DNA from: Medicago truncatula
Lineage: Eukaryota > Streptophyta > Magnoliopsida > Fabales > Fabaceae
Direction: 5' to 3'
DNA: 64,000 bases
Assembly: GCF_003473485.1 (NCBI RefSeq)
Contig: NC_053046.1
Location: forward strand, 40,261,832 to 40,325,831
Below the pieces are notes generated by a model, which saw only the letters and a program-made list of their open reading frames with translations, was not told where the DNA came from and did not search any database. Of the stretch, positions 1 through 64,000 are shown in pieces; positions within the stretch are counted from its first letter, which is position 1; each line of letters starts with the position of its first letter. The position numbers and the translations under genes were made by a program.

Positions 1-1600
1 TTTTATCGTACATTCTAAGTTTACAGTATAAACCTTAGGATGAGTTTGTCCAAAATGAGAAAATGTAGACTTGATTGGCAAGGCTAATTGACCAGTTCTA
101 TTATATATATTTTCTATACACTTTTTTATCTTATTTGAATTTGAATTGATCCGCTATCTAATTAAAATCATATATCCGGCGCTTGAAATTATAATCGGGT
201 CTGGTCAGATGGCCCAATGGAAGAAGCAAAGGAATTTAAAAAATAAATAAATAAATACTTTGGAATAATGACACCTTTATTACATTTTTTTCGTTAAGCA
301 TGAGCAGGTTAATGGAATTGATCTTAGGTTTGATTTAAGAGTCGTTTTATTTGCATAAATTAATAGTTGCTAATGATTTTTCTGCAAAAAGACCGCAATA
401 ATCTGCAGCTTGCTTCAGAAGGATTTTTCTGATCTAATACACGATATAATCTGCATATTGTTCATCCATTCACATCACTTTTTAATGGACAAACTACTAT
501 CTATGTGTGTGCAAATACAGGAACTAAAACCTGCACAGCTTACAATGTACACAATTCTAAGCAGGGGCTAAGTGATGAAAAAGCATTAGAAGCAGCTCGT
601 GCCACAATCTAGGCACTAAAAAATTGACATCCCTCTAAATTAGGGAGATATACCAACAACTTGACTTTAAAAATATACCAAAATCATGTAATTTATGATT
701 GATCATCGAATTTCAGAACGAGTTCAAAATTGGAAAAGCAACCCCATATGGATCACCTTAAAACAATGACCCAATACGACTCATTGTTTGCTTTTGAAAA
801 GAGCTGCAGCTTCGTAATTGATACTTTAACTCCCATGCTATGCTTCATAATTGCAATGACTTCAAGGCTTCCGTTTGTACAAAATTGAAACTATGAACCT
901 CATGCAACGTCATGTGAAATGCCTAATCAATTTGTGGTGAATTCGTAAGAGAATCAATTTAACTAAAGCAGTTTAGTTCTTAAATCAGTAGTCCCAGCCC
1001 ACGGTTGAGCTTACCAAACTGTATTGCCTCCATGATTAGTATTCAAAAATCAGAATTCATGGTTAAGCATACTTACAGAACAGTTTGTGAAGTTCGTGAA
1101 AGAAGGCCGAATCTCCCTCCGGTTAACCATACGCTTAGATGTTTGGAAACAAGGATGGACGGCTTCCAATCATCGAAATCATATGTGCTTCTTCTGTTCA
1201 AATTGAAAATAACGATATGTAATCTCATAGTTTGAGTCAACTACCAAAAATACATAATAATCATGCCCGATAACCTATGAACTATAAATGTTATGTTTAC
1301 AAGCATGAAAAAGGAAGCACAAAGGCTTTCATAATTGCACAGTTACAAAGAAACAAACACCTCTCTATTTTTCCTATCTGACCAACCAAGGCTCAACTTA
1401 CATGTTACGGCAGAAATGGCATGAACCGGAGTTGTTATTTTTTTCGATCCACGGAACCTGGAGCAAGGAAAGGCGGAATCATTGTTAACAATTATACATA
1501 ACACATAATTATATATATCTGAATAAATCATCACAACGATATGAAATCAATGTTTACAACATAATGAAGCAAATTGTACCCAAAAAAAATAAAAAAATTG
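1..1600. other. Left-edge region, no gene recognised
   Basis: AT-rich non-coding sequence downstream of the minus-strand PPR pseudogene. The few short open frames here have no recognisable domain and biased composition. Part of it may be former 3' UTR or intron of the PPR gene, but nothing in the sequence proves that. Confidence 0.5.
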
Positions 1601-1793
1601 GCAGCCCTGTGCACTAAAACTCCCGTATACACATGGTCCGGGAAGGGGTCCCACCATTTTGGTGTATTGTACACAAGATTTTTTTTTACCCTGTTTTTTT
1701 TATACAAGAGTTTTTTTTTTTTCCAAGACTTGAACCCGTGACCTTTCTGTCACATGACAACAACTTTACCGTTGCGCCAAGGCTCACCCTTCC
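1601..1793 (-). mobile_element. Au-type SINE
   Basis: Read on the minus strand, this begins with a tRNA-like head: an A-box-like segment (gagccttggcgcaacgg), then a B-box-like segment (gtcacgggttcaagtc). It ends with the typical tail region reading gtgcacagggctgcc. This matches the plant Au SINE layout as I know it. Both sides carry A-rich runs starting with ccc (about 1579 and 1792), which could be the target-site duplication. An internal poly-A/poly-T expansion shows it is old. Confidence 0.75.
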
Positions 1794-1925
1794 CAAAAAA
1801 AAAAAAACCTAACGAAGCAAATTTAGATGACACTAAAAGATACTGAAAGATAGAATGCCCAACCTTCATATAAAAAATTTATAACACATGGCGGTAAAAT
1901 TCTGGCGGCTGTAACGGTAAAATTC

Positions 1926-3695
1926 CTAGAATTTGTCATCTGGGACGAATCCCCTTTGCAGCATTTCATCATGGACACGGAATGCCTCCTTCATGTTGTC
2001 TTTAGAGACATATCCATTTATTACTGATGTGTAAGTTGATTTATCAGGATTGATACCTTTATCAATCATCTTATGTAATACCATCTCAGCCTCTTGCATT
2101 CTACCATGCCTAGAAAATCCACCAAGAATTGCATTGTATGTGACGAGATCAGGCAGCAGCCCTCATTCTTCCATGTTATTAATCAAGAAAAAAGCCCGAT
2201 CAAAGTTCTCTTCCTTTACAAAGCTATTTATAAGAGTATTATATGTGATGCAATCAGGAGGAACTCCTTCCGAAACCATTGTGTTCAAAAAGTCGTTTGC
2301 CTTTGACACATTGCCAGCACGCAAATAGCCTTTTATTAGTGACTAGGGTGGGCTTAATACCATTTTCTTTCATTTCATCCCACAACCTGAATGCTTCAGA
2401 CACAAGACCTAGGCTGCAGAATCCATTTATCAAAATACTAAACGATATATAGTGGGGAAATATTTCCCTGCTTATCATATCACGCCACAACTCCTTTGCT
2501 TTCTCCATTTCACCTACTTTGCAGAACCCATCCATCAAAGTATTTCACCTACTTTGCAGAACCCATCCATCAAAGTATTATGTCACGACATCAGGCTTAA
2601 GGCTCCTCAAAGTAATAGTCTCAAACAAACTAAGTGCTTTAGTCATGTTTCCATCCTTACAATAACCATGAATAAGAGTTGTTAGAGTGTAAAAATCAGG
2701 AAAAACTCCCCTTTCCACCATCTCCTTAAACAGTTCATCAGCATCATCAAGCATTTTACCCCTACACAATCCATTCAACAGAGTATTATACGTAACCACA
2801 TCCATAACACAACTCCGCTCCACCATCTCATTCCGCACTTTAAGCGCCCCAGACACATCATTGTTCCTACAATACCCATTGATAAGAATAGTATAAATAA
2901 CAGTATCAGGAACCAACCCAACACCTTTCATCTTCTCAAAATACGCCAACGCCCGACCAAGTTCCCCATTCCTCGAAAACACCCCAATAATCGAGCTAAA
3001 GCTAATCAAATCAGGAACAACTCCACACTGCAACATTTCATTAAAAACCCTCTCCGCCTCCCAAACATCCTCCTTCCTAAAACTCTCAACCAACACAGGA
3101 TTAAAAGTCGCTGCATCAGGACAAAATCCAACCCCCAACATCTTATCCAAAACACATTTCGCGCTCTCATAGCCTCCCTCCTTACACAAACCATTAATCA
3201 AAGCATTATACGTAAAAAGCCCCGGCTTCAACCCTTTCCGAAATAAGCATTAATCACAGTATTATAAGTAACGAGATCAGCATAAAAACCTTTTGCCTCC
3301 ATCTCAGACAAATAAACCCTAACCTTAACAATTGAACCTAAAAGCGCATTACACGCGTTAATCGAAACACAAAAACCTCTTTTTCTTAACAATTGAAATG
3401 CCTCAAAACCTTCTCTTAATTTCCTAGCTTGAACATAAGTTCTTATCAATAAATCAAAAACAACCACATTTTGGTTAGAATTCAAATTTGAACTCGAACT
3501 CGAAATGAGAGAATCGATTACCTTGGCACGCGAAACACCGCTTTTTCTAATGATTCTAAGGAGAAGAGATTGAGCTTCTGGAAGCTTCTTGGATTGAACT
3601 AGAAAATGGATCAATGTGGCAATGATAGATGGATTTGGAGACGTGGAGGCGATGGTTTGGATGAGTTGGGAAGGAGGAGAGGGTAGTTTTGGCAT
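1926..3695 (-). pseudogene. PPR protein pseudogene (At5g01110-like)
   Basis: Intronless P-class pentatricopeptide-repeat gene read right to left from an ATG at 3695 to a stop at 1926-1928. Successive 35-residue repeats with VTYNTLINGLC-like helices are clear, and the C terminus ends in DKF. Family members bind organellar RNA in mitochondria or chloroplasts. From memory it resembles Arabidopsis At5g01110 (about 730 aa). The frame is broken repeatedly. About one repeat is missing between the codons for GSIVKV and RVYLSEME. An out-of-frame deletion near 3231 removes about 14 codons. A perfect 35-bp tandem duplication around 2515-2584 shifts the frame. About 10 bp are lost near 2330-2343, again shifting frame. 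A TGA stop sits at 2163-2165 inside an otherwise intact repeat. The intact frames between lesions argue for fairly recent decay. Confidence 0.85.
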
Positions 3696-3830
3696 TTTTG
3701 AAGAAGTTGAGGGATTAGGGTTAGAGTTAGGGTTGAATTGGAATGGAGAAGATGGGTACGGAGGGAAGAGAAGTCGTTTTGTTTTAAGCGGAAAAGAAGC
3801 TTATCGATTAAAAGCGCGTTTGGGAGAGAA

Positions 3831-3880
3831 GAGGGTGAGAGAGGGTGAGAGAGGGTGAGAGAGGGAGAGAGGAGAAGGAC
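3831..3880. repeat. GAGGGTGAGA microsatellite
   Basis: About four tandem copies of a 10-bp GAGGGTGAGA unit followed by GAGAGG, lying about 150 bp upstream of the PPR pseudogene start. On the PPR sense strand it is a CT-rich tract, common in plant 5' leaders and core promoters. Confidence 0.7.
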
Positions 3881-3967
3881 GGGGTGTGTGAGATGAGATG
3901 GGGGGTGTGTGTGAGAATTCTGAGAGGGAAATGTGTGTGTCGGGAAAAAGTTAGTGTTGTTGACATT

Positions 3968-5106
3968 AGTGGCGGATCTTGCCGAAAATACTGAGGAAAG
4001 TGGCTGATATATATTAAATATTATAATTGAAATTCATAAAAATTATATACAATTTCATCCAAAAAATATCACCGCAATAGCTCAAATCCGAGAAGGGTTC
4101 TTTTCGAGATTTGATGTTGAAGCTATACAATTTGCATCTTCCTTAGGAAATAAGTATTCTTTTATAAAATGCTTCAAGTTTCTTATGTTTGACCATACTC
4201 CTACAAAATGCACAATTCACACATAAATTACAAGTAACAAAATCAAACTATAAAGGGTGAATATGAATAATGACTTAAGCAAGTAATTAAAATGCACAAT
4301 TCACACATTATCAAAGAACACAAACATGCCAATTCAGGATGCATTCGGAAAAAAAAAACTAGTAACTCCCTTATGGTTCAGGGCATGTTCATGATAAAGG
4401 ATTACTTAAATGAGATAACTGGACTTGTTTATGATGTAGGCATTAAGGATTACTTCCTATGTGCTTATGGGTACAACCAACAACTCTTAAGCCGCTGTGT
4501 TCTAACTTCTAAAGTTGCTGAAAGCTTTTATTTACAACTCACTTTTGTTTTAAAGTTATTGAAATTTGAAAGCTGAAATTTAGAATCAATCTGAGGAAAA
4601 TAATATTGAATCAAACAATATAGAAAATCAAAGATTAAAATTTTCCCCAATTTTTTATTTCTAGGATTCAAGCAACATAGAGCAATTTCATACCAACATT
4701 GAACTAAATCAAATTATAACTTTTAAGAGAACAAACTCAAGTGAAAGTGAAAGGAATCAGAATCAAAGGAATGAAACATGGAATGATAGAGAGAACAAAC
4801 CTTAATTGAAAATCAAGGAAACAACAAACTGAAGTGAGGTGTATCCGTGTATGAGAGTTCAGAGGTGAGAGGCGTCGCGCCTCCACCTCGCCGCCGTGCT
4901 GCTTCCGTCGTGTCGCCGATGGTGAAGAGTGGGGAGACTGTGAGTGAGAGGTGAGAATCGCATTTTGTTTGAGGATGGAGAGGAGAGACTCAGACTAAGC
5001 GTGAACTAAAATGTCTCAGGGGTACTATAGTAATTTCCTATATACAATTTCTTTTTTTAGGGGATGTTGTGGCACTTCGGGGGTCTCAACAGAGATCCGC
5101 CACCGG
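3968..5106. mobile_element. Non-autonomous hAT-like element, 1.14 kb
   Basis: The ends carry a short terminal inverted repeat: gtggcggatct at 3969-3979 and its exact complement agatccgccac at 5093-5103. The flanks repeat ttgacatt (3960-3967 and 5107-5114), an 8-bp target-site duplication as expected for hAT transposons; one more matching base would make it 9 bp. No transposase frame is visible. The interior includes a conspicuously GC-rich island at about 4860-4930 in otherwise AT-rich DNA, which could be captured host exon or promoter sequence. It lies upstream of the PPR pseudogene. Confidence 0.72.
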
Positions 5107-5204
5107 TTGACATTGGGATGTGCAGGATGAGTGTTGAGTTGAGGGTGATGATTTGAGAGGGAAATCAATCTCATATCAGTTAGTGTAAAATTAATATTAA
5201 AAAG

Positions 5205-6230
5205 ACTTAATTACACTTTGATCCTATCATTTTGACCAACTCACGAAAATGGTCCTATTTTTTTTAAATCGAACAAAATTGTTCTTAAACTATATATATT
5301 TTTTGCAGTTTTAGTCATATCTCCATATTTCCAACTCCAGAAACACACAGAAATGACAGTTTTAGTCCAATCACATATGCTCAATCATGAAATAAACAAA
5401 AAATAAAACATGTGGGTACAAGGAATCTACTTTATTCAGCTGATTTGACATGGTTTTGGCCACGTGAGAGCTGCTGACTGTGCAACTTTTGTCACGTGGC
5501 GTGCCACGTAATACTAAAATTTTTTTAAAAAAAATAAAATTCTGAAAATTGTATTTAAAATTTAAAAATATAAAATACTAAAATAATTTTCTGATTTATT
5601 TTTTTGTATAATTTACAAAATAAAATTAATTTTTTTGAATATTATATATTCTGAAATTTCAGAAAAAAATGATTTTTTTTAAATTAAAATTTTCGTAAAA
5701 GAACAAGAAATTAGATTTTTTAAAAAAATTATAATTTATTTTCAAAAATTTAAAATTTATAACTTTTGAAAATAAAATTCTCATTATTTTTGAAAAAAAT
5801 TTAATATATAATTTTCAAATTAAAAAAATCTATTTTTAGAAAATTTAATTTTCACATTTTTTCAAATTTTAACAGTTTTTATGTCAAAAAATTAAGTTTT
5901 CGAAAATTTCAATTTTAAAGTTTTTTTCCGAAAAAGTATTTTCAGATTTTTTTCGAAAATATTTATGATTTTTAAATTTTAAAAAATAATTTTCAGAATT
6001 TATTTTTATTTTTGTTTTTTTAATTATGTGGCACGCCACGTGGCAAAAGTTGCACACTGCCACGTGGCCAAAACCATGCCAAGTCAAACATGAAGTGGGG
6101 TCAGGGACCTTTTTCAAACAATTTTTTTTTTACAAGGATGTATTTCAATTTTGTTTTTTTTACAGGGACGAAAATCAAAATTGGCCCAAATTAGAGGGAC
6201 GATTATCATATTTAAACATTTTTTTAATAT
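5205..6230. mobile_element. Long foldback (inverted-repeat) element
   Basis: The segment at about 5446-5512 (ccatggttttggccacgtg ... gccacgt) recurs inverted at about 6017-6085, with short indels. The AT-rich DNA between them is itself roughly self-complementary, so the whole block could fold into a hairpin. The outer ends carry 'gtccct'-rich arms typical of plant Mutator-like MITEs. The exact borders and a target duplication were not resolved. Confidence 0.6.
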
Positions 6231-6258
6231 AAATGTGTACAAATACCTTTATTTTATA

Positions 6259-6543
6259 GGGTTAATTAAGTTTTTAGTCCCTATAAATATTCACAGTTTT
6301 GTTTTTAGTCCTTACAAAATAAAATCACATTTTTTAGTCCCTATAAATTTTTCCATCAGCATGTTTAGTCCCTATAAATTTTTCCATCAGCACTTGTAGA
6401 CCCTGTCAAAAATTTCCATCAACAGTTTTGGTCCGTAAAATTCTTAAGGAAGATGTCACAAGGACTAAAAAGTGTGATTTTATTTTGTAGGAACTAAAAA
6501 CAAAACTGTGAATATTTATAGGGACTAAAAACTTAATTAACCC
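6259..6543. mobile_element. 285-bp MITE with 9-bp TSD
   Basis: Near-perfect inverted repeats of about 90 bp start gggttaattaagtttttag and end in the complement. The flanks repeat tattttata (6250-6258 and 6544-6552), a 9-bp target duplication typical of Mutator-like elements. A short internal direct repeat (tagtccctataaatttttcc) is present. No coding capacity. Confidence 0.85.
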
Positions 6544-6770
6544 TATTTTATATATTTTCTTATATTAGTTTTACTTAACTATTTTACATGTATTTGTTAA
6601 AAAAACGATTGAGCTTTATATACTTTTAAAATATTATTGGTACACAAAATCCTTATATGGTTTATTATGTCATTGTTAATGTTTGTAATGTTTACGTGTT
6701 AAAATATTTTAAAGCAAATCAATACAAATTGAATGTAATAACTAACGAATTCAGATATTTATTAAGAAAT

Positions 6771-7895
6771 ATCTATTATGGTGGATACTTATGTTTGGCA
6801 GCACACGGTGGATGGTTTTTACTCCGTTAAATCAGCCTACACGTATTGTATGACACTTGCAGTTAATATGTCGAACGCTACTGATCCGGACTAAAATTGG
6901 AACATTATTTGGAAGCAAAAAGTCCCCCCCCCCCCCCCCCAAGGTGCGCTCCTTTCTATGGCGTGCAGCACATACTTGTCTTCCTACCCGTTCCGGCTTA
7001 ATCCAAAAAGGTGTCCCTTGCTCCGATACATGTGTGCATTGTGATGTTCTAGCAGAAACGCATACACATCTCTTCTTTATGTGTCCTAAGGGTGTTACTT
7101 GTTGGGAGCTGCTGCAACTTGACGCAATCATCAGTGACTTGCTTCCTATTTCGTATGATTTTTTCACTCTTTTATTTAATCTCTTTGATAGGTTGACAAC
7201 CGAACAACAATCTATGGTGTCAACGGTCTTATGGAGCTTGTGGAAAAACCGTAACTCTAAGGTATGGGAGAATTCAGATTCAGCCCCCACCTTCATTGTG
7301 CAAAATGCGAAGGATTCTCTTAATGAATGACATTATATGCAACATCATAAGAATCCGGGACAACAGGTACATAGCACAGTTCTGTGGACAAAGCTGTCAC
7401 CTCCATTCTTGAATTGCAATGTCGATTGTGCACTATTCAACAACAACTCAGTGGCAGGCTACAGGTTGTGCATCCGTAACTCAAAAGGCCAATTTATAGC
7501 CGATATGTCAAACTTTTCACACTGCTCCCTCATGCATGTCGAAGCTGAAGCATGGGGTCTTCTAGAGGCTATTAAATTTGCTGTTGCTAAAGACATGTCC
7601 TATGTGATCTTTGAGTCTAACTGCAAAGCCATTGTTGACATTGCAAACTCCTCTCATTTGCCACAAAATGAGCTAGGAGACATTCTATCTACTTGTAAGG
7701 ATTTATTGTCCATTCATACTAGTTTTATTGTGAACTTTGTTAGGAGGCAAGGAAATGAGGTTGCTCATTCCATAGCAAGAGCATCCTTATCCAACCCTAG
7801 TCCTATGTTTTCTATGATGTATCTTCTCGTTTGTACTCTTTGATATTTAATGAAATGGCCTAAGCTTGCCTTTGCTAAAAAAAAAAAAAAAAAAG
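6771..7895 (+). mobile_element. 5'-truncated LINE, RVT zinc-binding and RNase H domains
   Basis: Translation shows the C-terminal part of a plant non-LTR retrotransposon. A YSVKSAY motif precedes the zf-RVT region (KVRSFLWRAAHTCLPT, then CxxC at CVHC and H-x3-4-C at HLFFMC; about 6790-7330). An RNase H domain follows (VDCALFNNN, HVEAEAW, FESN, RRQGNEVAH; 7337-7843). The copy is dead: a stop near 6891, a 17-bp poly-C run at 6924-6940 and a break near 7328. A poly-A tail sits at 7877-7894. The flanks agatatttattaagaaat (6753-6770) and agatatgtattaagagat (7896-7913) match at 16 of 18 bases, a target duplication that fixes the insertion boundaries. Confidence 0.88.
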
Positions 7896-7913
7896 AGATA
7901 TGTATTAAGAGAT

Positions 7914-8346
7914 TGATTTAATATGTGTTGATGTGGAACAATGATTTATTAATAACCAATAATTTAGCTACATCGCCATCCATCAGTGCTGCAAACCCTA
8001 CTTCCACCAATCATTTATCAACTTAGGTCTTCAACACAAATCAATTTCTTCATTCATTTGTAAATTATGTTCCTCCTTCCAATGTTTCAAGTGGGCGATG
8101 GTATAAGAATGCTCTATAGGTGGTTAGAACAATAATTAATTATATTGGAAGGTTGGTCCAAATCAAAAGTCTAAAAGTACCTTATTAGGACCATTCGAAA
8201 AGTAAAAGAATTATATGTCATATGTCTTTAAACACCTTCATTGGTCTAGAGGAAACATGTATAAAACGCATATTAGAAGAGCACAACGTACTCGAAGATA
8301 ATTTTTTTCATAATTATGGATGTAGTAACAAACACAATGATAACAT
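7914..8346. other. Intergenic, nothing recognised
   Basis: AT-rich sequence without a convincing open frame, RNA gene or terminal repeats. Confidence 0.4.
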
Positions 8347-8355
8347 AATCATACT

Positions 8356-8599
8356 GGGTGCGGTTATGGTGCATAAGAAAATCCTTATGCACCCTGCATA
8401 AATTCAGAAATGGTTTTGGAGTACAACTCACAAAAACCATTTCCACAACAAAATGGTTTTGGCATAAATGAGTTGGGATTTATGCAGAGTGCTGAAAACC
8501 ATTAAGTACATATAATGGTTTTGGAGTACAGCTCACAGAAACCATTTCTAGATTTATACATAGTGCATAAGGATTTCCTTATGCACCATAACTGCAGCC
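8356..8599. mobile_element. 244-bp MITE with 9-bp TSD
   Basis: The start gggtgcggttatggtgcataag is mirrored by the complement of the end (ggctgcagttatggtgcata). The perfect 9-bp repeat aatcatact flanks it (8347-8355 and 8600-8608). The interior carries a repeated motif, atggttttggagtaca. It is nested just outside the left arm of the larger inverted repeat at 8609-9393. Confidence 0.85.
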
Positions 8600-8608
8600 A
8601 ATCATACT

Positions 8609-9393
8609 TGGTGGAGTTTAACATGGAAAAGGTAAGTAAGTTTGAACCATTTGATAAAAGAGAAACATTGATCTTATCATAGACTCTTCACACTATATTT
8701 TTTTGCACTTCATCTCCAACCTTTCAACCATGAAAACAACCCAAAAAACACTTACTTCCTAAACAAAAATCAAATAAAAAATCTTGATGTGCATACGTTC
8801 TTGCAGTATCTTAAAGAATAACTCATCCAAATTAAATATTTTTGCTTCCTCCATAAATCATAATAAAAATCAACATTCAATTCCACAACCCATGAATCAA
8901 AACGAAATCACTGCAAATACTTGCTTGTTGAAACCTCTTGTTTGAAATTTATTAAAAATGAATGATTAAACCAAACATATGAACCCATTCCATCAAATTT
9001 ATGGGTTTTCCATTTATCTCCTCTCTATTAAAGTCTCTGAGTTTTTTCTATTTTGGTTTTTCTGTTCACAAATTACTTTACAGATTTGACAAAAATCTTT
9101 GATTTTGTTCCCCTCTTGTGACTGCATTTTAAACTGAATGCTGACCGTTTAATAATTTTTTCTTCCATATGAAATGGGTTTGAGGTTGATGATAAGATTT
9201 GAATTAAAAATGGGTTTGTAGAAAGGTTGTGGGGATGCAGCGATGTAATTGATGAGAAAAGTTTGGAAAGAGAAGCAATTAAGATTAGGTGTGGGAGAAC
9301 ATGATAAGGTTTTATAGAAATGCAAAATCTAACCATTTATTTTATGTGATCTATGGTGGGAAAGGATTCACCTTTCCTATGTTAAACTCCACC
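8609..9393. repeat. Inverted-repeat-flanked block, probable old transposon
   Basis: About 24 bp at the left (ggtggagtttaacatgg) recur inverted at the right (9372-9393, ccta tgttaaactccacc), enclosing 0.78 kb. An 87-codon minus-strand frame inside (9073-9336) has no recognised domain and looks fortuitous. No target duplication was resolved, so the class is unknown. Confidence 0.5.
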
Positions 9394-9487
9394 TATTACT
9401 TAGCAAAATACTTAGCAAAAGTTTGTTGGAAAAGCCTTTGAAACAATAAACAAACAAACAAATGTTAAGCTAGTTATTTATCTAAAT

Positions 9488-10180
9488 TAGAGCTGTCAAA
9501 AGGGGCCGGCCGTATGGGCCGACCCAATTAGCCTGATTAATTATAGGGTTTGGGCCTTAAATATTGAGCTCGGATTTTAATAGGGCTTTTTAACCCGGTC
9601 CTAAAAAGCCCGGTACTCGTTAGGACTAGCTCATTAGACCGCATAAAAAAAATCCTATAAATTATATATATTTTTCAAATAATTATTTACTTAGTTGATT
9701 ATCAAAGTAAAAATTAAAAGTGAAAATTCAATAAATTAACACAACTTGTCAAAAAATAAAATGAATTAACACAAATATAAATGTAATATAAAATTATATT
9801 TATTCGTTTCGTTATTTATAATTTTAAAGATCGAATATATAAATATCTATAACAATAACGTATCTAATTTATTTAAAATTGTTTTCTTCGCAGTTTTAGT
9901 TTATGACATTTGTACTAAAATGTTTACAATTTATTTTCGTGTTAGGCATTATTTAAACATGTTAAAAATATTATTTATAAAAAACTTTATAGGAGTATTT
10001 TATAGTTTTTTTTTTTTTAAAAAATGTAATTTTTAATACGGACCGGTACATTAAGCCCGCGGTTGTGTAGGGTCGGGCTCAAGTAGTATATTTCAAGCCC
10101 TTTTTTTAATTGATCTTTTTGGCCCGACCCGATAAAGTCTGAAGCCCGTTAGGACCGCGCCGCCCGTTTTGACAGCTATA
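9488..10180. mobile_element. hAT-like non-autonomous element, copy 1
   Basis: It begins tagagctgtcaaaa followed by gggccggcc-rich sequence and ends in gacagctata. The flanks atctaaat (9480-9487) and atctatat (10181-10188) differ at one base, fitting an 8-bp hAT target duplication. Sequence and layout are shared with the copy at 10774-11421. GC-rich ends flank an AT-rich core; no transposase frame is visible. Confidence 0.8.
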
Positions 10181-10188
10181 ATCTATAT

Positions 10189-10520
10189 GATGATGAAAAA
10201 ATTACTGATAATTTCAAAGAAGGTCTTGCTGACGATCTTCGAGTCATCTGTGAAGTTGGTATGATTTTTTGTATTACCAACAAACCTCGTTGGTGAAGTT
10301 TCAAGTTTAGAGGAAGAATTTGAGAAGATTGACCTCGAACAGGGTCCAAGCATGATTGCTTTGCTAAGGACAATTTACAAATCAATTTGGAGATCTACAT
10401 TACTTAACCAACTATCTCAAAAGATGAGAGAAGTCACTTAAAATCTCTTTTCATTCAGGTTGAAGCGGATGAAAGAATAACGACGAACGTAATTTTGATA
10501 GGCAGTGGTGCAGTAGATTG
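10189..10520 (+). pseudogene. Possible degenerate gene fragment, unidentified
   Basis: Between the two hAT copies the plus strand gives protein-like stretches in shifting frames: LADDLRVICEVG near 10222, LEEEFEKIDLEQGPSM near 10308 continuing to about 10400, and QVEADERITTNV near 10458. Their composition is more coding-like than the surroundings, but I do not recognise the family and the frame is interrupted. It may be an exon relic or chance. Confidence 0.3.
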
Positions 10521-10773
10521 AGATTAGACTTTGATCTATTTACTCATACAATATTTTTCCGTAAACTTTGCTATTAAACACTAAAAAATAATCGTATTTT
10601 GAGTAGTGTTATTTGAACAACCAATTTAGTGACAACTTATTTGACAACGATATTTTACAAAGAAAAAAAGGTATTGACATGGAAACCATATCAATAGAGA
10701 GATAAAGTAAAAATAATGTGAGGTATGAGAGAGAAAATTGTTGCAAAAGTTGTCCCTAAGTCAATGTTCAAAT

Positions 10774-11421
10774 TAGAGCTGTCAAAACGGGCCGGCCCGT
10801 TTAGCCCGAATAAATATAGGGCTTGGGCCTAAAATATTGAACCCGGCCCTTAAAAGCCCGGTATCCGTTAGGGCTAGCCCGAATGGGCCGCGGGTAGCCC
10901 GTTAGCCCGCATAATAAAAAAATTCTATAAATTATATATATTTTTCAAATAATTATTTAATTAGTTGATTATCAAAGTAAAAAACAAAAGTGAAAATTCA
11001 ATGGATTAACACAAATATAAATGTAATATAAAATTATATTTATTCATTTGTTATTTATAGTTTTAAATATCGAATATATAAATATCTATAACCATAACAT
11101 ATCTAATTTATTTAAAATCATTTTCCTCGTCGTTTTAGTTTACGACGTTTGTACGAAGATGATTACAATTTACTTTTGTGCTAGACATTATTTAAACATA
11201 TTAAAAATATTATTTATAAAAAAATTATAGCAGTGTTTTATAGTACTTTTTTAAAATAAAAAAAATATATAATTTTTAATACGGGCCGGCCCGTTTAGCC
11301 CGCGGCCCGTGTAGGGCCGGGCTCGGGTAGTATATTTCAAGCCCGTTTTGTCAACCGGGCTTTTTGGCCCGGCCCGCTAAAACCCGAAGCCCGCTAGGGC
11401 CGGCCCGTTTTGACAGCTGTA
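10774..11421. mobile_element. hAT-like non-autonomous element, copy 2
   Basis: 648-bp relative of the element at 9488-10180. The ends tagagctgtcaaaacggg and ccgttttgacagctgta form an inverted repeat. The perfect 8-bp duplication gttcaaat flanks it (10766-10773 and 11422-11429). Its better-preserved ends and perfect duplication suggest that it inserted later than copy 1. Confidence 0.88.
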
Positions 11422-11489
11422 GTTCAAATATCATTTATCTTATACTTTTAGACACGTACCATTACAAATTTTTTCGATTATACTTTTTT

Positions 11490-11692
11490 GGATTAATGGT
11501 GCTTTACCCCTGTAATATAAGTCATTTTTGGTTTTTTTTTTCCTGTAAATTTGAATTTTTTCGTTTTTTATGACCTATTAGGGGGTATTCCAAATTTTTT
11601 TTTTTTTTTGGGGATAAATAAAAAAAAATATTTTACAGAGAAAACAAAAAATGAACTATATTACAGGGGGTAAAACACCGTTAACCCTACTT
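11490..11692. mobile_element. MITE with about 40-bp inverted repeats
   Basis: The left arm (ggtgctttacccctgtaata) is mirrored by the right arm (tattacagggggtaaaacacc) with T- and A-rich loops between. Size and structure fit a MITE; the target duplication was not resolved. Confidence 0.6.
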
Positions 11693-11699
11693 TTTATTA

Positions 11700-12159
11700 A
11701 TTCAACTTGAACTGAAAATTAATGAACACTTTATCCTAACCACTTCAAAATATAAGCATTTTATTTTCAAATTAAAAATTTGAAAATATGACGTATAAAA
11801 TAAGAAAGAAAATAGTACTATATTTTCATTTTATCATCATCATCACCATCATCCTAAATTAATAATAATATTTTGTGACAATTGTGAACAAAGTTTGATT
11901 GAAACAAAATACACAACAAATTGTTATTGTTTCTTTCTTCTTCTGTGTTTTGTCTTTCCGCCTTAATCACAAGCTCCTTGTTTTTCTTTGTTCCTAACCC
12001 AATTTCAAGGGTCAAATTGAAAACCCTTTTCTCTTTTACGTTACATTCTCTTTTCCGTTAAATGGGTCTCTCTTTTTTCATAATTCACTGAACAAAAATT
12101 TCACCTTTTTTGACCCCAAAATCTCAAAACAGGATCGGAATTCCAAATTCTTCACAACA
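11700..12159 (+). promoter_or_regulatory. Upstream region and 5' leader of the homeobox gene
   Basis: From about 11930 the sequence becomes CT-rich on the plus strand (ttctttcttcttctg, ttttctcttttacg), as is usual for plant 5' leaders, and runs to the ATG at 12160. No confident TATA box was assigned. Confidence 0.4.
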
Positions 12160-15100
12160 ATGGAAGGTATTGTGTTTTTGTTTCAATTTTTATTCTTATT
12201 AGCGATTTGGGTCATTCATTTTGTGGTTAATTTTTGCAATTTTTCATGTATTGAAATTGAATCAATGTTAGGTTAGAATCTACACTAGAGATTGTTTGCA
12301 TTACTGGGTAGATTGTTGCAATGGTGGATTTGACATAAAGGATTTAAATTTGGGGTCTTTGGGTTATGAGAAAGTGAGTCAAACTTAAGGGTATGAAAGG
12401 GGTTTGGTTAATTTTGATTATAATTGAAATTAGGATTTTATGCTATTCATACATTTTTCATATGAAAAACCTAATTCAGATCTTTTTTTTTGTTTTTCTG
12501 TCATTGACTATAAACCACTTGGATCTACTTTCTGTGTGAGATAAGGGTTTGCACTGAAGGATCTATGTTATTGAAGTAGTTACAATATTAAGCAACTTTT
12601 TTGTTGTTGTTATGATTATTTGGACAAAATTAAGTGTCTGATTCAATAGTTAAAGAAATAAGCTTTCTGGTTCTTATGAAAAATTCTCAGATTGCTATAT
12701 CATTTCAGCAGATAATCATGTATGAGATTTCATGTTGGATCAATTTGATTTGTTGATATAGCACAAGATGTTTCCTGTGATTGTTGTATATCTTATTGTA
12801 TGTTGTTATTTATTTTTTCATTCTAATGCACAAACTAAACTTCTTGCTTCTCGGTTGGTGTTTAGAATCAAGTGAGTTGCAACCAGAAGAAAATAAAGTC
12901 TCCGCGGAGAAGTTTCCGAAAAGAAAGCTCAAAACGCCTGCACAGCTTAAGGGCTTGGAGAAATTTTATACGGGTAGGGATACATTTTTGTTAATACATT
13001 TTATCCAAAGTGATGATTTTTGTTGAAATACTGTTTTGCCTTTGTTTCCAGAGCACAAATATCCGACAGAGGAATTGAAATTAGCAATTGCTGAGGAGTT
13101 AGAGTTGACAGAAAAGCAAGTTTCTGGATGGTTTTGCCACCGAAGGTTAAAGGATAAAAGATTGTTGAAAGAAGAAGCAAATGCTAATGGACGACAAGAT
13201 CGTTCAAGCGGTGTCATCCAGGATCGTGGCAGTGGACTTGGGCAAGATTCGTGTGGAAGCAGTAAACATGGTGATTACAAGTATCTGGATCCCAAAGAGG
13301 TTGAGAGCAATGGCCTCTACAATCGTGATTTGTCTGTTGCAGATATGACGTACGGACGCAGGAATCATTTTTCTGAAAATGTCAGTGGAATGGATGATGA
13401 CACGTCATCTGAGAGTAGCTCTTATTTGCAAGAACGTATGTATCCTCAAGGACAAGATCCATATGAGATGGAGCCTTCTAGATATAGTAAAGCTCTTCCA
13501 CCCTTAAATCCGAAAGGTGCAATCAACATGGGATATAAACCATCGGGATATTTGAAAGTGAAGGGTGAGATAGAACATGCTGCTATAACTGCTGTTAAGA
13601 AGCAATTAGGAAGGAATTATCAGGAAGATGGTCCACTACTTGGTGTAGAATTTGATCCACTTCCTCCAGGGGCATTTGAATGCCAAACTGAAGAAGCAGT
13701 TCATGGTAGGCTGTTATTTACCCTATTTCCCGCTTTTTCTTTCCAGTTCCTGTTCTATTAGTTATATGAAACTAAAAGGTTGTTTAGGTTGAAACTTGGA
13801 ACAATATAGCTGATCATCTAGGATAAAGGAATATGTTGTACCCATCACATTGTAAAAATGTAGGTTTGATATTATTTTCTGTTACAGTGAATTGCTTAAA
13901 GATATATCTGGGTTTGCTATGGGCCTGGGGTAGGTCATATCTAGAATGGCAAATAAATGCTTTCCATCTAACCTGCATCATGTTTATGTGCTATGCATTG
14001 GGATGATAGAGTTGTTTTTTAAGAATTTAGACAGATGTGTTCTTAGTATTAATACTACCAAGGCCAATGCCAGCTAACTTGATAAGGTTAGATCTCAATC
14101 ATTAATAATATTTGTGAGAAGATTTCTTCTTTTCACATATGATTTAGTGTGTAAGCCTTATGTCATAACTTATAAGCCAGTTATTTAAATTATTTTATAA
14201 TTTGTAGTTTTGAATATGAGCTTTTAGTGTTAGTGCCAGGACTAAGTTTTTCAAGAATTTAATTTTTCAAAACTGTAAGGAGTAGTTGATTCCTTGATGT
14301 AGCTCAATTTTGTAATATTTGTATTTGGCTAATGAATTAGTATTTGCTTGATCTGGAGATGCTTACAGGCACACATGACATATAAATAGACAGATATGTA
14401 GGTAGGATATATCATATATAGTGAGAAAATGAGAGGACTTAATCTTGACCATGCCACGATACACTAATAGTCAAGATTGTTTTTACTTAAATCTGACCTT
14501 GACCATTCATTAATGTTATACAACCGGTATTCTTCTTCTCATAATTGCATGCAGATTTTGTTTTATCTAGTCCATATTTTGAGGGTTTGTGGCTTTAATT
14601 AGTTTTCTTAAAATTGGATAGCTTATTCCTAAAGTTAATGCCGTGTTTTTAAGGTATTAGCATTAGAATATAGGAGGTTCTAGGCTGGACCTCTGGATCG
14701 TGAAGTTTGCAGTAGTGGACGTCTACAAGTGTCCCAGTATCATATTTAGGATAGACTATGATGCTATTCTTAAAATTTGGATTGAGCCTAACTCAACCCT
14801 TAACCCTTACAAAACCGTCTTGTAAGGTAAGGATTTCCCAAGCTTTATAAGCATCAAATATGTCGTAACTCTAGTCGATGGGAGAGTCTCTCAACAACTA
14901 TATTAGAATCTGGGCTCAACTCAACCCAAAAAGCTAGCTTAAGGGGCGACGTTTGCTCAAGTCTTTATAAGGAGTACTTTGTCCATATGCCCACTCGATG
15001 TGGGGTCTTAACTTAAGGTTCACGGCACAGTGTATTAGCATAATAATCTTGTGCAAGGTGTTGTTTTGCTTGTTTAGGCCAAGATAATTTATTTTTGCTC

Positions 15101-17428
15101 TTTCCATGTTTTTCTAGAAATATTTCATCGTAGCTAAGGTGCAAGGATTCCGATTTATTTTCGCTTTCAATATCTCATTTTAAACTCCATTCAGTATATT
15201 TTATAACTACTTTGTGATTCTTACCTTTGTATTGTTATGGATGCTATGCCAGAACCGTACCATATTGCTGATCCTGCTCTTCTGAATTCTCCAGAAATCT
15301 CCACAGTGAAAAGTCGACCTGGTCTTAGCTCTGTAAGTAGACCTTTCTAATGCATTCTCATTTTTTTGATGAGCCTAGTAATTAAGTTTTTCCATGGAAT
15401 GGGATTGATATCGTTAAACAAATCAATGATGATTTACAAGGAATGAAAAATTAAATGCAGCTGAAATGGAATGATTACTTTAGTGAACTATATGCAGTCC
15501 TTTAACTTCTTACCTTTGCTTAAAGGGAAATAAGAAGTGAATGATGTTTGTAGGTGCAAGTATTCCATTGTTTCAAGTCATTTAATTGCAAGAGAAACTT
15601 TTAAACAGAATAGAAGTTGTGCTTTGCCGTATAAGTGCTCATAGTAATTTAATTGTTACTATCCTGTTCATAAATGTAGCAACTGTGTTACTGTGATGTC
15701 AATACCCCTGCTTTCTCACTCTCTTTTACTTGTTTATGTGCAGAGATATGATTCATATTATACTAAACATGGTTCCCAAGATACTCATATGGAAGGAGTT
15801 GACTTTGGTTCGTTGCATGATGTTCATGTTCAGGATAAACAAGATAAGAAAGCTTTGCATGGTACCAAACATAGACAAACTTTTCAGAGTAATGCCGGTC
15901 GTTTTCCTGGCAGGAACTCTTCCTTAGATTTGTACGAAGACTCTACTGGAGAAGCTGCTTATAACATCACTAAGAATCATAGGAAGGATGCCAAGCGCGG
16001 TGTTGAGGGTATAAGATCTGATTCTACTTCTAACCATAGTGATCGCTATGAAGAAAACCTCCCAGTCAAACATTCAGACTTCCTACAATATAACTATGAA
16101 AACACCAATCAAAAGAATGTGCAAAGGAGTGTTCATGCAGACATTCTTCAATATGACTATGATAATGTCAATCCAAAGAAAGCGCCAAGGAGTGAACACA
16201 TAAAGTCTAAACCTTCAAACTCAATCCACAATTCTCGAGGTTCTGTGGATACTGAAGAAAGAGGGCTATCTTCTAGGATGACTAAGGTTCATTAATAAAT
16301 TTGCTGTGCTCTATTTGTAATGACGAATTTATTCTGCTTACAAATGGTTTCAAATGATAATATTTTGTTGCATGTGTGCAGGATGAGTTGTTTAAGGGGG
16401 ACAGGAAGTCAAAAAAGCAATATCGCGATGCAGGTGGAGCAGGGATGCTTTCAAATGAGACTATGGTGAGTTTTCGATGTGTGCACTTACCCGTATCTCT
16501 AGAATGTGATTATTTGATTTTCTATTGAGCTGACTTTCCTCCTTCCACGCACGCACACATGATGTTTTACTTTGGTATGTGTATAGGTTGCAAAACGACT
16601 TAAAGCAAATACCTTTCAACCATACAATATGAAACAGGTTCCTGTTGCTGAGATAGAACCAAGGAAAACTCAGAGGTGAGCATTTCTATTTGTCTGTTTA
16701 CCCGACACCCACATCCTCTTAGAAGTTTTGGAGCTTATCTGTTGATACAATTGTTGTGTATTCTTCGATGCTTATTATGCTTTCAGAAAATTGTATATAA
16801 TCAAAATGTTTAATAGTAAGCTTTCGGCTAAATACTTTATTTGAGTGCAACGTAAGCTAATCCATTCTTGAAAACCACCTTTTCCCTCTTTAATGAAGAT
16901 AAGAGGATTTTTCAAGCGCAGAGTGCTGTTTAGTTGGTAAATTGAGCTCAACGTGGACAAACTTCACTTGCAATGCAAGTATCCGAATCCCACTAGAAGC
17001 ACCTTTGTAAAAAGGTATGCCCTAGCAGGGATTAGTTTAGTCCCATCCCACACCTTGTGATTTTGCCTTCAAACCTCAGTTTGACTACAAGTGAATAAAA
17101 GTAGCATTCACTTTAAGTTGAAAGTTTTGCATCAAACTTGCTTTTATGGCTGCAGTCGTACGCAAGGGACACCTTGGTTAGCTGGAAAAAACAGCAAAAA
17201 TCGAACTCAATTTTAATCAAATTAATTTCATTCGGAATCATGTTTGACTAACTCTCACCCAAATACACACCAACTTCACAGTTTTATCTTTTTACTTAGT
17301 TTTTTTACTGGATATGGCCCTGTTTCTAACAACATTGTGCACGACGATGATGATGCAGATCTGCTGCAGAGATGCCGTCTAGCTTTAGCGAGGATGAAAC
17401 TGCTGATACCAGTTCCTCATTGGATTGA
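12160..17428 (+). CDS. Homeodomain-like transcriptional regulator, 8 exons, 544 aa
   Basis: Coding exons: 12160-12166, 12866-12973, 13052-13705, 15253-15332, 15744-16286, 16382-16465, 16587-16675 and 17359-17428. All introns are GT-AG and the frame stays open to TGA at 17426-17428. Residues about 21-80 form a homeodomain: the basic start KRKLKTPAQLKGLEKFY, then HKYPTEELK, and a recognition helix EKQVSGWFCHRRLKDKR with the W-F-x-x-R core. It should bind DNA in the nucleus. The rest is hydrophilic and low in predicted structure, with no DDT domain in view. That places it near the plant homeobox group related to RINGLET proteins (I recall At4g03250-type proteins), not full RLT1/RLT2. The first coding exon is only seven bases, so its assignment rests on the splice join giving MEESSE. 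Intron 3 is 1.5 kb and repeat-bearing. Confidence 0.85.
14760..15035. repeat. Two diverged tandem units in intron 3 of the homeobox gene
   Basis: Two successive units share the order 'actcaaccc ... aag... tttataagc/g ... cgatg(t)ggg... tct', at about 14785-14905 and 14915-15020. This resembles short terminal-repeat retroelement or promoter-like repeats common in legumes. A related paired structure occurs at about 20130-20660. Class is uncertain. Confidence 0.35.
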
Positions 17429-18990
17429 TTGTTTTGTTGATAGATGTTGAGAAGTGTGTACAGTCTAAAAAGACACATGCAATTTACTAGTTAAGGCAGT
17501 AGTAACATTGGAAGCACTGTTTCTAGCAGCAAAACTAGTTACATGACTCAATTTGCTGTATGTTGTGCTCACCTATTGCCTTTGAAAAAAGAAATTGGTG
17601 TAGAACTCCTACCCCCCCTAGGTCTTTTAATTTTATTTTTGGGCATTTGATGTAGGTGCTTCACATATACATTATTTTTCTTGGTAGTTTTAATTGTGGT
17701 AGTGCGTTTGACATTCAAATTTGATCCAATTTAGTCCATGTTTGGAAGAGTTAGATACTTCTACTTTATAATAAATTTAAAATAATTAATTGTATATTGA
17801 TTACCCTCATATTCATGTCAATCTAGATGGAATTATAACCTACTGGTCTAATGATCTCTTAACAATTTTGAAAATCTTGTCTTGTTCAAAAAAGTTATGA
17901 AAATCTTGTGACTGAACCATTAAGGCTTTCTTTTGAAGTTAAGAGGGAAAAGGAGGAATGAAAATATAGAGGAATCCTTCACTTTTTTTAGGAGTGTTTT
18001 TGAAGGGAATTGGATGAAAATATTTATGAGTATGTATTATCAAGAGGAGTAATGAAACCTAGTTCATTTTTTTAGTTCACGTTTATTGGAGAATTTTAGT
18101 AGTCTATTGAAGAAAAATAGAATCACGTGCAAGATGGAGAGACTACTCACCCACCCTTATCATTCTCTTTACTCATTCTTTTATTCTCAAACCCTTCTCT
18201 TTTCTTCCAAACATTCAAACAATAAATTTAAGACATGTTTGGTTTAGGAACATATTTTTTGTTTTTAAAAAAGTGAATATTGTTCTTACTTTTTTCTCTA
18301 GATTTTTATTCCAAGTTACCTAATTTTTATGTAATTAGAAAAAAGGTGTGAAGACTGGGTCCTTAATTGTTATGGAAAAATATAAACATGTGGTGTTTGA
18401 TATATCATTGTATGAGTTGGTTTTATGGTGTGTTTGTTTCACCGACTTTAAAAAATTATATCTAAGAATAAATCACCTGGGAATACAAAAATTGAAATTA
18501 GATTCTTGGTATTTTTTTTTTAAAGTGTTTGACATGTAATTTGACATTCTTCGAAAAATAGGTGGTTATAACTTTTTTTTAAAAAATCTATGTAAAATTT
18601 CATGCACATTCTCACCTCACACGGGAATAAGTTTATAGGAATTATAGAAGTTATGAAAAGTTATTCTATTTCTTAGAACCTTTATATTCATAAATAATTT
18701 GTTTTTCAACCTTATAACAAACACTGCTTAGTAATGAAAGCCATGTAATCATGAGAATGTAGTTCTTAGACTTGAAACAAACACTACTTTTAAATTTTAT
18801 TTTCATCAACAACCAAATATTTGTACATCGAGCAGTTGGCTAGGAACTGTTTGACTTATAAATCGATGCTTTTTATGTTCTAGTAGTACATACATTTTAT
18901 TTTCATCAATATTAATTGATTGATTAATTGACAAATAATCACAATCCAATGGACAATGCTTATGTTCATACCTAATAATACAGCTTTCAA
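17429..18990. other. 3' flank of the homeobox gene and intergenic DNA
   Basis: The first about 200 bp are likely 3' UTR of the homeobox gene. The remainder is AT-rich, with MITE-like phrases (tgtttggtttagg near 18235, aacaaacactac near 18777) but no bounded element or gene that I can support. Confidence 0.4.
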
Positions 18991-19004
18991 AGCTAATAAA
19001 TATA

Positions 19005-19282
19005 TGTTTGGTTTCACTTTTAGAGAGACCGAAATTGATTATAGAGGTGTAGAATTGATTTTGACATGTTTGGTTGGTTTCAGGTAGAATTGATTCTACT
19101 TGAAGCTAAAATTTGTAACTTTTAATTATATAATTGATTTTCACACATAAATTTAAAGTTCAACCTACTTTTACATAAATGAATCAAAACACAAACCACT
19201 TTACATTCAATCCACTTCAATTTTATATAATCAATTCACTCTAAATCAATTATTATCTCTGCTGAACCAAACAAACACAAAC
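19005..19282. repeat. MITE-like inverted repeat
   Basis: It begins tgtttggtttcactt and ends with the partial complement gctgaaccaaaca. The arms carry 'aattgatt' motifs on one side and 'aatcaatt' on the other. The fold and about 280-bp length fit a MITE; no clean target duplication was found. Confidence 0.45.
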
Positions 19283-22200
19283 AATCTAGCTTCAAAAGCA
19301 ACCTAAAGCAACACATTTTAAATAAACTTTGATATAACCTTAAAATTTCATGTTACACATAACTCATCCTTACAAAATTAATTCAAGTATTGTTATCTCA
19401 TCAAACGTGACACTTTTTTCAACAGCGATTTGAGGATTATCTAACATGTTGTTACTTATGTGCATCTAAGTTGAGTATGAAAATACACAAAAGATAGAGC
19501 CCTTTAATAATTGTAAGGACCACAACCTGCCACGCATGCAAAATAGAGTGAAAGAATAATTCCTCACACGAGTCTTTGCTTAAAGATGAGCACTCTGGCA
19601 AACAATTGGGTGAATGATAGGTTCTCTCCCATATTGGTTAAAATTGACAAATGAACTTTAAAAAGGTTTGGTCGACTTCTCAAAATAATTCTTTATATCT
19701 ATAAATTATTAAACAAAAAGTTGCTTCAATATCAAGAATATCTCTACGTTACCCCATCTTTCAGATTGCATAATAGTGTCCATCCTTCTTTTTTATAATG
19801 TTAGCCTTAATACTTGCATAATAGAGATTTTTAAGAATATTATAAACGATGGATGGAAGAAAAAAAACATTCAAGTTAAAAAATTATACATGTCTAAATA
19901 ACTTTTCATTAATATGGTTGAAAAATCATAGACACGATAAGATACATTTTTCTATATCTTCTATTAAAAATGATTTTCATAAAAAATAATCAAAATAGAT
20001 TTGTCTTTTTTAGCATAAGATCATGCTTTACCCAAATGGTTTTTAAAATAAGCTTACAAACAAATATAATAAAACATAAAAAGTAATTTTCTTATAAAAA
20101 ATATAATAAGAAACATAATCCCTTTTATTGTTCCGGAGGAATATCTCAATGAATTGGGTTATGAGAAGGAGTCTCATCGAATTGGATTAATATATTGGGT
20201 TAAGAACAAAACATAAGTGAGTTGAACACCGCATATTCACCAAAAATCTTAAAGATCTTAAATTTATGAACCTTTTTGCTTATATTTTGCTCAACTTTAA
20301 CTCTTACCTCCAATTTATGACTTTTTCTCACATTTGACATATCACATCATTTCTTTATCAAGTGTAAGATTCTTCGCGTACATTATCTAACACTTGAAAT
20401 CTTTCTCACTTCCCCATCAAGTCGATTCAGGACTATGATACCACTGTTGGACCATGAAGAGAAACCTAACTAGGTTGGATCATCACATTGAGATAAGAGT
20501 GACCATACAAGTGAAATTGGACATCACGTCTTCACCCAAAACTTCAAAGTATAAAGTTTATGGATTCTCCCACTTATATGTTGCTCAACCTCAAATCTTT
20601 CATTCAATATGAGATTTGAACTCACACTTGATATATGGCAACACATAGTTCATATCAAGAACAATAAAGGAAGATATTCATCGCTTCCTTCATATTGCTA
20701 ACAAATTTTCTCTACCTTAACAATAATCAATGATATTTAACATCTTTAACTCCACATCTATGATATGAAACTAAAATCTATTTTGATTTTTTCTTCTCTT
20801 ATTAGAGAAAACCATTACTATGTTTGGTAAGTCCAAACCGCTAGTCTTTTACCAAATAGAGCATCGGTGGGTTCACGAACTTTGTGAATGGTTTCAGATG
20901 ATAAATTGAAAAGTGACCGTGGAAAGGACCATTTCATTAAAATATTGTTTAGTCCAAATAAAAATCTTATTAATATTATTGTTTTGTTGTCAAGTCAAGT
21001 ATTTATGCACAGGTTCAATTTAATTTACATCTCCAACACATACACACACATCCCACATGATATGAAAGCAACATCACTGTTATGAATATTGAGGAGGGGT
21101 TATAATTAGAGCAAAGCCTTTTCATCATGTGGTAAGATAGTTTTGGATTTGAGCCCTTTTCACAGGTACATCACCCCATTGACGTGGGACTAGAGAAGTT
21201 AGAAAGTCTGGGAATATTAGGACCACTATCGCAAAAGGGGACCATAATTTTTGTGTATTGTGGCTAAGTTCAACTTTTGTAAAAAAGTGTATCACATTGG
21301 TGTTGGTCTCAATCACTAACAAAGGGTTGGAAAGACAAAGTATAATTGGTAAGGGCATCATGGTTGTTTGTGAACTCCAACAATTTTGCACATGCCATAT
21401 TCATGGATTTTGATCGGTTACTTAGCCAATAGTTGGTTTTGTATGTCCCCATAATTAGATAGATCATTTTAATCTTGTTACTTACATCTATTTATATAGT
21501 TTATGTTGTATGGAGTTTTATAACTTGAAGAGATATCAACCTCATCAAACAAGGTAAAAGCAACCTGAGGTCTTGTTAACGAGTGTCCCAAACACTCTTC
21601 AAACTTTTTTTTTTTTTTGGCTTTTGCACCGGTTTCCGACCCACCAAAGGTGGGCGACTAATCCGGCTCATGCGTAGAGGCATGTGCACTGGCCAAGTGT
21701 TGTTCCCCCTGTTCAAACATTTTAAAATAAACAATTATTCCTTTAAAAAAGTTCAAATATTTCGATTTTCAATGCATCGAATACACATATTTTTATAAAT
21801 ACTTACCACTTATTATAGTCCTTAAAGAGTATCCCAAAAACACATGTTGACATTTCCCTATTTTAATATTTTACGGATAGTAAAGGAAAATAAATACAAA
21901 ATTTATTAAACATCTATTCAAACACAAGACATGCACAAAAAAGTGCATAACCAAGACTCTGTACAATAGGAGGATGATATAATAAAATGAGGATGTTGCC
22001 CGTTGCCACCTTGTACAACATGCAGATACAGAATTTTTTGAAGGGTTTTACGTGATACAACATGTTTTATACAGAATGAAGTTCTTTGAATGCTACTCCA
22101 TGTTCGAGGTGCATTGAATTAGATTCTACCACAATAGCAAGTAGAGTATGTATCTCTTATGAAATAATTCTTCCTAGAATGTGCACATCTGATTACCTAG

Positions 22201-23547
22201 TTGAACAAGCAAACTCAGTCAAATTGAAGTTTTATTCTAAAAAAGGATTCTATATTATTATTTTTTATCTATATAATTCTTATGAGCACGAGCAAATTAA
22301 AAGTGAAAACAGAAGCATGGTCTTAATCTTCTTTTGTCACCACCAGCCAACCAGGAAAAAGTGATTCCGACATTTTCAGCAGTGCCATTATTTGAAAAAA
22401 TGCCCTTCAAAAACCACACTTTAAGAAAAGTAATACTTCATGGTCATACTAGAAAGAATAGTTATCATTTTTAAACTCATTTATTTATTTTTCATCAAAA
22501 TAACTAATTTATCTTTAATTTAATGTTCAAAATATCATTCTCTTCAAAGTTCAATCTAGTTATTATCATATAATATCATTGAAACTATAAGAGTTGATCA
22601 TTCTTGCTACCAAACTTATGAAATAATTGAAGAACATCAATCAATTTATTTTTTCCTCAAAATATCTTTTTTTTAATCATCTTTCAAAACCACCAAAGAG
22701 CTGAATAATGTTGACTTTGAATAGAGTCTCTTTCTACATCATGATATATATATATACATTTTTTTTTTTTTAAGGAGTGATCTACATAAAATCTTTAAAA
22801 TTGTGGTGTTAAATTTTTAACCTAAAAAACAAACTAACTAAATTGAATCATATTATTCAACTTAGAGATCATATCTTAACATGTCGAGAATGTTGATCAG
22901 ACTGGAGCACCGTTCCATTGAAGTTGTTAACGTGAGTTGATATACGTCAGTGCTATGGAGTTTAAATCAGGATAAGAGAGCAAAATACATAAAGTTTTAA
23001 ATATAATAAGAGAGTATACCTTGCATTGTTGTTGAATGAAGATATTTATACAATGTTGGGATGGAGCCGGAAGTGAGTAAAGGAGGGGTCGTTATATACA
23101 ACACTAGTCAATGTCCAAGTCGTGAAATTGTTATGTTGGTAAAATAATATTAACCTCTTATAGATTGATTGAGGGAATCTAATGTTGAATGGATTAATTC
23201 TTTGGATTGCGTCTATTTTTTAGATGAAGAATTGAGTTTTAGGTTGGGCAAGTCCGAAACAAAAATTAAATTGTTGTTTTATAAATTTGAGAGATAAATT
23301 GACCATAATTTCAATGATTAAAATGTCCATTTACTCTATGTAAAATACCAAAGAGATACAAGGGAGCAATATTTTAAAAAAAATATCAAAGAATTATTCT
23401 TAAATAATCAAATCCCTTTGTTCCTTTATCTTCTTGTTGTAATGAAATAGTTTCTGAATCTTGTTTTTCATACGTTTATAAACGATTGGACCATCATTTC
23501 AGTCACTAAACTATCACATTCAATTTAATTTAGCCCATTAACTATAT
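19283..23547. other. Intergenic, repeat-like remnants only
   Basis: No supported gene. Two related blocks at about 20130-20350 and 20440-20660 share order: a tgggttatgaga/aggttggatcat start, a 'tcaccaaaa/tcacccaaaa cttcaaa' middle and a 'tgctcaacctcaa...' end. They look like parts of one old repeat family. A segment at about 21570-21850 (gttaacgagtgtcccaaac, and a reading of cttaaagagtatccc at the other end) resembles another dispersed family. The small open frames here have no domain. Confidence 0.4.
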
Positions 23548-23557
23548 TATAAATAAT

Positions 23558-25312
23558 GCTTAAATATGTAAATCGTCCCTGTAATTTGGTGCGTTTTTGG
23601 TTTTCGTTTCTGTGTCTTTTTTTGTTCTAAAACAACCCCTGTATGTTAATAACTTTTTGCTTTTCGTCCCTCCCGTCAAACTCTGTTACAAAAACGCCTT
23701 GCTGGCTAACGGTGAGTGACGTGGCAGGTGCTGACTTGGCCAAACACGCTTATGTAGACTGACAGATGATCCCTGACTATATTACAAGGACTAAAACCAA
23801 AAACGAAAAGGTACAGAGGGACGAAATTAAAAACACCTAAATATGAAATTTAGGTGGCCTTCCAGAAGATCCCTGACTATATTACAGGGACCAAAACCAA
23901 AAACGAAAAGTTACAGAAGGACGAAATTAAAAATCATGAAGTTACAATATTTGAAATTAAAATCCCTTGTTGTTTCCATCTTCTTCGTCTCTCTGCCATA
24001 TTCTTCTTATTCTGCACCATTGAAATTGCATGCCCGGCTAACAATGTCTTCATCATCAATTAAGTCTTTTTCTGCAATTGAATTCCACAACTTCTAAATC
24101 CTCATACAAAACCGAGAACAAACTTTCTCTTTTCATGTATTGATATATTAAAAACATGCTTCTTTTGTGCAAGCAAAATCCATAAAGCTTAACAATATTT
24201 ATCTGCTTTATTTTTGATAATATTCTCACTTCAATTCTAAAACTCGCATCAAAAGATGACACATCTGCTTAATAGTTGTGAAGTTCTTTAAGGAGGCAAA
24301 TTTGCCACATGATAATTGAGTCTTGTATAAACTTCCATATGCTTATGTCACGATGCATATCTAATGTCAAAGTGTTGCTTTAATAATGTCATCATATGTT
24401 ATTTTTCCATCATAATTCCATATGTCAAACAAATTCTCATTCTTTGTTGTCGTTGTGTATGCTTTCTTGTTAATGGAATTATGACAAAGTTTGAAGCACA
24501 TGAGAAATGAGAAGGGTGAGATTACAATTGTAAGGATAAGAAGAACAATGGAAACATCATTCTTGTGCTTTACATTATTATTATTATTAATTTTCATGTG
24601 GGGTGACCAAGGAAGGAATTGGGTATATGAATTGGTACATCCATCTTTGTTCCATATTATCGTAACAAAATCAATACAAGTTGGAATGGAATCCATACAA
24701 CAGAGAGAAGATGAAGAAGATGGTAGAGATTTTTAACTTCGTGATTTTTAATTTCGTTCCATACGATGAAGAAGCTGTGAAATTCAATTGAAGAAAAAAA
24801 CAATGGATGATGAAGACATTGTTGCCAGCCATGTGATTTCAGAAGCACAAAAGAAGAAGAAGAAGGATATGGCAAAGAGAGAGGAAGAAGATGGAAACAG
24901 CAAGGGTTTTTAATTTCAAATTTTTAACTTCGTGATTTTTAATTTCGTCCTTCCGTAACTTTTCATTTTTGGTTTTGGTCCCTGTAATATAGTCAGGAAT
25001 CTTCTGGAAGGCCACATAAATTTCATATTTAGGTGTTTTTAATTTCGTCCCTCTGTACCTTTTCGTTTTTGGTTTTGGTCCCTGTAATATAGTCAGGGAT
25101 CATCTGTCAGTCCACATAAGCGTGTTTGGCCAAGTCAGCACCTGCCACGTCACTCACCGTTAGCCAGCAAGGCGTTTTTGTAATAGAGTTTGACGGGAGG
25201 GACGAAACGCAAAAAGTTATTAACTTATACGGGTTGTTTTAGAACAAAAAAAGATACTGGAACGAAAACCAAAAACACGCCAAATTACAAGGACGATTTA
25301 CATATTTAAGCC
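23558..25312. mobile_element. Mutator-like long-TIR element (Pack-MULE-like)
   Basis: Inverted repeats of about 387 bp (23558-23944 and 24925-25312) start gcttaaatatgtaaatcgtcc and mirror closely. The 10-bp sequence tataaataat flanks the element on both sides (23548-23557 and 25313-25322), in the 9-11 bp range of Mutator-like elements. No transposase is present. The 0.98-kb interior holds a receptor-kinase fragment, so the structure is that of a gene-capturing Pack-MULE. Within each arm a segment of about 65 bp (gatccctgactatattaca...) is repeated directly, separated by about 35 bp. Confidence 0.9.
24056..24696 (-). pseudogene. Captured LRR receptor-like kinase fragment
   Basis: Read on the minus strand inside the MULE. 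First comes a transmembrane segment (VSIVLLILTIVISPFSFLMC) and a juxtamembrane stretch ending NLFDIWNYDGKITYDDIIKAT (24367-24696). The kinase N-lobe follows in broken frames: an LKELH segment that would carry the ATP-binding lysine (about 24275), then FRIEVRILSKIKQINIVKLYGFCLHKRSMFLIYQYM (24056-24262). This is the MIK2-like LRR-RLK subfamily as I remember it. Stops and frame changes near 24265 and 24367 rule out a working kinase, and both the LRR ectodomain and the C-lobe are absent. Confidence 0.82.
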
Positions 25313-25322
25313 TATAAATAAT

Positions 25323-25926
25323 TCTAAAGTATTTAAAATTTATCATTTTAGTCTCCATTATTTAGATGTTAGGTAGTATTAAATTATCAGATTTTAATAT
25401 ATTTTAGAGATTAAGTTGACAAATTATATAGTTTAAAAAGTATTTAATATATTCATATAGAAATTAAATTGAAGAAATTATGCTAGTTTAGATTAGAGGA
25501 TAATTGACAATTTATTTGTTTTTAAGCTAGATCATTTGCAAATACGTTATTTTTAATTTTCTTTTAATATGAACTTCAAACAATGGTATATGAACTATTA
25601 CTATTTTTGTAAAATAGTGGGTTTTGTCATAAAAAGGAAAAATCAATGTGATATTTTACTAAATATAGTGGTTGATATCATATTTTAAATACTTCATATA
25701 CTATTAAGGTATCATATTTTAAAATAACATAACTATCTTTTTTGAGAGGCAATTATCTTTATAAATCATTTAATTAGTCTTAATCTCAAATCCCTCCATT
25801 CCTTTTTCTTGTAATAAAAGATTTTTCTAGTCCTGTTTTTTATATGTTTATAAGCCAGATCATTTGCAATCGTTATTTTAAAAATTCTCCTAATATGAAC
25901 TTCAAAAAATGTAAATGAACTTTAAC
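25323..25926. other. Intergenic, nothing recognised
   Basis: Very AT-rich; no open frame, RNA gene or bounded repeat that I can support. Confidence 0.4.
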
Positions 25927-25928
25927 TC

Positions 25929-26187
25929 CCTCTATTCCATAATATTTGATATAGTTGACCTTATTACGCATGCCAATGCATAATTTTGAGCTTAAATATA
26001 TTGAATAATATATTAGAAAAAATTATGAAAATTTGATATCTTGAAAATACTCATCGAGACAAATCTAACGATATCTTATATGATATTATTTATCTTTGTA
26101 TATTAGTAGAAAAATATGGTCAAATTAAATTATATCAAAATTACACATTTTTAAATAGGTCCATCTATTACGGGACGGAGAGAGTAT
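25929..26187. mobile_element. Stowaway-like MITE
   Basis: The left end ctccctctattccataatatttg and the right end attacgggacggagagag are the inverted 'ctccctccgtccc' type termini typical of plant Stowaway (Tc1/mariner) MITEs, with TA-containing flanks. Length about 260 bp. Confidence 0.7.
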
Positions 26188-26353
26188 TTTAGTAAAAAAG
26201 TAGATTTTGTAAAAAAAAAAAAAGAAATGCGATATTTTACTAAAAATAGTAATATTCTATGTTTGGACTCTTTTTTCAAGGTGGATATAAGGGAACCTAT
26301 TTTAAAATAAGATAATTATCTTTAATAAAACATTTAGTTAAACACTTCCTAAT

Positions 26354-26438
26354 TAAAAAAAACTTAACCAATTTAGTTGAGACTCAGTGGCAAAATTAAA
26401 AAAAACTTAACCAATTTAGTTGAGACTCAGTGGCAAAA
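26354..26438. repeat. 43-bp tandem duplication
   Basis: Two adjacent copies of a 43-bp unit containing aacttaaccaatttagttga; about 0.2 kb upstream of the CT-rich PRAF leader, so it may sit in that promoter. Confidence 0.85.
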
Positions 26439-26599
26439 ATGGAAAATATATTCAAAATTAAGGACAATTTTCCCACCAATTTTTTCACTTTTCCTTTTAA
26501 TTTCCATTTTTATCTTCTTTCTGATTTTTTTTTTCTTCAGTAACAGAAACACAGTATTTTCTTTCCTTTTTACATTCATTTCTTTTATTATATAATAAT

Positions 26600-27129
26600 A
26601 ATTCTCCTTCACTTTCTCTCTCTAAACCTCATTTTCTCTCTCTTCTGCAACTGAATTTTCACAGATCATAGTTCTCTATTAGATTCTCTCATTCCGTTTT
26701 TCCCGCACTTTCCTACCTCGATTTTCTCCCCCGCCGCACTTTCCGGACTTCTCCGACCTCTCAACCACCGGAATCCGTTCATTCTCCGATCGCTTCATTC
26801 ATCCGCTACCTACCACCTCCCACCGCCGTTAATCGGCGCCGGAAGTTGAAGTAACAGTCGTGTTTACACGCTAGAGTCGTTGTTTCAGTGTTGCGTGAAG
26901 TTCGGAAGCAGTGTTATGGTTGCGGCGAGTTCACGAATGGTGGATTTGAGCGGTGGTGAAGACTTTGAGCTGTTGAAGCGCGCCAAATTTGTGGATATTC
27001 TGAAGTTGAATTGATGAATGGAAGGGTTCGGGTATGAAAATGTAGTGAATAATTATGCATTTGATTAGTGTTTAATTTTGAAATTAATTGTTTCTGATTA
27101 GTGTTTCTGTTTTTGTTTTTGGTGAATAG
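26600..27129 (+). promoter_or_regulatory. PRAF 5' leader with uORF and leader intron
   Basis: CT-rich sequence (ctctctctaaacctcattttctctctc) marks a plant 5' leader. An upstream ORF runs from ATG 26916 to TGA 27012-27014 and encodes 32 residues (MVAASSRMVDLSGG...). A second ATG at 27014 overlaps that stop. The leader splices at about 27031 (gg|gtatga) to 27130 (aatag|aatg), just before the main ATG. In the spliced form the second uORF reads through the main start in another frame and stops soon after. The exon boundary is inferred from splice consensus. Confidence 0.55.
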
Positions 27130-27130
27130 A

Positions 27131-30100
27131 ATGAATTCGGATCTTAGCAGAACTGGTGCTGTTGAAAGAGACATTGAGCAGGTATATATGTATAGGCACA
27201 ACTTATTTGCAGCTTATAGCATAAGTGCTTATCATGATAAGCGCTTATGTATAAGCTATTTCTATAGCTAAATATGAAATGAAGTTAAATTGTTTTCGTA
27301 TAAGCTATAATCTGTTTTCATAAGCTATCTTGGAGAACTTATGAAAATAAGCTAAAAATAGCTTATGAACAATGTCATAAGCTGTTTTCATAAATTCTCC
27401 CAAAAAAGTCTCATAAAACTTATACCCCTAGATAAACTCAAATAAGTCAATCCAAACTGACTCATAGTTTGCTTTGAACATTTATTTGGATTTATTTTTA
27501 TTTTTTTTTGCTTTTGTTGATAGAATAGGTGATTTGGTTTGCACCAATCGAAACCATAAATTTTATACGCAATAGAATTATATATATAATTTTTAATTCT
27601 TATTAATATATATTTTTTTATTTTATTTTTGCTTTTGGATTTTGCGTATTGTGTAGTGTACAATGTTAGTGATGTTTTTTTTATTTTCTGTTAATTGTGA
27701 TAACGGTTGTGCGCAATTCGGTTTTTGATACAAGTTTGGGACGAGGGAATAGGTGATTGGCATAGTTTTGCTTGGAGTGCAAAATTTCTGGCATGTTAGT
27801 TGAAGTCTAGTTGCAGAAGTTTGATTCATTAATTTTCTTTGACTGCCAGCTATGCGCGTGCGTCGTTTGCTCAAGCCAGTTTAGACATAACTCAATTTTA
27901 TGAATGGCAGTGAAAAATCCCCGGTTATGTGCCATCACTAGGAATTTTTCTTTTTAACTATAATTTACTTAAGGAGTGTTGATCTAAATTTTAGATATGT
28001 GTTAGGATTTGTAGTGCTTTTTAAATATTTGACTGCATCATCAGCTTCAGCAAGTTTGGACAGAACTCGGTGTTATGAATAGCAGTGAAAGTTTCTGATT
28101 GTTAGCCTTCACTAGGAATATATTTTTTTAATTATAATTTACTTTATGGCTTTTTTGGTATAAACATTAGGTATGTGTTGGGATTTCTAGTGCTTTTCAA
28201 AGTTTTGGATGCTAATTTGAGTATACGGGCATTACCCCCGGCACCCCTCATATTTATGTTTCACTGGAGGATGAGCCTTGTTGCAACGGTAAAGTTGTAA
28301 TTTAGTGACCTAGAGGTCACGGGTTCAAATCCTGGAAACATTGTCTTGCTTGTAGGTGTAAGATTGCATACATCTACCCTTCCTAGATCCCACCAGGTGG
28401 GAACCTGTGCTCCGGGCCACCCTTTTATATCTATGTCTCACTAATAGGATTATTTGTGGATTATTATATGCTCTGTGTTTTCTACTCGCCCTTGTACACA
28501 TCTGAAGAAAATCATTAATTACACTCCTTTCCATGGCGAAATAATATTTTTTGAATAAAAATACTTTTATTGAACTAGGATTTAGGTAGAAGGTCTAATT
28601 AATACAGGGTGGATTGAGATGCCGTTAAATAAGCATATTATTGAAAAAAACTGTAAATAATCCAGGACAAGTTAAGATTCTAAGAGTAACGATTAAAGTG
28701 ATGCAAAGGAAGTATTTGGTTATTTTTTTCCTTACAGACAGAAATACAGGGTGAATGTAGTGTTCTGTAATGAAAATATTTACTAATTACTTATAGATAA
28801 GAGTGTTAGATATAGGATACTCTTGGCTCTCATCAGTCAAATGTTATCCATGTGCTATGCTTATTCATTGTTTCCTCTCTGTTATAAATCTTCTTATGCT
28901 TACTGAAATCCTTTGTTGATCTTGATGATAGGCCATTACTGCATTGAAAAAAGGGGCTTGCTTGCTCAAGTATGGAAGAAGGGGAAAGCCCAAGTTTTGC
29001 CCCTTTCGACTTTCGAATGTGAGAGTTGCACTCCTTTTTGCTATATTTAAATGAATCTTTGTTAAAGTGTGTCTCATTTTTGTTTTTCTTAAAGAATTGT
29101 ATAATGTATTTGACAGTAGTAACTTGGTCCCTATATATATTTTTAAAAGTTAAAACCAAGCTTAGAGTCTTGGTCTTTCTACTTTTTATTTTGCATTTAT
29201 TTATTCCGTAAATAATGGTGAAAATATTTCTTCAAAAAGCAGTAGGGAGAGATATAGCATGGGTCTTCAAAGCTGAAAGTCAAACAGTGTGAATAATTTG
29301 TGGTAGAGAGGAGTGAATTGCAAAGTATTCATCGAACAGACTTAACAGTGAAAAATACATTTGTCCCTTTTTATAAGCCCCTTTTTATTTTTTTTCACAT
29401 ATATTGCGAACAGTAAGCAATGTATTTAATGTGTCTATGTCTATTTTATGTATGAATATCACTAAAATACCCTTTTATGTACAAATGCACCTAACTCTAA
29501 CTTTTCATCTCCCAAGATGAATTAGTAGTATTAATAAGGGGTATACAACAACAGCAACCAAGCCTTATCCCACAATTGGGGTGGGCTAGTATTAATAAGG
29601 AGTATATTTGGGATAAGGAGTTGGAGGTCCTGGGTTTTCAAACCCAACTGAAGGAGAAAAACTATTCTAACAACTAATTACTAACATTTGCCATTAAAAA
29701 AAAGGAGTATACTTGGAAAAAATTATAGATGTATCTAGAAATTTGAAAGGGGCTTATAATTAAGGAGGATACAAGAAAATATTACAGGAAGATCTATCTT
29801 TTGAGCTAACTGTTGTGCCTAACTACTATCAGTGTACTTGATCTCCTTAAGAAACCCATTTGACCAATATTAAAACATGGAAAGATTTCCTTCCAATTAT
29901 TTTGCCAAATCTTGTTGTTGCTATCACTCTAATCCACACAACTAGAATGTAAATTTGAAGGATAGCAAGATGTTATTTGTTGACCCTCACACACACACCA
30001 TATATCTAACTATATTTGGTGATTATGCATGCAACTAATAGAATCATCTTCATGCTATTTTTATGGTATGAAAGTCACATGATTATTTTGTTATTGTTAA

Positions 30101-33100
30101 TGCCATAATAGTGTTCATGGTTTATTTTCTATTTTTTTCATTAATTATTTGTTTTTATTACACTGGGCGTTTGATTTTAAATATTTTCCAATTGCTAATT
30201 TTTTTTTACTATTCTTCTTTTCAGGATGAATCTGTTTTGATATGGTTCTCAGGGAAAGAAGAGAAACACCTTAAACTGAGTCATGTCTCTAGAATTATAT
30301 CTGGACAACGCACGGTAGGTTTTTAAATTGTTAGAAATCATGACTGTTTGCTTCTCCACATTTAGCCAACAATGTCATGTCCTGCTTAGACAATTAGTTG
30401 ATATTAGATAGTAGTGTTCTACTTGATATTTATATGATTAATACAGTTTGCATTGCTTGTTTCTGTATGCAATCTTGTGAGCTCTATTTGCTTGCAGTCA
30501 AAGCATATAAATGTGATATCATTTTTATCATCCATCTACTGGTAAAAAGGCTTTGCCTTTTGCGGTATTATGAATATTTTCCAATATAATACTTGTTTAC
30601 GGCAGCTATTGGCTTGTCTTTTACTTTAGAAATGTGCCGATGCTTTGTATTGCTTCAGTGTCATATTCTGAAACTTAATGTAAAAAGACATCACTCATGT
30701 GCATGGGTGTGTTAAATAAATATAAATATTTTCGTAGTTCCTTATTGACACATTTTCATAGTTCCTTATTGACACATTTTCGAGTGTTAATGCTCTCTGT
30801 CATGATTGATAATACAAGGCTCCTGCTTTTTTCAGCCTATCTTTCAAAGATATCCGCGACCTGAGAAGGAATACCAGTCATTTTCTCTTATCTACAATGA
30901 TAGGTCATTGGACTTGGTACGAATTTCTTTGTTTCTCCCCCCTTTGGGTTTTTAGCTGCGGGTGGCCTACTGCCTTGCTTTTACATGTCATTGATATCGT
31001 GAACAGTTTCAATGTAGTTTGTCGATAAAAGCTTAACACAATCTAGCTATCTGATTCTTATTTACTAGATATGCAAGGATAAAGATGAAGCTGAGGTTTG
31101 GTTCAGTGGTTTGAAAGCATTAATTTCACGTAGCCATCACCGGAAGTGGAGAACAGAGTCAAGAAGTGATGGTATTCCGTCTGAAGCTAATAGTCCTCGA
31201 ACATACACAAGAAGAAGTTCCCCTTTACATTCTCCATTTGGTAGTAATGAGAGTTCTCAGAAGGTATTAACATATTATCTACATCCCTTATATTTTCTTC
31301 TCATATTACTCCTTCACTATTGAAGATGTTTGTTAAGAGAATGTTTTTTTTTTTGTTCTATTCAGGATAGTGGGGATCACCTTCGCCTTCATAGCCCATA
31401 TGAGAGCCCCCCTAAAAATGGTTTGGATAAAGCATTAGATGTGGTCTTGTATGCCGTTCCTCAAAAAAGTTTCTTCCCTCTGGATTCTGCCAGTGCTTCT
31501 GTCCACTCTATATCATCCGGAGGATCAGACAGTATGCATGGTCACATGAAGACAATGGGTATGGATGCTTTTAGAGTTAGTCTATCAAGTGCTGTCAGCT
31601 CATCTAGCCAAGGTTCTGGTCATGATGATGGTGATGCTTTAGGGGATGTTTTCATTTGGGGGGAAGGCACAGGTGATGGTGTTGTTGGTGGTGGTAATCA
31701 TAGAGTTGGGAGTGGTTTGGGTGTAAAAATTGATTCTCTATTCCCAAAAGCCTTAGAATCTGCGGTAGTTCTCGATGTGCAGAATATTGCTTGTGGTGGA
31801 CGACATGCGGCTTTAGTGACCAAACAAGGTGAAATTTTCTCTTGGGGAGAGGAATCGGGAGGCAGGCTTGGGCATGGTGTAGACTCTGATGTTCTCCATC
31901 CAAAGCTTATAGACGCTCTAAGTAATACAAACATTGAGCTTGTAGCTTGTGGGGAGTATCATACATGTGCTGTGACACTTTCAGGTGATCTTTATACATG
32001 GGGTAATGGTGCATACAATTATGGTCTTCTGGGGCATGGAAATCAAGTGAGCCACTGGGTCCCAAAGAGAGTAAATGGCCCCCTAGAAGGCATACACGTT
32101 TCATATATTTCATGTGGACCATGGCATACCGCTGTTGTAACATCTGCTGGGCAATTATTCACTTTCGGCGACGGCACATTTGGTGCTTTGGGTCATGGTG
32201 ACCGAAAAAGTGTCTCATTGCCAAGGGAAGTCGAGTCCCTCAAAGGTCTTCGTACTATGCGGGCTTCTTGCGGTGTTTGGCATACTGCTGCTGTTGTGGA
32301 AGTCATGGTTGGAAATTCAAGTTCCAGCAACTGCTCTTCAGGGAAGCTGTTTACTTGGGGTGATGGAGACAAAGGTCGACTCGGGCATGGTGATAAGGAA
32401 GCAAAACTTGTTCCAACCTGTGTTGCCCTTGTTGAACATAACTTTTGTCAAGTTGCTTGTGGACACAGTCTCACGGTTGCACTTACCACATCAGGCCACG
32501 TTTATGCGATGGGAAGTCCTGTCTATGGCCAGTTAGGAAATCCTCAAGCTGATGGGAAGCTACCCACCCGTGTGGAAGGAAAACTGTTGAAGAGTTTTGT
32601 GGAGGAGATAGCTTGTGGTGCATATCATGTTGCAGTTCTAACTTTAAGGAATGAAGTTTACACCTGGGGGAAAGGTGCAAATGGACGTTTAGGCCATGGG
32701 GATACAGATGATAGAAATAATCCAACACTAGTAGATGCTCTGAAAGACAAACATGTAAAAAGTATTGCTTGTGGAACTAATTTCACTGCAGCTATCTGTT
32801 TACATAAGTGGGTATCTGGTGTTGATCAGTCTATGTGTTCAGGCTGTCGTTTGCCATTTAATTTCAAAAGAAAACGTCACAATTGTTATAATTGTGGACT
32901 TGTTTTTTGCCATTCATGTAGCAGTAAGAAGTCTCTTAAGGCTTCAATGGCTCCAAACCCCAACAAACCTTATCGTGTATGTGATGGTTGTTTTAATAAA
33001 CTTAGGAAAACTTTAGAAACTGATTCTTCATCTCATTCTTCTGTTAGCAGAAGAGGAAGTATTAATCAGGGGTCTCTTGAGTTGATTGATAAGGATGATA

Positions 33101-35655
33101 AATTGGATACCAGATCTCGTAATCAACTTGCCAGATTTTCTTCGATGGAATCCTTCAAACAAGTGGAAAGCAGATCTTCAAAGAAAAACAAGAAATTGGA
33201 GTTCAACAGTAGCCGTGTCTCTCCTGTTCCAAATGGAGGTTCACAACGGGGAGCACTGAATATTTCTAAATCCTTTAATCCTGTTTTTGGATCGTCAAAG
33301 AAATTTTTCTCGGCTTCTGTTCCTGGATCTAGAATTGTATCCCGGGCAACATCCCCAATATCTAGACGGCCTAGCCCACCTCGTTCAACTACTCCAACCC
33401 CAACACTGGGAGGTCTTACAACCCCAAAAATTGTTGTGGATGATGCTAAGAAGACTAATGATAGCCTCAGTCAGGAGGTTATTAAATTAAGATCACAGGT
33501 ATCTTGTTTTATGCATTCAGTGACAGTATCCCCTTTCTTGCAATAAGTGTTTAAATTGAATTTTACGAAAATGGATGTATAGCTGGCTCCCTATTTTATA
33601 TGACATAAACTTATGTGAATTGTGTCTGGTAAAATGACCCAAACAACATGTAGAAAAAAGGACAACAAGGGAATTATAGGCTAATTCATACTATAATTCA
33701 GTAATTCACTTGTAACTTGTTGGATTGTTTGGTAATACTGAAGAGCTTAATTGCAATTTAGAATTCAGGTCAATGTTCAATTGCAATGCGCATGTTAGAG
33801 ATGTAGTATTTCCATCTAAATTTTAATTTACTAATTACAATGCAGAATATTTGGCACTGTCACTGTTGTGAAGGTAGTCAGTTCTGTGATAGTGTGGCTC
33901 AATCTTTTATTTCGTAATTCAAAATTAGATCAACAGTGAGTTGATTTTGATTTTCACCGTGCACTTTTTTCTTTGCCCTCATGTTTTTAGATGGTTCAGT
34001 TATTCAACTTTAGAGAGTTTCTTCCCATCACCTGTCAATAATACATTTTTTTTATCATAAAGGGTTGATTGTTTGATACCAAGGATGACTGATATCTATA
34101 ATTTACTTTCATAGGCTGATTTCTCCTTCCTTCCCCCTTTTATTTTTCTGAACCTGCAACAAGGATGTAAATTCACTGGGTTGTCTATTTGTCGTGGGCC
34201 TGATAATTATTTTTCCCTTTATAGGTGGAAAGCCTGACACGGAAGGCCCAACTTCAAGAAATCGAGTTGGAAAGAACTTCTAAACAACTAAAAGATGCAA
34301 TAGCAATTGCTGGGGAAGAAACTGCCAAATGTAAAGCAGCAAAGGAAGTGATCAAGTCACTTACTGCCCAGGTAGGAACTTTAATCCCTTGAACCACTCT
34401 AACAAGTAACAATTAGACTGCTATTGCAGCCAAATACACTCATGAAGTAAACAGAAAGGGGAGCAAAAACTTTTCATATAATCGGTGGGAACGGGGAACC
34501 TTGTCTTTTTCTTGTTGTAATTGTTGTAAATCAGCCATTATCTCAAGAAAAACATATATTTTCAAAAGCAATATGTATTTTAGTCTTAAGATTCACTGAT
34601 CTACTAATGACACCAAAATAAGATTATAAAATCATGAGAATAAGAGACAATACAGTCGGGCCCAATATCAGTTTTAAGCCAAAATAATGCAACTTCTAAT
34701 TTTCAAGCTTATGTCTTTTAGTCGTTTCTAGTTTTGTGGCTTACTGATCCAACATTTTTGTTTCTTGCGCTGAATAGTTGAAGGACATGGCTGAGAGGCT
34801 ACCTGTTGGGACAGCTAAGAGTGTCAAATCACCTTCTATTGCTTCTTTTGGTTCCAATGAACTTAGCTTTGCTGCCATTGATCGATTAAATATTCAAGCA
34901 ACAAGCCCAGAAGCAGATTTAACTGGATCAAATACTCAGTTACTTTCGAATGGATCAAGCACCGTTAGTAATCGCAGTACAGGTCAGAATAAACAGAGCC
35001 AATCAGATTCAACTAATAGAAATGGGAGCAGAACAAAGGATAGTGAATCCCGTAGTGAGACTGAATGGGTTGAGCAAGATGAACCTGGTGTATATATTAC
35101 ACTCACGTCCCTACCAGGAGGTGTAATAGATCTTAAGAGAGTTCGCTTCAGGTATGTATTGCTCTGCAGACATTTTGCTGTTAACTTGCAGAACGTCATC
35201 TGCAAAATTTGGTACTAAAGAATAAGATATACTTCTAAGAAAAAGGAAAAATGGTAGAATATGACATTCATGTTGCCATTTTTGGAGCAACATGATTCAT
35301 TTTCTTTGCTCAGTTCCCCACTGTTTGCCTCAGCAAACACTAATCTGTGGGGGACAGAATAATGTCAAGAATATACAGGTAGTTATTGCCATATTCAACA
35401 TATCTTGAAAATCATAATGTTTTATTCTGCAATTTGGTATCTGGTGGGACAAATTAAGATAATTATACAGTATTTCATGATTAGCAATTTTATAATCTGA
35501 GTTTTAACTTTGTTGAATGCAGTCGGAAGCGGTTTAGTGAGAAACAAGCAGAAAATTGGTGGGCTGAGAATCGCGTAAGAGTATATGAACAATACAATGT
35601 TCGCATGGTTGACAAGTCCAGTGTTGGTGTTGGGAGTGAGGACCTGGCTAATTGA
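27131..35655 (+). CDS. PH, RCC1, FYVE and BRX domain protein (PRAF family), 1096 aa
   Basis: Coding exons: 27131-27181, 28932-29018, 30225-30314, 30836-30916, 31069-31263, 31366-33498, 34225-34371, 34778-35151 and 35523-35655, all with GT-AG introns and consistent phase. Residues about 18-128 form an N-terminal PH domain ([20 protein letters not shown] to WFSGLKALI). About 260-630 is a seven-bladed RCC1 propeller with repeated W/FGxGxxGxLGHG and ACGxxHTA motifs. About 650-714 is a FYVE zinc finger (CxxC pairs; [10 protein letters not shown]). A coiled coil lies around 880-930. A C-terminal BRX domain follows from about 1023 ([14 protein letters not shown] ... [25 protein letters not shown]). 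Family members bind phosphoinositides and act as putative guanine-nucleotide exchange factors at membranes. Length matches Arabidopsis PRAF1 (about 1100 aa). The start is the first in-frame ATG after the leader splice. Confidence 0.93.
27200..27415. mobile_element. 'Cataagct' MITE in PRAF intron 1
   Basis: Inverted-repeat element rich in gcttatagcataagtgctta and its complement, with the inner phrase ttttcataagctatcttgga. The same family recurs at 50358-50575 and 63690-63890, each time in an intron. Confidence 0.75.
28266..28426 (+). mobile_element. Au-type SINE in PRAF intron 1
   Basis: tRNA-like head (gagccttgttgcaacgg, then gtcacgggttcaaatcctgg) and an Au-like tail (cctgtgctccgggccaccctttt). 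The flanks atatttatgtttcact (28250-28265) and atatctatgtctcact (28427-28442) match at 14 of 16 bases, giving a target duplication and exact boundaries. Confidence 0.88.
30731..30784. repeat. 26-bp tandem duplication in PRAF intron 3
   Basis: Two near-identical copies of a unit reading tagttccttattgacacatt, upstream of the exon at 30836. Confidence 0.75.
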
Positions 35656-38600
35656 CATGACAACCTGTAAATGAGATGTTTTTCCTCATTTCGGCTTGAG
35701 TTAGAGCAAGATCATACGGATCAATTACATTGGTTTCCATCTAATATAAAACATTGAAGGAAGCTGGGGACTGGCATAGTTAGAAGAGAATAGGGATTGA
35801 TTGTGATTTTGTATTTTTTTTTTCTTTTCATTTTGATTTCATTTTCCATTTTTCCCCCCTATATGTACCTTGTGTGGGGGTTGAGGGTGAGAAATGTAAA
35901 TTCTTAGTAGGTTACAGGCTCTGGTTGAAAGGAGCTGCAGTGTAAATTTCATAAGCAAATGCATTTACAAATTTGTTTTCAACTACAGGGATTATAAATT
36001 CTCCAGCCATGACACTTAGTAGTTGATATAGAATAGTCTTGGCAAATTTGTTGTTTCAAAATTGCTATATCTAGTAGGGATAATATCTAATGAATGGTGT
36101 AAGTTAATTATACACATAACTTGAGTAAATTTAAACAACATAACCAAAGACCAAAAGTTGTTGGTTGAATTAAAAGTTGATATATCCAAGAACATTTGGA
36201 TGAGATGATTCATGTCACTTTGAGATTACCTTAAAGTCCATGGGTTAAATTTTGTTAGGGAGAGTTTTGTCGTACAATGTCGTCCTATCTGGTTTGATTA
36301 ATTAGTTTATGTAGTTATGTTTCAAAGGATATCTGATATTTCATGACTATTTAAAGAAAGATATAATTTTAACTAGAAAACTTGGTTTGTCTAACAAAAA
36401 ACTGTTCTTTTTTATTAAGAGCGACACACACCTAAGTGCACATGAGAATTCTCACAATGCACATAAACACAGTAAAAAATGAAAAATATTTGTACATATT
36501 CATGTTACGACTTAAATCAAAATTTACACTCGCTTAAATAAAGTACCTGAAACTATATGACTTAAACATGATAGCTAATGCATCATGTTAATTTTTTTTC
36601 CTTCCAAAATAAAGACAATTGTCAAGCACGTGGTCAAAATTATAAACAATTCTACCAGCGTATTTGTAGAAAATATTTCAAGTTGAAATAATTCAGAGAT
36701 TTCACTCACAAATTGGTTCCTAATGTACTCATACAATAACTCTTGACTATTGTAAAAAACAAACATAATATGCATGCAATTTATTCTAATAACACCCTTA
36801 TTTAGTGAAATCAAATAAGTTAGTTGAATAAGTATGTGAATATTTGCTTGGTTTGTAGCATTGTAGACTGATGCACACAATTTGTTTTCTGTTTGGTGTA
36901 TTTGCTTCATTTGTTTGCAATTCAGATTTTGTCGTAATTCCTATTTCGTTCGTGCACTCTTCTGATTTCTGATACATATCATATGTTTTCAAAGCTAGTT
37001 TGAACTGTTTTTGTATTTTGTGTGTTAGAATTTAGAGCAAAGACTTTATCAGTCAATTTCATGTTGGGCACAACAGAAAGCACAAGGTTGCATTAGCAAT
37101 TTCAGGTTGGGATCAGCAAAGATGAGTGGTTGTGGTTTAGGACTGTGGTTGAACATTAGCTTATTAATTATTCATTAGGTTGCATTATATTTGTCACCAT
37201 GGGCCATTCACTTCACATTTGTATAATTTGATTTGAATAATGTGACAGTAGATCTCTATATTAGACCACTATAGGCTAGCAATGGACTTCCACTTGTGTG
37301 CAACTTTGTCTTTGGTGTCTGTGATAGCGTTTATAATTGACATATAGGAGATAATGAGTTAGGTTTCTGTTGTATTCTGTTACACAGTTAGCACATTTTT
37401 ATTTATTCCGTTGTATACTTGTAACACACTCAAATTTATCTATTAAATACATGAGATAGTTGAATATCCTTAAGGAAGGAGTGTTATTATGAAATTATTT
37501 TGTTTGTTACTTCCTTTGATTAATGATGCTTCTTTGTGTTAAGGTTTTATATCCTTGTTAGCTTATGATTATTTGGATTTTCATTTATATTATAGAGGAA
37601 CCTTATATTTCATTCTCTACATTATTTGAAATTTCGGCAAGGCGATCGAAGAGATGTGGCGGCAAGGTGTGGCAAAGAGATGAACCAAAGACAGCCATGG
37701 AATGTGTCTTTTGACTGAGTATGTGATAATACACTTTATGCTATTGTTCTGTTTTGTTGAATAGAGAATTGAAATGTGTCTTTGGCATATTCCTTCAATC
37801 AAGCAAAAATTGGTATAAGAAGCACATGCCAATCTGCTCCCTTTTTTGAATGAATGAAACCTTCTAAATCATGTGATTTAATTTTGATTCGGTTCATTTG
37901 ATTACTATACAAAAGTTTGAGTAAGAAAGATTATTGATGCTCATTGAGTCATTGAACAGATAAGTATAAAAAGAAAAATGGACTATTCCCATCGTAATGG
38001 TTGCAATAACATGCTTGGTTCACTTGTATTATAGTTTTCTTAAGATTAATAACATTCTTGCATTTTTAGGTTGGTTAATTGATTAGCAAGTTCATTTTCA
38101 TACAAACCACAAAACCAGGAAAGTGAAGAAAATGAGAGCTTTGATATTAAATGCAGTGCTTAGAACAATTGAATTTTTTATAGGGTTACCATGAACCATG
38201 ACGAACGAGTCCGGCTAAAATGTTTGGCATTTCAAGTTGAAGGAGTAACTATATAATTTAAGATATCGTTTGACTAAAGATCTCTTTGTCTCATTATAAC
38301 GGTTATATTTTGACTAAGTGTAATTATAATAAATACATTTAAAAATTGTTACTCCCGAATGAATTATAAATAAAGTTTACTTCATATTTTTGCAATAAAA
38401 TATAAGTAAAATTATTGGGTGTTATCACTTTGATTTTTAAGGAAAGATGCACTAATAATTCAAAGTTCGATCCTGAAGTAAGTAAAGTTTGGTCAAGAAT
38501 TATCAAACCAAAAATTAATTTAAGGTTTTTATGAACAACTCGTCTTTTAGTGGAATTCATTAACCACTTTCTCTGCTGTTGCTCTCTTATCGTTGTTTGC

Positions 38601-39140
38601 TCTCATCATATTTCTTGCTTCCCGATTGTACTATGTTTTTATAGCAAAATGAGGTTGTAAAAGGGGACTTATGGGGTTAGTTGCTTTATTTTACTACTAT
38701 TTTATGTAATCATCATTTTAAATTAATGAACAAGAACAAGAGTTTGTTTGTGTGATTATCATAGTTTGTACAATCTTGCACTTTTTTTTTCAACATGGAG
38801 TTTATCTGGATTATGTTTCTTGTTAAAGCCTTGGTTATCTCGATTTTTGTGGTTTGGATAAAGAAGGGGGTAAGATTGATACTTTGGTGTGTGTAGGAAT
38901 TAAATGAAGATTGGGTGAAAAGTGAGAAACATGATTTAAAAAATTGGTTGAGTGACAAACAAGGCAAAAAGATTTTGGTGGAGAGGGATGGTGTGTCTAA
39001 AGAAGTGAATGAGGGAAAAAAAGAGGTAGTATTAGGTGTAGGGTGTAGTAAGTTATTTGAGAAGAGCTAGAAGATTTGTGGTCGAGAGGTAGGTGCGGTT
39101 GGCGGAAGGGAGGTAACGAGAGTAGTGGTGAGATGGAGGT
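35656..39140. other. PRAF 3' UTR and intergenic DNA
   Basis: The first 200-300 bp are probable 3' UTR. Beyond that no gene is supported. A stretch at about 37370-37450 (ttctgttacacagttagcac ... acacactcaa) resembles the end of an LTR but has no partner that I could find. A phrase at 36100-36140 (aattatacacataacttgag) recurs at about 41340, hinting that both belong to one repeat family. Confidence 0.4.
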
Positions 39141-39142
39141 TA

Positions 39143-40052
39143 GGGTGCAAGATGTTCAAGTGTCAAGTTCTGTTAGAGTTAAAAGATTTAAATTTTTTAA
39201 GTTTCTGATGGATAATAACTGTTATGTTGGATTTTTTTTAATTGAATTTTCTTTCTTGTAGAACAAGAAACAATATTTGACCAAACAATGATAGTAAAAA
39301 GAAAAGTAATTAAGAATGTGACAATTGAGTCTTTATTAAAGAAAGACTTTGAAGCTGAGATGAAATGACCGAGGGGGTGGGCTCCCTTCTTTTCAAAATA
39401 ACAGTGATATTAGTGGTGGTCGGTCGACTCTCAAAGGCTTCACACTTTGGTATGCTGCCGACCAATTTCACTGCTGTCAAAGTTGCAAAGTTGTTTGCTC
39501 AAATATATGCAAGCTACATAGAATGGCGAAGACTCTTGTACATCTGGCCGTGACCCGATTTTCTCAGTTGTTTTTGGCGTGAACTGTTTCATTTTAGTGG
39601 CACAAAGTTACGCTTGTCCACTGCGTATCATCCACAAAGTGATGGATAGATAGAAATCGTCAACAAAACGTTTCAGCAGTAGCTACGGTGTTTTGTGCAC
39701 GACAAGCCTAAACTCTGGGGGCAATACAATTACATTGGTCCAAGTGGCACTTCAATACAGGAAGTCACTCTGCCACAGGGTTGTCTGTGTTTCAGGTTGT
39801 TTATAGTCGCGAACCACCCTCCCTGTCCCATTCTGTTTCCAACTCCATAATCTGCAGGTCCTGTACCAAGAACTATCAGACCGAGAGGAAGTCCTACAAA
39901 TCCTAAAAAAAAGCTCATAAAGCGTATGCAGATCAACATCGCGATTCGAACCCGAGGACTTTCTTTTTGTGAAGTTAAGGTCATCTAGACAAACATAAGT
40001 GTCCGGAAAGCACCTGCAAAAGCTTGCCAAACGCTACTGCAGACCATAGCTA
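39143..40052 (+). pseudogene. Ty3/gypsy integrase relic, copy A
   Basis: Plus-strand translation in changing frames gives VVVGRLSKASHFGMLPTNFTAVKVAKLF, then GRDPIF, then [29 protein letters not shown] and FQVVYSREPPS. These are the landmarks of a Ty3/gypsy integrase core and its C-terminal extension. Stops and frameshifts throughout make it dead. The 250 bp before the integrase is also shared with copy B at 41398-42288, so the duplication covers flanking DNA. Confidence 0.85.
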
Positions 40053-41397
40053 GTAAAAAAAAATGCTAGCTCACAGGCTTCACCACTCTATTAGCACTAC
40101 CAAAATTAACACTTGCTTATCTATTGTGAAAAATCTTTGAACTAACAAAACAAATAAACATCACATAGATAAATAATACCATAGAATGAGAAAAAGTTGC
40201 AGATCGTATACTTTTGAAGTAAGATACTGAGCGGAGGGCTTGTATTGAATGCAAATTGCAAATCAAAAATAAAATCACGTTTAGGATTCAAAATAAGTAC
40301 TAAAATGAGAAGCTGTGGCCAATAGTAATCATCATGCAGCAAAATATGGGAAAATGTTTTTTGTTCAATTTGAAGCAAGATTATCATAATAATATCAAAT
40401 ACACTAAGAAAGCTGTCTGCATAGCATCGAAGTCATTGACTTAAGACTTCAACTTGTCAGATTCCTCTTAATCCATATGATTCTTTGCCTCCTAACAACA
40501 CAAATAAAATTTGAAGTACAATGAATGATGCGAGCAATCTTTTTCAATCAAAGAAACTCAATAAGAACCATCTATACAAAAAAGAAACAAATTAAAAAAT
40601 GTGTAAGGCTAGAATTTTTTTATAAAGTTTAGAATGGAAATGAGCTTTATAAGTTTCTCCATCTTATAGTTTTTGCCTTATTAAAAACATTTGAAATTTA
40701 AAAGACCAATGTAGTCTGGAAAAAATAAAAATAAACATGCTCTTCTTGAACTGAACATGAATTTAACCTAGAAAGAATCCTGATATAAATACAAGTTCTA
40801 TGCAAGCAGATAGCACCGTCCAATTCAACAATCATATTTTAGCTTAGAGACAGACTTGGATATTTCCACTAAATACTATAAAAAACATTAATCTCATTAG
40901 CAATTCAAGTGCCGACGGACGTGAAGAGGTAAAGAGATTCAGAATTGAGAGGTAAGAGGTAAAAAACTAATCAAATTTAAAGACTTAATACAAATAAGGG
41001 TGTATATCTTCTATCAAGGCTCAAATCAAATAAGGTCAAGCAAAAAATGTACATACAACACATTAAAATTAACTTAGCAACATAAGAGGCATAAAACTAA
41101 TATAAATCACAAAGTGAATAATCATGAATTCCATCGAAAAATAGGCAAATGACCACACTTATTTGAATCTGATGCTAATATGTCGTATCTGCATTACATG
41201 CATTTTGAAACGCGTCCACAAAAGGATCCAAAAATCATGGTGCTCTCATTATAGTAATGGAACTTTCCATTCCTTTTGAGAAATGGAGAGGATCTTTACT
41301 GTCACAGTCCAAATTCATTCAACTTGATGATCCAAAAATTTAATTATACACGTGACTTGAGTAAATTTAAAGTGGATGAGTCTAGTGCTGGTGTTAT
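40053..41397. other. Spacer between the two integrase relics, nothing recognised
   Basis: AT-rich, no supported gene or bounded repeat. Part of the same duplicated segment may extend to about 41336 on the right side. Confidence 0.4.
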
Positions 41398-42288
41398 TGG
41401 GTGCAAGATGTTGAGGAGTCAAGTTCTGTTAGAGTTTAAAGGTTTAAAAAATTTACGTTTCTGGTGGTTAACTGTTATGTTGGATTTTTAATTGAATTGT
41501 CTTTCCTCTTTCTTGAATAATAAGAAACATTATTGACCAAACGATGATAGTAAAAAAAAAGTAATTAAGAATGTGACCATTGAGCCTTCTTTACAGAAAG
41601 ACCTTGAAGCTGAGATGAAATGATTGGGGTGGTGGGCTCCCTTCTTTTCAAAATAACACAGTGATATTAGTGGTGGTCGGTCGACTCTCAAAGGCTTCAC
41701 AATTTGGTATGCTGCCGACCAATTTCACTGCTGTCAAAGTTGCAGACTTGTATCTGCCCGTGACCCGATTTTTCTCAGTCATTTTGGGCGTTAACTGTTT
41801 CGTCTTAGTGGCACAAAGTTACGCCTGTCCACTGCGTATCATCTAGAAAGCGATAGTAGATAGAAATCATCAACAAAACGCTTCAGCAGTACTTACGATG
41901 TTTTGTGCACGACAAGCCTAAACTCTGGGGGCGATACTTACATTGGGCTGAGTGGCACTACGATACTGCAAGTCACTCTGCCACAAGTTTGTCTGCGTTT
42001 CAGGTTGTATATAGTCGCAAACCCCCCTCCCTGACCCTGTCCCACTATGTTTCCAACTCCATAATCAGCAGGTCCTGAACCAAGAATTATCAGACCAAGA
42101 GGAAGTCCTACAAATCCTGAAAAAAAGCTCATAAAAGCTCAATCTGATATGAAAGCGTATGCAGACCGACACTGCGAAGCTCACACATTCAAACCAGACG
42201 ACTTTCTTTTTGTGAAGTTAAGGTCATCAGTTTCCGAAAAACACCTGCAAAAGTATGCCAAATGCTACCACAGACCATTTTAGCTACT
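41398..42288 (+). pseudogene. Ty3/gypsy integrase relic, copy B
   Basis: Direct repeat of copy A, starting gggtgcaagatgtt and ending near cacctgcaaaagtatgcc. It has the same integrase landmarks (VVVGRLSKASQFGMLPTNFTAVKV, RDPIF, CFVHDKP). It differs by a deletion of about 45 bp after the AVKVA segment and an extra insertion near 42140. Shared lesions show that the copy was already dead when duplicated. Confidence 0.85.
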
Positions 42289-42830
42289 GCAGCAAATCGG
42301 AAAAGTAGCATTCGAACTTGAACTTCCAGCCACTAGTAAAATACGTTATGGGAGGAAACCAGACCTGAAAAACCATTGTATTAGGTGATCCAATTTTAAT
42401 CTGTTAAAAAACATAGTTTCAAACATATTTTATTTATTCCTTAAAACATAGTTTTCATTTGAAACTTTGAGTAATAAGTATTTAACTGAATTATGAGGTC
42501 AAAATATAATATGGAATAACCAAATTAAGCCAACAAGGAAATGTCTGACTTTTTTCATTTTTCCATTTTAGGCATTCTTGCTACCACGTGATAAGCACAC
42601 ACAACATGTGATTTTTGAACTATGGAGAGTATATGCATCACATGGTTTTCTTGAACTTGAACCTTATTGTCATTTCACATTTGCAGACTATTATATACTA
42701 CATAGAGAGCATTTTAGCTGTTACTTGTTGAAGGAAAAAGAGAGAGAAAGAAGCAAGAGATAAAAACTGAAGAAACGAATGAGTGAAGTAGTGTGTTATT
42801 TTAATAGCATAGCATAGCGCAGCGTATATA
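42289..42830. other. Intergenic, upstream of the U1 gene
   Basis: No gene recognised. An open frame at 42578-42763 ends in a K/E/R-rich stretch and has no domain; it overlaps the approach to the U1 promoter and looks fortuitous. Confidence 0.4.
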
Positions 42831-42836
42831 TTATAT

Positions 42837-42890
42837 GTCCCACATTGGGAAGATCAAGTGAAAGAGTGTGATAGGTTGGTTATAAATAAG
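42837..42890 (+). promoter_or_regulatory. Plant snRNA promoter: USE plus TATA box
   Basis: gtcccacattg at 42837-42847 matches the plant upstream sequence element (RTCCCACATCG) with one change. A TATA box, tataaataag, lies at 42881-42890. The 33-bp gap is the spacing known for RNA polymerase II snRNA genes in plants; polymerase III genes have about 10 bp less. Confidence 0.85.
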
Positions 42891-42907
42891 AAGTTAGTGA
42901 TACAGAA

Positions 42908-43078
42908 ATAGTTACATACCTGGACGGAGTCTTTGGGTGATCAAGGAAGCCCATGACTTAGACTGATGACTTCCATTGCACTAAAAAGGAAGGGAATTGG
43001 TCTAAGGTCTACCCAACGTTGGTAGTACCTACGTCGTAATTTGTGGTAGTGAGGGTGCTGCGTCCGCGCGGATCCCTC
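42908..43078 (+). ncRNA. U1 snRNA gene, divergent variant
   Basis: Spliceosomal U1 RNA, which pairs with 5' splice sites. Recognisable landmarks in order: a 5' end containing tacctgg; stem-loop I with gggtgatcaagga (U1-70K loop); stem-loop II with ccattgcact (U1A loop); tctaaggtct; an Sm site aatttgtgg at 43038-43046; and a final hairpin gctgcgtccgcgcg. The expected start lies about 27-31 bp after the TATA box. A 3' box-like agttcaa is at 43087-43093. Compared with the plant U1 that I remember, the 5' end reads ttacatacctgg instead of atacttacctgg. Alternatively it holds a four-base insertion (atagttacatacc). Stem-loop II and the last stem also carry changes. It could be an expressed variant or a young pseudogene. 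Confidence 0.85.
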
Positions 43079-43086
43079 TCTTATTC

Positions 43087-43093
43087 AGTTCAA
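43087..43093 (+). terminator. snRNA 3' box-like motif
   Basis: agttcaa fits the AGTNNAA core of the plant snRNA 3'-end formation box, about 10 bases after the predicted U1 end. Confidence 0.5.
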
Positions 43094-43145
43094 TCATTTC
43101 ATTTATTATGCGGATCCCGCGTTGGTAGTACATGATATATTTTTA

Positions 43146-43815
43146 TGGGTGCTGCTAGGCACTGGATAAGGACAAACTTTACTCAAGGGATTTTTTTTTA
43201 GGTGATGTTAAAACAATAACATATAAAAACAAGAAAAAAAAAGTTTGAATAATACCTGTAGAATAGAATATACTACCTCCGTCCCTAATTATAAGGCTCT
43301 TTTAAAAAAATAGCGGGAATTAAGATAGTGGACATTTGTATTAAATATGTTTATAATTACTATTGTTTTTACAATTTTATCCTTTAAGAAAGAGGGTTGG
43401 CTTATGTTTTCAACATTATATTTATTGCTGATTTAAGAAAAAGATGTATAATAAATAGGGGCATGTATGTAAAGAAATAATTAATGTAGTTGGAAATAGA
43501 AAATGAGTCTTATAAAAAGGGACAAAAAAAATTATCAAAATGGTCTTATAATTAGGGACGGATGTAGTAGTACTGATGATGGCAGAGAGATGATAGATAG
43601 CAGTCATACGGTTGTGTAAACAGATGGAATGGAAATGACGCGTCTCTATAATAATGGTTGTGCCTTTGAATATCGAAAGAGTATTGAATATAACTTTTAT
43701 TATTTTTAATTAGTTGACATATATTATACTTTAATTGAGATAAATTAAGTGAGATTCATTTATTTAATTACTATTTATTGTTCCTTATCCAGTGCCCCGG
43801 AGACACCGGTTAGCA
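43146..43815. mobile_element. Inverted-repeat element containing a Stowaway MITE
   Basis: The left end gggtgctgctaggcactggataagg is partly mirrored at the right by ccttatccagtgccccggag and gcattgccc, enclosing about 0.67 kb. The Stowaway element at 43276-43567 sits inside, so this element is the older one. Exact borders are approximate. Confidence 0.55.
43276..43567. mobile_element. Stowaway MITE
   Basis: The left end ctccgtccctaattataagg and the right end cttataattagggacgga are inverted and flanked by TA-containing sequence. About 290 bp, the usual size of this class. Confidence 0.85.
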
Positions 43816-44130
43816 TTGCCCTATTTTTATTATTAAAAAGTATGAATTATTTGACATTATTAGTATAGCTTATATTTGTCAAAATAATATGACGGTCCAC
43901 AGTTTTTTTTTTTTTTTTTAAAAGAATAATGGTCTACAGTTGAAAACTAATTTTTGTTGGACTTTTTTGGGATAAATTTACTCTTAACACCTTACTTATT
44001 ATATCAAATTTAAATCCACACCATTATTTAAGGAACTAAAAACTAACTACAAATCTTGCTTAATATTTTTTTCTTTTGAAAATGCCAAAAAGATCATATA
44101 TTAAAGAGTGGTGATACATGTACCACCCCA

Positions 44131-44284
44131 TGTGACAATATATCATTTACATCCACACAAGATTCTGACATGTGGCAACCTAAACCCCACACAAATAGAA
44201 GATAAAGTGTGACAATATATCATTTACATCCACACAAGATTCTGACATGTGGCAACCTAAACCCCACACAAATAGAAGATAAAG
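44131..44284. repeat. Perfect 77-bp tandem duplication
   Basis: Two adjacent copies of a unit beginning tgtgacaatatatcatttac. No differences are visible between copies, so the duplication is recent. Confidence 0.92.
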
Positions 44285-44529
44285 TGTAGTTGTGAGATGA
44301 ATTTACCAAAATATTCCTAATACATGGGTGTCTAATTAGATGTATGAATAAAAGGTGTTCATGTAATAGTTTCCTATATTAAAATCACACAATTCAAGCA
44401 CAAAAAGTGTCAGGATTGAAAGGCTACACCATTAACTAATACAAAGACAACACAGAAAACAACGGAATTTCCAAATGAAAAAGAAAGAAAAGAAAATCAA
44501 ACTACACATAAACTATTCATAGGAATATG

Positions 44530-45345
44530 AGTGGTTGAGTGCTTCATTGTTATAAAATCATATGAAAAATCTTCAGCTTTTGACTTAATCCATGATCATA
44601 CCATATGAGTTATACTGTGTTCAGGTGTGTATGAGTTAAACAATCCTAATTACTAAACACCACATACTTACGATGCTTTTAAATTGAGTAAATGTTTATC
44701 AATCAAATCGCATGAAATCATTCATTCACTTTCTTTCCTTGAGAAACCAAACCTATGAATTGAACTGCATGACAAAAAAAATATTTATCATTACACAACT
44801 AATTCCTAACCATGATAAAACATCTACACACAACTTTCTAGAACCAGAACAATCAATGAATAAATGATTAGTTATTTCGGTCATATTACAACTAACCACA
44901 CATGATATTATAACTAAATTTTGCATCCCCTTCTTACTAGATTATATTTTGTGGGAAGATGATTATGAAGTAATCTCCTAGCAAAGAGTAAAATCTTAAA
45001 GGAACCAAACCGTTACAAATGACCTTATATAGAAGAAAATTTGCTACATCTTCAAAATTAAATATCAAGTTATAAACTTCTATAACATAATACATACCAT
45101 CGAGATTAAGATCTCAAACCAAGTATATTCCACATTATTCTACAAAGAAATGCTAGATAATAAAACTTACATTCATCCACCAACTCAACCTTCCAAACAA
45201 ACAAGTTTCTTCTCCAGCTCCAACAGCCTTCCTCAACCCTTATTCTTAACACCATGTCCTTCACAAAACTTTTTTTTTCTCCATGGTAAATTAAACAACT
45301 TCCTAAAACGCTATTTTGGTTGGGAACGATTCTCCCATATATCAT
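44530..45345 (-). pseudogene. LINE relic, zinc-binding region
   Basis: Minus-strand translation with frame shifts gives GCWSWRRNLFVWKVELVDEC (45106-45345). Further on come segments reading like VPLRFYSLLGDYF, SSKKGMQNL and MTEITNHLFIDC. This is the order of the zf-RVT region of plant LINEs (WRRRLLAWEEE, VPLKVSLFAWRLL, ETxNHLFLxC). It is heavily mutated, and borders are approximate. Confidence 0.55.
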
Positions 45346-46478
45346 GAGAGTCCATTAAAATTTTCATCATAAAGGAGAAAAAAAACAGATTTAGAGAAAT
45401 GGGATTTAAGGGCAGAGATATCGACACTTGAGAAAATTTGCTAAAAAAAATGAAGATGATCCATTTTCATTTTAGTTAGATTTATGATAGATAACAAAGA
45501 TGTTACATGTTTTCCTTAAAAAAAAAAAAAAAAAAAGATGTTACATGTTTGTAAAAAAAAAAAACAACAAAGAGGTTACATAACACAATGGATGCATGCA
45601 TGTTTTTAAAACAATTGGAGACGGGTTCAATCAAGAGTGAATTGCCAATCAATTCTTTGTTTTTCATTCTTGTCATTATTGTTCGTAATATTAAGCAATT
45701 TATTTTTACGTAAATAGTCTTCTGAAAAAGTTTCAACCTAATCAATTTCTCTTTAAAGAAAAAAAATTGGTGTAGTTGGAAACTCTAATAAGTTAATTCA
45801 TATACTTTTGTGGGTAACCTAGTCAATTACCACCCTTGGTGATGTCAACCTCATCTTGCAAAGTTATGGTTCAGTGAGAAGCCTAAATTAATAAGTAACA
45901 ACTATCACTTTGAATGTGCGTTCAAGCTGTTTCTAATGCGAAAGCGAACACAAAATACATCTTACACGAGTATTCTACACATACTCACATTCAAGCAATT
46001 CACAATCTTAACCAATTGCTTGTGATTTGAATAGGGACATTAAAATGTTGGAAGGTCCTTTGATATGTGCCAAAAAAAAAACTTAGCTATTAATTTTGAT
46101 TGTACGATAAGATGTATATTTATTAAATTTGTAATGTAGATCGTTTGATTTTTAACAAGATTAAACGGCTCAAAATGTTCATTTTGTGCTGCAAATTTTA
46201 TTTGGATTACTGTAGACAATCTAAATTCATGTTTTAGTAAGTCGATGTTTTATTTTTTTGACAAAAGTAAGTCGATGTTGAATATTAAAAATAAATTAAT
46301 TTTGAAATATACCATGATTAAGAGAATAAAAATAATCAAATTATTTGTCAAATAAAATATTAATAGTTGAATTAGAGATCGCAACTTTTGATTGATTACC
46401 TGTTTTTATTAATATCAACATATATTAAAACTACTTTTGATTAATTGTATTGTATTTGATACATAATCTAACAAGAAT
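45346..46478. other. Intergenic, nothing recognised
   Basis: AT-rich with homopolymer A runs at about 45520-45560. No gene, RNA or bounded repeat supported. Confidence 0.4.
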
Positions 46479-46550
46479 TCCATTGTCGTCCAGCGGTTAG
46501 GATATCTGGCTTTCACCCAGGAGACCCGGGTTCGATTCCCGGCAATGGAA
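46479..46550 (+). tRNA. tRNA-Glu (anticodon TTC)
   Basis: 72 nt with a complete cloverleaf. The acceptor stem tccattg/caatgga is fully paired. The D arm is gtccagcggttaggat (A box), the anticodon loop ctttcac holds TTC, and the T arm cccgggttcgattcccggg-type holds the B box ggttcgattcc. There is no intron. A T run follows within a few bases (ctattttt) as a polymerase III terminator. Identical in sequence to the tRNA at 59806-59877. Confidence 0.97.
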
Positions 46551-47048
46551 CTATTTTTACAATTTGTTTGTTTTTTTTAGAAATTTCACTTTTTTCTTGG
46601 AGGATATACAGAGTATAATTTTAGCAAGTACAATCAGTCTTGAATACATGCGTTCCTTCAATATGCTTGCTTGATCATGTACAATAAATTGAGTTAGAAG
46701 TATTACATAATTGAATTGAAAACTTATTGCAAAATGAAGATAAGGAGAAGCAGGGTGATGATATGAGTTAAAAAGCAACCGATCCTTTAATAAACTATGT
46801 CTTTCTCAACAGCTCAACCCATCGTCTTCTTCTGCTTCCGTGTTAAATGCTTCTTCATAAGAGTAAGATTTTAGTAACACTTGTATAATAAATATCAAAA
46901 ATTCATAAAAGCAAAACTTTATTTCTCTAACACTTTTTTGATAAATAAGAATTAGTTATTCTAAATGTAACTAGTAGAAAATGTTAACACTAAGTTCTGA
47001 TGAAAGATACTTCGATATCAGGTAAGTAGATATTAATCAATAAAGTTG
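46551..47048. other. Intergenic, nothing recognised
   Basis: AT-rich; no supported gene or repeat. Confidence 0.4.
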
Positions 47049-47490
47049 ATTTTTTTTTTGAAAACGTCTAATCTCATTATCAAGAACAGCTTTGAATTTG
47101 GCCAATTGATCAGCGCAAGAGTTTCACTTATGTAAAGTGTGCACAAGAACAATATTTCAGTCCCTACTCAAGAGGGATCGAATGTAATCAACAATCACAA
47201 CACATAGATGTGTATGTGAAACTCCCTCTTTGATAAATTTGACCGCGGAGAAAGAATTAAATTCACAAATTATATCTTAATAGTCATGAGTCCAAACTAG
47301 ATCAAGACCATGGGATATGGTTTGATGCTCAACATTAATATTAGATGTAAAACCACAACGTTCGGAAAAGTCAAATATCCAATCCCTTGACGAATTCCTA
47401 AGAAGACTGCCATAACCAGAACGACCTGAGTTACTAATAGAACTCCCATCTACATTGAGTTTGATCATATTCTCAGGTGGGTGTTTCTAA
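47049..47490 (-). pseudogene. LINE RNase H relic with poly-A tail
   Basis: The minus strand encodes IKLNVDGSSISNSGRSGYGSLLRNSSRDWIFDFS and INVEHQTISHGLDLVW (47277-47468). Mutated segments follow: DIICEFNSFSAVKFIKEGVS and, further on, CSCAHFT and IGQIQSC. These are the DG, E and D motifs of the plant LINE RNase H domain. A run of T at about 47050-47060 is the poly-A tail on the coding strand, marking the 3' end of the insertion. The 5' limit is unclear. Confidence 0.78.
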
Positions 47491-47559
47491 GAAACTAGTC
47501 GGGAAGCCTTGTCGAGACTAGAGTCACAAAACACCTTAGAAATAATTCATTTATATATT

Positions 47560-47790
47560 AAAAGTTAAATATGTTTTTAGTCCTAAAATTATATACTTTC
47601 AAGTTTAGTTCCTAAAAAAATATATTTACTTTTAGTCTTGATTTACATTTTATAGAGACTATTTTGAAAAACTAAAAGTATCTATTTTTCGTAACAAATT
47701 TTTAAAGTAAGGACTATTCTTGAAAAATATAATATTATGAAGGACTAAAATTACAATTAAAACTTCATAGGGATTAAACTTAAGGTCAAA
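47560..47790. repeat. Degenerate MITE-like inverted repeat
   Basis: The left part (gttaaatatgtttttagtcc) and the right part (ggactaaaattac, gggattaaactta) carry opposed 'tttagtcc/ggactaaa' motifs typical of Mutator-like MITEs in this window. Borders are uncertain. Confidence 0.45.
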
Positions 47791-48076
47791 TGCATCTAAA
47801 GATCCTTTAAGTTTTTCGTTTTTCCCAAAGTGTTCCTTTAAGTTTCAAAAGTCTCAACCAAGTCCTTTAAATTTCAAAAGTCTTAAAATGAATCTAAATT
47901 AATGATGTATAGGGATTTTACTTTTCATGAACCACATACATCATTAATTGAATGAATCTAAAAAGTAAAATTTGCTTATATTTTGGAACGGAGGGAGTAT
48001 ACCTGAAGAGAGAAATATCAATTACTCTTTCTTGCATTATCAAAGGCTAAACATTATCCCTAACCCTAACCTCTTT

Positions 48077-48422
48077 CCATGGCCAGTACCAGAGCTCGCT
48101 TTTGCTGTGTTCTTTTCTTCATCATATTTTTGGTATATTCCTTTGCATGGATATACATTGCCGCGGGATCTGCAAAACCCTGGTGTCCAAGTCGAGACTT
48201 CTTCTTCACTCGACTCCTTTACGATAACCAACACCACTAAACTCACGGCGGAATGGAACTTAAAACTGCTCATGTTAAAACCTAACAATGGTCTTCAAGT
48301 CTCATACCATGGCTTCCATGCTGTGATTAATGAATGTGTTTGATCCATTTGCAAGTAACTGGTTATTTGATCCAATTAAATCTGCTTCTGGGCTTGTTGC
48401 ACATACATCTCTAACTGGTTAG
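48077..48422 (+). pseudogene. NDR1/HIN1-like (NHL, LEA_2) pseudogene
   Basis: From ATG 48077 one frame gives a short basic start and a hydrophobic segment (CCVLFFIIFLVYSFAWIYIA). The other frame then gives an LEA_2-like sequence (LDSFTITNTTKLTAEWNLKLLMLKPNNGLQVSYHGFHAVI). After a further break comes [26 protein letters not shown] with a stop near 48422. This order, a membrane anchor followed by an SFxIxNxTxLTAxWNxxxxxxNPN domain, is that of plant NHL proteins. Intact members are membrane-anchored and linked to defence. At least two frameshifts break this copy. It directly abuts the HflX-derived fragment. Confidence 0.72.
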
Positions 48423-48437
48423 CATCATTCAATATTA

Positions 48438-48800
48438 TGTGTGATGCTCTTCAAGATTGGGAACAGAAGAATAAACCACACGCTTCAAAAGAGACAGGGA
48501 TTAAAACAGTAAAGTTTATATATGCTTGAGGATAAATGTATGTATCTTGAAAATTTAGTATGACAGTTATAGCTTCGCCGTGAAGCTGAAGTTCAGTTTC
48601 TCAGCACTGCTCATAAAACCTTGGCCTCCACTTCCTCTTCTCAAGTATCAAGATAAAAATGCTTTTATTCTAATCAACAATTTACTAACTTTTTCATGAT
48701 ATAGAAATAAGTAAATTGTTGATTCACAGAGTTATTTATCCCCTTCCAACCATCATTGTCAAAATTACACAATTTTTCATTCCTAAATAAAAATTGAGTG
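48438..48800 (-). pseudogene. Deleted copy of the HflX gene 3' half
   Basis: Three blocks match the HflX gene of this window in the same order and orientation. 48438-48505 matches about 60952-61015 (the HVVDSTAPNLEEH exon). 48518-48712 matches about 62345-62525 (the GETELQLQRRR exon with both intron flanks). 48751-48800 matches about 63230-63280 (intron). About 1.3 kb and 0.7 kb between blocks are missing. Intron sequence is kept, so it arose by DNA duplication and not from mRNA. Near 48572 the splice donor GT has become CT on the coding strand, and one base is lost in the next codons. Confidence 0.85.
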
Positions 48801-49716
48801 AAGTCTATTACCACTCTCAATTTTATATTGTCTACTTTGATATAATGTCAGTCTTAAGTCTTAACTATCAAGCAAAAATGAGCCAATGCACAGGTATTTT
48901 GTTAGCTAATCCAAAATTTTCATTTTTACTCGTTTGAATTTTATTATCCGAATAAAAAATACGATTCAAATTGTATATTTTGAAATATACTTATATATAA
49001 GCAACAATCAAAATCTCGTGTTATTTTAACTGTTGCAAATTTGACTTTTAAAAATCACATAAAGCAAAGTAAAAAACCGAAAAAAGTTATCGAATAAATT
49101 CTAAAAAAATATAAAAATACCAAAAAATAAAAAAACAAATAAAGCTTATAAAAGTTTTATGAGAATATGAAGAAAAAAAGTTCCATTCCTTGATTTTTTT
49201 TTTTTACTTCTTCGGATTTTTCTATGTAAGTTTTGAAGTAAATAATTAAAATCGCCTAAAATTTAAATTTTCAGATGCAACACAGCAGAAACTATTAACA
49301 ATGACTTAAAACACACAAAATATAAACATATTAAAGTAGTGAGTTAAAATGATTATTAAACGGATTATCCCTATCATAAACAAATTCAATTTTTACGTTG
49401 ATACAGTTGAAATTAAATTATTCAAATCGATTTTTCATATAATTTTTTGACACAAATGTGTATAAAATGTTGGATTTTATAATAACATTTTTTGAATTGT
49501 ATAGGAGGTAGCGCTCAGTTTGAAATGTTGGATAGTTCTACTTCTACTGAGAGCGCGCTAGAACTCGGTGAGGGTTAGTTCCTCTCTCTCAAAAACCCTA
49601 AATCCCAATAACTGTGATATTAACCATTTTTTAATTGAATTGAACATGTATATAGTTAATACAATTTCCTCATTCATACTTGTTTGTTGCAGCATAATTG
49701 AAAAGAAGGAACAAAA
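48801..49716. other. Intergenic and GPN2 5' leader
   Basis: AT-rich up to about 49490. A likely non-coding first exon of the GPN2 gene ends near 49567 (actcg|gtgagg), with a leader intron to about 49692 (ttgttgcag|cataattg). These boundaries come only from splice consensus. Confidence 0.4.
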
Positions 49717-60320: not shown

Positions 60321-63300
60321 CTAATTTTCTACTACAATGCTAGAATCTTGTGTATGTGAGGGCCTCCATTTTCTATCAAACAAATTTCTTTCGACCACTT
60401 GTGCACCCTTCAATTTCTCATCCTGACTACTCAATTTCTCATCTATTAGTTCCATCAACTCTTGCAAACCGACTCCTGTGATGGCAGATGTTTTCACATG
60501 TGGACTAGACGGTAACATCGCGCCGGCATTTTCCACACTATTGTCTTTATTAGAGGACTCAATTTGTTGGTCAGCCGCAGATGAAGGCAAACAAAAATCG
60601 CCTTCGTTAAGCACGGTATCTTCCTCGTACAACCAACCATCAGAATAGTCTTCTTTTTCTTCCGTTAATGTCTCAATGTTCACATCCTCCTCTCCATCAA
60701 TGCTACTAGTTTCATCAGCCTCTTCATCTTCATTGAGATGTTCATCAACATTCTCATCAACATCCGTGAACTCTTCTTCAGCATCAATCTGAACGTTTCA
60801 GAGATTGAGTGAATATATATACATTCGATTGTTTTACTTGCATTTTGGTAGAAGGGGAGATGAATTATTTTACCTTATTCCAAACTTCAATCATATTCTG
60901 AAGCTTCTCTTGTGACACGCCTATTTGTTGAAGAACTTGGAACACTGTCGTGCGGTGCTCTTCAAGATTGGGAGCAGTAGAATCCACCACATGCTTCAAA
61001 AAGGATAGATTTGTCAGTTGTGTTGCTTATGCTGCACAAATGACCAATTCCAAGAGGATATCTTTTATATATTTTTGAGCAAAAGTAATCACACAAAGCT
61101 AGAAATGATGTAGAGACTGTTGTGTGTGATGAAGACAAATCAAATAAGGGATTTGTGAGTTTTTGTAACTGGTGTAAGAATTAGATGCAAAATCATACCA
61201 CAAGCAGGTCTGCTTCCACCACTTCTTCTAAGGTTGCATGAAACGCTTCCACCAACTTCAAAATTTAAAAGAGAAAAAGGGCAACTGTGTCATTGTTAAC
61301 GAATTGTATTGACAAGATCAATAAACAAACATGCTGACATGGCAATTTGCTCATGCCTTTGTCATTACCTTTACAGGTAAATCAGATATAAATCCTACTG
61401 TGTCGCTAAAAAGCACTTTCCTCCTATAAATAAAATTCGACAGTGACGTATATGTAAGTGTACCAAATGTTATCATCCAGAGTACGAAAAAAGAAGAGAA
61501 CTGAAAAAGAGATTAGAATATTGAGTTACTGGTCACATTACCCCGAAGGAAGAACAGCACTTCTTAATCTAGGATCGACTGTAGCAAACAGTCTGCAATA
61601 CATGCAACAGGAAAAAAGTTTACATTATAAAGTAAATATTAAAAAAAAATAAAGGATGTAAATGTATACAAGTACAGGGGGTTTTACCGACAATCGCTAT
61701 ACAGATCACTGTCCGTTAGATTACTAACTAATGTAGATTTTCCCTAATAAAACAAAGACATATATCAGCGATGCTGTCTAATTACAGTAAATAGCAAACA
61801 CATATATACTTATACGACTTACAGCATTTGTATATCCAACAACAGCAATAGTGGCTAAGCGTTGTGCAGATGAACCCCCCTGCCTCTTCCGACCAGCACG
61901 TTGCACAGCACGGGTACGGCGAACCTCTTCAATTTGTGTCAGTAGATAGTTTCGCCTATCTAAGAGTCTAAGAGAGTTTCACAATTCAGTGACCAAATTA
62001 TGTAATAAAAGGTGATCATAAAAAATGTTGGAATTGCACATTAACAAGTGGTTCATGCATCACAGACAGGACAAAAATATCCAGCAAAACTACACTATAA
62101 TGACAAGAACGTGTAAATGTCAAATAAGCCTGCAATCTGCATGCATGGAAGTTTGAAACACCACAAAACCCATAACATACATTTTTTTCTTGGCATTCGT
62201 GCCTTCCAAATATTATTGTGGCCACAAACACGTTTACAGTGAATATTTTCAATGACTTAATGCAGAGAGAAAGTGAAAAAACCAGCTTTAAAAATAACAC
62301 AAATTAATGAGGAAACCATAAGAGATGCCAAGAAAAGGAAGGAATAGATTGCTTGAGAATAAATGTATGTATCTTGAAAATTTAGTATGACAATTATACC
62401 TTCGCCGCTGAAGCTGAAGTTCAGTTTCTCCGGCACCGCTCATAAAACCTTGCCCTCCACTTCCTCTCCTGATATTGACAAGAATTATAGTAAGATGCTG
62501 TAATTGTATTCAACAATTTACTAATTACTGATACTATAGATTAGGTGCATACATAGATTTACAGAATTACACATTCTTCCAGAAATTTGTGCATAAGAGA
62601 AAGAGTGGGTGAAGAAAGTGATAGAAATTAAATTCAGTTTTCAACCCATTTGTACCTCATAATAGCAATATGTAAAGTGTTAACAGAAAACTTAATAGGT
62701 ATGTGAAGTAATAAAATATTTGGTGATCCAAACAATATGTCCAAGCAAAAAAGTAAAAGATCCGATCAGAGTTCAAATTTCATAGTTGCAATTAACCCAT
62801 TCATCAATTAACATTAGAAAAACAAAACAATAATCATTTCTTCCAATTGAAAAATAGAATCAAACAACAGAAAATTAGTGGAAAGAAAAAGAGAGAAGTC
62901 CAACCCTCGGGCACTGACAACTTCAGCTTCTCCAGAACCACCAAATGTTAAGCGACCATTAGGGCCTAAAACACGAACAAGTCTCGACTTCTTGTATGAC
63001 AGAGCTGCAAGTTCAGCCTACACACTCAGATGTCAAAGCTCACTCTCAGTTACAAGGCAAATTTAAGATATAATACTATCAAGCATCAATCAAATTGTTG
63101 AATGAAACCACAAAACATACCTGCAGCTTAGCTTCCTTGGTGAATGCATGAGCATTAAAAATCTCAATTATAAGACCTACACGATCCACCACCGGTTTAT
63201 TCCAAGCTCTCTAACAATAACAAGACATCATTATCAAAATTTAACAATTTTCAATTCCTAAATGAAAACTGAGAAAACAGTCATTTTCGTCCCTTAAATG

Positions 63301-63643
63301 TGTGATGCAATGTGACTGTAGTCCTTTGAATGTATTGAAATTACGAAAGCGTGTCTTTTATTATTAGTAATTTTAAGGATCAAACTGACTAAGAGAAACC
63401 ACATTCGATGACTAAACTAACTAACAAGAGACATGTTTGAATACCAACTAACCAACAAAAGATGCACTAATGTGTATTTTTGTAATTTTGATAGAATCAA
63501 GGACTATTGTGACAATAACTCACACATTCAACAACGAAAATGATTGTTTACTGAACAACAATTACACAAGCATAACTCACCTCCATATTTCTTATCTGAA
63601 TACCAGACAATATTGCATTAACAAACACAGCATCCACTTCACC
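60321..63643 (-). CDS. HflX-type GTP-binding protein (At3g49725-like), 3' part
   Basis: Minus-strand exons, in coding order: 63643-63581, 63210-63121, 63017-62905, 62468-62400, 61967-61823, 61743-61688, 61592-61542, 61423-61369, 61255-61199, 60993-60874 and 60788-60321, all GT-AG with consistent phase. They give about 428 residues of an HflX GTPase. In order: the glycine-rich linker RGSGGQGFMSGAGETELQLQRRR, a coiled RLLDRRNYLLTQIEEVRRTR segment, P-loop GYTNAGKST (across an exon junction), G3 DTVGF, G4 NKID (across the last junction) and a G5-like TSAITGVGLQEL. HflX GTPases bind the large ribosomal subunit; plant copies are predicted chloroplast or mitochondrial. The last exon has an acidic insertion before G5. 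The N terminus, with any transit peptide, is beyond the right edge. A deleted copy lies at 48.4-48.8 kb. Confidence 0.9.
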
Positions 63644-63689
63644 CTGTTACACACACACACACACACCAATCAAAATCTAAATTAGACCA

Positions 63690-63890
63690 TGTTTGAATAA
63701 ATAGCCTAATTAAGCGCCTATAGCATAACCATTCATCATATAAGTGATTATGTACAAGTTATCTATAACAAAACATAAAATATAGTCAAATTAATTTCAT
63801 ATAAGCTATAAACAGTTTTCATAAGCTATCGTGAATAACTTAAAAAACAACTAATGCACATGTCATAAGCGGTTTTCATAACTTCTCATG
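63690..63890. mobile_element. 'Cataagct' MITE in an HflX intron
   Basis: Third copy of the family seen in PRAF intron 1 and GPN2 intron 3: aagcgcctatagcataacc, ttttcataagctatcgtga and gcggttttcataacttctc in order. It lies upstream of the first HflX exon in view, so probably within an intron. Confidence 0.7.
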
Positions 63891-64000
63891 TCAGAAGCAT
63901 GGTAGAGCCCAACAAGTAGAAAAGTGAGCTGAAAAAAAATGAAATTTAGAATTGAATGAATGAGAAAAAGTTAATCACAATTGGTGTAGGAAACCATTTA

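Follow-up and report, generated by a model that had tools for sequence, protein, structure and literature searches.

A divergent U1 snRNA gene of Medicago truncatula, here designated L033, carries A in place of U at position 5 of its 5' splice-site recognition end, a change predicted to turn its preference towards donors reading GUAUGU. It lies in a window of 64,000 nucleotides (the whole stretch of DNA that was analysed) and was compared with the U1 family across the genome (430 Mb, 42 contigs). From these sequence comparisons, L033 may be an old U1 gene that has been kept under structural constraint and favours GUAUGU donors, a reading for and against which we find the case about evenly balanced. 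With a natural U1 that prefers U+4, donor choice would gain a second input open to test, and U1 copies would differ in target; were L033 instead a dying copy, it would still show the long separate evolution of a U1 gene from the main set.

L033 scores well above the gathering score of the Rfam U1 family (69.5 bits) with an E-value of 2.8e-27, which excludes a chance match, and Rfam together with a permissive scan of the window found, besides this U1, two tRNA genes only (Table 1). Plant snRNA genes transcribed by Pol II have a distance of 33-34 bases between USE and TATA box, and L033 possesses both elements at a distance of this type; its predicted fold and motifs likewise comprise the four stem-loops and the Sm site of a U1. 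A preliminary description of this DNA had proposed a full snRNA promoter with a 33-bp gap, an Sm site, U1-70K and U1A loops and a 3' box. The promoter, the Sm site and both loops are present, with the corrections that the USE departs by one letter from its consensus, that the 3' part of loop I is altered and that loop II has three additional bases. The 3' box stands in part, for AGTTCAA is found and the separate upstream CA is missing, when judged against what we take to be the consensus of this element. Loop I keeps GAUCA but departs from the ending AAG found in 23 of the 24 best-scoring copies of the genome; the longer loop II includes ACUAAAAAGG.

Table 1. Coordinates of the U1 gene L033, its promoter and motifs, and the duplicated segment, in positions of the window.
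Feature	Position	Strand	Remarks
Inverted, gapped shared segment	38104-47783	.	Matches stretch L049, 510 kb away, carrying L040
USE GTCCCACATTG	42837-42847	+	10/11 letters of RTCCCACATCG, C-to-T change; identical in L040
TATA box TATAAATA	42881-42888	+	USE-TATA gap 33 bases; 31 bases to RNA position 1; Pol II-type spacing
U1 snRNA variant, 167 nt	42912-43078	+	RF00003, 111.5 bits; predicted fold has all U1 elements (z -3.16)
5' splice-site recognition end UUACAUACCUGG	42912-42923	+	U5 to A at 42916
Stem-loop I, loop GAUCAAGGAA	42927-42959	+	U1-70K loop, 3' part altered; G-C pair 17/47 replaced by A-U (compensated)
Stem-loop II, AUUGCAC U1A motif	42960-43003	+	Loop 3 bases longer than canonical
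Stem-loop III	43005-43030	+	Predicted fold: 9 pairs, one bulge
Sm site AAUUUGUGG	43038-43046	+	Motif present in sequence
Stem-loop IV	43051-43078	+	GAGGG/CCCUC helix, UCCG loop, predicted fold
Partial 3' box AGTTCAA	43087-43093	+	Separate upstream CA of consensus absent

The canonical U1 genes of this genome (L009-L027 being examples) share with L033 the USE and TATA elements, their spacing, the four stem-loops and the Sm site, whereas L033 is set apart by A5 instead of U5, by its longer loop II and by GUGGUAGU where most canonical copies have GUUGCUGU after the Sm core. The pairing partner of donor position +4 is U1 position 5, and the 5' end of L033, TTACATACCTGG, is changed from U to A opposite that base, as had been described. 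An ordinary U1 bears ACUUACCUG, complementary to the donor consensus; L033 is not an ordinary U1, because its 5' end bears ACAUACCUG, complementary to GUAUGU. In model duplexes (nearest-neighbour energies, pseudouridine left out) the L033 end pairs fully with a GUAUGU donor, at -13.9 kcal/mol on CAG/GUAUGUAU, and leaves +4 unpaired on a GUAAGU donor, at -9.5 kcal/mol on CAG/GUAAGUAU, whereas the corresponding energies for the canonical end are -10.2 kcal/mol on GUAUGU and -14.0 kcal/mol on GUAAGU. The preference for GUAUGU over GUAAGU put forward in the preliminary description is accordingly borne out in the model, at 4.4 kcal/mol, and U5 to A is predicted to shift the preference of L033 from A+4 to U+4 donors (GUAUGU). 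A start four bases further upstream, which would give the RNA a four-base insertion at its 5' end, is less likely, since the TATA-to-start distance falls within the range of 29-32 bases seen across the 30 promoter-bearing U1 loci of the genome and the first-base T recurs in three canonical copies, L011, L017 and L020. Position -1 of L033 is G, which among promoter-bearing loci recurs only in L040, its closest relative.

The search for the U1 family returned 40 matches, 31 of them above the gathering score, with L033 ranking 25th. Thirty-two were aligned and the eight others, scoring 37.9-60.1 bits, were left out; 29 of the aligned loci have U at position 5 and only L033, L040 and L028 have A, and none of the eight weak matches has A there. 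The USE is exact in 26 aligned loci, has 10 of 11 letters in four and is absent from two, the particular change of L033 being confined to two of the 32 (L033 and L040). The exact pattern TACATACCTGGAYGG occurs at three places in the genome: L033, L028 and a repeat that by eye is unlike U1 and lies outside the U1 list. These counts bear on the view that L033 is expressed as an ordinary U1, or serves a non-splicing role such as suppressing premature polyadenylation, and that U5 to A is tolerated. Donors are degenerate and proteins also influence donor choice, and canonical copies do vary at position 1 (L024 also at position 2), all of which is in keeping with tolerance; however, the prevalence of U at position 5, with L028 the only A outside L033 and L040, and a predicted loss of 4.5 kcal/mol on GUAAGU relative to the canonical end speak against it, and we hold it to be unlikely.

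L033 is an old member of this family by its sequence, its RNA being 73-77% identical to the nearest canonical copies (best 12 matches listed), and the idea that it is a lone copy was rejected on finding a close sibling. Searching the genome at the DNA level with positions 42830-43110 gave 19 matches, among which, besides L033 itself, one is close (L040, 89%) and the next stands at 76%; the remaining 17 lie at, within or beside U1 copies or fragments from the family search.

The RNA of L033 is predicted to fold into helix H and four stem-loops at -60.3 kcal/mol, and none of 200 shuffled sequences folded as well. When compared with the majority sequence of the 24 top-scoring copies (all at 126.6 bits or above), which has 48 stem pairs, L033 differs at 15 pairs, of which six are compensated by changes on both sides, four have a change on one side yet remain paired, and five are broken in the fixed register. 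It keeps 42 of the 48 pairs, against 36.3 +/- 2.0 under random substitution matched in number and kind (p 0.0045), a result also obtained with other references (p 0.004 from L020, p 0.0006 from L028); the 24 best copies keep 43-48 pairs, so that L033 falls below every one of them. The same test gave p 0.06 for L028 and p 0.02 for L032, and found no excess retention in L040 measured against L033 (p 0.32). Since pairs are retained in excess in L033 and not in L040 relative to it, the pairing pattern indicates that, ahead of the duplication, the lineage of L033 was evolving as a functional RNA. When folded as naked RNA, L033 is predicted to be able to pair positions 1-5 with UGUG of the Sm region, a point against reading it as a constrained gene, and L028 is predicted to do likewise; the 5' ends of L032 and L018 are predicted to be paired too, in other ways.

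L040 (C5:39794198-39794466, minus strand) arose with L033 by an inverted duplication, the flanks of which differ by 10.7% substitutions (4484 aligned columns), with transitions symmetrical between the duplicates (131 versus 139). An initial estimate of 19% for the near flanks came from a loosely aligned stretch and was replaced by this lower figure, which makes the argument for constraint weaker. Divergence between the two RNAs is 9.6% (16 of 166 aligned bases), hardly less than that of the flanks, and the claim of constraint therefore rests on the asymmetry of the changes. Twenty RNA columns differ, of which 15 are polarised to L040 (column 119, one of these, only weakly), four to L033 and one neither way (15 versus 4, p 0.0096); counted as events, 17 are polarised, 13 on L040 and four on L033 (one-sided sign test, p 0.025). 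In two of the four changes assigned to L033, the state is also that found in L028 and L032 and could be the ancestral one. Polarised RNA substitutions on L033 number three, against 8.9 expected from the flank divergence (p 0.023, rising to 0.06 at a count of four when the remaining unpolarised site is charged to L033), and the 9:3 transition bias of the RNA gave p 0.08 when compared with the flanks. Between USE and TATA box the copies have one mismatch in 52 positions, where 5.6 are expected (p 0.025); over the whole interval from the USE to position -1, with 6 mismatches in 75, there is no conservation beyond expectation (p 0.31). To judge from these substitutions, L033 has probably been held under constraint since the duplication.

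L040 has decayed: its U1A motif is changed, helix H and stem I are broken, and it folds like shuffled sequence (z -0.86, with 42 of 200 shuffles as good). The picture of a lone decayed copy with broken stems, which the preliminary description would have taken as fatal to its proposal, fits L040 and not L033, in which the U1A motif and Sm site are kept and the stems are not disrupted. Its suggestion that L033, if unexpressed, is a young pseudogene is rejected on the low identity to canonical copies, on a sibling duplication with flanks so far apart, on the retained fold and on the compensated pairs. A formerly functional variant that is by now an early pseudogene, or that is transcribed and rapidly degraded, in either case having no effect on splicing, is a serious competitor, to which we allow an appreciable probability somewhat short of even. 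The changed USE, the altered loop I, the G at -1 and the partial 3' box would all suit incipient decay, as would an RNA divergence from L040 close to that of the flanks and the fact that L040 has already gone this way; the few polarised changes of L033 since the duplication, its full fold and the conserved interval between USE and TATA box argue to the contrary. For rapid degradation there is a parallel in humans, where four tested U1 variants are poor substrates of TOE1 and three of them have half-lives under 10 minutes (PMC7328512).

A tree of 30 loci was drawn with the first 12 bases removed and a midpoint root, leaving out L035 and L038 (which have no promoter) and the eight weak matches. 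It sets L033, L040, L028, L032 and L037 apart from the remaining 25 (support 96/90). L032 and L037 keep U5 and have other lesions in the recognition end. Position 5 requires at least two changes on this tree and none of 200 bootstrap trees (0%) unites the copies with A5; a single origin uniting L028 with L033 and L040 is nonetheless not rejected (AU test, p 0.44). L028 (C7:25990869-25991029, minus strand, in L052) scores 137.1 bits and has the same U5-to-A change, its end likewise reading ACAUACCUGG. It shares with L033 that change, its side of the tree and a fold that is largely intact (45 of 48 pairs), and differs in an AU start, an exact USE, a loop II of normal length and a less regular TATA box; by score, it is perhaps a better candidate than L033 for a functional variant. 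L028 belongs to a cluster of U1 copies (C7:25979897-25996350) with L032 and L037 as neighbours, and weak U1 matches L041 (C7:25992860-25993031, minus strand) and L044 (C7:25995992-25996122, minus strand) lie directly behind the full copies L037 and L032, the part repeated in L044 being the 3' half.

Several animals have variant U1 genes, fly and silk moth among them (references listed in PMC4291461), and variants with changed 5' ends are among those known (PMC5159530). The human vU1 genes resemble L033 as divergent U1 paralogues, although they belong to another kingdom; they are transcribed by Pol II and many have altered bases where U1 proteins or the donor are bound (PMC5159530). Arabidopsis has 14 U1 genes, 10 of them judged likely active, the active ones averaging 87% identity (PMC545797). 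Titles and abstracts, among which subscription journals are thinly covered, yielded none dealing with this locus or with any plant U1 altered in its recognition end.

Most Arabidopsis donors favoured in the presence of U6 methylation can be told from those favoured in its absence by the base at +4, and U+4 donors gain when U6 is unmethylated because this U is able to pair with the middle A of the ACAGA box in U6 (PMC9803359). Should L033 be functional, its transcript would receive a cap and enter U1 particles at a low level, and these may help to define U+4 donors, whose U could afterwards pair as well with the middle A of the ACAGA box where that A is unmethylated. An A5 U1 would in this manner favour, at an earlier step, the same U+4 donors as unmethylated U6. 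The stronger proposition that there is in this plant a second long-lived U1 lineage dedicated to U+4 donors (GUAUGU), which pair fully with U1 and then with unmethylated U6, strikes us as quite improbable; were it true, the choice of U1 copy and U6 methylation would jointly decide between two classes of donor.

The window contains several other repeated features. Upstream of the U1 gene, a segment of about 0.9 kb is duplicated in tandem at 80% identity (39143-40047 and 41399-42278). The two tRNA genes are both tRNA-Glu(TTC), at 46479-46551 and 59805-59879, and lie inside a repeated stretch of 155 bases that is 85% identical. A long self-inverted stretch at 56506-57606 is perhaps a mobile element, as is perhaps an inverted repeat of 91% identity formed by 23558-24095 with 24770-25311.
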